From positions 1 to 55,127 of the forward strand of contig JAQUQV010000008.1 in assembly GCA_028715905.1 (NCBI GenBank): DNA of 55,127 nt. Reading direction: 5' to 3'. The position numbers were made by a program, and so were the translations under genes. The stretch comes from Kiritimatiellia bacterium. Its GTDB lineage: Bacteria; Verrucomicrobiota; Kiritimatiellia; JAAZAB01. The stretch's first letter is position 1; every line of letters begins with the position of its first letter. The notes below the pieces were generated by a model. It was not told where the DNA came from. It worked only from the letters and a program-made list of their open reading frames with translations, and did no database searches. Shown here one piece after another: positions 1 through 55,127 of the stretch.

Positions 1-429
1 CCCTCGCGCATACACGAGTATAGCGCTTCGCGCGGCGCCGGTCCATCTGAACCGGACTGGCCTTTCTTTTTCGAATCCGGCTCCGCCGGAAGCCAAATTC
101 ACCCCACGCTTGCATCGGGCTTCGCTCAAAGCTACGCCCGAGTTCAGACTTTCTCTGTTGCTTCTTCCGAAATAAAGTGGAAATGCGCCGTTGATCTCTT
201 ATGTTATGGGTGAACAAACAACCATTCATGGATCAAATGGCTGCCGTTAAAGACGTTTGCCCAACCCTTCTTATTAATAGCATGGAGCAGCCGGGAGCAT
301 GGGAAAAAAGGCTGCTCAATGGTGTGGTATGCCGTGGAAACAAAGGGGGAGTCAAGCAAAAACCGCATCAAAAGCCGTATCAAAATGACTTTTATCGAGC
401 TCTGGCAACGTTCAAATGCTTAAAAACAC
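1..429. other. Leading stretch without a recognisable gene
   Basis: No credible protein-coding gene was found here. A reading frame of about 88 codons at 201-467 exists, but its end runs through the tRNA-Arg gene, it has no ribosome binding site and its composition is not protein-like. Around 117-142 there is a short imperfect inverted repeat (CGGGC near 117, GCCCG near 138), the kind of small hairpin that occurs between genes in GC-rich genomes. Nothing else can be supported. Confidence 0.5.
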
Positions 430-506
430 TGGCGTACCTGGCTGGATTTGAACCAGCAGCCTTCTGATCCGTAGTCAGATGCTCTGTCCAGTTGAGCTAC
501 AGGTAC
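430..506 (-). tRNA. tRNA-Arg (anticodon ACG)
   Basis: On the minus strand this folds as a complete tRNA. The acceptor stem GTACCTG (506-500) pairs with CAGGTAC (440-434), followed by discriminator G and an encoded CCA at 432-430. The D arm begins TAGCTC, the anticodon stem TCTGA/TCAGA encloses the loop CTACGGA with anticodon ACG, and the T arm is GCTGG-TTCAAAT-CCAGC. In bacteria ACG is normally deaminated to ICG by TadA to read CGU, CGC and CGA. The tRNA-Ala of this window lacks an encoded CCA. Confidence 0.96.
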
Positions 507-653
507 CCATAAGCGCCGGTTAAAGCATAGAAAAACGGCCGGCGTGTTCAAGCTTTATTTTATAAATACGAAAAAAAATAATACTTTCACTTGCGCGCCG
601 GACTTGATATTGTGCTTCCAAAGCTTGAAATAAACGGGAAGGAGCGCAAGAAA

Positions 654-1892
654 ATGCTGCTGTTTATCGCGGTGGTTTTGTTTACGGTGGTCATGTCGTT
701 CATATGTTCATTGAGCGAGGCGAGTTTGTTGAGTTTGTCATCAGCCGATATCGCGCGGATATCGGAAAAGCGGCCGAAAACGGCCGAGATCATGAGGGGA
801 TTCCGGAATAATATACAAAAGCCGATCGCGGTAATTCTGATCACGAATACCCTGGCCAACACGATGGGCGCTTCGGTTGCCGGCAGTTTATTCGGCAGTT
901 TGTTCGGTTCCAAGCTGATCCTGGTGTTTTCCATTGTTTTATCCTATGTTATCATTCAATGGAGCGAAATATTGCCGAAATCGCTCGGGGTGCGGTTCAA
1001 CCGGCAGGTGGCCTGCCTGATTGCCGGTCCTTTGCAAAAAGGCATGGCAATATTGAACCCCTTCACTTCTTTTATAGAATGGATGAACCGCCCGTTTTTA
1101 TCGCGCGGCATGGTTAAGTCCGGGCATGACACTATCGGCGACATTTCCGTGCTGGCGCGCTTCGCCTTTTATAACAAGCTCATCACCAGCGAGCAGGAGG
1201 GTATTGTGGCGCGCAGCCTGAAATTGTCGCAGACCGCGGTGCGGGACATAATGGTGGCGCGTGAGGAGATAAAATATCTTTCAACGGACATGTCTCTGGC
1301 CGACGCTTTGATTGAAGCCCACCTGCACCATCACACACGTTATATCCTGGTTAACAAGGGCAATCTTGACGAGGTGCTCGGTTACGTGAACGTCAAGGAT
1401 ATTGTCAGCGCCCTGCAGACCAATCCGAAGGACCCTTCCCTGAAGGGCATCTCGCGCCCGATACCGGTTATAAAATCATCGCAATTTGCCACGGAATTGC
1501 TGAAGAGTCTGACCAAAAGCTACCAGCATATTGCCCTGGTGCACGATGCAGACGGGCGCACCGCCGGCCTGATTACCATTGAGGACGTGGTGGAGGCGAT
1601 TGTCGGCGACATGGAGGATGAGTATGATATTTTGCCCGCCTATGTGTATCGTCTCTCGGACGTCCGTTTTATCGTGGGCGGAGGCGCCTCCCTGGAGCTC
1701 CTGAAAAGCCAGACCGGGTTTGATTTGCCCGACGAAGGCGCCACGGTTAATGATTTATTGCTTGGCCTTGTCGGGACGGGCCTTCCGGCCGTTGAGAAAA
1801 AAATCGCATACAAGGACATTGTTTTTATCATTCGCAAAATGCGCCGTTCAAAAATTCATGAAGTGATGGTTGAAGGCCGTCCGCAAGTTTAA
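654..1892 (+). CDS. CNNM/CBS-domain membrane protein (CorC/HlyC-type)
   Basis: A 412-residue inner-membrane protein of the CNNM (DUF21) family, whose members take part in Mg2+/Co2+ transport or efflux. Three hydrophobic segments are visible at about residues 3-24, 58-82 and 88-108, with the conserved SEILPKSLG segment after the third. A CBS pair follows (about 195-315; nucleotide-binding regulatory domains with ITIEDVVEAIVGDMEDEYD at the end), then a CorC_HlyC domain (about 330-405). The ATG at 654 was chosen over an in-frame TTG at 591 because AAGGAG lies 9 bases upstream of it. The substrate ion cannot be read from the sequence, and the family name hemolysin C is historical. Confidence 0.9.
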   Translation: MLLFIAVVLFTVVMSFICSLSEASLLSLSSADIARISEKRPKTAEIMRGFRNNIQKPIAVILITNTLANTMGASVAGSLFGSLFGSKLILVFSIVLSYVIIQWSEILPKSLGVRFNRQVACLIAGPLQKGMAILNPFTSFIEWMNRPFLSRGMVKSGHDTIGDISVLARFAFYNKLITSEQEGIVARSLKLSQTAVRDIMVAREEIKYLSTDMSLADALIEAHLHHHTRYILVNKGNLDEVLGYVNVKDIVSALQTNPKDPSLKGISRPIPVIKSSQFATELLKSLTKSYQHIALVHDADGRTAGLITIEDVVEAIVGDMEDEYDILPAYVYRLSDVRFIVGGGASLELLKSQTGFDLPDEGATVNDLLLGLVGTGLPAVEKKIAYKDIVFIIRKMRRSKIHEVMVEGRPQV

Positions 1893-1989
1893 CGGTTTTT
1901 GCTGCCGCGCGGTTTTTGCGGGCCGCGCGCCGGAACGGGGTGGTTTCAAAACGGCCGGTTTCGTTTTCTATTTAAAAAAAAGGGGGAGG

Positions 1990-2307
1990 GTGCGAGCCGC
2001 GATTTATTTGTCGGCGCTGGTCTGGCCCGGCGCGGGGCAATACGCCCAGAAAAGATGGCTGGCGGGGACGTTTTATGCCGTGGTATTCCTGGCCGGCGTG
2101 GTGTTTCTGTTCGTGTCGGTTTTGACTCCATTGTTTCGGATGTTGTATGCGCTGGCGGATTTTTCCGGCCGGTCGGAAGAGTTTCTTGCGGTTCAGCCGT
2201 CCCTGCGGAACATTCTGCTTTCGTTCGGTTTTTTGTTTCTTGTTTATCTCGGCGGTCTGCTGGATACGATTATTTATTGCCGGCGGCGTGAGCGGGACGG
2301 TATATGA
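1990..2307 (+). CDS. Small membrane protein of unknown function
   Basis: About 105 residues with hydrophobic segments near residues 4-48 (probably two helices) and 72-98. The N-terminal segment has the pattern SALVWPGAGQYAQKRWLAG, the GxGQ-plus-basic turn seen in many TM2/DUF-type small membrane proteins of unknown role. The start is uncertain: the frame is open back to a TTG at 1870, overlapping the CNNM gene, but the frame upstream of 1990 is low quality. The GTG at 1990 directly follows a purine-rich AGGGGGAGG. Its stop codon overlaps the nadB start as ATGA, so the two are probably translationally coupled. Confidence 0.6.
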   Translation: MRAAIYLSALVWPGAGQYAQKRWLAGTFYAVVFLAGVVFLFVSVLTPLFRMLYALADFSGRSEEFLAVQPSLRNILLSFGFLFLVYLGGLLDTIIYCRRRERDGI

Positions 2308-3923
2308 AAATATATGATTTTGATTTTGTGGTCATCGGCAGCGGCATCGCTGGATTGATGTCGGCCATTCATCTCGGCCGGCTGGGGCGTGTCTGTGTTC
2401 TGACAAAGAAAGACAGCGCTGAAAGCAATACCAATTATGCCCAGGGCGGCATTGCCTGCGTGTTTTCTTCCGACGACAGTTTTGAGGAGCATGTCCAGGA
2501 CACGCTCACGGCCGGCGCCGGGCTCTGCGATGAAAAGGTGGTGCGCCGGATTGTCGCTTCAGGACCGGCGCGCATCGCGGAACTGGAAGTTCTGGGAATG
2601 AAGTTTGCCGAAGAAGAGACTTCCGGCGGCGTGCGTTACGACCTCGGCCGGGAGGGCGGGCATTCCAAGCGGCGGGTGCTGCATGCCGGCGATATTACCG
2701 GACGTGAAATTGAAAAAATTCTGCTGGAAAAGGCGCGCGCCTCAAAGGCCGTGATCATGGAGCATTGTCTGGCAATAGACCTGATCACCACCGGCTGGCT
2801 TGGGCTGAGCGGCCCGAACCGCTGTGTCGGCGGTTATTTCCTGAACAGGCGGACGGGCGAAATTTCGGCCTTCCGCGCCCCGCATACCGTTCTGGCAACC
2901 GGCGGAGGCGGCAAGGTGTATCTTTACACCAGCAATCCCGATATCGCCACCGGCGACGGTCTGGCCCTGGCATGGCGCGCGGGGGTGCCGATTAAAAACA
3001 TGGAATTCATCCAGTTTCATCCGACCTGCCTGTATCACAGCGAAGCAAAATCGTTTTTAATCAGCGAGGCGGTCCGCGGCGAGGGGGCAGTCCTGGTGGA
3101 TGCGGCCGGAAAACCTTTCATGGAACGTTACGATCCGCGCGGTTCACTGGCGCCGCGCGATATTGTCGCCCGCGCCATAGACCGTGAAATGAAAACCAGC
3201 GGCGCGAGATGCGTTTATCTGGACATCCGCTCCCAGTCGCCGGAGTTTTTAAAAAAACGGTTCCCGAATATTTACCGGACCTGCAAAACGTACGGTTTTG
3301 ACATGGCCAGAGACCTGGTTCCGGTGGTTCCGGCGGCGCATTATTTTTGCGGCGGAGTGGAGGCGGCTGTTGACGGCGCGACGGCCTTGCCGGGACTCTA
3401 TGCCTGCGGCGAGGTTGCCTGCACGGGGTTGCACGGCGCCAACCGTCTGGCCAGCAATTCCCTGCTGGAGGCGCTCGTCTGCGCTTTTGAAATGTCCGCG
3501 GCCGTTTCCCGCGTGCCGCGCCGGTTTGAGAAAGTTAAAATTCCGGACTGGCAGACCGGGGCGGCTGTGTCCAGCGACGAATCAATTGTAATCGCCCACA
3601 ACTGGAACGAGGTGCGCACCTGTCTCTGGGATTACGTCGGCATTGTCCGCACGAACAAGCGGTTGGAGCGCGCGCGGCGGAGGATCGGCAATCTCCGCGC
3701 CGAAATTCAGGAATATTACTATGATTACGTGGTTACCGCCGACCTGCTTGAGCTCAGGAATATTGCCGCGGTCGGCGAGTTGATTGTCAGTTCGGCCGCC
3801 TTGCGGCATGAGAGCCGGGGACTGCATTATACGCTTGATTACCCGGGAAAAGACAACTCCCGTGCGCCGGTTGACACCGTTATCCGCGACAAACCCGGCG
3901 GGAAACTGTGGGGCGCGAACTGA
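2304..3923 (+). CDS. nadB: L-aspartate oxidase
   Basis: A 539-residue FAD enzyme that oxidises L-aspartate to iminoaspartate, the first step of de novo NAD synthesis. The N-terminal dinucleotide-binding motif is VVIGSGIAGL. The family signatures NTNYAQGGIA, GGHSKRRVLH (substrate/FAD region), MEFIQFHPT, EAVRGEGA and HGANRLASNSLLEAL are present in order, followed by a helical C-terminal domain. The REGGHS loop and lack of a covalent-FAD context favour NadB over succinate dehydrogenase or fumarate reductase subunit A. The ATG overlaps the stop of the upstream membrane-protein gene. The partners nadA and nadC are not in this window. Confidence 0.95.
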   Translation: MKIYDFDFVVIGSGIAGLMSAIHLGRLGRVCVLTKKDSAESNTNYAQGGIACVFSSDDSFEEHVQDTLTAGAGLCDEKVVRRIVASGPARIAELEVLGMKFAEEETSGGVRYDLGREGGHSKRRVLHAGDITGREIEKILLEKARASKAVIMEHCLAIDLITTGWLGLSGPNRCVGGYFLNRRTGEISAFRAPHTVLATGGGGKVYLYTSNPDIATGDGLALAWRAGVPIKNMEFIQFHPTCLYHSEAKSFLISEAVRGEGAVLVDAAGKPFMERYDPRGSLAPRDIVARAIDREMKTSGARCVYLDIRSQSPEFLKKRFPNIYRTCKTYGFDMARDLVPVVPAAHYFCGGVEAAVDGATALPGLYACGEVACTGLHGANRLASNSLLEALVCAFEMSAAVSRVPRRFEKVKIPDWQTGAAVSSDESIVIAHNWNEVRTCLWDYVGIVRTNKRLERARRRIGNLRAEIQEYYYDYVVTADLLELRNIAAVGELIVSSAALRHESRGLHYTLDYPGKDNSRAPVDTVIRDKPGGKLWGAN

Positions 3924-3929
3924 TTTTGC

Positions 3930-4736
3930 TCATGAACTGACGCCTGGTAGTCGCGGCTCTTCAGGCGTGATAAATTGTGCAAGATGTTTGCGCATGACGG
4001 CGAAGGTGCACCAGGAGGCCCGCGGCTTGTATTTCAGTTCAAGATTGGTTCTTATGTATTCCCCTTGTTTGTAATTGAAGGTTTTGCGGGAGGTGATGAT
4101 TTGTCCCCAGGAACCGAGTTTGCCGACGATATTACACGGTTCCTCAAGGTTTTCCTGCCACTGGCGCGGAAAGAATTTCAGCCATTGCGGCGATGAATTC
4201 AGCCAGGTGAGAGTTCTCAGGACGCCATAACCGAACTCCTTTTCGCCGGCATCCATCAGCCGCAGGAGGCATTCGGCCGTGTAACGTTCTTCCGCGAGGA
4301 TTGATTTCGGCGCGATGGAATTGGTGATGTGAAAGTTGCAATAGTCTGCCGGCAGTCCGCATGTGCTCGGCGCATCGTATCGGACGCAGCTTCCGTTGTA
4401 TTTAGCGAGCACATTCTTTTCCCAGCGCAGGTTTTCCGACAGGAACCACTCCAGGTGCGGCTCAAGCATCCGCCATCCGTGTTCTTCAAACTCGCCGGAA
4501 GTTTTTGCTTGTCCATAAAGCTTTTTAAGCCTTTCGGTAAGTTCCTTTTCCAGTTCCGAGTTTTGAATGCCGGTTATTTCCCAGATGGAAGTCCGTCTGA
4601 GAATGGCGGAGTCTATTGTTTCTTCCGGGTGTTTCCGGAGGTATTCAGCCGCGAAAAAAAGAAACAATTTTATGACTTCGCGGATAAACTCGCGGTGCTC
4701 TTCGGGCGTCCGGGGTGATGTATTCAATGCTGCCAA
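3930..4736 (-). CDS. Conserved-looking hypothetical protein
   Basis: I cannot assign a function. About 268 residues, soluble, with no signal peptide or membrane segment. It is rich in aromatics and has a motif-like C-terminal half: FHITNSIAPKSIL, then YGVLRTLTWLNSSPQWLKFF, GSWGQIITSRKTFN and YKPRASWCTF. Such dense W/F/N/R patterns suggest an enzyme or ligand-binding fold conserved in related genomes. No ATG occurs near the N-terminus. The TTG at 4736 has GGGAGG six bases upstream, and the frame is open to another TTG at 4757. It converges tail-to-tail with nadB, six bases apart. Confidence 0.7.
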   Translation of the reverse strand: MAALNTSPRTPEEHREFIREVIKLFLFFAAEYLRKHPEETIDSAILRRTSIWEITGIQNSELEKELTERLKKLYGQAKTSGEFEEHGWRMLEPHLEWFLSENLRWEKNVLAKYNGSCVRYDAPSTCGLPADYCNFHITNSIAPKSILAEERYTAECLLRLMDAGEKEFGYGVLRTLTWLNSSPQWLKFFPRQWQENLEEPCNIVGKLGSWGQIITSRKTFNYKQGEYIRTNLELKYKPRASWCTFAVMRKHLAQFITPEEPRLPGVSS

Positions 4737-4991
4737 CCAGGGCCTCCCTTGTTTCAATGGTTTTCAGGTATCAGGCGCGTAATTGTAGCCGCGGAGTGTT
4801 TTTTGTCAATGGGCGATCCATTTCAAAATCAGCATGAAGTATGGCGCAATGGCCCAATAACCGGCCGAAAAAAGCTTGAACCGGACCGGCAAAGGCGGCA
4901 GAATGCACATCGGCAGACAATTCAATCTTAATCGTCCCGGGGCCGGATTGATCAACCGCCGGAACATCGTTAAAACAATAGGAGGAAAAAA

Positions 4992-5654
4992 ATGAAAATA
5001 ACTGCGGGAATATTATTGGCGGCAGTTTTAATTGCCGCCGGCGGCGCGGCGCGCGCGGAAGGATTGCAGGATTCGGTGGACCAGGCCGCGGACATTATTA
5101 AACGTTTCAAGGAAATGCCGGAAAAATCCATTCCGGAGAAAGTTATCCGTGATGCCCGCGGGTTGGCGATTATGACCGTGGTTAAGGCCGGTTTTGTTTT
5201 GAGCGCCCGCGGCGGCCAGGGCATTGTCGTTGCCCGTCTTGCCGGCACCAATGAATGGTCGGGGCCTTCGGCCATTGCCACCGGCGGCGCCGGGTTGGGG
5301 TTTCAAATCGGCGCACAGGCCAGCGAATTTGTTCTGGTGTTGAATACGGCTGAGGCGGTGAAGGCGTTTTCCAGGGGAGGGAACATTTCGCTCGGCACGG
5401 ATTTAAGCGTCGCCGCCGGACCGGTCGGACGCGACCTGGCCGTGGATGTTGCGCCAACGACCGCCATTTACACTTACAGCAAAAGCCAGGGACTGTTCGC
5501 GGGCGTGTCGCTGGAAGGCACGGTCATTGTCACGCGCAGCGAATCCAACACAAAATATTACGGCAAACATGTTGAACCAGATGACATCCTCAGCGGCAAA
5601 ATACCGCCGCCGGAAGGCGCCCGCCGTTTGATTCGGGAACTGAAAAATTTCTGA
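4992..5654 (+). CDS. SYLF-domain (Ysc84-like) lipid-binding protein, secreted
   Basis: 220 residues. The N-terminus is a clear Sec signal peptide: basic MK, hydrophobic residues 5-18, and a cleavage-like ARAEG near residue 22. The mature part matches the SYLF/DUF500 family (lipid-binding, known as Ysc84 in yeast and BPSL1445-type proteins in bacteria), with ARGLAIMTVVKAGF, VLSARGGQGIVVAR, a Gly-rich core, and DLSVAAGPVGRD before a conserved SQGLFAGVSLEG segment. A strong GGAGG lies seven bases before the ATG. The protein is probably periplasmic; its physiological role in bacteria is not established. Confidence 0.88.
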   Translation: MKITAGILLAAVLIAAGGAARAEGLQDSVDQAADIIKRFKEMPEKSIPEKVIRDARGLAIMTVVKAGFVLSARGGQGIVVARLAGTNEWSGPSAIATGGAGLGFQIGAQASEFVLVLNTAEAVKAFSRGGNISLGTDLSVAAGPVGRDLAVDVAPTTAIYTYSKSQGLFAGVSLEGTVIVTRSESNTKYYGKHVEPDDILSGKIPPPEGARRLIRELKNF

Positions 5655-5771
5655 TGCCCGGCGGCATCCCGGAAAAAGAAAAACAATCGCTTCCGCGAAT
5701 CCGCTCCGGCGGAACGGGAATCATATGCCTTCTTGCCGGCTTGCCCGGCCGTAGCCCGGCAGGGAGGGGGA

Positions 5772-5844
5772 TGGAGCGGAGGAGATTCGAACTCCCGACC
5801 CCCACGTTGCGAACGTGGTGCTCTACCAACTGAGCTACCGCCCC
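5772..5844 (-). tRNA. tRNA-Ala (anticodon CGC)
   Basis: On the minus strand the acceptor stem GGGGCGG (5844-5838) pairs with CCGCTCC (5779-5773, one G-U pair), discriminator A at 5772. The D arm is GCTC..GAGC, the anticodon stem CCACG/CGTGG encloses TTCGCAA (anticodon CGC, codon GCG), and the T arm is GGGAG-TTCGAAT-CTCCT. The 3' CCA is not encoded and would need to be added by tRNA nucleotidyltransferase. Confidence 0.96.
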
Positions 5845-5902
5845 GTTTCAGAAATGCGGAAGGCAGAATTATAACAGCCTGCTTGCCGCGCCTTCAGCGC
5901 GG

Positions 5903-6043
5903 TTACTGCCGCGCGGGCGCAATGGCGGCGGCTGCCGCCTGCTTGGCCTGCATTTTCATTTTTTTCTTCAGTTGCTTTTCTTTGATTGAAAGCTTGGGTT
6001 TGTTAGTGTGCCCGACGTTGCCTCTATCCATTCCTTTTGCCAT
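5903..6043 (-). CDS. Small basic protein, 46 residues
   Basis: A short gene easily missed by length cut-offs. It begins MAKGMDRGNVGHTNKPKLS, continues with a Lys-rich helix (IKEKQLKKKMKMQAKQ) and ends in an Ala-rich tail APARQ. An AAAGGGA-type ribosome binding site lies about eight bases upstream of the ATG. The MAKG..R..N start followed by a Lys-rich segment resembles very short basic proteins I recall from other bacteria, of unknown function. The overlapping plus-strand frame is not protein-like. It could bind RNA or ribosomes (inference from charge only). Confidence 0.6.
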   Translation of the reverse strand: MAKGMDRGNVGHTNKPKLSIKEKQLKKKMKMQAKQAAAAAIAPARQ

Positions 6044-6159
6044 GGCGTTTCCCTTTCGCTTTGCTTCTATGGTGAAAGTTGCAACGGACTCATATTGTTT
6101 ATTCGCCCGGAAAAAATCAATAAAAAACCGTTAAATTTTGCGCGCCCGCATGCGCAAAA

Positions 6160-7251
6160 TTAAGGCGTCGCCTGCCGCATGACTTCTTTAATTTTTACGA
6201 TGCGTTTTTCCGCCATGGATTTTTCGGCGGCCACGGCCACGGCCACGGCTGTTTTCCCTATCGCGGCGCCGGCAAACGGTTTTTTGCCTTTGCGTATGCA
6301 ATCCGCAAAATCAACGAATATTCCGTCATTGCCGTTTTGATTGAAGGCGGTTGGAACATTTCCGCTGGTCGCGATGTTTATCCGCGCGATATTGCGCGAG
6401 TCATTCGGTAAAATTTCAACGTTTTGGCCAAGGTCAAAGCCTTCCGTCCTGATCATGCCTTTTGCGCCGGCCGCGCCGATTTCCCGCACGTGCTGGCCGA
6501 CCCCGCACTCGCATTTGAAAGGCAACCCCATAAACATGCAGAGCTGCAGGAACGCTCTGCCGCCGTTTTCATAGTCAATAATCACATAGGCATTGTCCGC
6601 GATGTTGCTGTTCAACCCGAACGGTTTTTTAAACACGTCCGCCGCGCCGGAAGCGAAGACTTGCAGCGGCTTTGAGCCCATGAGCCAGTTGAAAACATCA
6701 AAATGATGACAGCTTTTTTCAACCAGCATGCCTCCGCTTTTTCGCCTGTCAAAGGCCCAGGACATGGTTTCCGGGAATGGATTGCGGAATTCTCTGATCC
6801 AGGCCATGACCGGCTTGCCGATTTCGCCTGCTTTGATAAGCGCCGCCGCCTTCTGTAAATGCGCGTGATAACGCATTTGTTGGCCGACCATAAAAATCTT
6901 TTTCGCCCTGTTGGCGGCGGCAATCATGTCGTCGCATTCCTTCACGGAAAGCGCGAGCGGCTTTTCGCAATAAACGTGCTTGCCGGACTGAAACGCCCGG
7001 ATGCTCAGGTCGCGGTGGGCGAATTGCGGAGCGGCAATCACAACCGCCTCTATTTCATTATCCTGAAAAACATCCGTTGCATTGGTTGTAACTTGCAGGC
7101 CGGCGCCAAGCTGTTCTTTGGCGGCCTGAAGCCGCTCTTCTCGTTTATCGCAGATCTTCATGATGTTAAATGAATTGTTGTTGATCAGGTTTTGCGCAAG
7201 CCCTTGGGCGCGGAATCCGAAGCCGATTATAGCCGTCTTTATTTTTTTCAT
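6160..7251 (-). CDS. Gfo/Idh/MocA-family NAD(P)-dependent oxidoreductase
   Basis: 363 residues. The N-terminal Rossmann domain starts AIIGFGFRAQGLAQNL, and the family hallmark YCEKPLALS lies near residue 95, with its Lys as the expected catalytic/cofactor residue. The C-terminal alpha/beta domain contains a GGMLVEKSCHHFDVFNWL segment, where the His pair is typical of the substrate pocket. The enzyme probably oxidises or reduces a sugar, inositol or amino sugar; the substrate is unknown. It is transcribed divergently from the GntR regulator across an AT-rich gap with two palindromes, so co-regulation with the URO-D/DUF4838 genes is likely (inference). Confidence 0.9.
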   Translation of the reverse strand: MKKIKTAIIGFGFRAQGLAQNLINNNSFNIMKICDKREERLQAAKEQLGAGLQVTTNATDVFQDNEIEAVVIAAPQFAHRDLSIRAFQSGKHVYCEKPLALSVKECDDMIAAANRAKKIFMVGQQMRYHAHLQKAAALIKAGEIGKPVMAWIREFRNPFPETMSWAFDRRKSGGMLVEKSCHHFDVFNWLMGSKPLQVFASGAADVFKKPFGLNSNIADNAYVIIDYENGGRAFLQLCMFMGLPFKCECGVGQHVREIGAAGAKGMIRTEGFDLGQNVEILPNDSRNIARINIATSGNVPTAFNQNGNDGIFVDFADCIRKGKKPFAGAAIGKTAVAVAVAAEKSMAEKRIVKIKEVMRQATP

Positions 7252-7282
7252 GTTTTTTTCTTTTGAAAACCAAGAATAACAT

Positions 7283-7297
7283 ATAAAACGATTTTAT
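7283..7297. promoter_or_regulatory. Candidate operator 1 (ATAAAA-N3-TTTTAT)
   Basis: A perfect 6-bp inverted repeat ATAAAA-CGA-TTTTAT in the divergent gap between the Gfo/Idh gene and the GntR regulator. It closely resembles the second palindrome 42 bases downstream, centre to centre. Spacing of about four helical turns is compatible with cooperative regulator binding. Binding by the neighbouring GntR protein is an inference. The gap is strongly AT-rich, so chance palindromes are more likely here than elsewhere. Confidence 0.45.
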
Positions 7298-7323
7298 CAA
7301 TAGAAAAATGCGATTATATAAAA

Positions 7324-7341
7324 AATAAAATGTATTTTATT
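7324..7341. promoter_or_regulatory. Candidate operator 2 (AATAAAAT-GT-ATTTTATT)
   Basis: A perfect 8-bp inverted repeat with a 2-base spacer, containing the same ATAAAA/TTTTAT half-sites as the palindrome at 7283-7297. It lies about 100 bases upstream of the GntR regulator ATG and about 75 bases from the start of the divergent dehydrogenase gene. The best guess is the operator of the GntR-family regulator encoded next to it. Confidence 0.5.
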
Positions 7342-7439
7342 GTTGATATTTTTGCGCCGATTGCTTATTTTAAAGAAAAGGCAGGAGGCTGTAGACGGAG
7401 ATTATATTTAGCTGCCTTCAGGTTTCAGTCTGTCAAGCC

Positions 7440-8627
7440 ATGTACAAATATCTTGAACTTAAAAATCGTATCATTGACGGCATTGTCAGGGGAAGATGGC
7501 CGGTCGGTTCCATCCTGCCGAAAGAAAACGAGCTCGTCGCGCAATTTAACATCTCGCAGTCAACGGTCTGCAACGCCATGCGGGCGCTGGTAACGGAAGG
7601 GTATATCAGACGCAGAAAAAACGTCGGGACGATCGTGATCAACGACAAGCCGATTGCGGACAATGTTCCGGAACCGGCGGAAATATACGTGGCGGGAATG
7701 CCGCCTGCGCAGTATGCGCATACCATCAATTGGTTTGTCAGCGAGGAATGTCTTCGGGGTATTCTTAATAATGCCAGTTATCCGGTTAAAATGATGCGCG
7801 CATCGGAATTTGTTAAAAAATGGGGCGCCGTTTGCAGTGTGCCGCCTTCGCCGGCCCGGCGGCGCGTCCCGGCCGGGCCGCCGGGCGCATGCGCGGCTCG
7901 CCCCGTGGGTTCGTTCCGTCTGCCGGAGCCGGAAGGAATTATTGGCTCTGGCCGGCTGATTTCCGATGCCGGGCGGCCGCCCGTTCGCCGCGGTCTCATC
8001 TTGTCTGATCCCGAACCGGATATTTTGGCGCGGGTTAAGGATTTACCCTGTGTTTGTATAAACCGATTGGCGTCTAAATTTCTGCCTTTCAACAGCGTCA
8101 ACAACGATTCAGCCCAGACGGGTTATCAGTCAATATCCTATTTGGCGCACGAGCTCGGCCATCAAAAAATAGCAATTGTATGGGGAGGGCAATTGTATCA
8201 TCAGGATTTTATGGCCGGCTGCCGGCGGGCATTTTCCATGTTTGCGTTGGCGCTGGACGAGAATCTGGTCGTTGACACGCGGGGCGGGGGTGAGGAAGCA
8301 GGATATGCCGCCGGGCAAAAGCTTTTGAAGCGGCGGAAACAATTTACCGCCGTATGTGTTGACACTGATTATAAGGCTTTGGGCTTAATTAAAGCTCTGT
8401 GCGCCGCCGGCGCGCGCGTGTCGGAGGATATTTCCGTGATTGGCGCGGATGACATTCCGGAAATCAGCGAAAAGAACGGCCTGACCACCATCAACCGCGC
8501 CTTTTACGAAACCGGCGAACAGGCGGTCAAAATGCTTGAAAAACGCCTTGCTGATCCCGATTTAAAGCCGGCTTCGGTCATGATTTGCGGTCATATCGTT
8601 GAACGGCAGACATGCCGGAAAATATAA
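7440..8627 (+). CDS. GntR-family regulator with LacI-type ligand-binding domain
   Basis: 395 residues. An N-terminal GntR winged helix (about 1-70; pattern LKNRIIDGIVRGRWPVGSIL..E..L..F.ISQSTV..AMRAL..EGYIRRR) is joined to a C-terminal periplasmic-binding-protein-like sensor (about 100-395; CINRLASKF, GHQKIAIVWGG, SVIGADDIPEIS, INRAFYETGEQAV), as in the AraR/GntR-PBP1 type of sugar regulator. Residues about 128-175 are unusually Pro/Arg/Ala-rich and do not look like the fold. In the +2 frame near 7943 the sequence reads YWLWPADF, which would suit a GII-WLWP strand, so two compensating frame errors are possible. It probably controls the divergent dehydrogenase and the URO-D/DUF4838 genes. Confidence 0.82.
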   Translation: MYKYLELKNRIIDGIVRGRWPVGSILPKENELVAQFNISQSTVCNAMRALVTEGYIRRRKNVGTIVINDKPIADNVPEPAEIYVAGMPPAQYAHTINWFVSEECLRGILNNASYPVKMMRASEFVKKWGAVCSVPPSPARRRVPAGPPGACAARPVGSFRLPEPEGIIGSGRLISDAGRPPVRRGLILSDPEPDILARVKDLPCVCINRLASKFLPFNSVNNDSAQTGYQSISYLAHELGHQKIAIVWGGQLYHQDFMAGCRRAFSMFALALDENLVVDTRGGGEEAGYAAGQKLLKRRKQFTAVCVDTDYKALGLIKALCAAGARVSEDISVIGADDIPEISEKNGLTTINRAFYETGEQAVKMLEKRLADPDLKPASVMICGHIVERQTCRKI

Positions 8628-8664
8628 AAACCTGTGTTGGGCAGTATTTTTGCCCGCCGGACAT

Positions 8665-9738
8665 ATGATGACTCCAAGACAAAGAGTTGAAATTGCGCTG
8701 AAGGGCGGCCACGGCGTCCGCGTGCCGTTTACCATGTATGAGACTATGATTCCCCAATGCGCCGCGGAACGCGAAATGCGCAATCGCGGTCTGTGTATCG
8801 TCAAGCGCGTCGACTGCTTTAAGACTCATCGTCCGAACGTCAAGACATATAGTCATACGTTTTATGAAAACCACCGCCAACTGGTCCGGCATTTTTATGA
8901 AACGCCGTATGGCGTTCTCACCACCCTGCATGAGCCGTCTGGCTTTACCAGCTGGGCACTTGAGCGGATGTATAAGAAGCCGGACGATTACAAGGCAATG
9001 CTTTTCTTTATCAAGGACGAGGTCTATGAGCCGGATTACGAACACGTTGCGTCCCTGGACAAGACGCTTGGCGAGGATGTGATCTTAAGGGCGGGCATTG
9101 GCGGCGAGCCGTTGCAATCGCTTGTTTCAGGCCCGTTTTTTGATACCGCTCAATTCTGCCTTGAATGGATGGATCATCGTGATGAACTCATGAAATTGTA
9201 CGATGCCATCGCCGCGAAACGCCGTTCCATCTACAAACTGGTCGCAGATGCGCCGGTATTGCACGCCAATTACGGCGGCAACGTTACGCCGGAAATAATC
9301 GGGCTGGAAATGTTCAGGCAATACTACGTTCCGCATTACAACGAGGCTGCGGAAATATTGCACAAAAAAGGGAAACTTATCGGGTGCCATTTTGACGCCA
9401 ATTGCAAATTGTTTGCGGATGCCATCGCCAAAACCAGGTTGGATTACATTGAGGCGTTCACGCCGGCGCCGGATACCGACATGCGCATAGCGGATGCGCG
9501 CCAGGCCTGGTCCGACAAGGTTATATGGTTGAATTTTCCTTCCAGCGTGCATCTGAAACCGGACGGGGTGGTGGAACAGACGACCGTTGACCTGCTTGAT
9601 CAGGCGGAATCAATTGACGGTTTGATTATGGGAATTACCGAGGATATCCCGCCTGACCGCTGGCAAAACAGCTGCCGCGCGGTCATGGAGGGGCTTGACC
9701 GCCATGCGCGCCAAAGACCGGAATTGTATCGGGATTGA
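8665..9738 (+). CDS. URO-D / cobalamin-methyltransferase-like protein
   Basis: About 357 residues of the uroporphyrinogen decarboxylase superfamily (TIM barrel), starting MMTPRQRVEIALKGG as in many URO-D-like proteins. The C-terminal half has the family layout: a CHFDANCKLFADAIAKT segment where methyltransferase homologues have a His/Cys zinc site, DYIEAFTPAPDTDM, and GLIMGITEDIPPDRW. The canonical HxCG pattern is replaced by CHFDAN. Such proteins next to sugar genes are thought to act in methyl-group or C1 chemistry rather than heme synthesis, but this one has no assigned reaction. The ATG at 8665 was taken because upstream in-frame starts overlap the GntR gene. Confidence 0.8.
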   Translation: MMTPRQRVEIALKGGHGVRVPFTMYETMIPQCAAEREMRNRGLCIVKRVDCFKTHRPNVKTYSHTFYENHRQLVRHFYETPYGVLTTLHEPSGFTSWALERMYKKPDDYKAMLFFIKDEVYEPDYEHVASLDKTLGEDVILRAGIGGEPLQSLVSGPFFDTAQFCLEWMDHRDELMKLYDAIAAKRRSIYKLVADAPVLHANYGGNVTPEIIGLEMFRQYYVPHYNEAAEILHKKGKLIGCHFDANCKLFADAIAKTRLDYIEAFTPAPDTDMRIADARQAWSDKVIWLNFPSSVHLKPDGVVEQTTVDLLDQAESIDGLIMGITEDIPPDRWQNSCRAVMEGLDRHARQRPELYRD

Positions 9739-9808
9739 TTTCAGACGGCGAAAGGGCGGGAAAAACGGAGCCGGAACACATGATAAGCAGAAAGGAAACA
9801 AAAGCGCC

Positions 9809-12358
9809 ATGAAAACAGAAAATACCGCGGCAAAAACAAGCGGTCTTGGAAAAAAATCTGATTTTTCCGGGGGAAACTTGCTTAAATCGGGCGGATGGCT
9901 GCGGGGCCTTTTTTTTACGGGTCTGGTCGTGTTCCTTCTCGGATGCAACACGCGGGAAGTTGAAAACGGCGGAAAAAAATATGCCGGGGATCCTGTTATT
10001 GTTTTGCCGAAAAATGCGGATGCGATCAAAAAGTTTGCGGCGGAAGAATTGAAAAAACATCTGGAGCTTATCACCGGCAAACCGATAGAAATTACGGACG
10101 ATGCAGAAGGGAAAAAGGGGTTTCCTTTTTATGTCGGGATTCCCTTTCCTGACGATAAAGCGGAATTGAAAAGAGAAGAGGCGCGGTACCGGATAACTCC
10201 GGCCGGGATCTATCTATACGGAGAGGACGCGCATGGAGAGGATGCCGACCTGGAAAAAGTTTTACACCCCCGGGTGACAAGAACAGGAACGATGTTTGCC
10301 GTTTATTTTTTCCTGGAAAATGAGCTGGGCGTGAAATGGATGGAGCCGGGGGATGACGGCATAGCTTTCTGCCCCAGGTCGGAACTGGTGTTTGCGTCCA
10401 AATGTTTTTCATGGGCGCCTGGACTGACAATCAGACAGTTTTCCTTGAACAGGCGGATCCTGTTCAGGAATGTGCCGGTGAAAATGGCCTATAACCGGGA
10501 AGAAATGGACCGGATAATCCTGGAGCACGGGATATGGTTGAGAAGAATGCGGCTTGGTTCAAGCGAAATGATTGAGATGGGGCATGCTTTCACTGACTGG
10601 TGGGAAAAATACGGCAAAAATCATCCCGAATATTTTGCGTTGAATCCGGAAAACGGCCGGCGGGAGCCCTACAGGGAAAAAAGGCCTGACCTTGCAAAGC
10701 TTTGTGTTGCCAACAGGAATGTTCAAAAGCAGATAGTGGCCAACTGGCTGGAAAGAAAAAAGAAACAGCCGGAGCTGGTCAATATCAATGTTTGCGACAA
10801 TGATGGCTTTGGTTTTTGCGCCTGTCCTGAATGCCTCAAACTTGATGTCAGAAAAGAAGGAGAGCCGCTCGTGGCATGCCAGAAAGATGGAAAAAATATC
10901 CTGGCTCACATGACAGACAGAGAAGTTTGGTTCGCCAACGAAGTGCTGAAGCTGGCGCGCGAAAAATATCCCGACCTAAAAGCCGTAATGTACGGCTATG
11001 GTTGTTATCTCCAGGCGCCCCGGCGCGAAAAAGTGTCAGAGGGCGTTATCATAGAGTTTGTTCCCACCATGCTTTCGGGGAGCGCGGCAATAGAAAAACT
11101 ATATTGCGATTGGAAAAATATGGGGGCAAAGGAGTTCATTCACCGGCCGAATGACATGTGGCTGGCGACGGGGCTGCCCATGGGGTTTGAAAAACTAATG
11201 TTTGCATCGTTGAAAACAGGTTTTGAAAACGGAGCTATCGGCATGCTTTTTGACTCGCTGATCACGGGTTCCTGGGAAGCCGACGGGCTTGGCTACTATG
11301 TCATAGCCCGGGCCGGCACATATCCGGACCGCAGTTTTGATGACTGGGAGGATGAATACTGTTCCGGCTTCGGCCCTGCCAAAGATGACATGAAAGAATA
11401 CTTCCAATACTGGCGAAATAACTGGGACAGCAGGATATGGAACGCAAACACGCCGGACAAAGAAAATGTCTTGCAGGATGCCGCCTGCGCCTACCAGGTG
11501 GTTTTGCGCAGGATGCTTGATTACTTTACGGCGGCTGATTTTGATGCTACCGACGCCATTCTTGCAAAGGCCTCCGCAAAGGAGCTGAGCGCGGATGCAA
11601 GAAAACGCGTTGAGAAGATGCAGCTTGCCAATAAGCATTCCCGCCTCTCAATGGAACTGCTTGCGGCCTTTTCCGATGAGAATTCTTCCTTGCGCCAGAA
11701 GGTTGAGAAAGCCAAAGAGGCGTTAAATTTCAGGATAGAAAACAGGGACAAAATCAAGATGAACTGGTCTGCTTTTTTGGCCGCTGAAAGTTACTTCGGC
11801 GATGATGAGAAGCATAAATGGGACGGGCCGTTGAACGGGGCTATGGCTTGGGCCGAGGCCTTTTTTGACGGCGAGTTGGAGCCGCTCGCTCAAAAACCCC
11901 TGGTTTGGAAGTTCAAAATAGACGCCGAAGCCGCCGGAACGCAGGAAGACCTGCAGAACGCAAAATGGACCGATGTCAACAAGACATGGCTTTCCGTCAA
12001 TACCGTCTGTTCCTGGGACAAGCCCCGAAGCGGACTTCCCGAAGAGATTAGAAGCAGACTTGAAAAGCATGATGGCAAAGGCTGGTATGCCGCGGCAATT
12101 AAAAAAGATGAAAGGATGAAAGATCGGAAAGTTTATCTTGTCTTTGGCGCGGCGGACGGATTCTGCCGGGTCTATGTCAATGGCGCAAAAGCGGGAGAAA
12201 ATATTTGTAAAAAAGACAATGCGGGGGGCGCGCCGTTTACAATCAGGATTGACCAGCGCTTCGATGATGGTGAATGGCAGCAGATAAGAGTCTGCGTTTC
12301 AAACGCCACCGGGCCCGGCGGCATCTGCAAGCCGGTATGGCTTGCCGCCGGCAAATAA
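9809..12358 (+). CDS. DUF4838-type lipoprotein (glycosidase-like)
   Basis: 849 residues. A hydrophobic stretch GLFFTGLVVFLLGC with a lipobox Cys near residue 46 predicts an exported lipoprotein. The n-region is long; an in-frame TTG at 9878 behind GGGGGAAAC would give a normal-length signal peptide. The mature part starts with an alpha-glucuronidase-N-like domain (VIVLPKNADAIKKFAAEELKKHLELI), followed by the DUF4838 region (about 290-600), including FGFCACPECLKL. The C-terminus (about 720-849) looks like a carbohydrate-binding beta-sandwich (YLVFGAADGFCRVYVNGAKAG). Families with this layout are found in polysaccharide-degradation loci. The substrate is unknown. Confidence 0.85.
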   Translation: MKTENTAAKTSGLGKKSDFSGGNLLKSGGWLRGLFFTGLVVFLLGCNTREVENGGKKYAGDPVIVLPKNADAIKKFAAEELKKHLELITGKPIEITDDAEGKKGFPFYVGIPFPDDKAELKREEARYRITPAGIYLYGEDAHGEDADLEKVLHPRVTRTGTMFAVYFFLENELGVKWMEPGDDGIAFCPRSELVFASKCFSWAPGLTIRQFSLNRRILFRNVPVKMAYNREEMDRIILEHGIWLRRMRLGSSEMIEMGHAFTDWWEKYGKNHPEYFALNPENGRREPYREKRPDLAKLCVANRNVQKQIVANWLERKKKQPELVNINVCDNDGFGFCACPECLKLDVRKEGEPLVACQKDGKNILAHMTDREVWFANEVLKLAREKYPDLKAVMYGYGCYLQAPRREKVSEGVIIEFVPTMLSGSAAIEKLYCDWKNMGAKEFIHRPNDMWLATGLPMGFEKLMFASLKTGFENGAIGMLFDSLITGSWEADGLGYYVIARAGTYPDRSFDDWEDEYCSGFGPAKDDMKEYFQYWRNNWDSRIWNANTPDKENVLQDAACAYQVVLRRMLDYFTAADFDATDAILAKASAKELSADARKRVEKMQLANKHSRLSMELLAAFSDENSSLRQKVEKAKEALNFRIENRDKIKMNWSAFLAAESYFGDDEKHKWDGPLNGAMAWAEAFFDGELEPLAQKPLVWKFKIDAEAAGTQEDLQNAKWTDVNKTWLSVNTVCSWDKPRSGLPEEIRSRLEKHDGKGWYAAAIKKDERMKDRKVYLVFGAADGFCRVYVNGAKAGENICKKDNAGGAPFTIRIDQRFDDGEWQQIRVCVSNATGPGGICKPVWLAAGK

Positions 12359-12392
12359 GGTGTTTCATAATGCAAGGCCATGATGCGAAAAA

Positions 12393-12557
12393 ATGTCAGG
12401 CGCCAGGTTGGAGATAGCGCGGGCGCTGATCCGGGAACTCTTTGTGTCGTCTGCCGACATCATGCCAAACAACGAGGACGAAACGCTCGCCATTAAAATT
12501 CATCGCATGGCTTGCCCCGCTCTCGACAAGGCGATAGCCGCGCTCCTGGCGGAATGA
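12393..12557 (+). pseudogene. C-terminal remnant of a putative transposase
   Basis: A 54-codon open fragment, with IARALIRELFVSSADIMP and LAIKIHRMACPALDKAIAAL as key stretches. I recognise this as the C-terminal segment of a putative-transposase family common in planctomycete-like genomes (xxLIRELFxxxADxxPDxxxxTLxVxxH pattern). No N-terminal part lies upstream and there is no ribosome binding site. A middle portion of what looks like the same family lies 4 kb away at about 16501-16780, on the other side of the SNF2/SWIM operon. Confidence 0.5.
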
Positions 12558-12619
12558 TCACCATCTCTTTTAGTATTCCAATTTTTAAGCATGGTTCTCC
12601 TTTGATTAATCGCGATGTG

Positions 12620-13498
12620 TTAAGAAATTTTCTTTTTTTTTGACGCGGTTTTCTGAACTATTTTTCCCGATTGTTGTTTCACGGGTTCATCCTTTTTCCG
12701 GCTTGGCAACGCGCTTGCGCGGGGCTTTGTTTTCCTGCCGGAAAGTTTCGCGCCATCCATTTCTATCCCGAACAATTTGGATATGTCTTCGTCTTTTGCT
12801 TTAATGACCCGCGCGCTTTTGACCTTGGCCTTTTTCAGCATTTTCGCGCTTTCGCGTTTGAGCATTTTGCCGACAAAGTCGTCTATTTTAATGCCGCGCA
12901 GGATGAAAAACAGTTCCGGCTTTTCGTCGAGCCGCGCCGCAGTCCCATACAGCGTTGCGGCCACATGCTTGCACATGGATGCCCAGTCCGGGCAGGAACA
13001 TGAAAATTCAATCTCCCGGGGCGATGGAAACAGGCCGCTGCCCTTTTCGAGGAAAGATTCTTTCAGCTCGGCCGGAAACTCGCCTGAAAGCAGGGACTGC
13101 ATGGAATCGAGCGAAGATCGGCTCTTTTCCATCAACGCCCGCCTGACCTTTTCGTTGAGCGGTTTGATGGCAATGGAAATTTCGTATGGTCTCGGACGAC
13201 TGCCGGCAACCAGCGCTGTAATCGCATTGGCGGCAATCCTGAGGTCCAGCACCGATCCGTTGCGCACGTAGGACCGGCCGCGCGGCAGACGATTGCCATA
13301 GTCGGCGTAACGCTCAAGGTTCTCGTTCCATGCTCTTCCCCACCACGTTCGGGCAATTTCCCGGCCGTTGATTACAACCGGTTCAACGGCCACGCCTTTC
13401 TTTTTCAGCGCAACCGCGGCCTTTTCGGCATGGCGTATTCTTTCGGCCATGGGAACATAGCGAGGGAAGTAACTTCTGCTCCTGTATCTCCAGCTCAT
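12620..13498 (-). CDS. SWIM zinc-finger protein
   Basis: 292 residues. The SWIM motif CSCPDWASMCKH (CxC..CxH zinc ligands) sits near residues 168-179, after an N-terminal domain containing ARTWWGRAWNENLERYADY, typical of bacterial SWIM proteins. The C-terminus is a long Lys/Arg-rich tail (about 215-292) probably binding nucleic acid. It lies 27 bases downstream of the SNF2 helicase gene on the same strand, a pairing seen repeatedly in bacteria; the two probably act as one complex on DNA. AAAGGA precedes the ATG. The exact role (repair, chromatin-like remodelling or defence) is unknown. Confidence 0.9.
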   Translation of the reverse strand: MSWRYRSRSYFPRYVPMAERIRHAEKAAVALKKKGVAVEPVVINGREIARTWWGRAWNENLERYADYGNRLPRGRSYVRNGSVLDLRIAANAITALVAGSRPRPYEISIAIKPLNEKVRRALMEKSRSSLDSMQSLLSGEFPAELKESFLEKGSGLFPSPREIEFSCSCPDWASMCKHVAATLYGTAARLDEKPELFFILRGIKIDDFVGKMLKRESAKMLKKAKVKSARVIKAKDEDISKLFGIEMDGAKLSGRKTKPRASALPSRKKDEPVKQQSGKIVQKTASKKKKIS

Positions 13499-13525
13499 GA
13501 CACTATTCCTTTCTCCTTAAGGCGG

Positions 13526-16207
13526 TTATTCATCTGCCGAAGCAAGCGTCAGCCGGAACAGATCGCGCACCTGGGCATCGTTCATTTCCGTGATCCAGTT
13601 TTCAGCCGCCGCGGGGATGATCTCCCCGGCCAGGCTTTTTTTATCCTCGATCAGGGCGTCTATCTTTTCCTCGATCGTTCCCTTGCAAATGAATTTATGC
13701 ACCATCACGTTCCGTTTCTGGCCGATACGAAACGCCCGGTCCGTGGCCTGGTTTTCCACCGCCGGATTCCACCACCGGTCAAAATGAATGACGTGGTTCG
13801 CCGCAGTCAGATTCAATCCTATTCCGCCCGCTTTGAGCGAAAGAATGAAGAACGGCGCATAGTCATTACTTTGGAAGCGGTCAATGGTTTCCCTGCGCTG
13901 TTTGACCGAAGTCGAACCGTGCAGAATCAATCCCGGCGCACCGAAGACATTTTCCAGAAATGCGGACAGAGGGCCGATGATTTCCTTGAATTGCGTGAAA
14001 ACCAGGGCCTTTTCCCGTTTTTCGCGGATGGTTTCGCATAATTCCGCCAGACGATTGAATTTGCCGCTTTCCTCCGCGTCAAACACGCCGGAACCGCTGT
14101 AATGATCCGGGTGATTACACACCTGCTTGCATTTCAGCAGATATGCGAGCACGACGCCTTTGCGCCGGATGCCATCGGTTTCGTTCAAATCCTTGTCCAG
14201 CCGGCGGACCAGGTCCTGATAAATAATCGTTTGCGCTTTTGAGAGCGGACAGAATGTTTTCATTTCCACCTTGTCGGGCAGATCGCTGATGATCGTTTTG
14301 TCCGTCTTGTTGCGCCGCAGGATATAGGGATGCACCACCCGGCGCAGGCGGCCAAATCCTTCGGGATGATCGGCCAGACTTTTGGCGTAGTTTTTGAATT
14401 CGTTAAATGAGCCGAGCAGCCCGGGATTGATGAAATCGAAAAGCGACCAGAGATCAGAGAGTCGGTTTTCAACCGGCGTGCCCGTCATCACGCCGCGATG
14501 AGCGCACTTAAGCGCCTTGACTGCTCTGGCCTGTTTGGTCATGGGATTTTTAATGGCCTGCGCCTCGTCGCAGACCACATAGAACCATTTGTGTTCAACA
14601 AGCCAGGAATAGCGGCTCAACATACCGTAAGTTGTAATGGCAATGTCGTATGAACTTATCTGTTTCCTGATATCATCGACAGGCGTGTCTTTCAAGACCT
14701 GTGGATGAATAATGACAGTCCGCAGGTCGGAAGTAAATTTTTCGATTTCGCGCCGCCAGTTTTCCATCAATGAGGCGGGAACAACGATCAAACTGGTTCG
14801 TCCTTTTTCCTTGAGTTGTTGCAGATGCGCAAGTATCTGGATGGTCTTGCCCAGCCCCATGTCATCCGCCAGGCAGATGCCGAATCCCAGCGTATGCAGG
14901 AAATTCAGCCAATTCAAGCCCTGCCGCTGGTAGGGACGCAATCGGGCTTTAAGCGCGGGAGAAGGATCGGTCTCGCGAATCAGCGTTGGATTGGTCATCT
15001 TTTCGAGCATTGATCTTAGCCAGTCGCCACAGGTGATTTCAACCTCGCCGGCCGACAGGCGGCCGACGGTATTCGCCTCCTTCGCGCCCATGAGCAGGCG
15101 CATGGCATCGGCAAAAGAGAGCTGCTGCGAATCGGCAAGCCTTCTGGCCTCTTTCAGAGCGTCCAGTGTCTTTTGCAGGGAAGCGGTATCGACGGCCACC
15201 CAGCGCCCCTTGATAAAAGCCAGACCTTCGGCGCTTTCCAGGATGCGCCGGGCTTCCTGTTCTGATATCTCTTCGCCGTCCAGATGCAGGCTGGCGTCAA
15301 AATCGAGCAAGGCGTTGTGACCGAGCAGGGACGGAGCGGCATTACCCACCGCGAGCGCAACCGTTGCCTTGCGTGTTCCTTTCCACCAGCGCGGAATGCG
15401 GCAGAGAATGCCGGCCGCCTCAAAGTCCGGTACGCCGTTCAGAAACGCGAACGCATCGCGCGGCGTGAATGCAATCGGATGGAATAATTCACCGGAATCC
15501 GTCAAGGCGGCGATCAATGAATTCTTTTTGGCAACCTTGTTGACCGTTGCCAGCAGTTCCAGCAGCTTGTCTTTCCGGCTGCCGTATTCCTCAAGAGCGT
15601 GCTTGAGCGGCAAGTGGCGTGTGCGGCCGCGTTCGTCAACATGCGTGGTGTAAGTTGCCATAAACGCAAAGGGACATTCTTCATCCTTGCGGTTTTCGAC
15701 CAGGTGAAAATGAATGCGGTCAATATGGCGTGGCCGGGGAGAAATCTTCTGGAAATAGTCCTCGACCGAACCCTTGAAATCGCGGATTTCTTTGACAAAT
15801 ACAGACTGAATTGACCGCCAGATGTTCTGGATAAAGGCAGTGCCGGCATAATCAATTCCAATCATAGCCGGCATGCGTTGCCGGAAAGCATCGGCCTCGT
15901 CGTCAGCCAGTTTAATATCCAGCGTTGCGCGCTTCTTTTCTATATCGGGTGTTGTGCGCGCCTGATGAATCCAGTTGGCCGAAAAATCGCGCCAGAATGC
16001 AAGAGAAGAAGAGAGCGGAACAGTGGAGTCGGATAAGCCAAGCATCAGAAGCCATTTACCGGGTCCGTCCACGCGGCCGGCTTTAAAAACATCCATCAGC
16101 AGTTTTTCCAGCCGCTGGCGGTCATGATGTTCCGCAAGCGAGTTTTCCTCCCATTCGAGCGCCAACGAACCGTCAAAAAGGATGGAAGTGACAAGATGTT
16201 GCGGCAT
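13526..16207 (-). CDS. SNF2-family DEAD/DEAH-box helicase
   Basis: 893 residues. About the first 380 residues form a bacterial SNF2-associated N-terminal domain. The ATPase core follows: motif I DDMGLGKT, motif Ia, motif II with DEAQ (CDEAQAIKNP), motif III MTGTPVENRLSDLWSLFDF, and the second RecA lobe with FTQFKEI, LSLKAGGIGLNLTAANHV and motif VI QATDRAFRIGQ. It is a dsDNA translocase or remodelling ATPase, cytoplasmic. It is first in a two-gene operon with the SWIM protein. Only nine bases separate its ATG from the stop of an upstream coding fragment in the same orientation, so an upstream operon partner has probably been lost. Confidence 0.95.
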   Translation of the reverse strand: MPQHLVTSILFDGSLALEWEENSLAEHHDRQRLEKLLMDVFKAGRVDGPGKWLLMLGLSDSTVPLSSSLAFWRDFSANWIHQARTTPDIEKKRATLDIKLADDEADAFRQRMPAMIGIDYAGTAFIQNIWRSIQSVFVKEIRDFKGSVEDYFQKISPRPRHIDRIHFHLVENRKDEECPFAFMATYTTHVDERGRTRHLPLKHALEEYGSRKDKLLELLATVNKVAKKNSLIAALTDSGELFHPIAFTPRDAFAFLNGVPDFEAAGILCRIPRWWKGTRKATVALAVGNAAPSLLGHNALLDFDASLHLDGEEISEQEARRILESAEGLAFIKGRWVAVDTASLQKTLDALKEARRLADSQQLSFADAMRLLMGAKEANTVGRLSAGEVEITCGDWLRSMLEKMTNPTLIRETDPSPALKARLRPYQRQGLNWLNFLHTLGFGICLADDMGLGKTIQILAHLQQLKEKGRTSLIVVPASLMENWRREIEKFTSDLRTVIIHPQVLKDTPVDDIRKQISSYDIAITTYGMLSRYSWLVEHKWFYVVCDEAQAIKNPMTKQARAVKALKCAHRGVMTGTPVENRLSDLWSLFDFINPGLLGSFNEFKNYAKSLADHPEGFGRLRRVVHPYILRRNKTDKTIISDLPDKVEMKTFCPLSKAQTIIYQDLVRRLDKDLNETDGIRRKGVVLAYLLKCKQVCNHPDHYSGSGVFDAEESGKFNRLAELCETIREKREKALVFTQFKEIIGPLSAFLENVFGAPGLILHGSTSVKQRRETIDRFQSNDYAPFFILSLKAGGIGLNLTAANHVIHFDRWWNPAVENQATDRAFRIGQKRNVMVHKFICKGTIEEKIDALIEDKKSLAGEIIPAAAENWITEMNDAQVRDLFRLTLASADE

Positions 16208-16216
16208 GGCGTTATA

Positions 16217-16432
16217 TCACTTTTCTCGCTGTAGAAAAGCCCGCCCTTTGATTGTGAGCCGGTATTTCTGCAACCGGCTGTTGGGTTTATCGGGAATGGT
16301 CATTTCCAGGAATTTCTGCCCTGTCAATCGGATCAAACTGCGCTTGAAATTGCCGGTTCTTGTAATTTCTTCAAACACATCCCCCCTTTTGTTGCGATCA
16401 TAGTAATTTCTTCTCCTGCGTTTGCCAACCTC
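16217..16432 (-). pseudogene. 3' fragment of a Fic- or RecG-like gene
   Basis: An open frame without a start codon ends at 16217, nine bases before the SNF2 ATG and in the same direction. Its C-terminal segment LEMTIPDKPNSRLQKYRLT matches the winged-helix tail found at the end of many Fic/DOC-family and RecG-like (AlbA/HATPase) proteins. Upstream it contains YYDRNKRGDVFEEITRTGNF and then merges into the transposase remnant on the opposite strand near 16440-16480. I read it as the surviving end of a gene cut by the mobile element. The identity rests on one motif. Confidence 0.4.
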
Positions 16433-16483
16433 AAAATAATGTCTGGCCGATACTCCTTTCAGGCATGGCCGCGGCCGCTGATT

Positions 16484-16780
16484 GAGGTCGTGCGCCGCAT
16501 GGCCTTGACCGCTCCCCGGAAGTTCGCACCCTGCGCCAAAAAATCGCGATAATATCCACTACCGGCAAACCATTGGAATGGATGAAGGAATTATCCAAAA
16601 CATGGATGGAATCCGATCCGAAAGAAGCCGGATACCTTTATATGGATGGCCACGTGCGGGTTTATCACGGCAAGGATGCCGTTTTCCCCCGGCGTTATGT
16701 TTCGCGCGAACGCCTCTGCTTGCGCGGTACTACGGATTATTGGGTTAACGATGCGATCGGGCGTCCGTTTTTGACTGTTT
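16484..16780 (+). pseudogene. Middle portion of a decayed putative transposase
   Basis: The frame from about 16501 reads GLDRSPEVRTLRQKI, then YLYMDGHVRVYHGKD, PRRYVSRERLCLRGTTDYW and VNDAIGRPF. These stretches are typical of a putative-transposase family (GLDRxPEVRTLRxK ... YxDGHVRVYHG ... TTDYWVND). Upstream the frame is interrupted by TGA at 16483-16485, and related residues appear in another frame (LRSCAAW), so the gene is frame-shifted. After GRPF near 16775 the reading runs into unrelated IS sequence. Neither end is intact. Confidence 0.6.
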
Positions 16781-16790
16781 ACTTCCCGTA

Positions 16791-16814
16791 TCGTGCAAAA
16801 AATATTTTGCACGA
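16791..16814. repeat. Perfect 10-bp inverted repeat at the IS boundary
   Basis: TCGTGCAAAA-AATA-TTTTGCACGA is a perfect palindrome. It sits between the end of the transposase remnant and the 3' end (16832) of the minus-strand IS1380-like fragment. It could be the transcription terminator of the IS transposase or part of the IS terminal inverted repeat. Confidence 0.6.
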
Positions 16815-16831
16815 TCTATTTCAGCAAATAT

Positions 16832-17290
16832 TCATGCGGCTTCCCGCCGTCTTTGATCCAGATACCCGAGAAAGTCCATGATCCCGGCCGCGCGCTGCTC
16901 ATGCACGGAATAACGCACTTCATCCCGGTTGCCGTGATAGCGGATTTTCGCCGCTATAAAAAGCATTTTCAGGCGTGCCACTTGCAGCGTGTGTTTGGGC
17001 AGAACCACCGCTGTCGTTGGCGGCGGCGTTTCTTTATCCGCCGTCGGCTGCTGGACATGCCCGGCCAGCAGTTTCATCCAGCGCCACAGATTACAGGCCA
17101 GCATGATGATCTGGAAAAAGGCATGATTGCTTTGAAACCGCTTGGAAGGAATCGCCAGCAAGCCTTCCTGCTGAGCCTCGGCAATCAGATTTTCAACGTC
17201 AGCGCGTTGATCATAATTTGCAATCACCACATGCGGCCGGCGATTGTCGTTCTTGGCAAATACCCGGTACACGTAATTTTGCCCCACCCA
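16832..17290 (-). pseudogene. 5'-truncated IS1380-like transposase
   Basis: About 150 residues, corresponding to the C-terminal third of a DDE transposase. The stretch ANYDQRADVENLIAEAQQ followed by SNHAFFQIIMLACNLWRWMK carries the conserved Y..R..E..I signature around the catalytic Glu and the helix after it, as in IS1380 family members. The frame has no convincing start, and the upstream two-thirds with the first two catalytic Asp residues is missing. It has inserted in, or next to, the older transposase remnant at 16484-16780. Confidence 0.7.
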
Positions 17291-17401
17291 TCATCACCGG
17301 CCCGCCGCGATCTTTCATTACCCCAGCCGCTTAATTTCTCGCTTGCGTTTCCCTAAAACCTTCTGGTATCTTCGTAGCCCGCTTTGGAATGGGATAAAGA
17401 C

Positions 17402-17794
17402 ATGTCAAAACAAGTCATTATAGCTGAAAACGCCCCCAAACCGGTGGCGCGTTATTCCCAGGGCATTCTGGTTGATAACACGCTCTATGTTCAGGGCGTG
17501 ATTGCGCTTGATCCCGCCGCCAATAAGCTCATTGCAGGTCCGATGGCCGTTCAGGCGCGCCGTGTTTTTGACAGCCTGAAGGCGATTGTTGAAAAAGCGG
17601 GATTGACCATGGCCGATGTTGTCAAGGTCACGGCATTCCTGGCTGATCTGGAAGACTATCCGGCGTTCAACGAGATTTACCGGCAGTATTTCACGGCCGA
17701 TCCGCCTCCGGTGCGGACCACGGTCCAGGCCCGCATGCCCTTCGGCGCCTTGGTTGAGGTTGACGTCATTGCGGTTAAATCAAAGCAAATATGA
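17402..17794 (+). CDS. ridA: RidA-family enamine/imine deaminase
   Basis: 130 residues, the normal family length. RidA hydrolyses reactive 2-aminoacrylate and related enamines to ketoacids and ammonia, as a cytoplasmic homotrimer. The family pattern is complete: AENAPKPVARYSQG at the N-terminus, VKVTAFLADLEDYPAFNEIY, then VRTTVQARMPFGALVEVDVIA, with Arg105 and Glu119 as expected active-site residues. The ATG at 17402 starts MSKQVI; an in-frame start 18 bases upstream is less typical. It stands alone between the decayed transposase region and the EF-G gene. Confidence 0.92.
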   Translation: MSKQVIIAENAPKPVARYSQGILVDNTLYVQGVIALDPAANKLIAGPMAVQARRVFDSLKAIVEKAGLTMADVVKVTAFLADLEDYPAFNEIYRQYFTADPPPVRTTVQARMPFGALVEVDVIAVKSKQI

Positions 17795-17850
17795 GCCGCC
17801 GGTCTGTTTGGGCGCGAGAATCCCGGTTCCCGCCGCTGCCCGCCCCCCCC

Positions 17851-17860
17851 TTTTTTTTTT
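17851..17860 (+). terminator. Possible terminator T-run after ridA
   Basis: Eight C (17843-17850) followed by ten T (17851-17860), 57 bases after the ridA stop. A GGGCG near 17811 could pair weakly with CGCCC upstream of the T-run, but the loop is long, so only the U-tract supports a terminator. Such homopolymers are also prone to sequencing error. Confidence 0.3.
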
Positions 17861-17877
17861 AAAATCTGCTCATTTTG

Positions 17878-17916
17878 TTTGCTTTGTGAGTTATTATGAG
17901 TAATATGATTAACTCA
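17878..17916 (+). promoter_or_regulatory. Candidate promoter/operator before the EF-G gene
   Basis: TTTGCT (17878-17883), 17 bases, then TAATAT (17901-17906) is a plausible sigma-70-like pair with a weak -35. A 7-bp inverted repeat TGAGTTA (17887-17893) and TAACTCA (17910-17916) brackets the -10 box and could bind a regulator. It lies just upstream of GGAGGT at 17924 and the TTG start. Confidence 0.35.
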
Positions 17917-17934
17917 TTTTAACGGAGGTAAAAA

Positions 17935-19956
17935 TTGAAAGATATAGCAATCAATGACGTGAGAACCTTTGTCCTTTTGGGCCATACGGGAAGCGGCAAG
18001 ACGACGTTATGCGATGCCGTCCTTTATAAAACGGGTTTAACAGACCGCATGGGGCTGGTCAGCGCCGGCACGAGTCTAAGCGACTTTACGGAAACGGAAA
18101 TCAGCCGTAAAAGCAGCGTTTATGCCCAGTCGTTCACCACGGTTTTCAATGACGGCGGCAAAAAGAGCCAGATTGTGATCATAGACAGTCCGGGCGTGGA
18201 CGATTTTGCCGGCCAGGTGATCTGCGCGTGCCGGGCCGTCAATTCCGCGCTGATCACGGTTGATGCTGCGGCCGGCATCCAGGTCGGCACAACCAGGGCC
18301 TGGCGCCGGGTTCAGGCGCTGGCGATGCCGCGGGGAATTGTGATTACCGGCCTTGACAAGGAAAACACGAGCTTTACGAAAACTATAGGCGAGATTCAGA
18401 ATATCTGGGGTGAGAAATGCCTGCCGGTAATCGTTTTTGCCGAGGGTAAATTTATAGATGTGCTTTCCGAGGGCGCCGTTTCGCCCACGGCTGCGGAATT
18501 GGTTGAAAAAAGTAAAAATGCGTTGATTGAATGCGCCGCGGAAGGCGACGATGCCATGCTTGAAAAATACCTCGGCGGCGAAAAACTTACCGCGGATGAG
18601 CTTCAGAACGGGTTGCGGAAGGCCGTTCTGAAGGGGACGCTCATTCCCGTGTTTGCGGCGATGGCCTTGAAGAACGAGGGCCTTGACCTGTTGTTGCAAA
18701 AAATCGTTCAAGTTTTTCCCGGCCCGGCCGATGCGCCGGCCAAGGATGCCGCCGGCAAGTCGGTCAACCCCGCGCCGGATGCGCCGTTTGTCGGCCATGT
18801 CTGGAGCGCGGTTACCGATCCCTACGCCGGCAAACTGGTCTATATCCGGGTTTGCGGCGGAACGTTGCGGGAAAACATGGAGGTGAGCAATGCGGCCAAG
18901 GGGCACAAGGAACGGATCGGCCCCTTGCTTGTTCCGCAGGGCAAAAAACCAGCGGTTACCACTGAGGCCCGGGCCGGCGACATTATCGCCCTGCCCAAGT
19001 TGAAAAACACGACAATTAACGATGTCTTGTGCGCGGTCAACCACAAGGCGGAATTTACGCCGATCGTCTTTCCCAATCCCGTAATCTCAATGGCCGTTTC
19101 GGCCAAGGAGCAGAGCGACGAGGATAAAATCGGCACGGCTTTATCGCGCGTGGCGGAGGATGATCCGACCATCAGGGTTGAGCGGCGCGTTGACACCAAC
19201 GAGATCATCATTGCCGGGATGGGCGACGCGCATCTGGACGTTGCCTTGAGCCAGATGAAAAAACGGAGCAACGTTACGGCCGAGTACCGCACGCCCAAGG
19301 TGCCTTACAAGGAAACCGTTACGGGATTGGGCGAGGGGCATTACAAACACAAGAAACAATCCGGCGGCCGCGGTCAGTATGCGGAAGTATATTGCAAAGT
19401 GGCGCCGAAGAAGCCGGATGAGGAATGGTTTGTTGATGAAGTGGTCGGCGGGGTCATTCCGCGCAATTTTCTGCCGGCCTGCGAAAAGGGGTTCATGGAA
19501 GCCATGCCGCATGGTGTCCTGGCCGGCTACCCGATCGTGGATGTCAAGGTGACTGTTTATGACGGCTCATACCATGACGTTGATTCGTCGGAAATTGCCT
19601 TTAAGATTGCCGCCTCCCGCGCCATGAAGGAAGCCGTGAGCAAGGCCAAACCGGTTTTGCTGGAGCCGATTATGACGGCGCGGGTCGCGGTGCCCGAGCA
19701 GTTTATGGGCGATATCAACGGGGACCTCAATCACCGCCGCGGCCGGATACTGGGGATTGAAATTGAAGACGGACTGCAGGTGATCGTGGCCGAAGTTCCC
19801 ATGGCGGAAATGTTCCGTTACTGTTCGGAGCTCCGCAGCATTACCGGCGGCCGCGGCTCATTTGAAATGAGTTTTGCCCGTTATGATGTTGTGCCCAGCA
19901 ATATCGCGCAGAAAATCATTGCCAGCGTGGAAAAGACCAAGGAAGAGGAAGTCTGA
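17935..19956 (+). CDS. EF-G paralogue (translational GTPase)
   Basis: 673 residues with the full EF-G layout: G domain (1-270), domain II (290-375), domain III (GMGDAHLDVALSQMKKR), domain IV (KHKKQSGGRGQYAEVY) and domain V (MAEMFRYCSELRSITGGRGSF). The G motifs depart from canonical FusA: P-loop GHTGSGKT, DSPGVDD in place of DTPGH, and ITGLDKEN in place of NKxD. This marks it as an EF-G2/FusA2-type paralogue, perhaps for ribosome recycling or stress, rather than the main elongation factor. The TTG start is well supported by GGAGGT five bases upstream. No rpsL, rpsG or tuf genes are adjacent. Confidence 0.88.
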   Translation: MKDIAINDVRTFVLLGHTGSGKTTLCDAVLYKTGLTDRMGLVSAGTSLSDFTETEISRKSSVYAQSFTTVFNDGGKKSQIVIIDSPGVDDFAGQVICACRAVNSALITVDAAAGIQVGTTRAWRRVQALAMPRGIVITGLDKENTSFTKTIGEIQNIWGEKCLPVIVFAEGKFIDVLSEGAVSPTAAELVEKSKNALIECAAEGDDAMLEKYLGGEKLTADELQNGLRKAVLKGTLIPVFAAMALKNEGLDLLLQKIVQVFPGPADAPAKDAAGKSVNPAPDAPFVGHVWSAVTDPYAGKLVYIRVCGGTLRENMEVSNAAKGHKERIGPLLVPQGKKPAVTTEARAGDIIALPKLKNTTINDVLCAVNHKAEFTPIVFPNPVISMAVSAKEQSDEDKIGTALSRVAEDDPTIRVERRVDTNEIIIAGMGDAHLDVALSQMKKRSNVTAEYRTPKVPYKETVTGLGEGHYKHKKQSGGRGQYAEVYCKVAPKKPDEEWFVDEVVGGVIPRNFLPACEKGFMEAMPHGVLAGYPIVDVKVTVYDGSYHDVDSSEIAFKIAASRAMKEAVSKAKPVLLEPIMTARVAVPEQFMGDINGDLNHRRGRILGIEIEDGLQVIVAEVPMAEMFRYCSELRSITGGRGSFEMSFARYDVVPSNIAQKIIASVEKTKEEEV

Positions 19957-19981
19957 AAATGAATTCAACAGCCAGAAGACA

Positions 19982-20008
19982 GAATAAAAGCAAGACTCGC
20001 TTTTATTC
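19982..20008 (+). terminator. Stem-loop after the EF-G gene
   Basis: GAATAAAAGC (19982-19991), a 7-base loop, then GCTTTTATTC (19999-20008): a perfect 10-bp stem 25 bases after the EF-G stop and 28 bases before the next gene. It has no U-tract, so it may be an attenuator, a processing or stability hairpin, or a weak bidirectional terminator. Confidence 0.4.
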
Positions 20009-20036
20009 GGCATTCTGACTACTGACTTCTGTTTCA

Positions 20037-20957
20037 ATGAAACGTGTTGATTTTGAAAACATTCTTTCCCATTGCGAGCTTTGTCCGCGCCGGTGCGGCG
20101 TCAACCGCCTGGCCGGCGAACTTGGATTCTGCCGGGCGGGGAGGGAAGCGGAACTGTATCGTTACGCCCCGCATTTCGGCGAGGAACCGCCCCTTTCCGG
20201 CACGCGCGGCTCCGGCACGGTTTTTTTCACCCGCTGTACGCTGGGCTGCCTGTACTGCCAGAATTATCCCTGGAGCCAGAATGGCGCGGGCGCGAAAATT
20301 ACGGTGGAATCTCTGGCGGCTGTTTTCCGGAAACTCGAAACGCAGGGATGCCACAACTGGAATCTGGTGAGCCCCACGCCCTGGCTGGCGGCGATTGCGG
20401 CAGCGCTTGAAGATGCCGGGCATGGCGGCGAAAAATTGCCGGTTGTTTACAACACCAGCGGATATGAGCGCGTGGCTATATTGCGGGCGCTGGAAAACAT
20501 AGTGGACATTTATCTGACTGACCTGCGTTATTCACGGGAAAGCACCGCCCTTGCCTGCTCGCGGGCCGGCGGTTATGTGCAACATTCGCGCCTGGCCCTG
20601 CGGGAAATGTGGCGGCAGAAAGGAGCCTTGAAATTTTCGCCGTCCGGCCTGGCCGTTTCCGGCGTCATCTGCCGAATTTTAATTATGCCGGGCTTGGCCG
20701 CGGAAGCGTGCGCGAACCTCCGCTGGCTGGCGGAAAATATCGGCACGGATTTGGCCGTCAGCGTCATGGCGCAGTACACGCCGGCCTATCGGGCGGAAAA
20801 AATACCCGGCTGGAACCGGCGGATTTCTTACGGCGAATACGAGCAGGTCTGCCGCGCCGTTGAAAAAGAGGGATTTACGAACGGCTGGATTCAGGATTAC
20901 AACAGATCAACGAATGCGGAGCTGGCCGGATTTAATATGCCGGCGCGGGCGCCGTGA
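20037..20957 (+). CDS. Radical SAM protein, PflA-like
   Basis: 306 residues. The radical SAM 4Fe-4S motif CTLGCLYC (Cys67, Cys71, Cys74) follows an N-terminal four-Cys region (CELCPRRC, then FC at 32) common to a group of uncharacterised PflA-like enzymes. Further signatures are NLVSPTPW, VVYNTSGYE and DIYLTDLRYS. Homologues are annotated as pyruvate formate-lyase activating-enzyme-like, but there is no glycyl-radical partner here, so the substrate is unknown. It lies 10 bases before lysA and is probably co-transcribed with it. Confidence 0.88.
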   Translation: MKRVDFENILSHCELCPRRCGVNRLAGELGFCRAGREAELYRYAPHFGEEPPLSGTRGSGTVFFTRCTLGCLYCQNYPWSQNGAGAKITVESLAAVFRKLETQGCHNWNLVSPTPWLAAIAAALEDAGHGGEKLPVVYNTSGYERVAILRALENIVDIYLTDLRYSRESTALACSRAGGYVQHSRLALREMWRQKGALKFSPSGLAVSGVICRILIMPGLAAEACANLRWLAENIGTDLAVSVMAQYTPAYRAEKIPGWNRRISYGEYEQVCRAVEKEGFTNGWIQDYNRSTNAELAGFNMPARAP

Positions 20958-20967
20958 GTTGAAAAAT

Positions 20968-22224
20968 ATGAGCGCTTTTATGAACGCCGCAGTGCTGGAC
21001 CTGCCGACCGCGGATATCCGGCGGACGGCCGGCAAATATCCGACGCCGTTTTTTCTTTATTCCGAGAGGAAAATCCGCGCCAATTGTTCCGTCTTTCGCG
21101 ATTCTTTCCGTTCTTTTTTTCCGTCTTTTGAGCCATTGTATGCCGTCAAGGCCAACAACAATCCGCGCTTGCTGGGCATAATCTTTTCGGAAGGTTTCGG
21201 CGCGGATGCCTCCAGCGAGGCCGAGGCCTGGATTGTGAAAAAACTCGGCGGGCGCGGCATGTACACCGGCAATTACACCGCGCCGGACGAATTCCGGTTT
21301 GTCGCCAAAACCGGCGCGTTCCTGCTGAACTTGGACGATATCACCATGCTTCCCGCCGTCAGGAAGATCGGCGTGCCGGAATTTCTTTCCTTCCGCGTCA
21401 ATCCCGGCATAAGCAAGGGGGGCATGAAAAGTCTCTATCTCGCCGGTCCCGACGCGAAATACGGCGTGCCGCTTGCGCAGGCGGTAACGGCCTACCGGCG
21501 CGCAAAACACATGGGAGTGAAACGCTTCGGAATCCATGCCATGACCGGCAGCAACGTGCTGGATGAGGCGTATTTTGAGTCTGTAGCCATGATCCTGCTT
21601 GAAACGGCCGGGAAATTGAAAAAAGAGCTGGGGATCCGCATTGAACGCATGAATATCGGCGGCGGATTCGGCGTGCCTTACCGGCCGAAGGAGAAAAGCC
21701 TGGATTTGCGGCGCGTGGCGGAAGGCGTGCGCCGGGCGTTTGACCGGCAATGCGCAAAATACGGCCTGCCCGAGCCGTTGCTCATGGCGGAGCCGGGCCG
21801 TATTATCATGGCCGACACGGCCTGGCTGGTGGGCCGGGTCAATGTGGTCAAGGAAGGTTATAAAAAATTCGCCGGGATTGATGCCGGGATGAACGATCTT
21901 CCCCGCCCGGCGATCTACGACGCCTATCATCACGTAACGGTTGTCGGCAAAAAACTCTCCGGTAAAAAGCAGAAAATCAATATTGTCGGCAGGCTCTGTG
22001 AAAATAACGACCAGTTTGCCCGGGACCGCCGTCTGCCGGTTGTCAGGGTGGGGGATTTGATCGCCATCCATAACGCCGGAGCGCACGCCTATGCGATGGG
22101 CCATAATTACAATACCCGCCTGCGTAGCGCGGAATACCTGCTGAAGGAAAACGGCTCCATTCTGAAAATCAGGCGGGCGGAAACGTTTGAGGATATTTTC
22201 AGGACCGTCCGCGGACAAAGTTGA
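20968..22224 (+). CDS. lysA: Diaminopimelate decarboxylase
   Basis: 418 residues, fold-type III PLP enzyme that decarboxylates meso-diaminopimelate to L-lysine. The PLP lysine is in YAVKANNN (Lys61), the Gly-rich phosphate loop is NIGGGFGVPY, AEPGRIIMA contains the cofactor-contact Glu, and the catalytic Cys region near the C-terminus reads LCENND where typical LysA has LCESGD. The ATG at 20968 is used; an open frame runs 108 bases further upstream but overlaps the radical SAM gene. A related carboxynorspermidine or ornithine-type decarboxylase is the alternative, but the next two genes, dapA and dapB, favour lysine synthesis. Confidence 0.88.
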   Translation: MSAFMNAAVLDLPTADIRRTAGKYPTPFFLYSERKIRANCSVFRDSFRSFFPSFEPLYAVKANNNPRLLGIIFSEGFGADASSEAEAWIVKKLGGRGMYTGNYTAPDEFRFVAKTGAFLLNLDDITMLPAVRKIGVPEFLSFRVNPGISKGGMKSLYLAGPDAKYGVPLAQAVTAYRRAKHMGVKRFGIHAMTGSNVLDEAYFESVAMILLETAGKLKKELGIRIERMNIGGGFGVPYRPKEKSLDLRRVAEGVRRAFDRQCAKYGLPEPLLMAEPGRIIMADTAWLVGRVNVVKEGYKKFAGIDAGMNDLPRPAIYDAYHHVTVVGKKLSGKKQKINIVGRLCENNDQFARDRRLPVVRVGDLIAIHNAGAHAYAMGHNYNTRLRSAEYLLKENGSILKIRRAETFEDIFRTVRGQS

Positions 22225-22306
22225 TATTCACGGTTGCTTTTCGCCGCGCCGCGGTTAAAATTAAACGATAAAATTTTATTGAGCGGAAAAGGAGCGGAGG
22301 AACATT

Positions 22307-23173
22307 ATGTTTCCAGGAGCTTATACGGCAATTGTAACACCTTTTAATAAAAAGGGCGAAATTGACTATCAGAAACTGCGCGAACTCATAGAAAGACAGA
22401 TCAAGGGCGGCATAGACGGCATTGTGCCGGTCGGCACCACCGGCGAATCGCCCGTGTTGAACTACGACGAGCATCGCAAGGTCATTGAAATCTCCATTGA
22501 GGTTTGCCGTAAACGGATCAAGGTCATTGCCGGAACCGGGGCGAATTCAACCCGCGAGGCGGTTGAGTTGACGCGCTTTGCCGCCGCGGCCGGCGCCGAT
22601 GGCACCCTGCAGGTTGCCCCCTATTACAACAAGCCCAATCAGGAAGGACTGGCCCGGCATTTCCTGGAAGTGGCGGAGGTCGGTCTGCCGGTTGTGCTTT
22701 ATAACATTCCCGGCCGCACGGGTGTGGAGATTGCGGTTGAGACGGTGGCGCGGCTGGCGCAACATCCGAAAATAACCACTCTGAAGGAAGCCGGCGGAAA
22801 CGTGGCGCGCGTCAGCCGGATTCTTGACCAATGCGAAATAGACGTTCTTTCCGGCGATGATCCCCTGACGCTTCCGATGATGTCAATCGGGGCCAAGGGA
22901 GTGATCAGCGTTGCCGCCAATATCGCGCCGGAGGCGGTCGTGAAAATGGTGCGCGCGGCGCTTGAGGCAAATTGGGCGGAAGCCATTTCCCTGCACCGGC
23001 GTTATTTCCGCCTTTTTTCGGATGTATTTTTGGATACCAATCCCATCCCGGTCAAGGCCGGTCTGGCCATGCTCGGCTTGATAGAAGAGGAATACCGCCT
23101 GCCGCTCTCCCCCATGGACGGCAAGCTCAAGGATAAACTGGCCGCCTGCCTGCGGGAATTGAATTTGATGTAA
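22307..23173 (+). CDS. dapA: 4-hydroxy-tetrahydrodipicolinate synthase
   Basis: 288 residues, TIM-barrel aldolase that condenses pyruvate with aspartate semialdehyde in the DAP/lysine pathway. Family motifs are present in order: AIVTPF, GTTGES (active-site Thr pair), the Tyr in LYNIPGRTGVE, and the Schiff-base Lys in TLKEAGG. A strong GGAGCGGAGG precedes the ATG by six bases. It is part of a co-directional lysA-dapA-dapB-folK run. Confidence 0.95.
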   Translation: MFPGAYTAIVTPFNKKGEIDYQKLRELIERQIKGGIDGIVPVGTTGESPVLNYDEHRKVIEISIEVCRKRIKVIAGTGANSTREAVELTRFAAAAGADGTLQVAPYYNKPNQEGLARHFLEVAEVGLPVVLYNIPGRTGVEIAVETVARLAQHPKITTLKEAGGNVARVSRILDQCEIDVLSGDDPLTLPMMSIGAKGVISVAANIAPEAVVKMVRAALEANWAEAISLHRRYFRLFSDVFLDTNPIPVKAGLAMLGLIEEEYRLPLSPMDGKLKDKLAACLRELNLM

Positions 23174-23252
23174 CCGGCTCGCCGGCAACGGGAGCGTGAA
23201 GCAAATATTAACTCTTCCCGCGCGGCGGGAAGTTTTCCAGGGAGAAAATCAC

Positions 23253-24056
23253 ATGCTGAAAATTGCAATACTTGGCGCGGGCGGCCGGATGGGGCAGACT
23301 TTGATCCGCTGCGCGCGGCGCTTGAATAATCTCAAAATTGTCGCCGCCATTGAAGCGGAGCAGTGCCCGTTCATGGGCAAGGATGCCGGCATTGTGGCCG
23401 GGACGATGGATATCGGAGTGCCTGTTTCCGCCAATGTGCGCCAGGGCGCGGAACGGGCCGATGTGCTGATTGATTTCAGTTTTCCGTCGTCTTCCGCCAG
23501 ACATGCCGCACTCGCCGCCGAGCTGAAAAAACCGATTGTCATTGGCACAACCGGTCTGAACAAGGAAGAAAATGAGTTGCTCAAAAAGGCCGCCGCCCGG
23601 ACGGCGGTTTTGTCGGCCCCCAATATGAGTCTGGGCATCAATATCCTGAACAACATAATCAGCCGGATCGCGGGACAACTCGCCGATTACGATCTTGAAA
23701 TAATTGAAACGCACCATGCCAACAAAACCGATGCGCCCAGCGGAACCGCCCTGCGGCTTGCCGAAACGGCCGCTGCCGCGCGCGGGAGCAGTCTTGAAAA
23801 CAGCGCTGTTTACGGACGCAGGGGCAATACCGGCAAAAGAATTCCAGGCCAGATCGGCATTCTTTCAGTCAGGGGCGGCGACGTTGCCGGAGACCACACG
23901 GTTCTCTTTGCCGCCGAGGGCGAGCGGCTGGAATTGACTCACCGGGCCTCAAACCGCGACTGTTTTGCGCTGGGCGCTTTGCGCGCGGCGCAATGGCTGG
24001 CCAAACGGCCGCCGGGTTTTTATGACATGTGCGATGTGCTCGGTCTCAGGGAATAA
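23253..24056 (+). CDS. dapB: 4-hydroxy-tetrahydrodipicolinate reductase
   Basis: 267 residues. It reduces the DapA product with NAD(P)H. The Rossmann motif ILGAGGRMGQT opens the protein. IDFSFPSS and GTTGL follow, and the catalytic signature IIETHHANKTDAPSGTA (His pair and Lys) is near residue 155. The ATG at 23253, behind AGGGAG, gives the usual family N-terminus; an in-frame start at 23196 would add 19 atypical residues. Confidence 0.95.
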   Translation: MLKIAILGAGGRMGQTLIRCARRLNNLKIVAAIEAEQCPFMGKDAGIVAGTMDIGVPVSANVRQGAERADVLIDFSFPSSSARHAALAAELKKPIVIGTTGLNKEENELLKKAAARTAVLSAPNMSLGINILNNIISRIAGQLADYDLEIIETHHANKTDAPSGTALRLAETAAAARGSSLENSAVYGRRGNTGKRIPGQIGILSVRGGDVAGDHTVLFAAEGERLELTHRASNRDCFALGALRAAQWLAKRPPGFYDMCDVLGLRE

Positions 24057-24079
24057 CGGCCTGATGATGAAAGTGAAAG

Positions 24080-24613
24080 TTGAGCCCTGAAACTATCAGC
24101 AGCATAGAGGTTGGTTTGAGCCTGGGCGCCAATGTCGGCGACCGCCTCGCGCAGCTGCAGGAGGCAAAAAAGCGCATTCTGGCGGCCGGGGGAATCTTTT
24201 TTGCGGCCCAGTCGCCGGTTTATGAAACGGAGCCGGTGGATGTCGCGCCGCGCGACAGCGCTTTATTCTTTCTTAACGCCGTGCTGATAATCAAATTTTC
24301 CTTGCCGTTATCCGGACTGCTTTCCACGTTTAAACGGATTGAGTTTCAGCTGGGACGCGCCCAACGCGCCGCGCCCAACGCGCCGCGGCCGATTGACATT
24401 GATATTATTTACGCCGGCGGATTGCATGTCAGAGACAAGGACGTCATTATTCCTCATCCGCGCTGGGCGCGCCGCCGTTTTGTGGTGCGCCCCCTGAGCG
24501 ACGTCCGTCCGGAACTGGTTGTTCCGGGGCAGGCCGGCACCGTGGCGGAAGTTCTGCGAAGTCTTGCCGACGGGCATCGCGTAACGCTGTCATTGCCGGC
24601 AAATAAGTGGTAG
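24080..24613 (+). CDS. folK: 6-hydroxymethyl-7,8-dihydropterin pyrophosphokinase
   Basis: 177 residues. HPPK transfers pyrophosphate from ATP to hydroxymethyl-dihydropterin in folate synthesis. It shows VGLSLGANVGDR, SPVYETEPV, then PRPIDIDIIYAGG with the Mg2+/ATP-binding Asp pair, IPHPRWARRRFVVRPLSDV. The predicted start is TTG at 24080; no better-placed ATG is in frame. It ends the lysine-gene run. Another folate gene, folB, and a pteridine-reductase-like SDR lie 17 kb away. Confidence 0.9.
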   Translation: MSPETISSIEVGLSLGANVGDRLAQLQEAKKRILAAGGIFFAAQSPVYETEPVDVAPRDSALFFLNAVLIIKFSLPLSGLLSTFKRIEFQLGRAQRAAPNAPRPIDIDIIYAGGLHVRDKDVIIPHPRWARRRFVVRPLSDVRPELVVPGQAGTVAEVLRSLADGHRVTLSLPANKW

Positions 24614-24982
24614 GTCGTGCGGCATATCGGCAAATATTTCTTTCTTACCCTTAGCCCGACTTTCGGAACTCAGGGATGGAAACCCATTAATTTTTCGCCG
24701 CGTCAGTTTGGCGCATATGCGCGGCGCGGGAGGTGCCGCTGTATAAGCATACAGCAAACCTCACGCAACAAGGCAGATGGGCTCGCTCTTGCCCGGCTTT
24801 CTTGGCCTGCACCCGGGATCGCAGAAAAAGGATGCGAAGGCTTGCTTAAAACGCGCCGGTCATGTTAGCATCTTTTTGCCGATAACCAGGGGTAAAAAAA
24901 GATAAGCGCCCGGGCGTAAAATTTTTTTCCGGCCTGAATGGTTGCGTTGTTTGCCGGGTCTCGGCCTCGCGAAAGGCGTATC
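24614..24982. other. Intergenic stretch with one strong hairpin
   Basis: No gene could be recognised in these 369 bases. The notable element is a two-part hairpin at 24730-24761: GAGGT pairs with ACCTC, a small internal loop follows, then GCTGTAT pairs with ATACAGC around an AAGC tetraloop. It could be a terminator-like or structural RNA element between folK and lpxK. Confidence 0.4.
24730..24761 (+). repeat. Hairpin with AAGC tetraloop
   Basis: GAGGT-GCC-GCTGTAT-AAGC-ATACAGC-AA-ACCTC: two perfect stems (5 and 7 bp) separated by a small internal loop. It is the strongest local structure in the folK-lpxK gap; no U-tract follows. A dispersed palindromic repeat or a structured leader are both possible. 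Confidence 0.45.
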
Positions 24983-26146
24983 ATGGGATTAAGCAGCAAG
25001 GAAAAACTGGAGCGGTTTTTTATCGCCGTCATCGGCGAACAGCGCGAGGGCCGCGCGGCCGATTTTCTGCGCTGGCTGCTGCGTTATCTCTCTTACCTCT
25101 ACGGCGCCGCCACAACCGCCCGCAATTTCCTTTACGAAAAAAGAATATTCCGGCACCACACCCTCGGCTGCCAGGTGATCAGCGTCGGCAATCTGACGGT
25201 CGGCGGCACGGGCAAGACGCCGGTCGTGGAGGTTTTCGCGCGCGCGCTCCAGAAGGAGGGCCGGCATGTGGCCATCCTGAGCCGCGGTTACAAAAAAACC
25301 GAGCATGGTTTCGCGAAAAAAATGCTGGATAAAATAACCGGGCGGGAAAGGCGGCGTCCGCCCCGGGTCGTTTCCGACGGAACCGCGCTCCTGCTGGATT
25401 CGGCCATGAGCGGCGACGAGCCTTACATGCTGGCTTCCAACCTGTCCGACGTGGCCGTGCTGGTGGACCGGGATCGGGTCAAGAGCGGACGCTACGCCAT
25501 TGATAAACTGCACTGCGACACGCTCATCCTGGACGATGGTTTCCAGTACCGGCGGCTAAAGCACCGTTTGGAAATCGTGCTCGTTGATTTTACGAATCCT
25601 TTCGGCAACGGCTATGTGCTTCCGCGCGGCCTGCTCAGGGAATCGTCCGGAAATATCCGCCGCGCTGATTTTATTTTCATTACCAAGTCCACCGGCCGCG
25701 ATTCCGAACGGCTCAGGGAGCAGCTGCGCGCGTTGAATCCCCGCGCGGAAATATCCGAGTGCGCCCACCGCTCAAAGTATCTCCAGAATGTTTACACCGG
25801 CGGCCGCCAAAACCTGGATTTCCTGCGCCAGATGAAAGTGGCGTTGGTTTCAGGCATCGCCGCGCCGCAGGGTTTTGAATCCGAAGTCACAAGGCTCGGC
25901 GCCACGCTGGTTTACCTGAAACGCTTCGCCGATCATCACCGCTACCGCCAGCAGGAAATAATTGACCTCATCAATAAGGCCAAAAAGAACGGGGCGGCGG
26001 CGGTCATTACCACCGAAAAGGATTCGGTCCGCTTCCCGAAAATTGAGCGGCAGGATGTGCCCGTTTTTTTCCTGCGCGTTGAAATAGAACTGCTCAGCGG
26101 CGTGGAGGATTTTCATGCATGCATCTCCCGGATTTGTTTCCGGTAA
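24983..26146 (+). CDS. lpxK: Tetraacyldisaccharide 4'-kinase
   Basis: 387 residues. LpxK phosphorylates the 4'-position of the lipid A disaccharide at the inner membrane. The P-loop GNLTVGGTGKTPV lies near residue 75, followed by AILSRGYKK, GDEPYMLA, a DDGFQYRRL motif with the catalytic Asp pair, and ITTEKDSVRFP near the C-terminus. N-terminal residues 25-50 are hydrophobic/amphipathic as expected for membrane association. The ATG at 24983 gives the usual N-terminus. This is strong evidence for an LPS-type outer membrane. Confidence 0.94.
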   Translation: MGLSSKEKLERFFIAVIGEQREGRAADFLRWLLRYLSYLYGAATTARNFLYEKRIFRHHTLGCQVISVGNLTVGGTGKTPVVEVFARALQKEGRHVAILSRGYKKTEHGFAKKMLDKITGRERRRPPRVVSDGTALLLDSAMSGDEPYMLASNLSDVAVLVDRDRVKSGRYAIDKLHCDTLILDDGFQYRRLKHRLEIVLVDFTNPFGNGYVLPRGLLRESSGNIRRADFIFITKSTGRDSERLREQLRALNPRAEISECAHRSKYLQNVYTGGRQNLDFLRQMKVALVSGIAAPQGFESEVTRLGATLVYLKRFADHHRYRQQEIIDLINKAKKNGAAAVITTEKDSVRFPKIERQDVPVFFLRVEIELLSGVEDFHACISRICFR

Positions 26147-26246
26147 GGCGGCCGCGCCGTAATCCAGAACAGACGTTCCGCGGTCCGCCGCCGATTGTTG
26201 CCGGCTTCTTCACAAAAATGTGTCATGTTTTAATGGAACGGTTTAA

Positions 26247-27257
26247 ATGGCGCAATTTGAACAACTGAATGGGGAAATACTGATCGTCGGCCCCAACTGG
26301 CTGGGCGACGGCATCATGGCCATGCCGGCCGTTCAAATTTTTTCCGGGGCTTTTCCAGGCAAAAAAATCGTCTTGCTGGTCAAGCCGAAAATGGCCGGGC
26401 TCTGGAAAATGCACCCGGTTGTTGCGGAGGTCATGACCTGCGCCGGCTCATGGCCGGCAATGCGCAAAATTGCCGGGCAAATCCGCCGCCGGCGGTTTGC
26501 GGAGGCATGCATATTGCCGCAATCATTCCGCTCGGCTCTCATTCCTTTTCTTGCCGGTATTCCCCGGCGGAGAGGACTGCCGGGACATTTCCGCCGATGG
26601 CTTCTCACGGAGGCCGCTTCCTTGCCGCAAAACGCCGCAAATCTCCACCAGCGGCATGAGTACGCGGCCGTTCTGGGGTGTGGCATGAAAGAGGAGGAGC
26701 GGCCGGTTTTAAGGATCAACCGGGATCAGGTTGAAAAAGCGGAGTTAATTCTGGGCCGCGGTAAACAGCCGTGGATTGGAATGATTCCCGGCGCGGCGCG
26801 CGGTCCGGCGAAAAGGTGGCCGGAGGATTATTTCGCGGCTCTGGGGAAAATCATTCGGGAGAATCATTACGGCAATCTGGCTGTTTTCGGCTCGGCGGCC
26901 GAAAAAGGCCTGTGCGCCCGGTTGACCGCCCGCATCGGGAATGGGAGCGCAATCAACATGGCGGGACGCACGTCGCTGGCTGATCTGGCGGGCTTGATGT
27001 CCCGTTGTGCCGTCGTGATTGGCAACGACAGCGGCGGGGTTCATCTGGCCGCCGCCGCGGGCGCGGCGGTGATAGTGATTTTCGGCATGACCGACCCTTC
27101 CAAGACAAAACCGCTCGGGCATAAGGTTGTCGTGCTCCAGGACAGCGCAGTGCGCGGCCGGGATATTCCGCGCCGCTCGGCGGAAGCCGTGGAAAGTCTT
27201 GAAAGAATTTCCCCGGAGCGCGTGGCGGAAGCGCTGCGCGCCATGCTTGGCGCTTGA
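26247..27257 (+). CDS. waaF: ADP-heptose--LPS heptosyltransferase II
   Basis: 336 residues, GT9 family, GT-B fold; adds the second heptose to the LPS inner core. It opens ILIVGPNWLGDGIMAMPA, a signature of WaaF, and has GMIPGAARGPAKRWPEDYFA in the middle, FGSAAEKGLC, and the donor-site GNDSGGVHLAAAAG followed by FGMTDPSKTKPLG. It is 100 bases after lpxK and in the same direction. The acceptor sugar could differ in this lineage. Confidence 0.92.
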   Translation: MAQFEQLNGEILIVGPNWLGDGIMAMPAVQIFSGAFPGKKIVLLVKPKMAGLWKMHPVVAEVMTCAGSWPAMRKIAGQIRRRRFAEACILPQSFRSALIPFLAGIPRRRGLPGHFRRWLLTEAASLPQNAANLHQRHEYAAVLGCGMKEEERPVLRINRDQVEKAELILGRGKQPWIGMIPGAARGPAKRWPEDYFAALGKIIRENHYGNLAVFGSAAEKGLCARLTARIGNGSAINMAGRTSLADLAGLMSRCAVVIGNDSGGVHLAAAAGAAVIVIFGMTDPSKTKPLGHKVVVLQDSAVRGRDIPRRSAEAVESLERISPERVAEALRAMLGA

Positions 27258-27364
27258 AAAATCGGGTCAGCCGGCCGCATTCCGGTGTTTTTTTGGTTGA
27301 CATGGCGCGTTTGCCGGATAATTTCACCCTGTTAAATACCTGCGAAAATTCTGGAGGCAAACAC

Positions 27365-28381
27365 ATGATCAAGACCGGCTTTATCGGAACCGGCGGGATT
27401 TCCGCCGCCCATTTAAATTATTTGAAAACACGCCGGGACGTTAAAATAGCCGCATTGTGCGACGTTAACCGCGAACAGGCCTTGAAGCGGCAGAAGGAAT
27501 TCGGCGGCGATGTCTTTACCGATTTTGAGGAAATGCTCAATAAAACCGGGCTGGACGCCGTCTGGATCTGCACCCCGCCCGCAGTGCGCCGCGCGCCATT
27601 GCTGGCCTGCGCCGACCGGGGCATCCCGGTCTTTTGCGAAAAGCCGGTTGAACGGAGCGCCGCCAAAGGCCGGCAGATTGCCGCCGAGCTGCGCCGGCGC
27701 AGGGCAAAGGTCCAGGTCGGATATGTCTTCCGCTCAACGCCGGTGGTGCAGGCCTTGCGGAAAGCAATCGGGCGCGACCGGATTCATCTCGTGCATTCGT
27801 TTTATGCCTGTAACGTGAGTCTGACCATGGCGCTGCCGAAATGGTTTTACGACAAGGCCAAATCCGGCGGCGCCCTGATTGACCAGGCCACGCACAACCT
27901 TGATCTTCTGCGTTTTCTGTTCGGCGAAGTGAGCGCGGTGCGGGGCGCGGCCCTCAATCCGGTCAAAAGGAAGAAAGGCGGTTATACCGTGGATGAAACC
28001 ATCGGGCTTATCCTGACTTTCCGCAGGGGCATCATTGCCGCCCATACGCACACCTGGGTCGGCGACCGCTGGCGCAATGAAATGACCATGAGCGGCGAGA
28101 AAAATTTTTACCGGCTTGACCTCAACAAGGGCAATTTGACCGGCGACCGCCCCGCGTCGGCGGAGTGCGATCTTTACTCAAGGAAGGGCGGAAAGACCAA
28201 AACGGCGTCCGCGCCCCTCCAGTTCCAGCAGTCGGCGCGGAGCATTTATGAGTACCAGAACAAGATCTTCCTGAAACAGGTTGTCTCTGGAGATTGGCGC
28301 AACAATCCTTCCGATTATGCCGACGGTCTGAAAACACTGCAATTGACCCTGGCCTGCGACCGGGTTTTGGCCGGGGGGTAA
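27365..28381 (+). CDS. Gfo/Idh/MocA-family oxidoreductase
   Basis: 338 residues. Rossmann motif GFIGTGGISAAHL at the N-terminus and FCEKPVERS near residue 96, then a C-terminal alpha/beta domain with GGALIDQATHNLDLLRFLFG. The ATG at 27365 is backed by GGAGG eight bases upstream. It follows waaF and precedes the regulator and polysaccharide genes, so an NDP-sugar dehydrogenase or sugar-modifying role is plausible, but no substrate can be read. Confidence 0.9.
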   Translation: MIKTGFIGTGGISAAHLNYLKTRRDVKIAALCDVNREQALKRQKEFGGDVFTDFEEMLNKTGLDAVWICTPPAVRRAPLLACADRGIPVFCEKPVERSAAKGRQIAAELRRRRAKVQVGYVFRSTPVVQALRKAIGRDRIHLVHSFYACNVSLTMALPKWFYDKAKSGGALIDQATHNLDLLRFLFGEVSAVRGAALNPVKRKKGGYTVDETIGLILTFRRGIIAAHTHTWVGDRWRNEMTMSGEKNFYRLDLNKGNLTGDRPASAECDLYSRKGGKTKTASAPLQFQQSARSIYEYQNKIFLKQVVSGDWRNNPSDYADGLKTLQLTLACDRVLAGG

Positions 28382-28505
28382 GGTTTGGGTTTTCCGGCAT
28401 ATCTCTGCCGGTAATGAATCGCCGATATGGGCTGGTGCGCCGCCGGCCGGCCAGTTTCGGATGGCGGCGCGTCCGCCTCAGCGGAAAAGCCGCGCGGATA
28501 AACAG

Positions 28506-29684
28506 TCAAACGCCCGCTTGCTGCGGGGCGGTTTTCAGGTGGAAAGAAAAGACCGAACCCTTTCCCGGCGCGCTTTCCACTTCAATTGCGGTTTCGTGGA
28601 TCTGGGCTATCTCCCTGACGATGGCCAACCCCAAGCCGGTGCCGCGCTCGTTGAATTCAACGGCCGGGTTGGTCCGGAAATATTCTTCAAAAATCCGGCT
28701 CTGGTGTTTTTCGTCAATGCCGATTCCCTGGTCGGCCACCGATATGCGCACGGAAGCGTTCGGCTCTTCCTTGAGGACAATGGCGACGGAGTTTCCGGCG
28801 GGCGAGTAATAAATCGCGTTTTCAATCAGGTTGGAAAGCAGGATGAGGATCTGGTTCCGGTTGCATTTCACCAGGATGTTTTTTGCTTCCGGCGTGGATA
28901 TTTTGATTTCCCGGGCCGCGGCCGGCGCGGCCAGGTGCTTGACGGCGGAGGCCATGATGCCGTCCAGCGGGGCGAACTCCATCCTGATGTTTTCCCTGAC
29001 GAGCGATTTTAAATTGGCCAGTTCCAGCATGTCCTTGATGACGTCGCTCAACAGCACGCATCTCTCCCTGATTTTCCTGATGATATCCAGAGCCATGCGC
29101 GGAATGCGGCCGGCGTAGCCCTCCAGGATGAGGTCGGTGTAACTCTGGATGGCGGCAAAAGGGGCCTTCAACTGATGCGTGGCGTGCATGAGGTATTTTG
29201 TTTTTTCGTTGTTGATCTGGAGGAGTTTGTCGTTGAGTTTTTCATAGGCGAATATTTTCTTTTCCAGCTCCGTATTGGCCTTTTCCAGTTCCATGGTCCT
29301 TTCCAAGACGCGGCGCTCAAGGACGAGGTTGTAATCTTCCAGGCGGTCGGAGACTTCCTGCTGCAGGTCGAGCAGGTGGAAAATAATGCGGGCGTCCTCG
29401 GAGCCGAGCACCCTGGTTTTTTCCGGTTTTTGCGCGATGATCTGGGCGCATATCTCCTGCCGTCCGGTTACTTCAAAGATCAGGTCAATTTCATTGTCCC
29501 GGCAGATTTCAGCCAGCGGGGTTTGGCATTCAATCCCGTGCTGTCTGGCCAAGGTCATTCCCGGCGCTTCGGGATTTACGTCGCAGACATATTTTACGGA
29601 GATGCCCGGCATTTTCAGCAGGGTTTCCAGAATCGCGGCGCCGCCCTTGCCGGCGCCGATAATGGCGATAATTTCCGTTTTCAT
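28506..29684 (-). CDS. Cytosolic histidine kinase with N-terminal Rossmann domain
   Basis: 392 residues, no membrane segment. Residues 4-105 form a Rossmann-like domain: IAIIGAGKGG (GxGxxG at 10-15) and an acidic end of strand 2 (VKYVCDVN, Asp35), then IDLIFEVTG. Residues 106-162 are a coiled coil. HisKA has THQLKAPF with the likely phospho-His170. The HATPase_c domain has the N-box NLIENAIYYSP, G1 DQGIGID and G2 RGTGLGLAIV. It would sense a dinucleotide or related metabolite inside the cell (inference). It is divergent from, and presumably pairs with, the single-domain receiver gene 93 bases away. Confidence 0.88.
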   Translation of the reverse strand: MKTEIIAIIGAGKGGAAILETLLKMPGISVKYVCDVNPEAPGMTLARQHGIECQTPLAEICRDNEIDLIFEVTGRQEICAQIIAQKPEKTRVLGSEDARIIFHLLDLQQEVSDRLEDYNLVLERRVLERTMELEKANTELEKKIFAYEKLNDKLLQINNEKTKYLMHATHQLKAPFAAIQSYTDLILEGYAGRIPRMALDIIRKIRERCVLLSDVIKDMLELANLKSLVRENIRMEFAPLDGIMASAVKHLAAPAAAREIKISTPEAKNILVKCNRNQILILLSNLIENAIYYSPAGNSVAIVLKEEPNASVRISVADQGIGIDEKHQSRIFEEYFRTNPAVEFNERGTGLGLAIVREIAQIHETAIEVESAPGKGSVFSFHLKTAPQQAGV

Positions 29685-29735
29685 GGCGTGTCAAAGTTGC
29701 TTGTGCTAAAAAAGACTATCATAAAACGGGGGAAA

Positions 29736-29744
29736 TGCTATATT
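29736..29744 (+). promoter_or_regulatory. Candidate extended -10 promoter of the response regulator
   Basis: TGC-TATATT (TG at 29736-29737, TATATT at 29739-29744) is an extended -10 hexamer 34 bases upstream of the receiver gene ATG, in the divergent gap with the kinase. No good -35 box is spaced properly, as is usual for extended -10 promoters. Confidence 0.4.
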
Positions 29745-29777
29745 CTTTGCGCAAAAACAGCGGGAGTAAAAGACATA

Positions 29778-30194
29778 ATGAAAAAAATATATATCATTGA
29801 CGACGACCGGAATATCGTGGAAGCCATGAGCATCGTGCTCAAGGCCCATGGCTATGAAGTGGCGCATCAATACAACGAGGAGAATGTCGTTGAAAATCTT
29901 GCCGCTCAAAAGCCCGATTTGGTGATTCTGGACGTTATCTTTCCCCAGAACCCCAGCGCCGGCTTTGATATCGCCCGGCAGATAAAAAACAATCCGGCCA
30001 CGGCCGCGATCCCTGTCATCATGCTTTCCGCCATCAATGAAAAAGGGGTTTATGCCGGCACTTTTTCCAATAACGACCGGGACGAAGCCTGGCTGCCGGT
30101 TGAGCAGTTCGTGGAAAAACCCATCCGCAACGACCAGCTTCTGCAGAAAGTGAAGGAAATCCTGGAGCGGCAGAACCCGGAGATATCAATATGA
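29778..30194 (+). CDS. Single-domain response regulator (CheY-like receiver)
   Basis: 138 residues, a receiver domain and nothing else. The acidic pocket is IIDDD (Asp8-10), the phospho-acceptor is Asp52 in VILDV, switch Ser84 and Lys114 in VEKPI are present. Residues 93-110 hold an insertion ([17 protein letters not shown]) typical of a subgroup of such receivers. It has no DNA-binding output domain, so it probably acts by protein contact or through the neighbouring kinase. Its stop overlaps the galE start as ATGA, so translation of the two is linked. Confidence 0.9.
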
Positions 30195-31216
30195 AAATCC
30201 TGGCCACCGGCGGAGCCGGATACATTGGAAGTCATACCTGCGTTGAATTGCTGCAAAGCGGCCACGAGGTGGCGGTCGTTGACAATTTGCAGAACAGCAA
30301 TTACGAGGCCCTCAAACGCGTTCAGGAAATCACCGGGCGCAAAATCTCTTTTTACCAGCTTGATTTGCGGGATAAAACCGGGTTGGAGGAAGTTTTCCGG
30401 CAGAACAAAATCGGGGCCGTCATTCATTTCGCGGGCCTCAAGGCCGTGGGTGAATCAACAAAAATCCCGCTGGAATATTACCAGAATAACATCGCCGGCA
30501 CGCTGGTCTTGTGCGAGGTGATGCGGACGTTCGGGGTGAAAAAGCTCGTTTTCAGCTCCTCGGCCACGGTCTACGGCAACCCGAAAACCGTTCCGATTAC
30601 GGAGGATTTTCCGTTGTCAGCGGCAAATCCCTACGGACGGACCAAGCTGATGATAGAGGAAATCCTGGGGGATTTGTACGCTTCCGATCCGGAATGGAAC
30701 ATGGCAATCCTGCGCTATTTCAACCCGGTTGGCGCGCATGCGAGCGGCAGGATCGGCGAGGACCCGAAGGGCATTCCCAATAATCTTTTCCCTTATATCT
30801 CGCAGGTGGCCGTCGGCAAACTGAAGGAGCTTTCGGTTTACGGCGGCGACTATCCCACTTCGGACGGGACCGGGGTGCGCGACTATATCCACGTGGTTGA
30901 CCTGGCCGCCGGCCATCTTAAGGCCCTTGAAAAAACAGAGGGCAAAACGGGGTGCGCGGTTTATAATCTCGGCACCGGCCGCGGTTACAGCGTGCTGGAG
31001 GCCGTGGCCGCGTTTTCAAAGGCCTGCGGAAAAAAGATACCGTATAAGATTGCCGGCCGCCGGCCGGGCGATATTCCGGCCTGCTATGCCGATCCGGCGA
31101 AGGCCAACCGCGAGCTTGGCTGGCAGGCGCGCAAAGGGCTTGATGAAATGTGCGCCGATGCCTGGCGCTGGCAGACGGCCAACCCCGAGGGATATTCGCC
31201 GTCCGCTTCGCGATAG
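30191..31216 (+). CDS. galE: UDP-glucose 4-epimerase
   Basis: 341 residues, extended SDR. It interconverts UDP-glucose and UDP-galactose (possibly also the N-acetyl forms). Motifs are [12 protein letters not shown] at the N-terminus, [11 protein letters not shown], the catalytic SSATVYG (Ser) and [13 protein letters not shown] (YxxxK), and the substrate region [12 protein letters not shown]. It starts inside the stop codon of the receiver gene. With wzm and wzt directly downstream it probably feeds galactose units into an exported polysaccharide. Confidence 0.95.
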
Positions 31217-31265
31217 GCGCAAGGAACGCGGAGATAGGGTTTTTTTTAAAAGAATCGTTTTTACC

Positions 31266-31290
31266 CCCGCGTCCTCTGCGTCTCTGCGGT
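31266..31290 (+). repeat. Dispersed-repeat-like element before wzm
   Basis: The core CTCTGCGTCTCTGCGGT, followed by A-rich sequence, lies in the galE-wzm gap. I recall this motif (often extended by GCGTCC and TAAAA) as a recurrent intergenic element in many environmental bacterial genomes. On the 5' side the gap also carries AACGCGGAGATAGGGTTTTT, a partial inverted partner. No other copy was found in this window. Confidence 0.35.
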
Positions 31291-31303
31291 AAAAACAGAA
31301 CGT

Positions 31304-32107
31304 ATGAGCATCTTAACCGATATTTTCGCGCACCGCGAACTGCTGGGGAACCTGATCGTCCGCAACCTCAAGAGCCGTTACAAGGATTCCGTCCTCGGCT
31401 TTCTCTGGAGCGTTTTGACACCCCTTTTCATGGCCGGCATTTACATGGTTTTTCTGCGGATTCTCGCCCGCGGCATTCCGATGACGGAAATACTGATCGG
31501 CGTCTTTGCCTGGCAGTTCACGGTGCAGTGCATTTTCAACGGGTTAACCTGCATCACGGAAAACGGCAACCTCATTAAAAAAGTTTATTTTCCAAGGGTG
31601 ATCCTGCCCCTCGCGACCGCCGTTTCCAACCTGGTCAATTTTCTTCTGACGCTTGTTGTTCAGTTCGTGCTGCTGGCGGTTTTGCTGGGGCGGCACGGCC
31701 AGCATATCAGCTTGGCCTCCGCCGCGGTCCCGGCGGTGATCATTGTCCACTTCTTTTTCTGCTTCGGAATAATTCTTTTCCTTTCAAGCTCCAATGTCTA
31801 TTTTCGCGACCTGGAGCATCTGGTCAACGTGCTGGTGATGGCCTTCTTTTTTATAACGCCGGTCATGTATCCTTACGGAATGGTTGAGCAGATTGCCGCG
31901 GCCTGCGGTTTGCCGTTCCTGGCCGATCTTTACATGGCCAATCCCATGGCGGTCATTATCAGCGCCTATCGCGCGCTCATTCTCCCCGGCGCGGCCTTTC
32001 CCCTCGGCGCCGGTTCGTCCGTCGGGGCCGCGCTCGCGCTCGTGTTTGTTTTTCCGGCTTATTACCTGTTCAAGAAACTGCAGCGCAATTTTTCGGATAT
32101 GTTCTGA
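31304..32107 (+). CDS. wzm: Polysaccharide ABC exporter permease
   Basis: 267 residues, ABC-2 family integral membrane protein with about six hydrophobic segments (around 30-52, 62-85, 105-132, 143-168, 175-195, 235-257). The N-terminus LLGNLIVRNLKSRYKDSVLGFLWSVL is the usual signature of O-antigen/capsule export permeases. It is followed four bases later by its ATPase gene wzt and preceded by galE, so it probably exports a lipid-linked polysaccharide across the inner membrane. Confidence 0.92.
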   Translation: MSILTDIFAHRELLGNLIVRNLKSRYKDSVLGFLWSVLTPLFMAGIYMVFLRILARGIPMTEILIGVFAWQFTVQCIFNGLTCITENGNLIKKVYFPRVILPLATAVSNLVNFLLTLVVQFVLLAVLLGRHGQHISLASAAVPAVIIVHFFFCFGIILFLSSSNVYFRDLEHLVNVLVMAFFFITPVMYPYGMVEQIAAACGLPFLADLYMANPMAVIISAYRALILPGAAFPLGAGSSVGAALALVFVFPAYYLFKKLQRNFSDMF

Positions 32108-32111
32108 TTAA

Positions 32112-33287
32112 ATGAACGCCATTGAAGCCAGGAATTTGAGCAAGTCATACCGCCTGCTGGGATCGGAGCCGCCGACCATGTTCGGCAAACTGCACCGGAT
32201 TTTCCGGCGCGAAAAGCCGAAATTGTTGTGGGCGCTGAACGACGTTTCCTTTGACGTGCGGCCGGGCGAAACCGTGGGCGTGATCGGCCCGAACGGCTCC
32301 GGAAAAAGCTCCCTGCTCAGCCTCATTGCCGGCACCACCGCGCCGACTTCCGGCGCCGTGCGCGCCAACGGCCGCATCTCCTCGCTCCTGGAGCTCGGCG
32401 CCGGGTTTCACTCGGAATTGACCGGCCGCGAAAATATTTTCCTGAACGGCGCGATTTTGGGCATTCCCCGCTCCGTTTTGCAGAAGCGTTTTGACAACAT
32501 TGTGGATTTTGCCGGCATCCGGGAGTTTCTGGACATGCCCGTGAAATTCTATTCCAGCGGCATGTATGTGCGGCTCGGTTTTGCCATTGCGGTTGAAATG
32601 GATCCAGACGTCCTTTTGATTGACGAAGTCCTCGCGGTGGGGGACACGGCTTTCCAGATAAAATGCCTGGCGCGTATCCGCGATTTCCAGCGGCGCGGCA
32701 AAACCCTGCTCATGGTCTCGCACGCGCTTCAGACCGTGGAGGAATTCTGCGACCGTGTTTTTCTGATTCACAAGGGCCGGCTGGTCCGCGAAGGACGTCC
32801 CTCCGAGGTTATTTTCACTTACCTTAAATCCTACATGGGCGAAGGGGGGGAGGTTCACGCCGTGGAGTACGGCAGCCGCGACGTTGAAATCACCAACGTG
32901 CGCTTTCTCGGGCCCTCTGGCGCGGAAACCGGAACTTTTGCCGCGGGCGAGCCGCTCGCGGTGGAAATCAGTTACCGCGCCGGCCGGCAAATAGACAAAC
33001 CGGTTTTCGGTTTTGCCCTCAAAACCGGCAACGGCTTCTATGTTTTCGGCTCCAATACCCAGATTGCCGGCCTGCGCATTGACCGGATTGAAGGAGCGGG
33101 AAAAATTTTGCTTAAAATCAATCCCTTGACGCTGATGCAGGGCAATTTTTTCCTTTCGCTCTCCGTCCATTCCTGGGATCATTCCATCCAGTATCACCGT
33201 CTGGAGGACTGGTACCCGTTCGTGGTGAAAAATCCCACGCCGGAGCAGGGCGTTTTCCGGTTGAACGCGGAATGGGAGCTGATGTAG
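32112..33287 (+). CDS. wzt: Polysaccharide ABC exporter ATPase with Wzt C-terminal domain
   Basis: 391 residues. Walker A GPNGSGKS (59-66), signature YSSGMYVRLGFAIA, Walker B VLLIDEVLAVGD and the switch His in MVSHALQ are all present. Residues about 255-391 form the Wzt_C-type beta-sandwich (VEISYRAGRQIDKPVFGFAL), which in E. coli O9a binds the terminally modified O-polysaccharide before export. This argues for a chain-terminator mechanism. It sits directly after wzm; a second permease without an ATPase occurs at 49758. Confidence 0.94.
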   Translation: MNAIEARNLSKSYRLLGSEPPTMFGKLHRIFRREKPKLLWALNDVSFDVRPGETVGVIGPNGSGKSSLLSLIAGTTAPTSGAVRANGRISSLLELGAGFHSELTGRENIFLNGAILGIPRSVLQKRFDNIVDFAGIREFLDMPVKFYSSGMYVRLGFAIAVEMDPDVLLIDEVLAVGDTAFQIKCLARIRDFQRRGKTLLMVSHALQTVEEFCDRVFLIHKGRLVREGRPSEVIFTYLKSYMGEGGEVHAVEYGSRDVEITNVRFLGPSGAETGTFAAGEPLAVEISYRAGRQIDKPVFGFALKTGNGFYVFGSNTQIAGLRIDRIEGAGKILLKINPLTLMQGNFFLSLSVHSWDHSIQYHRLEDWYPFVVKNPTPEQGVFRLNAEWELM

Positions 33288-33394
33288 AATTAAAAAAACG
33301 CTCAATATTCAACTTTGAAAAGACAAATTGGGTTCAATGTTGAATGTTAGGTGTTGTAAATTGCGAGCGCATGCTCGTCTGATAGGAGGCTAAA

Positions 33395-33916
33395 ATGGCA
33401 TTATTGCCCCAGATTCAAAACCGTTATTCGGTCCGGTCGTATCAGCAAAAAAAAGTTGAAAAGGAAAAACTTCGCACGGTTCTGGAGGCCGCCCGTCTGG
33501 CGCCCTCGGCCAAGAATTTCCAGGAATGGCGTTTCGTTGTCGCGCAGGATGTGGCCGTTCGGCGCAGGCTTATGGTTGCGGCCAACAATCAGGCTTTTGT
33601 GGGTGAAGCGCCGGTGGTCATTGCCTGCTGCGCAACCAATGTGGAATACAAAATGCGCTGCGGCCAGCTTTGTTATCCGATTGACCTGGCAATCGCCATT
33701 GACCACATGACCCTGCAGGCGGTGGAGGAGGGCTTGGGCACTTGCTGGGTGGGCTCATTTCATGAAGACCAGGTCAAAGCCGTCCTTGACATACCCGGCG
33801 CGATCAGGGTGGTTGAATTATTGACGCTCGGCTATCCCGCCGACAGTTCCCATCCCAAAAACCGCCTGCCGCTTGGAAAAATCGCCTGTTTTGACAAGTG
33901 GCAGTTCGCCGGTTAA
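33395..33916 (+). CDS. Nitroreductase-family flavoprotein
   Basis: 173 residues. It begins QIQNRYSVRSYQQKKVEKEKL and ALEAARLAPSAKN-like, the family's FMN-binding start, followed by ALQAVEEGLGTCWVGSF and LLTLGYPAD. FMN-dependent NAD(P)H reductase; physiological substrate unknown (quinones, nitroaromatics or flavin). A strong AGGAGG precedes the ATG by seven bases. It stands in front of the LacI-type regulator with an independent promoter between them. Confidence 0.9.
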   Translation: MALLPQIQNRYSVRSYQQKKVEKEKLRTVLEAARLAPSAKNFQEWRFVVAQDVAVRRRLMVAANNQAFVGEAPVVIACCATNVEYKMRCGQLCYPIDLAIAIDHMTLQAVEEGLGTCWVGSFHEDQVKAVLDIPGAIRVVELLTLGYPADSSHPKNRLPLGKIACFDKWQFAG

Positions 33917-33934
33917 TAAAATCCATGAAAAACA

Positions 33935-33963
33935 TTGACAACGGAGTGGGGATTGGTTATCTT
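33935..33963 (+). promoter_or_regulatory. Sigma-70-type promoter of the LacI-family gene
   Basis: TTGACA (33935-33940, perfect -35), exactly 17 bases, then TATCTT (33958-33963, 4 of 6 for -10), 34 bases upstream of the regulator ATG. It is the clearest promoter in the window. Confidence 0.6.
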
Positions 33964-33969
33964 AATGGA

Positions 33970-33979
33970 TAAACGATTA
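33970..33979. promoter_or_regulatory. Candidate LacI-type operator
   Basis: TAAACGATTA is a near-palindrome with the central CG typical of LacI-family operators (TAAnCGnTTA). It lies just downstream of the predicted -10 box, where binding would block transcription, so autorepression by the adjacent regulator is likely (inference). Confidence 0.45.
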
Positions 33980-33996
33980 CTCAAAGGTTTTTTCAC

Positions 33997-35067
33997 ATGC
34001 ATTTGCCGCAGCGCATCACCATTAAAAAACTGGCGCGGGAAATAGGCCTTTCGGTCTGTACCATCAACAAGGCCCTGAACAACAAGCCGCGCATCAGTCC
34101 GGAAACGCGCGAATTGGTGATAAAATCCGCCGCCCGTCTTGGATACCGGCCCAATACGCTGGCCAAGGCCTTGGCCCGGCCGGTCCTTTCAATCGGCTTC
34201 GTGTATCCGGATGTCTGGCCCAGCCATACCGGCTTGCTCATTCGCGGCGCGCGTGAAAGTTTGGAACTGCTCCGCGATCATCGCGTCAATTCATTATTGC
34301 GCCCCCTTCCGGCCGGGAATGAAAAGGCCTTCCTGTCCACCATCCGGGAATTGGCTGATAGTAAAATTGCCGGTCTGATTCTGTGTCTGTTTAATTACAG
34401 CCGGAAGTGTCTGGATAAGGCATGGCATTTGCTCAAGAAGAGGGAAATCCCCTTTATATTGCTTGGAAGTAATATTCCGGGCGGGCCGCAGATTTGTTCG
34501 GTATGGCATGATTGCCGCCGGTGCGGAAAAATGGCGGCCGAGGTTCTTGATTGGATGACGCCTGATCGTTCTGTCGCAATTTTCATAGGCCGGAAAGGGG
34601 TGCTTGATCACGATTTGAAAATAGAGGGATTCCAGAGCTGGCTGGACCAAACCAAGCTCAAACTGGCCGGGATTGGGGAAACGCATGATGATCCCGCAAT
34701 GGGATATCCGGTCGCCAGTGACATGTTCAAAAAATATCCGGATATTTCCGGAATCTATATAGGCACTGAAAACGCGGCCGGAATCTGCAGATGTCTGGTT
34801 GAGTCTGGATTGGCGGGAAAGGTCAAGATAGCGGCGACCGGCGTATCCGATGATGTTTGGCAAGGACTTCAAACGGGGGTGATCAATTGCAGTATCAACC
34901 AGAACCAGTCCATCCAGGGACGGCAGGCCGCCGGTATCCTTTATGATTACCTGGAACTGGGCCGGATGCCAAAATCATCCGAAATCCTGGTCACACCGGA
35001 ACTGATTTTACGGAGCACGATGGACGTGCGTAATCCGGAAGATTTGTGCACGGGAGGTATTCTATAA
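33997..35067 (+). CDS. LacI-family transcriptional regulator
   Basis: 356 residues. The N-terminal helix-turn-helix reads ITIKKLAREIGLSVCTINKAL (about 7-30), with the hinge region LGYRPNTLAKALA near residue 50. The remainder is a periplasmic-binding-protein-like sugar sensor (GFVYPDVWPSHTG, IGRKGVLDHDLKIEGF, DISGIYIGTENAAG, VSDDVWQGLQTG). It precedes the two glycosidase genes and is presumably their regulator. A promoter and a TAAACGATTA operator candidate lie directly upstream. Confidence 0.92.
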   Translation: MHLPQRITIKKLAREIGLSVCTINKALNNKPRISPETRELVIKSAARLGYRPNTLAKALARPVLSIGFVYPDVWPSHTGLLIRGARESLELLRDHRVNSLLRPLPAGNEKAFLSTIRELADSKIAGLILCLFNYSRKCLDKAWHLLKKREIPFILLGSNIPGGPQICSVWHDCRRCGKMAAEVLDWMTPDRSVAIFIGRKGVLDHDLKIEGFQSWLDQTKLKLAGIGETHDDPAMGYPVASDMFKKYPDISGIYIGTENAAGICRCLVESGLAGKVKIAATGVSDDVWQGLQTGVINCSINQNQSIQGRQAAGILYDYLELGRMPKSSEILVTPELILRSTMDVRNPEDLCTGGIL

Positions 35068-35137
35068 CAGTTCCTGTGCGTTATTCTGAACAACGTGTCG
35101 GTAATATTTTAACCATGACATGACGTAGGCTGGAAAT

Positions 35138-37072
35138 ATGACAAACAACGAGATAAAAATTGATGTGCATTCGCCTTATGCCGTCATAATGAGCCTTGAC
35201 TTAGAACCATCCGGCGGTCATTGGGGCGTCTTACGACCAGAGGGCAATAAAATTTCGTTTGAAAACGATATTTACGACCTGACTCTTCACAAGACGGCTC
35301 TGGAAGCCGACGTTACAGGCATTGAATATATCCTTCGTCGCAAGGATGAAACATCGTTTCTTTTGAAACACATGGAAGTTGCGATTGAAGTGAGTGCAGC
35401 CGACGTCCAAAACATACTTACTCCGTACGGCGTTAAGCATGACTATCAATGCCTTACGCCATACAATCATTGGCATTGGGGATTGAAAGATTTTGGTATA
35501 TCCAGCGCCGGCGATCCGGTTGTCATGGCATTAGACCATGGCCAAAATAACAAATGCACTGTTGGCATGGCATGGACAGCACCTGAAACTTATATAGCGG
35601 CAAAGCCTTTACCCGGTTTTAATGAGGAATGGGACAGGAAATACAGGCTTTCATTGACAAGACCAAGATTCCCGAAGGATAAAAAAGCGCCCCCGGCACA
35701 GGTATCGGAATATCGCGACGGCATTTTTATCTCTACGAAACCGGAAACCTGGTTCAGGAGCATGCGCCGTTATGCCGCGTACGTTGATCAGCGCAGAGGA
35801 TACAAGCCGCGTAAACTATCTCCGTGGAGTTTGTCGCCCTGTTGGAGCGCTGCCTGGTCTCTTTGGCCACCGCCCGGATTTGAGTCTAAATTACTCCAAG
35901 ACCGATTGGAGTCTCAATTGGCTCTGGCCAAAGACTTGGGTTTTGGAATATTACATCTGGACATTGACTGGACGGAGCATGATGGATATTACCGCCAACC
36001 GTCAAAAAAATTCCCCCGTTTTCCCGAGTTGATCAAGAAGCTGAATGAAATGGGCATGGCTCTTGAATTGCACATTTCAACTCCCACGGTGTCACAACAA
36101 GATCCCCATTACAACGATAGGCTGAAAAAATTCGTAATGGCAACCGCCACACAACCGGAAGGAGTGTTTAATCGCTGGACTTCGGGGAAAAGCGCCATTC
36201 TCTGCCCGCGCACTTCCGGCTTGAGGGATCATCTGGTTGAGTCTTTTCAATACATGGTGGACAAACTGGGTGTAAAATCATTTTGGATTGACTTCAATGA
36301 TGACTTTGTTCCGCTTGAGCCTTGCATCGCCAGACATGAGCATATCTGGAACACCCTGGGAGAAGGCTGGGATGAAACTATGAAGACCATGACAAAGGCG
36401 GCCTGGGATATTAACCCCGAAGTTACGTTCATTTCCCGCCGCAGTATCGCCAATCTTAACAATAAGCCGTATTTGACGCATGGCTGTGCCTTTGATTGCG
36501 AATACTCCCTGGCTCTAAATAGACACGATGCGGTCTACGTCAGGAGTCTTGGAGATATTATTCCGTACACTTTTCATGAAAAATGGCCGGATTCGGAGTC
36601 CGATCAGGGCGTGGCAATGCACATGGCAAACTGCGCCTTTCTCATGGTGCCGGTGGTGTGTCAGGAACTTGCCCGTTTGCCCCAGGGACACCGTGATGTC
36701 ATAAAGGCCTGGTTGAGCTTCTATAAAATGCATGCTTCCGACCTTATCCTCGGTGATTTTGAGCCGATTACTTTTTCGCTGTCCGGCCCATTCCGGATAG
36801 AAAGCAAGGGCAAGGCGTTTATCGGTTGTTTTGAAGTGGTGCCGGGCGCTGTGCCGCTCACAACCGAACCATCCGAAATCTGGGTTTTAAACACCGTTGA
36901 GAAGGATTTCTTTACGCGGTTAACGCCTGTTAAGGGAACCTTTAAGGCGCAGTGGCTTGACTATCGGCTGCGGCCGGCCGGTCCGGAATTTAAAGTCAGT
37001 GCAAAAGACGGGCAGCTGCTTCTTGACGGTAATTGTCAGGCATTGCCGTCCATGTTGCATTTGTGGAAATAA
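35138..37072 (+). CDS. GH31/GH36-type glycoside hydrolase
   Basis: 644 residues, an N-terminal beta-sandwich (about 1-215) followed by a TIM barrel of the GH27/31/36 superfamily. LDIDWTEHDGYYRQPSKKF with KFPRFPELIKKLNEMG corresponds to barrel strand 1 of GH31-like enzymes, and SFWIDFNDDF corresponds to the nucleophile strand (GH31 WxDMNE). The canonical FTDMNE is replaced by WIDFNDD, so the specificity is uncertain; alpha-galactosidase or alpha-xylosidase-like activity are candidates. No signal peptide is visible, so it should be cytoplasmic. It follows the LacI regulator by 70 bases and precedes an alpha-galactosidase. Confidence 0.8.
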   Translation: MTNNEIKIDVHSPYAVIMSLDLEPSGGHWGVLRPEGNKISFENDIYDLTLHKTALEADVTGIEYILRRKDETSFLLKHMEVAIEVSAADVQNILTPYGVKHDYQCLTPYNHWHWGLKDFGISSAGDPVVMALDHGQNNKCTVGMAWTAPETYIAAKPLPGFNEEWDRKYRLSLTRPRFPKDKKAPPAQVSEYRDGIFISTKPETWFRSMRRYAAYVDQRRGYKPRKLSPWSLSPCWSAAWSLWPPPGFESKLLQDRLESQLALAKDLGFGILHLDIDWTEHDGYYRQPSKKFPRFPELIKKLNEMGMALELHISTPTVSQQDPHYNDRLKKFVMATATQPEGVFNRWTSGKSAILCPRTSGLRDHLVESFQYMVDKLGVKSFWIDFNDDFVPLEPCIARHEHIWNTLGEGWDETMKTMTKAAWDINPEVTFISRRSIANLNNKPYLTHGCAFDCEYSLALNRHDAVYVRSLGDIIPYTFHEKWPDSESDQGVAMHMANCAFLMVPVVCQELARLPQGHRDVIKAWLSFYKMHASDLILGDFEPITFSLSGPFRIESKGKAFIGCFEVVPGAVPLTTEPSEIWVLNTVEKDFFTRLTPVKGTFKAQWLDYRLRPAGPEFKVSAKDGQLLLDGNCQALPSMLHLWK

Positions 37073-37094
37073 ATTCAAAACAAAAAGGAAAACC

Positions 37095-39305
37095 ATGAAC
37101 GCAAAGTCAGGCAAAAATAAGGCCAAAAATCAAAAAGCGGTTTCCAGCGGCGCCCGTGAATCGGGCAAGACGAATAATTATATCACCTCGCTCCCCTGTG
37201 AGAAACCCGGATGGCATTATGGATCGGATTGCGCGATTTATACCGAGCGTTTTGTGGATGGGCGGCTTTTATGCGCGGCTTACCAGGATAACGGCGCTCC
37301 GATCCATGAATGTGATGAGCAAGTCTGTCAACCGGCTTTTGACCTGGTTGTTGACGGCGACGCGCTTTATTTCGGATGGGAATTTATCGCGTTTGAATCG
37401 AGCGGAATTTCAAACGGCGGGGTTCAGGGAACACTTACCCTGAAACACAGCATCAAGCCTCTGTCGTTGAAAATTATCACCTGCGCCTGCGGCCATGGTT
37501 TTTTCAGCAGGCGGCTTGAGCTAACCAATACTTCCAAGGACAAGACCCTGGGGCTGACGTCCATTGTGCCCTTGTGCGGTATTCTCTGGCCAATGAAAGA
37601 CAATCTGGAAGACAACCTGAACGACCGAAGGCTATCGCCTTATTCGGCCGGATATTTCAAGGATGTTACATGGGCTAACGAGGGCAATTTTGAATGGCAA
37701 GATTTACCCGCCAATACGGAGATATCAACCGGATCCACGCACGGCCGGAGCGGACACAATAGTCCCTTTGCGGTTCTTCGGAACAATATATACGGCGGAT
37801 ATTTTGTATGCCAGCTGGGCTGGTCGGCCAACTGGCGCATGACTTTTCATTCGCATTATGAGGGTGGCACAAGGCTGGGGTTTTCAGCAGCGCCCGTCGC
37901 TCCGTCTCCCATGCGGCTTATCGCGCCCGGCGAAACAATCGCCGCTCCCGAAGTTCATTTTGGACTTAACCATGAAAGTTTTGATTCCGCGATTCAATCT
38001 CTCCACTCGTATTTGCGGACTTTTGTGCTGAAGAAAGGCGCCGAAACGCCCCAGCCGGTCATTTACAATCACTGGGGTTACATTGAACATAAAATAAGCG
38101 AGGGAAAACTTTTACGGGAAATAGATATTGCCGCGGAAGCCGGGGCGGAGTTGTTTATCGTGGATGCCGGCTGGTATGGCGACAAGGAAACTTCATGGTT
38201 TGAGACAACCGGAAACTGGCAGGCGGGGAACCGGCTTCCCAACGATCTCTTTCCAGTTTTTGATTATGCCCGCAAGAAAGGCTTGAAATGCGGACTCTGG
38301 GCCGAAGTTGAGAGCGCGGGCAAAAAATCAAAGATTGCCGCCGAACATCCGGATTGGTTCATCATGCGCTATGGAAAATCGGTTGAGCGGATATTGGATT
38401 TGAGCAAGCCGGCGGTCAGGGATTATGTTGAATCCGAAGTAATTCGGCTTGTTGAAAGATACAAACTTGATTTGTTCCGCCTGGACTACAACTTGGACGC
38501 CAGGGAAGGCGGATTCAACCTGGTTGACGGACATTATGAAAACACACTCTGGCGCCACGTGGAAGCCGTCTACGGCATTTTTGACCGGCTTTCCGTCCGT
38601 TTCCCCGGCCTCCTCTTGGAAAACTGTTCCAGCGGCGGCGGCCGCACGGACGTTGGTATAATGAGCCGGTTTACCACGACGTGGGTTTCCGACTGGATGA
38701 GAATGCCGCGCGCTGTGCGTATTCTCAACGGCATGACTATGTCATTGCCGCCGGAATATGTAAACCGTTTGTTTGGCTCGTGCGGCAATGCCAGCGAGCG
38801 GGGGAACATGGAGACTGTCATGCAGGTCGTTATCCTCGGTCATCCGGCCTTATCCGGGCTGACGCCGTCCCTGGCCGAAGCCAATCCCGCGCTCATGGAG
38901 TGCGTGAAAAAATATGTTGGCATTTACAAGGATTTTATCCGGCCATTTCACCGGCAGGCAAAGGTTTATCATCACACACCGGTTATTTCTGGCGGGGATG
39001 GACGGGGTTGGTGCGCGCTGGAATACGTTTCACGCGACCAACTCCGGGCGGTTGCGGCGGTTTTCCGGCTGGTTAACGCCGAAGGAAATGTTTATCGCTT
39101 TAAATTCCGCGGTTTGAATCCCGCGCTTGATTACCGGCTCCGATTCGAGCCGGGCGGTCTTTTTGCCGAGGAAAAAGGTTTTAAACTCATGCAGGAAGGC
39201 ATTGAAATAGAACTGGATAACGCCTTAACCTCCCGGCTTATTCTTTTGACGGCTGAAGAAAAATTACCGGCGTGTTTTGACCAGGCCAGAGCGATGCGTA
39301 AATGA
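37095..39305 (+). CDS. GH36 alpha-galactosidase
   Basis: 736 residues. Large N-terminal beta-sandwich, then the TIM barrel with ELFIVDAGWYGD (strand 2), the nucleophile strand LFRLDYNLD (family KxDxN; here R-L-D-Y-N), ENCSSGGGRTD and the acid/base region WVSDWMRMPRAVRIL, then a C-terminal beta-domain. It hydrolyses terminal alpha-1,6-galactose of melibiose, raffinose or galactomannan. It has no signal peptide and the first 25 residues are Lys-rich. The ATG at 37095 is preceded by AAAGGAAAA. The stop overlaps the next ATG. Confidence 0.9.
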   Translation: MNAKSGKNKAKNQKAVSSGARESGKTNNYITSLPCEKPGWHYGSDCAIYTERFVDGRLLCAAYQDNGAPIHECDEQVCQPAFDLVVDGDALYFGWEFIAFESSGISNGGVQGTLTLKHSIKPLSLKIITCACGHGFFSRRLELTNTSKDKTLGLTSIVPLCGILWPMKDNLEDNLNDRRLSPYSAGYFKDVTWANEGNFEWQDLPANTEISTGSTHGRSGHNSPFAVLRNNIYGGYFVCQLGWSANWRMTFHSHYEGGTRLGFSAAPVAPSPMRLIAPGETIAAPEVHFGLNHESFDSAIQSLHSYLRTFVLKKGAETPQPVIYNHWGYIEHKISEGKLLREIDIAAEAGAELFIVDAGWYGDKETSWFETTGNWQAGNRLPNDLFPVFDYARKKGLKCGLWAEVESAGKKSKIAAEHPDWFIMRYGKSVERILDLSKPAVRDYVESEVIRLVERYKLDLFRLDYNLDAREGGFNLVDGHYENTLWRHVEAVYGIFDRLSVRFPGLLLENCSSGGGRTDVGIMSRFTTTWVSDWMRMPRAVRILNGMTMSLPPEYVNRLFGSCGNASERGNMETVMQVVILGHPALSGLTPSLAEANPALMECVKKYVGIYKDFIRPFHRQAKVYHHTPVISGGDGRGWCALEYVSRDQLRAVAAVFRLVNAEGNVYRFKFRGLNPALDYRLRFEPGGLFAEEKGFKLMQEGIEIELDNALTSRLILLTAEEKLPACFDQARAMRK

Positions 39306-39490
39306 TTCTCGCCTCCAACCGGCACAATGTTTTGCCCGGCATAGCCATCGGGTTGCCGGATATTTTGCCCTGCTTCCGTTCGGTTACGGGCAGCGGCTTC
39401 AATCTGGATATTGAGGAAAAGATGTTCCGCTCAATGCTTGCGCGGGTGGGTGAGAATGGCTTGTTATTACATGAAAGGCAAAATCAATGA
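39302..39490 (+). CDS. Small protein or gene remnant after the alpha-galactosidase
   Basis: 62 residues, unrecognised. The segment GIAIGLPDILPCFRSVTGS followed by MFRSMLARVGENGLLLH resembles a piece of a helical (alpha/alpha-barrel) glycosidase, so it could be the surviving part of a larger gene. In favour of a real gene, its ATG overlaps the alpha-galactosidase stop and its own stop overlaps the next ATG (ATGA both times), a coupling pattern used in operons. Confidence 0.35.
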   Translation: MILASNRHNVLPGIAIGLPDILPCFRSVTGSGFNLDIEEKMFRSMLARVGENGLLLHERQNQ

Positions 39491-39951
39491 ATCTGTCAGG
39501 TCAATCAAAACAATTCAACATACCGGAAACCCCCTGGAAACTTATTGCCGAACAGCGCAATATCCTACGCAAACTCTGGAACCGCGACCGTGACTCTTTT
39601 GACCTCCAGTATCCGGTGGTTTGCATCAGCTGGCCATACAGTTTTGAAGTGGATGGGATAAAATTCGGCGATAATAACCAGTTCAATTGTTTCAGCAAGC
39701 CGGAATTGCGGGTAAAAAATCAAGAGTTTGACTTGGCCTGCCAGCTTGAATCCGTCAGGCATATGCGGAATCTTACCGGAACCATCAAAAAAAGAAAGTT
39801 TTACAGGGAAAAGTTCCGCGCCCTCTTCCCGCCGCGGGCGGCGGAGCCTCTGGCGGAAATGATGAGAACAACGGCGCAGGACGGGCCGGATTTGTCTACG
39901 CGCGTTTTCTTTCAAGCATTTCCTGCGCATGCCGGAGGGTCACGCTGGTGA
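39487..39951 (+). CDS. Hypothetical protein, 154 residues
   Basis: Unrecognised, soluble, no signal peptide. The N-terminal two-thirds (PWKLIAEQRNILRKLWNRD, DLQYPVVCISWPYSFEV, FNCFSKPELRVKN) is protein-like. The last 20 or so residues overlap the 3' end of recN on the other strand by 56 bases, and the final part may not be native. It is coupled by ATGA to the preceding small gene. The function is unknown; the context is alpha-galactoside breakdown. Confidence 0.45.
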   Translation: MNLSGQSKQFNIPETPWKLIAEQRNILRKLWNRDRDSFDLQYPVVCISWPYSFEVDGIKFGDNNQFNCFSKPELRVKNQEFDLACQLESVRHMRNLTGTIKKRKFYREKFRALFPPRAAEPLAEMMRTTAQDGPDLSTRVFFQAFPAHAGGSRW

Positions 39952-41563
39952 TATCCTTGCCGCCCAGCATTCTCGCAATCTCTTCAACCCGTTCCTCCTG
40001 GTTTAGCGGGAGGACATTGCTTACGGTGCGGCCGCCGGTGATTCTCTTGCGGACGGCAAATTGAACGCGTCCGTGGACCGCCACCTGCGGCAGGTGCGTG
40101 ATGCAGATAACCTGGCGGCGCCCGGCCAGCTCGGCCAGTTTTCGCCCGACGGTTTGCGCGGTCTGTCCGCCGACGTTTTCGTCAATCTCGTCAAAAACCA
40201 ATACGGGAACGCGGTCCTGTTCCGCCAGGATGGTTTTCAGGGCCAGCATGACGCGCGACATTTCGCCGCTGGAGGCGATCTGGCGCAGTGATTTTTCGGC
40301 TTCCCCCTTGTTGGGCGAAAAAACGAATTCAATCCTGTCCAGGCCGGAAAACTGCGGCTCAACCTCTTCAAACCGCGCGGAAAACAAGGCGTGGGTGAAA
40401 GCCAAATCTTTCAGCTCGGCCTGGATCGCCCCGGCCAGGCGCTTGGCCGCTTCCATCCGTTTTTTTCTGAGATCGCGTCCTTTTTTTTCAAGCTGATCGC
40501 GGCTTTCTTTTATCCGGGCGTCAATTTGCGCTAGTTTTTCGGCGTTGTTCTGCAGATCGGCCAGGCGTCCCTTTGCTTTTACGAGCATGTTTTTCAGATC
40601 GGCCGTTGAAATGCCGTATTTATTTTTCAATTTCTGATAGAGGGCGATGCGCTCATCCAAACTTTGCAGGCGCGCTGAATCCGCCTCAATTTTCCGGGAG
40701 ACGGAAGAAATATTTCTGGCCGTTTCCTGGATCCGGCCGGCGATCTCTCTTATTTCCCGCTGCCATTCGGCGGCGATTGGCAGAATGCCGGCGAGCTCGC
40801 CGGCGGCCTGCTGGGCCGCGGCCAGCAGGTCAAAGGCGTTCCGGTCGGACTCATGGAGTGCGTTCTGCATGTCGGCGGCCAGCCGGATGATCCGGTCGGC
40901 GTTGCCCAGAGTTTGATGCTCGGCGGCGATTGCGGTTTCCTCATTCTCGTCAAGTTTCGCCTGTTCCAGTTCCCGGATCTGGAAGGCGAGCATATCCATC
41001 TCGCGCGGGGCGTTGTCGCCGTCCGCCTGCAGGGCCTGTTTTTGTTCCAGGAGACCGCAGTATTCTTCAAAAGATGACCGGTAAGCGGCCAGTGTTTTCT
41101 CGTTGCGGGCAAAAGCGTCCAGCAAGCTCATCTGGAAATCGGGTTTGAGCAGCGACTGGTGGTCGTGCGGCCCGTGCATGTCCACGAGCAGGTCGCCGAG
41201 CAGTTTCAGCGTCTGGAGGGTGGCCGGGCTGTCGTTGACAAATTGCTTTCCCGCGCCGCCGGCGGAGACTATCCGGCGCAGGACAAGCATCCCGTCGGAG
41301 CAGGGTGGCAGGCCGCGTTCCTGCAGGAGGCGGTCAATTTCCCCGGGGTCTGGCAAATTGAAGACGGCCGTGATGGAGCACTGTTCCGTTCCCGCGCGGA
41401 TGATGTCTTTGTCCGCCCTTTCGCCCAGGAGGAGGCTCAGGGCTCCGATAATGATTGACTTGCCGGCGCCGGTTTCGCCGGTAACCGCGTTGAGGCCGGA
41501 TGAGAAATCAATCCGCGCCGATTCCACCAGCGCCAGGTTTTTTATTTGCAGGTTTTGGAGCAT
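39896..41563 (-). CDS. recN: DNA repair protein RecN
   Basis: 555 residues, SMC-like ATPase acting early in double-strand-break repair. N-terminal NLALVESARIDFSSGLNAVTG with Walker A GETGAGKS, followed by the RecN-specific LVDMHGPHDHQSLL. A long coiled-coil middle (about 150-380) and a C-terminal part with signature SGEMSRVMLALK, Walker B VLVFDEIDENVGG and CITHLPQVA. The start ATG directly follows the folB stop (TAA then ATG), so the two genes form a unit. Confidence 0.95.
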   Translation of the reverse strand: MLQNLQIKNLALVESARIDFSSGLNAVTGETGAGKSIIIGALSLLLGERADKDIIRAGTEQCSITAVFNLPDPGEIDRLLQERGLPPCSDGMLVLRRIVSAGGAGKQFVNDSPATLQTLKLLGDLLVDMHGPHDHQSLLKPDFQMSLLDAFARNEKTLAAYRSSFEEYCGLLEQKQALQADGDNAPREMDMLAFQIRELEQAKLDENEETAIAAEHQTLGNADRIIRLAADMQNALHESDRNAFDLLAAAQQAAGELAGILPIAAEWQREIREIAGRIQETARNISSVSRKIEADSARLQSLDERIALYQKLKNKYGISTADLKNMLVKAKGRLADLQNNAEKLAQIDARIKESRDQLEKKGRDLRKKRMEAAKRLAGAIQAELKDLAFTHALFSARFEEVEPQFSGLDRIEFVFSPNKGEAEKSLRQIASSGEMSRVMLALKTILAEQDRVPVLVFDEIDENVGGQTAQTVGRKLAELAGRRQVICITHLPQVAVHGRVQFAVRKRITGGRTVSNVLPLNQEERVEEIARMLGGKDITSVTLRHAQEMLERKRA

Positions 41564-41944
41564 TTAACGGGGGTGATGCGGGTTTTTCCGCGTTATTTCT
41601 ATTTCAGCCGAACAAGCCTGCGGGAGAACATTTTTTTTAGCGATTTTCACGGTAACTTTGCTGATTTTTCTTTCGGCCAGGCAGACTTCCGCGATGCGCC
41701 GCGCCAGCGCTTCCAGGAGGCAAAATTCTTCGCCGGCGGCCAGCGCCAATAGTTTCCCGGCCAGCGCGGAATAATCAACGGTGTCTTCAAGCCGGTCGGA
41801 GCCTCCGGCGGCGCGCAAATCGCATCGCAGGGTAATATCCGCGGTTATGTTCTGTTTTTTGCCGCGTTCTTTTTCCGTAACGCCGATATGGCATTTCAGC
41901 CGAAGACCGCGGATATGAATCGTGTCAGGTTGATGCATAGTCAT
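41564..41944 (-). CDS. folB: Dihydroneopterin aldolase
   Basis: About 126 residues from ATG 41944 (a second ATG at 41938 and an upstream one at 41971 are possible). FolB cleaves dihydroneopterin to hydroxymethyl-dihydropterin and glycolaldehyde. The family start DTIHIRGLRLKCHIGVTEKER, with the conserved Glu, is followed by a DTVDYSAL segment and FCLLEALARRIAEVCL. It is next to the pteridine-reductase-type SDR at 42028 and to recN. folK is elsewhere in the window. Confidence 0.9.
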   Translation of the reverse strand: MTMHQPDTIHIRGLRLKCHIGVTEKERGKKQNITADITLRCDLRAAGGSDRLEDTVDYSALAGKLLALAAGEEFCLLEALARRIAEVCLAERKISKVTVKIAKKNVLPQACSAEIEITRKNPHHPR

Positions 41945-42027
41945 TCTTTGCTTAAAGTTGCCCTGAAGCATGCGCTTCGCATTGCTTCACGGGCCTGATT
42001 CATACGAACGACGCTTCGCGAATCCCG

Positions 42028-42756
42028 CTATCCGCTCATATTACCCAGCAAGTGCTGGCCGCCGTCAACAAAAATTATTTCGCCGGTGATGGCGTCGGAT
42101 TTCAGGAGAAAGATTACCGCCGCGGCGAGGTCGGCGATTGTCGGGCGCCGGTTGAGGGGGATTTTACCGGCTTTTTCGCGCGCCTTGCCTTTCATCTGGG
42201 CCAGCACCGGTCCCGGGGCCACGCCGTTGACGGCGATGTCAGGCGCCAGTTCAAGCGCGGCAATGCCGGTGAAATCGGCGAGGGCTTTTTTGGAAAGCAG
42301 GTAGGCGGCCAGGCCCGGCTCAAAACCGGAAACGCGCCGGTCAAGGATGTTGATTATTTTCCCCCTCCCGATTATGCCGGCGAAAGCGCGGGTCAACAGG
42401 ACCGGCGCCAGCAGGTTTATTTCCAGCGTCCCGCGGATGTGTTTTTCCGTCCCGCCGGCCAGTTTTTCCCTGTTGAACACGGCGGCGTTATTGATGATTG
42501 CGTCCAGCCGGCCCAGGGCATGAAGAGCCCTTTTTATCATAATTTCTCCCGCCCGCGGTTTGCGCAGATCGCATTTTAGCACCGCGGCGCGGCCGCCGCC
42601 GCTTTGCAGTTTATCGGCCAGCGCTTCCGCCTTGCGCGCGGAGCGGTTGCAATGCAGGGCGAGCCGGCATCCTTCGGCGGCCAACGCCTCGGCCAGGCCG
42701 CGGCCGACGCGCACGCCGGCGCCGGTGATGAGAACGGCCTTGTCTTTAAGGTTCAT
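42028..42756 (-). CDS. Pteridine reductase (PTR1/FolM)-like SDR
   Basis: 242 residues, short-chain dehydrogenase. The N-terminus ITGAGVRVGRGLAEALA and LHCNRSARKAEALA follow the PTR1/FolM pattern, where an Arg after the Gly-rich loop favours NADPH. Where most SDRs have a catalytic Ser, this protein has Asp (NILDRR), 13 residues before Tyr and 17 before Lys (AYLLSKK). That D-Y-K spacing matches the pteridine reductases (PTR1 Asp181, Tyr194, Lys198). Being next to folB it probably reduces dihydropterin or dihydrofolate. No folA is in the window. Confidence 0.72.
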   Translation of the reverse strand: MNLKDKAVLITGAGVRVGRGLAEALAAEGCRLALHCNRSARKAEALADKLQSGGGRAAVLKCDLRKPRAGEIMIKRALHALGRLDAIINNAAVFNREKLAGGTEKHIRGTLEINLLAPVLLTRAFAGIIGRGKIINILDRRVSGFEPGLAAYLLSKKALADFTGIAALELAPDIAVNGVAPGPVLAQMKGKAREKAGKIPLNRRPTIADLAAAVIFLLKSDAITGEIIFVDGGQHLLGNMSG

Positions 42757-42765
42757 AATGGGAGG

Positions 42766-43527
42766 TTACGCGTTAAAAAAGCGCGCGAAATAACGGTCAT
42801 AGAACGCCACAATGTTTTTGAAAGGCGAATATAAAAGGCGCAACCGCGCCAGCGCGGCGAACATTTCCAGCGAAGCCCTGATAATTTTCAGGCGCGAGCC
42901 GGCCACGTCGTGCCAGACCGATGGAATTTCAACGGTCTGAAAACCGGCGCGGCGCAGTTGGAAGAGCAGGTCAACGTCAAAGGCCCAGCGCGTGATGCCC
43001 AGTTCCGGCAGAATGCGCAGGGCGGCGCCGCGCTTCATCAGTTTGGCGCCGCACTGGGTGTCCGAGAATCTCAGGCCGAAGAGCAGGCGGACCATGCCGT
43101 TGAAAAGGCGCGAGGCCATACGGCGTTTCCACGGCTGGCGGGGGCGCACTTGCGCGCCCCTGATCCAGCGGGAAGCGATAATCGCGTCGGCCCGGCCGAT
43201 GCGTTCAACCAGCTTCTGAAATGCGGCCGGCGGCGTGGAGCCGTCCGCATCCGTAAAACCGACCAGATCCCCTTTGGCGCGCGCGATTCCGAGCATGATG
43301 GCGCCGCCCTTGCCGATCGGCCTGGTTTCAACAACATATTTCAGTTGCGCGAATTTTTCCGCGTATTTTCCGGCAATGACGGCGGTTTGGTCGGAGGAAC
43401 CGTTAATCACGACCAGCACTTCAAAATCGGCTCCATAGGCGCGCGCAAAGAAAGGCAGGTATTCATCAAGCATTTTAGGCAGACGCTGTTCTTCATTATG
43501 GGCCGGAATGATGATGGTGAGCTGCAT
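42766..43527 (-). CDS. Family 2 glycosyltransferase (DPM1-like)
   Basis: 253 residues, GT-A fold. LTIIIPAHNEEQRLPKMLDEY at the N-terminus, VINGSSDQTA, GKGGAIMLGI and the metal-binding DADGSTPP, then IIASRW and DTQCGAKLMKRG, the pattern of dolichyl/polyprenyl-phosphate sugar transferases. A cytoplasmic, probably membrane-attached enzyme (hydrophobic C-terminal helix near 220-235). It probably makes a polyprenyl-phosphate sugar, the donor type used by GT-C enzymes such as the one at 46240. That link is inferred. Confidence 0.88.
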   Translation of the reverse strand: MQLTIIIPAHNEEQRLPKMLDEYLPFFARAYGADFEVLVVINGSSDQTAVIAGKYAEKFAQLKYVVETRPIGKGGAIMLGIARAKGDLVGFTDADGSTPPAAFQKLVERIGRADAIIASRWIRGAQVRPRQPWKRRMASRLFNGMVRLLFGLRFSDTQCGAKLMKRGAALRILPELGITRWAFDVDLLFQLRRAGFQTVEIPSVWHDVAGSRLKIIRASLEMFAALARLRLLYSPFKNIVAFYDRYFARFFNA

Positions 43528-43654
43528 ATAAAGCGGTATCCGGAATAAATTATGGTTAAAGTCCCGGAAAACGGGTCCGCCTGCGACCCGATTTCCTATT
43601 TTCTTTTCTCTGCGCCCGCGCCGGGCGAAACATTGATTTGCGTAAGTCTTCCGG

Positions 43655-44857
43655 TCAAATTCCGGCGATTCTGGCTTTTTGAATGCTTATCCGCCGGCGG
43701 ATAAAAGTCGGAATGTCCAGGTTGCTGCCGTTAACAATAGTCGGGCTGACTCCCTTGAAGCGTCCCTGTTCAACGGCGTCAAACAATCCGGCCTGAATCA
43801 GGTCGGCTTGGCCGGGGCCGGCGTGTTTCCCGGGCGGTTCCGCCTTGGTATTCTGGCGGGCGCGTTCATTTTCGGTGTTCGCATGTCCGGCGGCTGGCGG
43901 CGCTTTTTCCGCCGCGAGAATGGCGACATGAATTTTTTCGCGCCATTCCGGCTCACAGCCCACGCCGGCCATGGTGAAAGCCTGGCGGCCGCCGAGGGCC
44001 AGGATGCCGTTCACCACCTTGTTCACCTCGTTGATGGAAAGATCGGGGCCGCCGCTGATGCAGATGATAAAGGAATCGGCGTCGGCCAAAGAGCGGCAGT
44101 TGTTCAAAAGGACGTTTTTTTTAATATTGTCAATCACCGTCGCGATTCTTTGTTCGCCGTCGCCTTCCGCGCAGCAGAAAACACAGTTGCCGCTGCTGTT
44201 CCGCAGGAAGGCGCGCAAATCGGCGAAATCAAAGTTAATAATGGAACTGCGGTTAAGCACCCGCCAGAGCTCGCGGATTCCTCCGGCCAGCATTTTTTCC
44301 GCGCGGCGGAAAGCTTCACGGATATTGGCTTTGTCGTCAATCAGCGCCGTGAGGCGCTGGCTCGGCAGGCAGATGACGCCGTCGGCCGCGTCCCGGATGG
44401 ACTGCAATCCGCGTTCGGCCTGTTCTTTCCGTCTTGGCCCTTCAAATTCAAAGGGCAGCATGGCGAAACATAATGTCAGCGCTCCCGCCCTTTTCGCCTC
44501 GTCAATCAAGAGCGGCGCGACGCCGGAGCCGGTTCCGCCGCCGAGCCCGGCGGCGAATATGGCGATTTTGACGTTATTGAAGAGGGGGCGCAGTTTTTCA
44601 ATGTCCGCTTCGGCCGCCTGCCGCGCAATACGCGGGTCGCCGCCGGTTCCCAGTCCTTTCATGGTTTTTGCGCCGATAGGGACGCATTCAATTCCCGTCA
44701 GCCCGGCCAGCGCCCGTTCGTCGGTGTTGATGCCGATCATTTTCGGTCCGTCCGGCCATTCCCGCGCCATGGTCTGGACCGCGTTACAGCCGCCATTGCC
44801 GATTCCGACGATCAAGAGGTCCGCTGAACTGCCGGATAATGAAGCGAAGTCGTTCAT
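43655..44857 (-). CDS. ftsZ: Cell division GTPase FtsZ
   Basis: 400 residues, tubulin-like GTPase that forms the division ring. The tubulin signature GGGTGSG lies at 106-112, with IVGIGNGGCNAV near the start and the T7-loop NFDFADLRAFL (catalytic Asp). A variable linker (about 325-385) is followed by the FtsA/ZipA-binding tail DIPTFIRRR, after which are about 12 further residues. It lies downstream of ftsA on the minus strand. The presence of FtsZ argues against Planctomycetes or Chlamydiae. Confidence 0.95.
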   Translation of the reverse strand: MNDFASLSGSSADLLIVGIGNGGCNAVQTMAREWPDGPKMIGINTDERALAGLTGIECVPIGAKTMKGLGTGGDPRIARQAAEADIEKLRPLFNNVKIAIFAAGLGGGTGSGVAPLLIDEAKRAGALTLCFAMLPFEFEGPRRKEQAERGLQSIRDAADGVICLPSQRLTALIDDKANIREAFRRAEKMLAGGIRELWRVLNRSSIINFDFADLRAFLRNSSGNCVFCCAEGDGEQRIATVIDNIKKNVLLNNCRSLADADSFIICISGGPDLSINEVNKVVNGILALGGRQAFTMAGVGCEPEWREKIHVAILAAEKAPPAAGHANTENERARQNTKAEPPGKHAGPGQADLIQAGLFDAVEQGRFKGVSPTIVNGSNLDIPTFIRRRISIQKARIAGI

Positions 44858-44927
44858 AGGTTCACATATAAAAAATTAAGCGCCGCCTTGTTGCGCCGAA
44901 CTGCCTGCCCGCCATAACGCGCGCCGA

Positions 44928-46139
44928 TTAAGCCTGGCCCGCGAACCATCTTTTGATCAGACCTCCCAGCGATAATGTTTCTTCCGCCTGCCGGACCGCG
45001 CCGCGGATCGCGTAACGGATCATCCCCAGCGGCGCGGCGTATTCCGGGCCGTCGTGCGCCGAAGAGATGCCGCTGAAGCGGCGCGGACGGCCGGTAACAC
45101 AGGAAACGCCGAAGACTTTTTCGGCGAGCGCTTCCGTTCCCTTCAGGCGGGAGGCGCCGCCGGTCAGGATCAGCCCGGCGCCGAGTTCCGGGAGCAGCGC
45201 CTTGCGCTCCAATTCATTCCTGATAATCTGAAAGGTTTCATCCATGCGGGCGTTGATGATGGCGTTCAAATCGCCGGCGGTTACCGAGCAGGCGGGGAAG
45301 CCGACTTCCAGCGGAATGGTTATGTGCCGGGAACGGTCGGAGGGGGCAACAACCGCGGCGCCGGATTCCTGTTTCAGCGCTTCGGCGCGCCGGATGGAAA
45401 TCGTGAACCCCTGCGCGATATCGTTGGTGACATGGTCGCCGCCCACGGCAATGACGCCGACGGCGGCGATAGCGTTTTCGGCGTAAACGACGTAATTGGT
45501 GGTGCCGCCGCCGATGTCAATCAGCGCCACGCCGCATTCCTTCTGTTCCGGCGTCAGTGTGGCCAGCGCCGAGCACAGTCCGCTGAAGGCAATATCCATG
45601 ACTTCCAGGCCCACGTTGCGCGCCGCCTGAATCGTATTGTTCAGGATGTTGCGCGAGCCGTGCACGATCAGCATGTTGAGTGAAAGGCGGCTGCTGTGCA
45701 TGCCCAGCGGGTTAATGATGCCGTTCTGGCCGTCAGCCGCATAGGTCTGGGGGATGGTATGGAGCGATTCGTTTTCGTGCGGAAGGTTGATTGTCCGCGC
45801 GATGTCGGTAACATCGTCAATATCATCGGCGCTGATGCCGCGCACAGAATCAAACACCGGAACGCTGCCCTGATTGTCGGAGCCGCGGATATGTTCCCCG
45901 TTGACGATCAGGTAGATCTGCCTTATTTCAACCGCGCCGGTTGTCTCGGCTTCCTGGACGGCGGTCTGGACGCAGGCCGCCGCCTTTTCCAGGTCCACAA
46001 TGATGCCTTTGCGCACGCCGCAGGACAGGCAGTTGCCCATGCCGGTGATCATGATATTGCCGTCCTCGCGGGGTTCTCCCACCAGTGCGCAGACCTTGGA
46101 AGTCCCTATCTCAAGAGCGGCAAAAGGCGCTTTGGTCAT
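44928..46139 (-). CDS. ftsA: Cell division protein FtsA
   Basis: 403 residues, actin-like ATPase that anchors FtsZ to the membrane. Phosphate-1 motif ALEIGTSKVCALVGE, IDIGGGTTNYVVY (phosphate-2) and GLILTGGASRLKG (adenosine) are in order. The C-terminal amphipathic helix is SLGGLIKRWFAGQA, the membrane-targeting sequence. The ATG at 46139 behind AGAGGA gives the usual N-terminus; the frame runs 39 bases further upstream. It is co-directional with ftsZ, 70 bases apart. Confidence 0.94.
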   Translation of the reverse strand: MTKAPFAALEIGTSKVCALVGEPREDGNIMITGMGNCLSCGVRKGIIVDLEKAAACVQTAVQEAETTGAVEIRQIYLIVNGEHIRGSDNQGSVPVFDSVRGISADDIDDVTDIARTINLPHENESLHTIPQTYAADGQNGIINPLGMHSSRLSLNMLIVHGSRNILNNTIQAARNVGLEVMDIAFSGLCSALATLTPEQKECGVALIDIGGGTTNYVVYAENAIAAVGVIAVGGDHVTNDIAQGFTISIRRAEALKQESGAAVVAPSDRSRHITIPLEVGFPACSVTAGDLNAIINARMDETFQIIRNELERKALLPELGAGLILTGGASRLKGTEALAEKVFGVSCVTGRPRRFSGISSAHDGPEYAAPLGMIRYAIRGAVRQAEETLSLGGLIKRWFAGQA

Positions 46140-46239
46140 AATTTTTCCTCTTCGTTCCTCAATTAAAGTTAATAACATGAACGGGGCGCGGTGTCAATGA
46201 CGGCAAACGTTTCAAAAATGCGGTTGATTTTCGGGCGGC

Positions 46240-48660
46240 TCATTGAACCGGCAGGGAGACAATCCGGCTGATGAGCACGCCGAGGTCGGGTGGAAAATTA
46301 TGTTTTCCGGGGTTCCAGGCCGGATGCGTTTCCAGCGTCAGCCATGCGGCGTCGCCGGGAAAATCGGCGGGCAGCGGCGGCAGTCGCCATGCCTGCCATT
46401 GCCATTCTCCGGAACTGACTTTACGCGGCGGCCCCAGCTTTTTATCGTCCCAGGCAAGCTGCAGCGAAATATAACCGGAGTTGTCCGGGTCCGGCGCCTT
46501 GAGATGGATCAGCAGGAGCGCGGCCGCGGCGCGCGGGGCGGGAAGCAATACCTGGGCGCGCGCGCGCGCCCAGCGCGCCTTAATCGCCGGTTGCGACGGC
46601 CAATCCATAAGCGCCGCGGCGTTTTCCCGGACTTTTTTCGGCAGATCCAACCCGGCGGAAATGACCGCCTGCGGGGCAACGCTTTGGCCTTGAAACGGCT
46701 CATGGCGCACGTTGGCGAAATGGCGCAGGCCCATGTTGCCGGGGTCAAACGAGATTATAACCGCGTTGGAAGAGGAAATACCGGCCGGGGGCGGCGCGGT
46801 TTTTAAATGCATTTTGAATAAGCGCAGGTTCAGTTCCGATTTCCCGACTTTCACCGGCAGGCTCCGGCGGGCCTGCTCAAGACGGCAATCATGAAACGCG
46901 GCCTGATAAACCGGCTCAAACAGAAAATACGGGCTCAAAGGCGCGTTCTCCCCCCACGGGGTGGCGAAAAATGCCGGCCGGTCCGGCATGGAGCGCACAA
47001 TCTCCGCCCAGGCCTGTTCGGCCATCTCGTAGTTATCGCGGCGTTCATTGTCAAGCCCCAGTGCCGGTATGCCGAAGAAGTGCTCCAGCGGCGCCGCAAT
47101 CCGCGAATATTCACACAACAATATTCCCTGCCGCGCCTTGACAGCCTCGGCGTATGGTCTCAGGAAACGGCAGAATCCCCTGTGTTCGACGGTTGTAACC
47201 AGGTGGGTCCGTTTGTTGAGGGCAAGAACGCAAAGGATTGCCGTGAGTAAAATAGCCGCCCATAATCCGTTCCGCGGCGGCAAAGGCAGAGTAAGCAGCG
47301 CCGCCAGCAGGAGGGCGGACGCGGGAATGAAGGCCACCATCAGGTAACGCGTCATCATGAAATCGTGGATGTTGCCGGTCAACATGACCGCCGGAAACAA
47401 TACCAGAGCCAGAATTATCCGGTAAGGGCGTTTATCGGCCCGGCCCGTCAGCCAGGCCGCCAGGCCGGCCGGGATCAACAACATGACGGGCATGGAAAGC
47501 ATGTTGGCCACAACGCGGAAATCCGTCAGATAAAGATAGTTTTTCACCGGACGCCCGAGGACCGGCAAATCGCCGTATATCTGGCGGAAAAAAACAAGGC
47601 TTGCCAGAAAAGCGGCCAGGCCGGCAAAAAGCGCGGCGCTTAAAAACAACGAAACCGTTTCCGGCGGCGAAATTTCCGGGCGCGCGGATTTTCGCCGCAG
47701 TTGTTTTACCGCGATGGCCGCGGCCGCCAGCAGTCCGAACCCGCCGGCGATTAATTCCGGCCGCAGGAAGACGATATCCAGAAAACGTTTTACCTTGTAA
47801 TAATCGGTAACATATTTTGCCTGCGCGTAAAAGGCGGCGAGCGCCAGGATGATAATGGCCAGCCAGGGCAGGAAATCGTCCCGGCCTTTGAAGACAACCG
47901 CGATTGCGGCCGCCAGCGCCGCCGGAATAACGAGCGCCCAGGCCGTGATGTGGAAAAAAGGCGCGGCGCCGATGCAGAGGGCGCCGAGCAGAATGTCCGC
48001 CGCGTTTTTCCAGCGGCGGCCCTGCCAGGCCTGGAGTGTTAAGGCGCAGCCGGCAAAAAACATGAAGGCGGCGATTATTTCCGGCCGCGCGCAGCGCCCG
48101 TGCCAGACGGTCAGGGGGTTGCAAATATACGCCATGAACACGACCAGGCCCGCCCAGCGGCAGGGAAGCGTCTGCAGAGCCAGGGTGCGCAGGGCCAGGG
48201 CGGTGAAAACGGCAAAGAGCGGCGCCACGAACAGCGCCCATGAATCCGGGCCGCAGCGCGAAACAAAGGCGATCATCAGCGGATAAGCGGGCTGAAAGTG
48301 CGGACCGATTGTCGCGGTTGAGGCGTCGCGGACCCAGAGGCACGCGTCCTTGGTTTTGCCGTAACCCGCATGGCCGTAATAAAAGACGGAACGGACTTCC
48401 GGCGGCACTTTTGAAAGCAGTTCGTCAACGTAAAAGAACTGCCGCTGGCGGTTGTAGGTCAGACCGGAATTGACGTAAGAGCCGGGATCTTCGCCGCCGA
48501 ATATGTCTTCGTGCGGACGGAAAAGAAGCAGGCCGGCCAGGAAAAGCAGTATTAAAATTTCCGGCCATTGAAAACGCGCCGCGCGGCGGCTGATTTGCAG
48601 AAGGCGGAAAACAGCGGCGATTGCCAACAGCCAGAAAAAAGCGCCGATAAACGTGATCAT
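46240..48660 (-). CDS. Large GT-C-like integral membrane glycosyltransferase
   Basis: 806 residues. About a dozen hydrophobic helices between residues 1 and 480, then a soluble domain (about 480-806). The first periplasmic loop has GGEDPGSYVNSG, the acidic loop expected for polyprenyl-phosphate-sugar-dependent GT-C enzymes. The C-terminal domain includes a sugar-binding-like beta region (QLAWDDKKLGPPRKVSSGEW). It may transfer a sugar onto protein or lipid outside the inner membrane. The specificity is unknown, and no closer family can be named. Confidence 0.8.
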   Translation of the reverse strand: MITFIGAFFWLLAIAAVFRLLQISRRAARFQWPEILILLFLAGLLLFRPHEDIFGGEDPGSYVNSGLTYNRQRQFFYVDELLSKVPPEVRSVFYYGHAGYGKTKDACLWVRDASTATIGPHFQPAYPLMIAFVSRCGPDSWALFVAPLFAVFTALALRTLALQTLPCRWAGLVVFMAYICNPLTVWHGRCARPEIIAAFMFFAGCALTLQAWQGRRWKNAADILLGALCIGAAPFFHITAWALVIPAALAAAIAVVFKGRDDFLPWLAIIILALAAFYAQAKYVTDYYKVKRFLDIVFLRPELIAGGFGLLAAAAIAVKQLRRKSARPEISPPETVSLFLSAALFAGLAAFLASLVFFRQIYGDLPVLGRPVKNYLYLTDFRVVANMLSMPVMLLIPAGLAAWLTGRADKRPYRIILALVLFPAVMLTGNIHDFMMTRYLMVAFIPASALLLAALLTLPLPPRNGLWAAILLTAILCVLALNKRTHLVTTVEHRGFCRFLRPYAEAVKARQGILLCEYSRIAAPLEHFFGIPALGLDNERRDNYEMAEQAWAEIVRSMPDRPAFFATPWGENAPLSPYFLFEPVYQAAFHDCRLEQARRSLPVKVGKSELNLRLFKMHLKTAPPPAGISSSNAVIISFDPGNMGLRHFANVRHEPFQGQSVAPQAVISAGLDLPKKVRENAAALMDWPSQPAIKARWARARAQVLLPAPRAAAALLLIHLKAPDPDNSGYISLQLAWDDKKLGPPRKVSSGEWQWQAWRLPPLPADFPGDAAWLTLETHPAWNPGKHNFPPDLGVLISRIVSLPVQ

Positions 48661-48772
48661 GTTTTTAACTTCAATTCTTCATGTGCGTTTTGGCGGCAAT
48701 TTCAGGAGGGGAAGTTTAACGTTTGTTTTCATGCTTGTCAAAGGTACTGATAAGGAATATATTGGCCCGCAA

Positions 48773-49741
48773 ATGAAAATTCTTGTTACCGGGTCCGCCG
48801 GTTTTATCGGATTCCATACCGCTTCCCGTCTGCTCGATGAAGGCCATGAGGTCGTTGGCCTGGATAATTTCAACGATTATTACGCGGTGGCGCTGAAACG
48901 CGCGCGGGACGCGCTCCTGCGCCGGCGCGCCGGTTTTTCCGGAGTAAAATGCGATTTATGCGATTTTCGCCGTCTGGCAAGGCTTTTCCGGGAGGAAAAG
49001 TTTGACGCAATTTGCCATCTGGCCGCGCAGGCCGGCGTGCGCTATTCCCTGGTCAATCCGTTCATCTACCAGAAGTCCAACAACGAGGGGTTTGTGAATG
49101 TGCTTGAAGCCGGCCGGCGCTTCGGCGTTAAGCGCCTGGTATACGCCTCCAGTTCCAGCGTCTATGCCGGCATCCGGCGCCTGCCGTTCCGCGAAAGCGA
49201 TCCCGTTGACAAGCCGATCAGTCTCTACGCGGCCACGAAGAAATTCAACGAGCTGGCCGCCCATGCCTACAGCCATCTCTACGGCATGCAGACGATCGGC
49301 CTGCGGATTTTTACGGTCTACGGGCCGTGGGGCCGCCCCGACATGGCCGTCTGGCTGTTTACCGAGGCCATCCTGCGCGGGAAAAAAATCAGGGTTTTCA
49401 ACCGCGGCCGTATGCGCCGCGATTTTACTTACGTGGACGACGTGGTCAGCGGCATCCGCGCCGCGCTCTTTGGAAAAAATCTGCCCCGAAACGAAGTGTA
49501 CAACCTGGGCAATCACCGCTCGGAAAAACTCAAGGACTTTATCAGAATAATTTCAGATTGCCTGGGAATCAAGCCGCGGATGGAATTGCTCCCGCTCCAG
49601 CCCGGCGACGTGAAAGAGACCTACGCGGATATCGGCAAGGCGCGGCGCGACCTTGGATTCCGGCCGAAGACCGCCCTCTCCGAGGGGATTCCCCGTTTTG
49701 TCAATTGGTATTGCGCGTATAAAAAAAACGGATCATGGTGA
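48773..49741 (+). CDS. NAD-dependent epimerase, UDP-glucuronate 4-epimerase-like
   Basis: 322 residues, extended SDR. TGSAGFIGFHTASRL and VGLDNFNDYYAVALKRAR at the start are characteristic of UDP-glucuronate epimerases. HLAAQAGVRYSL, YASSSSVYAG, LYAATKKFNEL (YxxxK), and RIFTVYGPWGRPDMA follow. The ATG at 48773 begins MKILVTG. It makes UDP-galacturonate from UDP-glucuronate if the assignment is right. It is followed by a second ABC-2 permease and is divergent from the GT-C protein. Confidence 0.88.
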   Translation: MKILVTGSAGFIGFHTASRLLDEGHEVVGLDNFNDYYAVALKRARDALLRRRAGFSGVKCDLCDFRRLARLFREEKFDAICHLAAQAGVRYSLVNPFIYQKSNNEGFVNVLEAGRRFGVKRLVYASSSSVYAGIRRLPFRESDPVDKPISLYAATKKFNELAAHAYSHLYGMQTIGLRIFTVYGPWGRPDMAVWLFTEAILRGKKIRVFNRGRMRRDFTYVDDVVSGIRAALFGKNLPRNEVYNLGNHRSEKLKDFIRIISDCLGIKPRMELLPLQPGDVKETYADIGKARRDLGFRPKTALSEGIPRFVNWYCAYKKNGSW

Positions 49742-49757
49742 AGTCTGCTTGTTGTTT

Positions 49758-50558
49758 ATGAGACATTTAAGGGATGTGTTGACGGGGGCCGATCTTCTTC
49801 TGCGTCTTACGGCGCACGATTTGCGCAACCGCTGCCTGGGTTCCACGCTCGGATTCGTCTGGGCCTTTATCCAGCCGTTCGTGATGACAATCATCCTGTG
49901 GTGCGTGGTCGGCATCGCGCTCCGGGCGCCCGCCGTGCGCGGCGTTCCCTTCATCGTCTGGCTGCTGGCGGGCATGAGCGCCTGGTCGTTTTTTTCGGAA
50001 GCGTTGAACCAGGCCGCGAATGTTTTTTATGAATACGCTTTCCTCGTCAAAAAAGTCAATTTCAGGCTGTTTTTCCTGCCCCTGATGAAAATTGCCGCGG
50101 CCCTGGCGGTGCATTTCGTCTTTCTGCTGATTGTCGCCGTGGTTCTGATTGCCGGCCGCGTGCCTGTTTCCTGGAACTGGCTGGCGGTGTTTTATTATCT
50201 TTTTTCCGCCGCCATGCTGCTGGCCGGCTTAAGCTACGTTACCGCCGCGCTCAATGTTTTTCTGCGGGATATCGGGCACATTGTCAATATCGCGCTCCAA
50301 TTCGGTTTCTGGCTGACGCCGGTTTTCTGGGATTTCGCCATGTTCCCTCTCCAGGGGCATTCCCTGCTGGTGAAAATCCTCCGCCTCAATCCGCTGGTCT
50401 ACGTGGTGGAGGGTTATCGGAACAGCCTCCTTTTCAGCGCGCCGTTTGCCGCGGGCTGGCGCGCGACGGTTTATTTCTGGCTGTTCACGCTTTTAACGCT
50501 GGCGCTGGGCCGGCTCGTTTTCCGCAAGTTAAGGCCGCATTTCGCCGATGTCCTGTAA
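49758..50558 (+). CDS. Second ABC-2 polysaccharide export permease
   Basis: 266 residues with about six hydrophobic segments. The N-terminus LLRLTAHDLRNRCLGSTLGFVWAFIQP resembles Wzm/TagG-type permeases. It follows the epimerase by 16 bases. There is no ATPase gene next to it, unlike the wzm-wzt pair at 31304-33287, so it probably borrows an ATPase (perhaps Wzt) or its partner lies outside the window. Confidence 0.88.
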   Translation: MRHLRDVLTGADLLLRLTAHDLRNRCLGSTLGFVWAFIQPFVMTIILWCVVGIALRAPAVRGVPFIVWLLAGMSAWSFFSEALNQAANVFYEYAFLVKKVNFRLFFLPLMKIAAALAVHFVFLLIVAVVLIAGRVPVSWNWLAVFYYLFSAAMLLAGLSYVTAALNVFLRDIGHIVNIALQFGFWLTPVFWDFAMFPLQGHSLLVKILRLNPLVYVVEGYRNSLLFSAPFAAGWRATVYFWLFTLLTLALGRLVFRKLRPHFADVL

Positions 50559-50635
50559 AGCCCCGGGCATGGCATTGATGAGAGCGCCGATTCCAAAGTC
50601 AAAATTAACGCAATAATCAAGAGGAGGATACGTTG

Positions 50636-51697
50636 ATGAACAGGGATTCCTATTCGTTCTTGAAAACACTCATGCAGCAGCCTTCGCCGTCCGGTTTTGA
50701 AGTGCCGGCCCAGAAAATCGTCCGCCAGCGCATGAAATCTTTCGCCGACCGGGTAACTACCGACGTGCACGGCAACCTCATCGGGGTTTTGAACGAGAAG
50801 GCCCCCATGAAAATCATGCTGGCCGGCCACGTTGACGAAATAGGGCTCATGGTCACGCACATTGACAACAGCGGGTATCTCTACTTCGCGGCCATCGGCG
50901 GCTTTGATCCGGCGGTGCTGGTCAGCCAGCGGGTTTGCGTGCTGGCCTCCAAAGGCGCGGTGCGCGGGGTGGTGGGCCGCAAACCGATTCATCTCATGGA
51001 CCAGGCGGACCGCGGCAAGGAAATCAAGGTGAGCGATCTCTGGATTGATATCGGCGCCAAAGACAAGAAGGACGCCCTCAAGGTTGTGGCCGTCGGCGAC
51101 CCGGTCGTCGTTGTCCCGGATTTTATTGAACTGCGCAATAACCTTGTGTCCTCGCGCGCTTTTGACGACCGCGCCGGCGCCTGGGTGGTAACCGAGGTCT
51201 TGCGCGCCCTTTCCGGCAAAAAAATCAAGGTGGCCGTCTATGCCGTTTCAACCGTCCAGGAGGAAGTCGGTCTGCGCGGCGCCGTTACCAGCGCGTATTC
51301 CGTCAAGCCCGACGCCGGCATAGCCGTGGACGTGGGGTTTGCCTCCGATTTTCCGGCGGGTGAGCCGAAAAAAACCGGCGAAATATCTCTTGGCAAGGGT
51401 CCCATTCTGCACACGGGCGCGAACATCAACCCGGTCCTGGGCAAAATGCTTTGCGATACCGCCCGGGAAAAGAGGATCAAATATCAGATGCAGGCCGAGC
51501 CGCGGGCGACCGGCACCGACGCCAACGCCATCCAGCTTGCGCGCGGCGGCAGCGCCACGGCGCTGGTCAGCATCCCGAACCGTTACATGCACACTTCCGT
51601 GGAAGTGGTTTCGCTGAATGACCTTGAAGCGTCCGTGGCCCTTATTGCCGGAACCATTGCGGCGATGTCGGGGCGGGAAAACTTCATTCCGGGCTGA
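50636..51697 (+). CDS. M42-family metallo-aminopeptidase
   Basis: 353 residues. It is a cytosolic dinuclear-metal aminopeptidase (TET-like) or endoglucanase-M type. Metal ligand and catalytic motifs are visible: AGHVDEIGLMV (His/Asp), FDDRAGAWVVTEVL (bridging Asp), VQEEVGLRGA (catalytic and ligand Glu), DVGFASDFP and HTSVEVVS (final His). GGAGG lies nine bases upstream of the ATG. It probably processes peptides from protein turnover or from the oligopeptide importer next door. Confidence 0.92.
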   Translation: MNRDSYSFLKTLMQQPSPSGFEVPAQKIVRQRMKSFADRVTTDVHGNLIGVLNEKAPMKIMLAGHVDEIGLMVTHIDNSGYLYFAAIGGFDPAVLVSQRVCVLASKGAVRGVVGRKPIHLMDQADRGKEIKVSDLWIDIGAKDKKDALKVVAVGDPVVVVPDFIELRNNLVSSRAFDDRAGAWVVTEVLRALSGKKIKVAVYAVSTVQEEVGLRGAVTSAYSVKPDAGIAVDVGFASDFPAGEPKKTGEISLGKGPILHTGANINPVLGKMLCDTAREKRIKYQMQAEPRATGTDANAIQLARGGSATALVSIPNRYMHTSVEVVSLNDLEASVALIAGTIAAMSGRENFIPG

Positions 51698-51749
51698 AAA
51701 ATAAAACCGTCCTTTTTGCCGGCGACAAAAATATTCCTCGCTTGCGCGC

Positions 51750-53609
51750 TTATTCCGCGCCGCGTTCCTTTTGCCATCGTTCGCGCGCCTTGTAATCAAC
51801 GGCGTGGTATTTGTTCATGCCGTAGGGGAAATCGTGTGGTTTGTAATTTTTGAGCCAGCCGTGGTGCAGGCCGTAGGCGAGCGGATGCTGTTCAAATATC
51901 CAGGGGCAATCCTCCGCGACAATCGCGGCCATCTGCTGATAGAGCCGGGTGCGCCCCGGGCAATCGGACATGACGCGCGCTTTTTCATAGAGCGCGTCAA
52001 ATTCCCGGTTGCGGTAATTGCAATGATTTGGTCCGGGCGAATGGTTCGGACTGTAAAAAAGCTGGAGGAAATTCTCGGCGTCCGGATAATCGGCCACCCA
52101 GCCCAGGCGGAACATCTGGGCCTGGCGGCGTTCAATCCGCGCCAGGAAAGTCGGCCAGTTGTTGTAAACCGGAACGATCTGCACGCCGATTTTTTCCATG
52201 AAGGCCGAAAATAATTCCACGGCGGCCCTTATTTCCGGGTCGTTCGGGTTGCCGATATCCAAGCTCAATTTCAGGCGCCGGCCGGTGGCCGGGTCCTTGC
52301 CGCCGGGATAACCGGCCCGGGCGAGCAGTTCGCGGGCACGATCCGGATTGAACGGGTAGGGGGAGGACTGATTTTCAAAACCGGCAATGCCCGGCGGCAC
52401 CGGGCCGGCGGCGCGGATGACCCGGTGATTGTAAAAACGGACATATTCTTCGGTGTTAAACGCGCAGGACAAGGCCTGGCGCAGCGGCTTGTTTGCTCCG
52501 ACGACCGGGTCGTCCATGTTGAATCCGATATAATATGTTTCCATGACGGGCGTGCTGAACATTTGAATGCCCAAGCCGGCCAGCTCGTTTTTCAGAGTTT
52601 TTTCCGAGGTGATCACCGCGTCCCAGTTGTCGCGCGAAATGCCGGAAGACTCAATCTCTCCCTTCAGAAACATAAACCATAAGGTGGTTGAATCGCCGAC
52701 GACGTACTGGACGATTCGGTCAATGAAGGGAATCGGCTGGCCGGCGTCGGCCAGCAGTCCCGCCGCGGCGTCCCCCGCGGCGCCTTCGTCCGGATAGCGC
52801 TCCCTCCTTCCGGTTTCCGCCCATTTCGGATTGCGCACAAATTCAATGCGGTAATTCCTGGTCCACGACTTGAGGCGGTAAGGTCCGGTGCCGACCGGGT
52901 GGTTGACAAATTCGCGGCCGTAATATTCAACCGCCTCGCGCGGCACGGCAAAGGAATAGTGCATGGTAAGAATCCAGAGCAGTTGGGGGTAGGGGCGTTT
53001 CAGGCGGAAACGCAGCGTGTAGCGGTCAACGGCGGCCAGTCCTTCAACCGCCCGGTCGTAATCGGTCGGATTTTCGCCCGCGGATGCGGCGCGGAATTCA
53101 TCCAAACCGGCGATGCGCTCGTGAAAGGCCCAATAACCGGTTGCGCCGGTCTTCATATCCGCGACGCGCTTGATTGAATAGACGAAATCTTCGGCCGTAA
53201 GCTCGCGGCCCTTGCCGCCGGCGGCGAAACAGGGATCGTCCTGGAAAAAAACGCCTTTCCTTATAGCGAAGGTATAAGTCAGTCCGTCGGGGGAAACATC
53301 GGGCATTTTTTCACAGAGGCACGGCTCAACCCGGTAGGGGCGCGCAAGGTAGGCGTATTGCAGCAGGCCTTCGTAAACCCGGCTGATCGCCAGCGAAGCG
53401 GCCACGTCTCCGGCCGTAACCGGATCAAACCCGCGGATGCGGACGGCGGAGCCGTAGAGGGTGTTGGGATTTTCCGCGGAACCCTTATCGGCGGCCGGGG
53501 AAAGAATAACCAGAAATACAAAAATGATAAAAACCAAGGCCGCTGCGCGCGCCGTTACCGGCGCGGCGGCCTTTTGCGGCCGGTTTGTGAAATGCGGAGT
53601 ACGCTTCAC
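51750..53609 (-). CDS. Peptide/oligopeptide ABC transporter substrate-binding protein
   Basis: 619 residues of the SBP_bac_5 (OppA/DppA) family. A hydrophobic N-terminal segment (about 22-38, ALVFIIFVFLVILSP) is the signal. The mature part has the typical GFDPVTAGDVAASLAISRVYEGLL opening, ELTAEDFVYSIKRVAD, GTGPYRLKSW, YYIGFNMDDP, PLRQALSCAFN and a C-terminal GWVADYPDAENFLQLFYSPN. The start appears to be GTG at 53609. No permease or ATPase genes are in the window, so this is a lone binding protein. Confidence 0.9.
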   Translation of the reverse strand: MKRTPHFTNRPQKAAAPVTARAAALVFIIFVFLVILSPAADKGSAENPNTLYGSAVRIRGFDPVTAGDVAASLAISRVYEGLLQYAYLARPYRVEPCLCEKMPDVSPDGLTYTFAIRKGVFFQDDPCFAAGGKGRELTAEDFVYSIKRVADMKTGATGYWAFHERIAGLDEFRAASAGENPTDYDRAVEGLAAVDRYTLRFRLKRPYPQLLWILTMHYSFAVPREAVEYYGREFVNHPVGTGPYRLKSWTRNYRIEFVRNPKWAETGRRERYPDEGAAGDAAAGLLADAGQPIPFIDRIVQYVVGDSTTLWFMFLKGEIESSGISRDNWDAVITSEKTLKNELAGLGIQMFSTPVMETYYIGFNMDDPVVGANKPLRQALSCAFNTEEYVRFYNHRVIRAAGPVPPGIAGFENQSSPYPFNPDRARELLARAGYPGGKDPATGRRLKLSLDIGNPNDPEIRAAVELFSAFMEKIGVQIVPVYNNWPTFLARIERRQAQMFRLGWVADYPDAENFLQLFYSPNHSPGPNHCNYRNREFDALYEKARVMSDCPGRTRLYQQMAAIVAEDCPWIFEQHPLAYGLHHGWLKNYKPHDFPYGMNKYHAVDYKARERWQKERGAE

Positions 53610-53629
53610 GAGGCAAAAATGCGAACAGT

Positions 53630-54001
53630 TTACGGCGCGGCCTGCGTTGGCGCCGCGTTGGGTGGTAATACCGGTGCGGCCGGCATGGCCGGGCTTTGGG
53701 AAACGGGGGCTGGCATTTCAACCGGCGCCGGCAGCGGGGCGGCCTCAAGCATGGAATGGCGGGGCGCCCGGGAATAAATCATTGCCAGGACAACGGTGTT
53801 CAGAATAAAAATCGTTCCCAACCAGATGGTGGCTTTGACGAGCACGTTGCTGGCGCGGGCGCCGAAAATTGATTCGCCCATCTCGGCGCCGAAAGCCATG
53901 CCGAGCCCCTCGCTCTTGGATTTTTGCAGCAGAATCAAAGCGATGATCAGAAAACTGCAGATTGTTTCAACGGCGATCAGGAGTATTTTAAAGGCAAGCA
54001 T
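53630..54001 (-). CDS. secG: Preprotein translocase subunit SecG
   Basis: 123 residues. Two membrane helices (about 5-25 and 55-77) flank the conserved loop LLQKSKSEGLGMAFGAEMGESIFGAR, which matches SecG. The C-terminal 40 residues are Pro/Ala-rich and probably unstructured, as in many longer SecG proteins. It is 17 bases downstream of tpiA on the same strand, a common arrangement. Confidence 0.94.
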   Translation of the reverse strand: MLAFKILLIAVETICSFLIIALILLQKSKSEGLGMAFGAEMGESIFGARASNVLVKATIWLGTIFILNTVVLAMIYSRAPRHSMLEAAPLPAPVEMPAPVSQSPAMPAAPVLPPNAAPTQAAP

Positions 54002-54018
54002 GATGTTTTTCTCCGGTG

Positions 54019-54810
54019 TCAGATTTCCTGCGGCAGGGCGGCGTTGACGATTGCGGCGAACGCTTCCGCTTCCAGCGCGGCGCCGCCGATCAGCCCGCCG
54101 TCAATGTCCGGCTGGGAGAAGAGCTCCGCGGCGTTGGCCGGCTTGACGCTGCCGCCGTACAGAATGCGGATGGATGCGACTGTTTTTTCATCGGCCTGCG
54201 ACAGGGCAAGCCGGCGGATGAGCTGGTGAACTTCCTGCGCCTGCTGGGGGGTGGCGGTCATGCCGGTGCCGATGGCCCAGACCGGCTCGTAGGCTATAAT
54301 CAGATTGTTGAATCCGGCCGCATCCAGGTCCCGCAGGCTCGTTTGAAACTGTTTCCGGATTGTCTCTTCCATCTTGCCGGCCTGGCGTTGTTCCAGCGTT
54401 TCCCCGAGGCAGACAATGGGATGCAGGTTGGCCTGCAGGGCGGCTTTGAGCTTGCGGTTGACGATTTCATCGGTTTCGCCGAACAGCGCCCGCCGCTCGC
54501 TGTGGCCGAGAATGACATAATGGCAGTACATGTCCCGCAGCATGGCCGCCGAAACTTCTCCGGTAAATGCCCCCCTCTTTTCCCAGTGCATGTTCTGGGC
54601 GCCGAGCCCGATGTTTGTTCCCGAGATGACGCCCCCGACGGCGGCCAGCGCGGTGAAGGGCGGACAGAGCACAACGTCAACGCCCTTGATGTTTGCCAGC
54701 AGGCGGACGACGTCTTTCGCCAGCGCGATTGATTCGGCGGCCGTGTTGTTCATTTTCCAGTTCCCAGCCACGAATGGTTTCCGGTATGCCATGGTTGTAT
54801 TATTATTCAT
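54019..54810 (-). CDS. tpiA: Triosephosphate isomerase
   Basis: About 263 residues from ATG 54810 (or 257 from ATG 54792, which starts MAYRKPF); the frame is open to 54912 but the extra N-terminus is not conserved in character. It interconverts DHAP and glyceraldehyde-3-phosphate in glycolysis. Catalytic residues are visible: NWKMN (Lys), VILGHSERR (His), AYEPVWAIGTG (Glu) and the phosphate-binding YGGSVKPANA. It is co-directional with secG. Confidence 0.95.
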   Translation of the reverse strand: MNNNTTMAYRKPFVAGNWKMNNTAAESIALAKDVVRLLANIKGVDVVLCPPFTALAAVGGVISGTNIGLGAQNMHWEKRGAFTGEVSAAMLRDMYCHYVILGHSERRALFGETDEIVNRKLKAALQANLHPIVCLGETLEQRQAGKMEETIRKQFQTSLRDLDAAGFNNLIIAYEPVWAIGTGMTATPQQAQEVHQLIRRLALSQADEKTVASIRILYGGSVKPANAAELFSQPDIDGGLIGGAALEAEAFAAIVNAALPQEI

Positions 54811-54830
54811 TTTCTGAATTGTTTTCAAGA

Positions 54831-55127
54831 CTATTTTTCGCCAGCCTTGATCTTTTCCAGATACTGGCTGGCGCCGCGGGCCAGCCAGGTGTCTGTGTAT
54901 TTCTTTTGACACGCTGCAAATATCTTTTGCGATTCCTTCTTTTGCCCCTTTGCATACAAAAATTCACCCTGATGATAATATGCCCGTTTTCCCCACTCCG
55001 TGTCCGGGAAACGCCGATGAACGTCCTTCAATGCGGCCAGCGCTTTATCATCTTGGCCCTTATTTTGATAGATCATAAAGCCCGCCATAATTGCCCGTGG
55101 CCAGGTCGGAGTATTCCGGTACTCCTG
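54831..55127 (-). CDS. TPR-repeat protein, 5' end outside the window
   Basis: The last 98 residues of a protein whose frame is open to the window edge. Two tetratricopeptide-type helix pairs are visible: AIMAGFMIYQNKGQDDKALA with FPDTEWGKRAYYHQG, and GEFLYAKGQKKESQKIF with TDTWLARGASQYLEKI. This resembles the Tol-Pal-associated CpoB/YbgF or other Sel1/TPR-type assembly proteins, but the visible part is too short to tell. Confidence 0.7.
   Translation of the reverse strand, partial: QEYRNTPTWPRAIMAGFMIYQNKGQDDKALAALKDVHRRFPDTEWGKRAYYHQGEFLYAKGQKKESQKIFAACQKKYTDTWLARGASQYLEKIKAGEK

What the first reader, a model, noticed from the sequence alone, without database searches (positions are those of the whole stretch)
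6160..12358. GntR-controlled island: dehydrogenase, URO-D-like protein and DUF4838 lipoprotein
A cytosolic dehydrogenase, a URO-D/methyltransferase-like protein with an altered zinc site (CHFDAN) and an exported DUF4838 lipoprotein share a sugar-type regulator. None has a known substrate. The combination suggests uptake or cleavage of an O-methylated or glucuronate-containing glycan, with demethylation or C1 transfer in the cell.
Basis: inference. Interest (0 to 1): 0.5.

Follow-up and report, generated by a model that had tools for sequence, protein, structure and literature searches.

The report
Sugar-type island with methyltransferase-like enzyme
A small bacterial gene island pairs an uncharacterised, widely distributed enzyme whose metal site looks built to remove methyl groups from oxygen with a dehydrogenase and an exported sugar-cutting-type protein, so it may let anaerobes use methylated sugars, but the activity has not been tested.

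Summary
The four genes are real: Gfo/Idh/MocA dehydrogenase (P0001), GntR/LacI-type regulator (P0002), URO-D-superfamily protein (P0003), DUF4838 lipoprotein (P0004). P0003 belongs to an uncharacterised family: 138 encoded relatives found, best 80 kept. Its model has the URO-D/MtaA fold. The MtaA-type His-Cys-Cys site aligns with His241, Asp243 and Glu325, kept in 81, 81 and 80 of 81 sequences. Such carboxylate substitution is reported for UroD-superfamily O-methyltransferases (PMC10418091). The corrinoid activase RACE is present in 12 of 12 genomes with strong homologues against 93 of 276 others; 28 of 127 operon neighbours are further URO-D proteins. So C1 transfer is plausible. The island as drawn is not conserved: DUF4838 occurs in 141 of 288 genomes and lies near P0003 relatives at about background rate. 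A dehydrogenase-P0003 pair recurs in one other genome. P0004's model is closest in Foldseek to GH115/GH67 alpha-glucuronidases and GH138, which fits, but does not show, a glucuronate link. Substrate and activity are unknown.

The parts
6160..7251 (-). P0001, cytosolic Gfo/Idh/MocA dehydrogenase, 363 aa; inositol-dehydrogenase-like by HMM but far below the IolG cut-off (157.8 vs 355 bits)
   Evidence: one orthologue (65.5% identity) found, in L063 next to a P0003 homologue; none other in 288 genomes at E<=1e-70
7283..7297 (.). palindrome ATAAAACGATTTTAT, candidate operator, overlapping a promoter-like site for P0001
   Evidence: pattern chosen after seeing the sequence
7325..7340 (.). palindrome ATAAAATGTATTTTAT, candidate operator just before a promoter-like site for P0002
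   Evidence: pattern chosen after seeing the sequence
7440..8627 (+). P0002, GntR helix-turn-helix plus LacI-type sensor domain (AraR-like domain order, name recalled), 395 aa, with a GC-rich Pro/Ala/Arg insert around residues 131-160
8668..9738 (+). P0003, URO-D-superfamily protein with conserved His241, Asp243, Glu325
9809..12358 (+). P0004, DUF4838 (CAZy GH163-type) lipoprotein, 849 aa, lipobox Cys46, C-terminal GH2-N-like jelly roll (about 682-849)

Best explanation
P0003 is most likely a corrinoid-dependent methyltransferase of the UroD superfamily, of the O-demethylase (MT I) type: a hard-ligand metal site (His241, Asp243, Glu325) polarises the ether oxygen of a methylated sugar or polyol, and a Co(I) corrinoid protein encoded elsewhere in the genome takes the methyl group towards tetrahydrofolate. 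P0001 oxidises the substrate or the demethylated product. P0004, an exported glycosidase-like lipoprotein, releases the methylated sugar. P0002, relieved by that sugar, controls both transcripts through two operators between P0001 and P0002. Shown: gene identities, P0003's predicted fold, aligned and conserved ligand residues, co-occurrence with RACE, corrinoid proteins in the genome. Inferred: metal binding, reaction, substrate, direction of transfer, role of P0001 and P0004, regulation.
For: Fold: AF2 model pLDDT 92.5; URO-D chains Z about 23, MtaA 4ay7 Z 21.7, next class MetE Z 16.3. Ligands: hhalign of A1 with an MtaA-like paralogue family (A4, which matches 4ay7 at 5.9e-43) puts H241, D243, E325 on His, Cys, Cys; 81/81, 81/81, 80/81 conserved. 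PMC10418091 passages: S-methyltransferases of the superfamily have His-Cys-Cys, O-methyltransferases replace one or both Cys by Glu/Asp or by non-coordinating residues. RACE in 12 of 12 genomes with strong P0003 homologues vs 93 of 276, p 3.6e-6. Neighbours: 28 of 127 URO-D, 3 B12-binding, 2 MTTB, 1 of 37 MtaB. Own genome: RACE, a free-standing corrinoid protein, a His-Cys-Cys URO-D protein near RACE, pterin-binding and MTHFR proteins. Dehydrogenase-P0003 pair in L063, overlapping by 4 bp. P0004 model: GH115, GH138, GH67 top Foldseek hits.
Against: No corrinoid protein or RACE gene was seen in the part of the window read. Most neighbouring URO-D genes come from one lineage (Opitutae); outside it 5 loci of the 80 have one within 2.5 kb. 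Weaker URO-D homologues also track RACE (24 of 26), so the link is not special to this family. O-demethylases without zinc exist, so the site does not decide the reaction. No sequence match of family A1 to any PDB chain of the superfamily, CdmB included, at E<=1. P0004 homologues have no P0003-family gene nearby in the loci read (output partly cut).
Confidence: 0.36

Rival explanations
1. P0003 is a metal-dependent lyase, isomerase or decarboxylase of a sugar acid that uses the URO-D barrel without corrinoid; the island is an ordinary uronate or polyol catabolic set.
For: URO-D-like genes sit among sugar enzymes in the own genome (L185: sugar-isomerase-like TIM-barrel, aminotransferase and URO-D-like genes, read by eye) and near Gfo/Idh genes in several loci (L055, L056, L062, L063, L108). 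An Asp/Glu/His site suits Mg, Mn or Fe enol chemistry (general knowledge). No corrinoid gene was seen in the part of the window read.
Against: 12 of 12 co-occurrence with RACE and neighbours of corrinoid type; the ligand positions are those of the methyltransferase zinc site.
Confidence: 0.3
2. The four genes are no functional unit: P0003, with or without P0001, acts in C1 metabolism, and P0004 is one of several DUF4838 glycosidases that landed downstream.
For: DUF4838 in 141 of 288 genomes and 4 matches in the own genome, 3 over the cut-off; 3 of 80 P0003 loci have a DUF4838-type gene within 10 kb where about 0.9 or more is expected (p 0.06); P0004 relatives are at most 41% identical and lie elsewhere.
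Against: Same strand, short gaps, no convincing terminator between P0003 and P0004; single candidate control region upstream.
Confidence: 0.45
3. P0003 is an MT II-type enzyme, moving a methyl group from methyl-corrinoid to an oxygen- or carboxylate-bearing acceptor (methylation, not demethylation).
For: Closest solved methyltransferase fold is MtaA, an MT II; Opitutae loci hold several URO-D proteins with different metal motifs, as in multi-step relays.
Against: The His-Cys-Cys site of thiol acceptors is lost in all 81 sequences.
Confidence: 0.12

Closest known systems
MtaA (methylcobalamin:coenzyme M methyltransferase, PDB 4ay7) and MtaA-like proteins (Mlp)
   Same: same barrel (Z 21.7); the three ligand positions align through an MtaA-like paralogue family
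   Different: His-Cys-Cys is His-Asp-Glu here; 13% identity in the structural alignment
UroD-superfamily O-demethylases (MtvB, VdmB, OdmB, MtoB) and the chloromethane enzyme CdmB
   Same: superfamily; carboxylate-substituted or Cys-poor site reported for the O-enzymes (PMC10418091); dependence on a corrinoid protein and RACE expected
   Different: those act on methoxyaromatics or haloalkanes (PMC13222342, PMC8630106 passages); no sequence match of A1 to CdmB in the PDB search; not compared with VdmB, OdmB, MtvB or MtoB directly
Uroporphyrinogen decarboxylase HemE
   Same: fold (Z about 23)
   Different: no NCBIfam equivalog match at E<=0.01; 10-15% identity in the structural alignment; sugar-type gene context
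CAZy GH163 / DUF4838
   Same: P0004 passes the Pfam cut-off; a DUF4838 protein is labelled GH163 in PMC9870897
   Different: P0004-type proteins add a GH2-N-like C-terminal domain and have a different motif at about 479-486; the characterised GH163 acts on N-glycans
GH115 and GH67 alpha-glucuronidases
   Same: best Foldseek hits of the P0004 model, with GH138; a DUF4838 protein in L128 matches Glyco_hydro_67N
   Different: 10-12% identity, TM 0.32-0.43, no Pfam or PDB sequence match of P0004 to either family

Membership tests
UroD superfamily (PF01208) | Pfam match and URO-D barrel fold | tested here: met
   27.8 bits vs cut-off 23.9; Foldseek 1.8e-10 and Z about 23
HemE | match to the curated equivalog model | tested here: not met
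   no NCBIfam match for P0003 at E<=0.01
Soluble CoM methyltransferases / MtaA-like proteins | His-Cys-Cys zinc site | tested here: not met
   His-Asp-Glu in 80 of 81 sequences, His-Asp-Asp in 1
UroD-superfamily O-demethylases (MT I) | Cys ligand(s) replaced by carboxylate | tested here: met
   alignment only; rule taken from PMC10418091 passages
UroD-superfamily O-demethylases (MT I) | corrinoid protein and RACE available | tested here: met
   in the genome, not beside P0003; 12 of 12 strong-homologue genomes have RACE
UroD-superfamily O-demethylases (MT I) | sequence relation to characterised O-demethylases | tested here: inconclusive
   no PDB match of A1 in the superfamily at E<=1; characterised O-demethylase sequences were not compared
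UroD-superfamily O-demethylases (MT I) | methyl transfer from an ether to Co(I) corrinoid | not testable with these tools
   needs enzymology
DUF4838 / GH163 | Pfam cut-off | tested here: met
   86.1 bits vs 26.6
DUF4838 / GH163 | GH163 catalytic residues | tested here: inconclusive
   D332, E274, R285, Y397, W435 kept in 13 of 13 aligned members, but the catalytic residues of GH163 were not found in the passages read
GH115 / GH67 | family-level sequence match | tested here: inconclusive
   fold similarity only; no sequence match
Inositol 2-dehydrogenase IolG | equivalog cut-off | tested here: not met
   157.8 vs 355 bits
AraR-type regulators | GntR domain plus LacI-type sensor | tested here: met
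   the AraR comparison is recalled

The most novel reading that the evidence does not exclude
The island encodes an anaerobic, corrinoid-dependent route for O-methylated sugars: a GH115/GH67-like lipoprotein frees a methylated uronic acid (such as 4-O-methylglucuronate), and P0003 founds a widespread family of O-demethylases for aliphatic sugar or polyol ethers with a His-Asp-Glu metal site, feeding the methyl group to the folate pool.
Probability: 0.1. Interest if true: 0.75.

Novelty: new variant of a known kind. Interest (0 to 1): 0.42.

Why it matters
Methyl ethers on plant and algal sugars must be removed somewhere. The corrinoid O-demethylases and relatives described in the papers read here act on methoxyaromatics or haloalkanes, and three library searches for the sugar case listed no paper whose title or abstract start concerns corrinoid demethylation of sugar ethers. 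The P0003 family, with 80 named loci in hand, a fixed residue triad and a recurrent RACE partner, gives a defined protein to test.

Tried and rejected
Conserved four-gene unit: rejected. P0003 neighbourhoods differ between loci; P0002 has no close relative in 288 genomes (best 35% over 233 residues, E<=1e-25); P0001 has none at E<=1e-70 and one in L063.

DUF4838 co-occurrence: 9 of 12 strong-P0003 genomes vs 132 of 276, p 0.06; DUF4838 also tracks RACE weakly (69 of 141 vs 36 of 147). Not persuasive.

Rows set aside: the strong set is the 12 genomes with near full-length matches of about 44% identity or more; G213 (66% identity over 76 residues, a 92-aa remnant) was left out and has no RACE; with it the count is 12 of 13. 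No control for phylogeny or lifestyle was possible, because unmatched genomes are only partly listed. URO-D and DUF4838 local searches used HMMs built in the box from session sequences, and gene calls come from a home-made ORF caller, so neighbour counts are approximate. The pooled Pfam scan took 127 of the 140 operon neighbours of at least 150 aa, leaving out mainly long or contig-end ones; the divergent scan took 37 of 39.

Operators: 2 matches in the window, expected 0.01, but the pattern was made from these sites, and genome-wide the count equals its control (5 vs 5). Promoter and terminator scans were at chance. The hairpin before P0003 is unremarkable (z -1.35).

A GC-rich insert in P0002 has no second copy in the genome.

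Plasmid collection: no match to P0003.

Literature: PMC10418091 was seen as outline and passages; PMC13222342, PMC8630106, PMC9870897 and PMC10154615 as passages only; others as search listings.
Full report
Observation. The region holds four genes as described. Pfam and NCBIfam name them a Gfo/Idh/MocA dehydrogenase, a GntR plus LacI-sensor regulator, a weak URO-D match and a DUF4838 protein with a Glyco_hydro_2_N-like end. P0001 is divergent from the other three, which run together with gaps of about 40 and 70 bp. A tRNA-Ala lies before the island. The genome is a 2.67 Mb draft in 141 contigs.

P0003 family. In 288 genomes of the phylum, 38 match P0003 at E<=1e-5; 12 of them, the window's own included, have near full-length matches of about 44% identity or more. 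In genome contigs 138 encoded relatives were found and the best 80 kept, 48-68% identical, from Planctomycetes, Verrucomicrobia, Lentisphaerae, Omnitrophota, Chloroflexi, Armatimonadetes, Spirochaetes and others; all but one are titled MAG. The AF2 model (pLDDT 92.5) matches URO-D (Z about 23) and MtaA (Z 21.7) well above MetE (16.3).

Metal site. Profile comparison with a paralogue family that is itself MtaA-like (4ay7 at 5.9e-43) places His241, Asp243 and Glu325 on His, Cys and Cys of that family; that these residues are the MtaA zinc ligands is recalled, and agrees with the His-Cys-Cys rule in PMC10418091 (passages). In 81 aligned members His241 and Asp243 are invariant, Glu325 is Glu in 80 and Asp in 1; Thr324, Glu262, Phe264, Pro266, Pro268 and Asn289 are also invariant. 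PMC10418091 states that S-methyltransferases of the superfamily keep His-Cys-Cys while O-methyltransferases replace or lose Cys ligands. This is why demethylation of an oxygen-bound methyl is the leading reading. PMC13222342 (passages) warns that zinc-free O-demethylases and haloalkane enzymes exist in the same superfamily.

Context of relatives. Of 127 operon neighbours scanned, 28 are URO-D proteins, 3 B12-binding, 2 MTTB, 3 Gfo/Idh, 4 PhyH. Of 37 divergent neighbours, 10 match HTH_18 (AraC type), 1 MtaB, 2 Gfo/Idh, 1 DUF4838. In 13 loci, nearly all titled Opitutae, Opitutaceae or Verrucomicrobia, P0003 relatives sit with one or more further URO-D genes of different metal motif; outside these 13, 5 loci have one within 2.5 kb. 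RACE (PF14574) is found in 105 of 288 genomes and in all 12 with strong homologues (p 3.6e-6); weaker URO-D homologues also track it, 24 of 26. The own genome has RACE, a free-standing corrinoid protein, a second corrinoid-type match on a short contig, a His-Cys-Cys URO-D protein 6 kb from RACE, a FolP-like and a second pterin-binding protein and MTHFR matches.

The pair with P0001. In L063 (Verrucomicrobiia bacterium STC_78) a 65.5% identical dehydrogenase overlaps a 63% identical P0003 relative by 4 bp, behind a LacI-type regulator and an M14 peptidase-like gene; no DUF4838 gene was found there. No other P0001 orthologue was seen in 288 genomes. The pair was found by looking beside P0003 relatives, so it is weak evidence of linkage, but it ties dehydrogenase, sugar-type regulator and P0003 in two genomes.

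P0004. DUF4838 is found in 141 of 288 genomes. P0004's nearest relatives in that sample are 41% identical or less, and none of those read carried a P0003-family gene within the fetched stretch, although part of that output was cut. DUF4838-type genes within 10 kb of P0003 relatives: 3 of 80 loci (L101, L111, L128), against about 0.9 expected, a lower bound because match counts per genome are capped; the L111 protein is P0004-like by BLAST and local HMM but was not called DUF4838 by Pfam at 1e-4. The P0004 model (pLDDT 82.6) has GH115, GH138 and GH67 enzymes as best Foldseek hits (E 3.2e-15 down to about 1e-9, TM 0.32-0.43), but VIA rows are mostly filled by the C-terminal jelly roll, which matches GH2 beta-glucuronidases. 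A DUF4838 relative in L128 matches Glyco_hydro_67N. PMC9870897 labels a DUF4838 protein GH163; PMC10154615 describes a GH163 that cuts GlcNAc-beta1,2-Man in N-glycans. No DUF4838 chain was found in the PDB by sequence with the queries used. So glycan cleavage is likely, glucuronate only possible.

Regulation. Two palindromes, 7283-7297 and 7325-7340, lie about four helix turns apart between P0001 and P0002. They are the only matches of their pattern in the window and 2 of 5 sites in the genome, but the pattern was drawn from them. P0002 resembles L199 (35%) except for a GC-rich insert.

Verdict. P0003's family is an uncharacterised variant of a known superfamily, as far as the searches above show. 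Interest lies in a testable His-Asp-Glu O-demethylase candidate in sugar context.

Noticed in passing
window 7830-7990: A GC-rich stretch (73-93% GC over 7830-7919) adds a Pro/Ala/Arg-rich insert to P0002 that its best homologue lacks; no second copy in the genome.
   Followed up: partly
window 33997-39305: A second sugar-type cluster: LacI regulator, GH31-like and GH36 melibiase genes.
   Followed up: no
L089:7993-12096, L099:7980-12194 and other Opitutae loci: Runs of several URO-D-superfamily genes with different metal motifs (HTDG, HICG..C, HFDAN..E, HACG) around P0003 relatives, suggestive of a multi-step methyl relay.
   Followed up: partly
L048:1449-1727: G213 carries a 92-aa remnant of the P0003 family with a large internal deletion, in a genome where no RACE was found.
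   Followed up: partly
L039:9430-14077: G229 has a P0003 homologue close to an MttB-like protein (identified by eye) and a mannosylglycerate-hydrolase-like glycoside hydrolase.
   Followed up: no
L185:4298-9575: Own-genome cluster with two URO-D-like genes, two sugar-isomerase-like TIM-barrel genes and a DegT-type aminotransferase gene (named by eye).
   Followed up: no
window 10817-10834 (P0004 residues 337-342): CxCxxC invariant in 24 of 24 P0004-type DUF4838 proteins, next to the invariant Asn-Asp; possible structural metal site.
   Followed up: no
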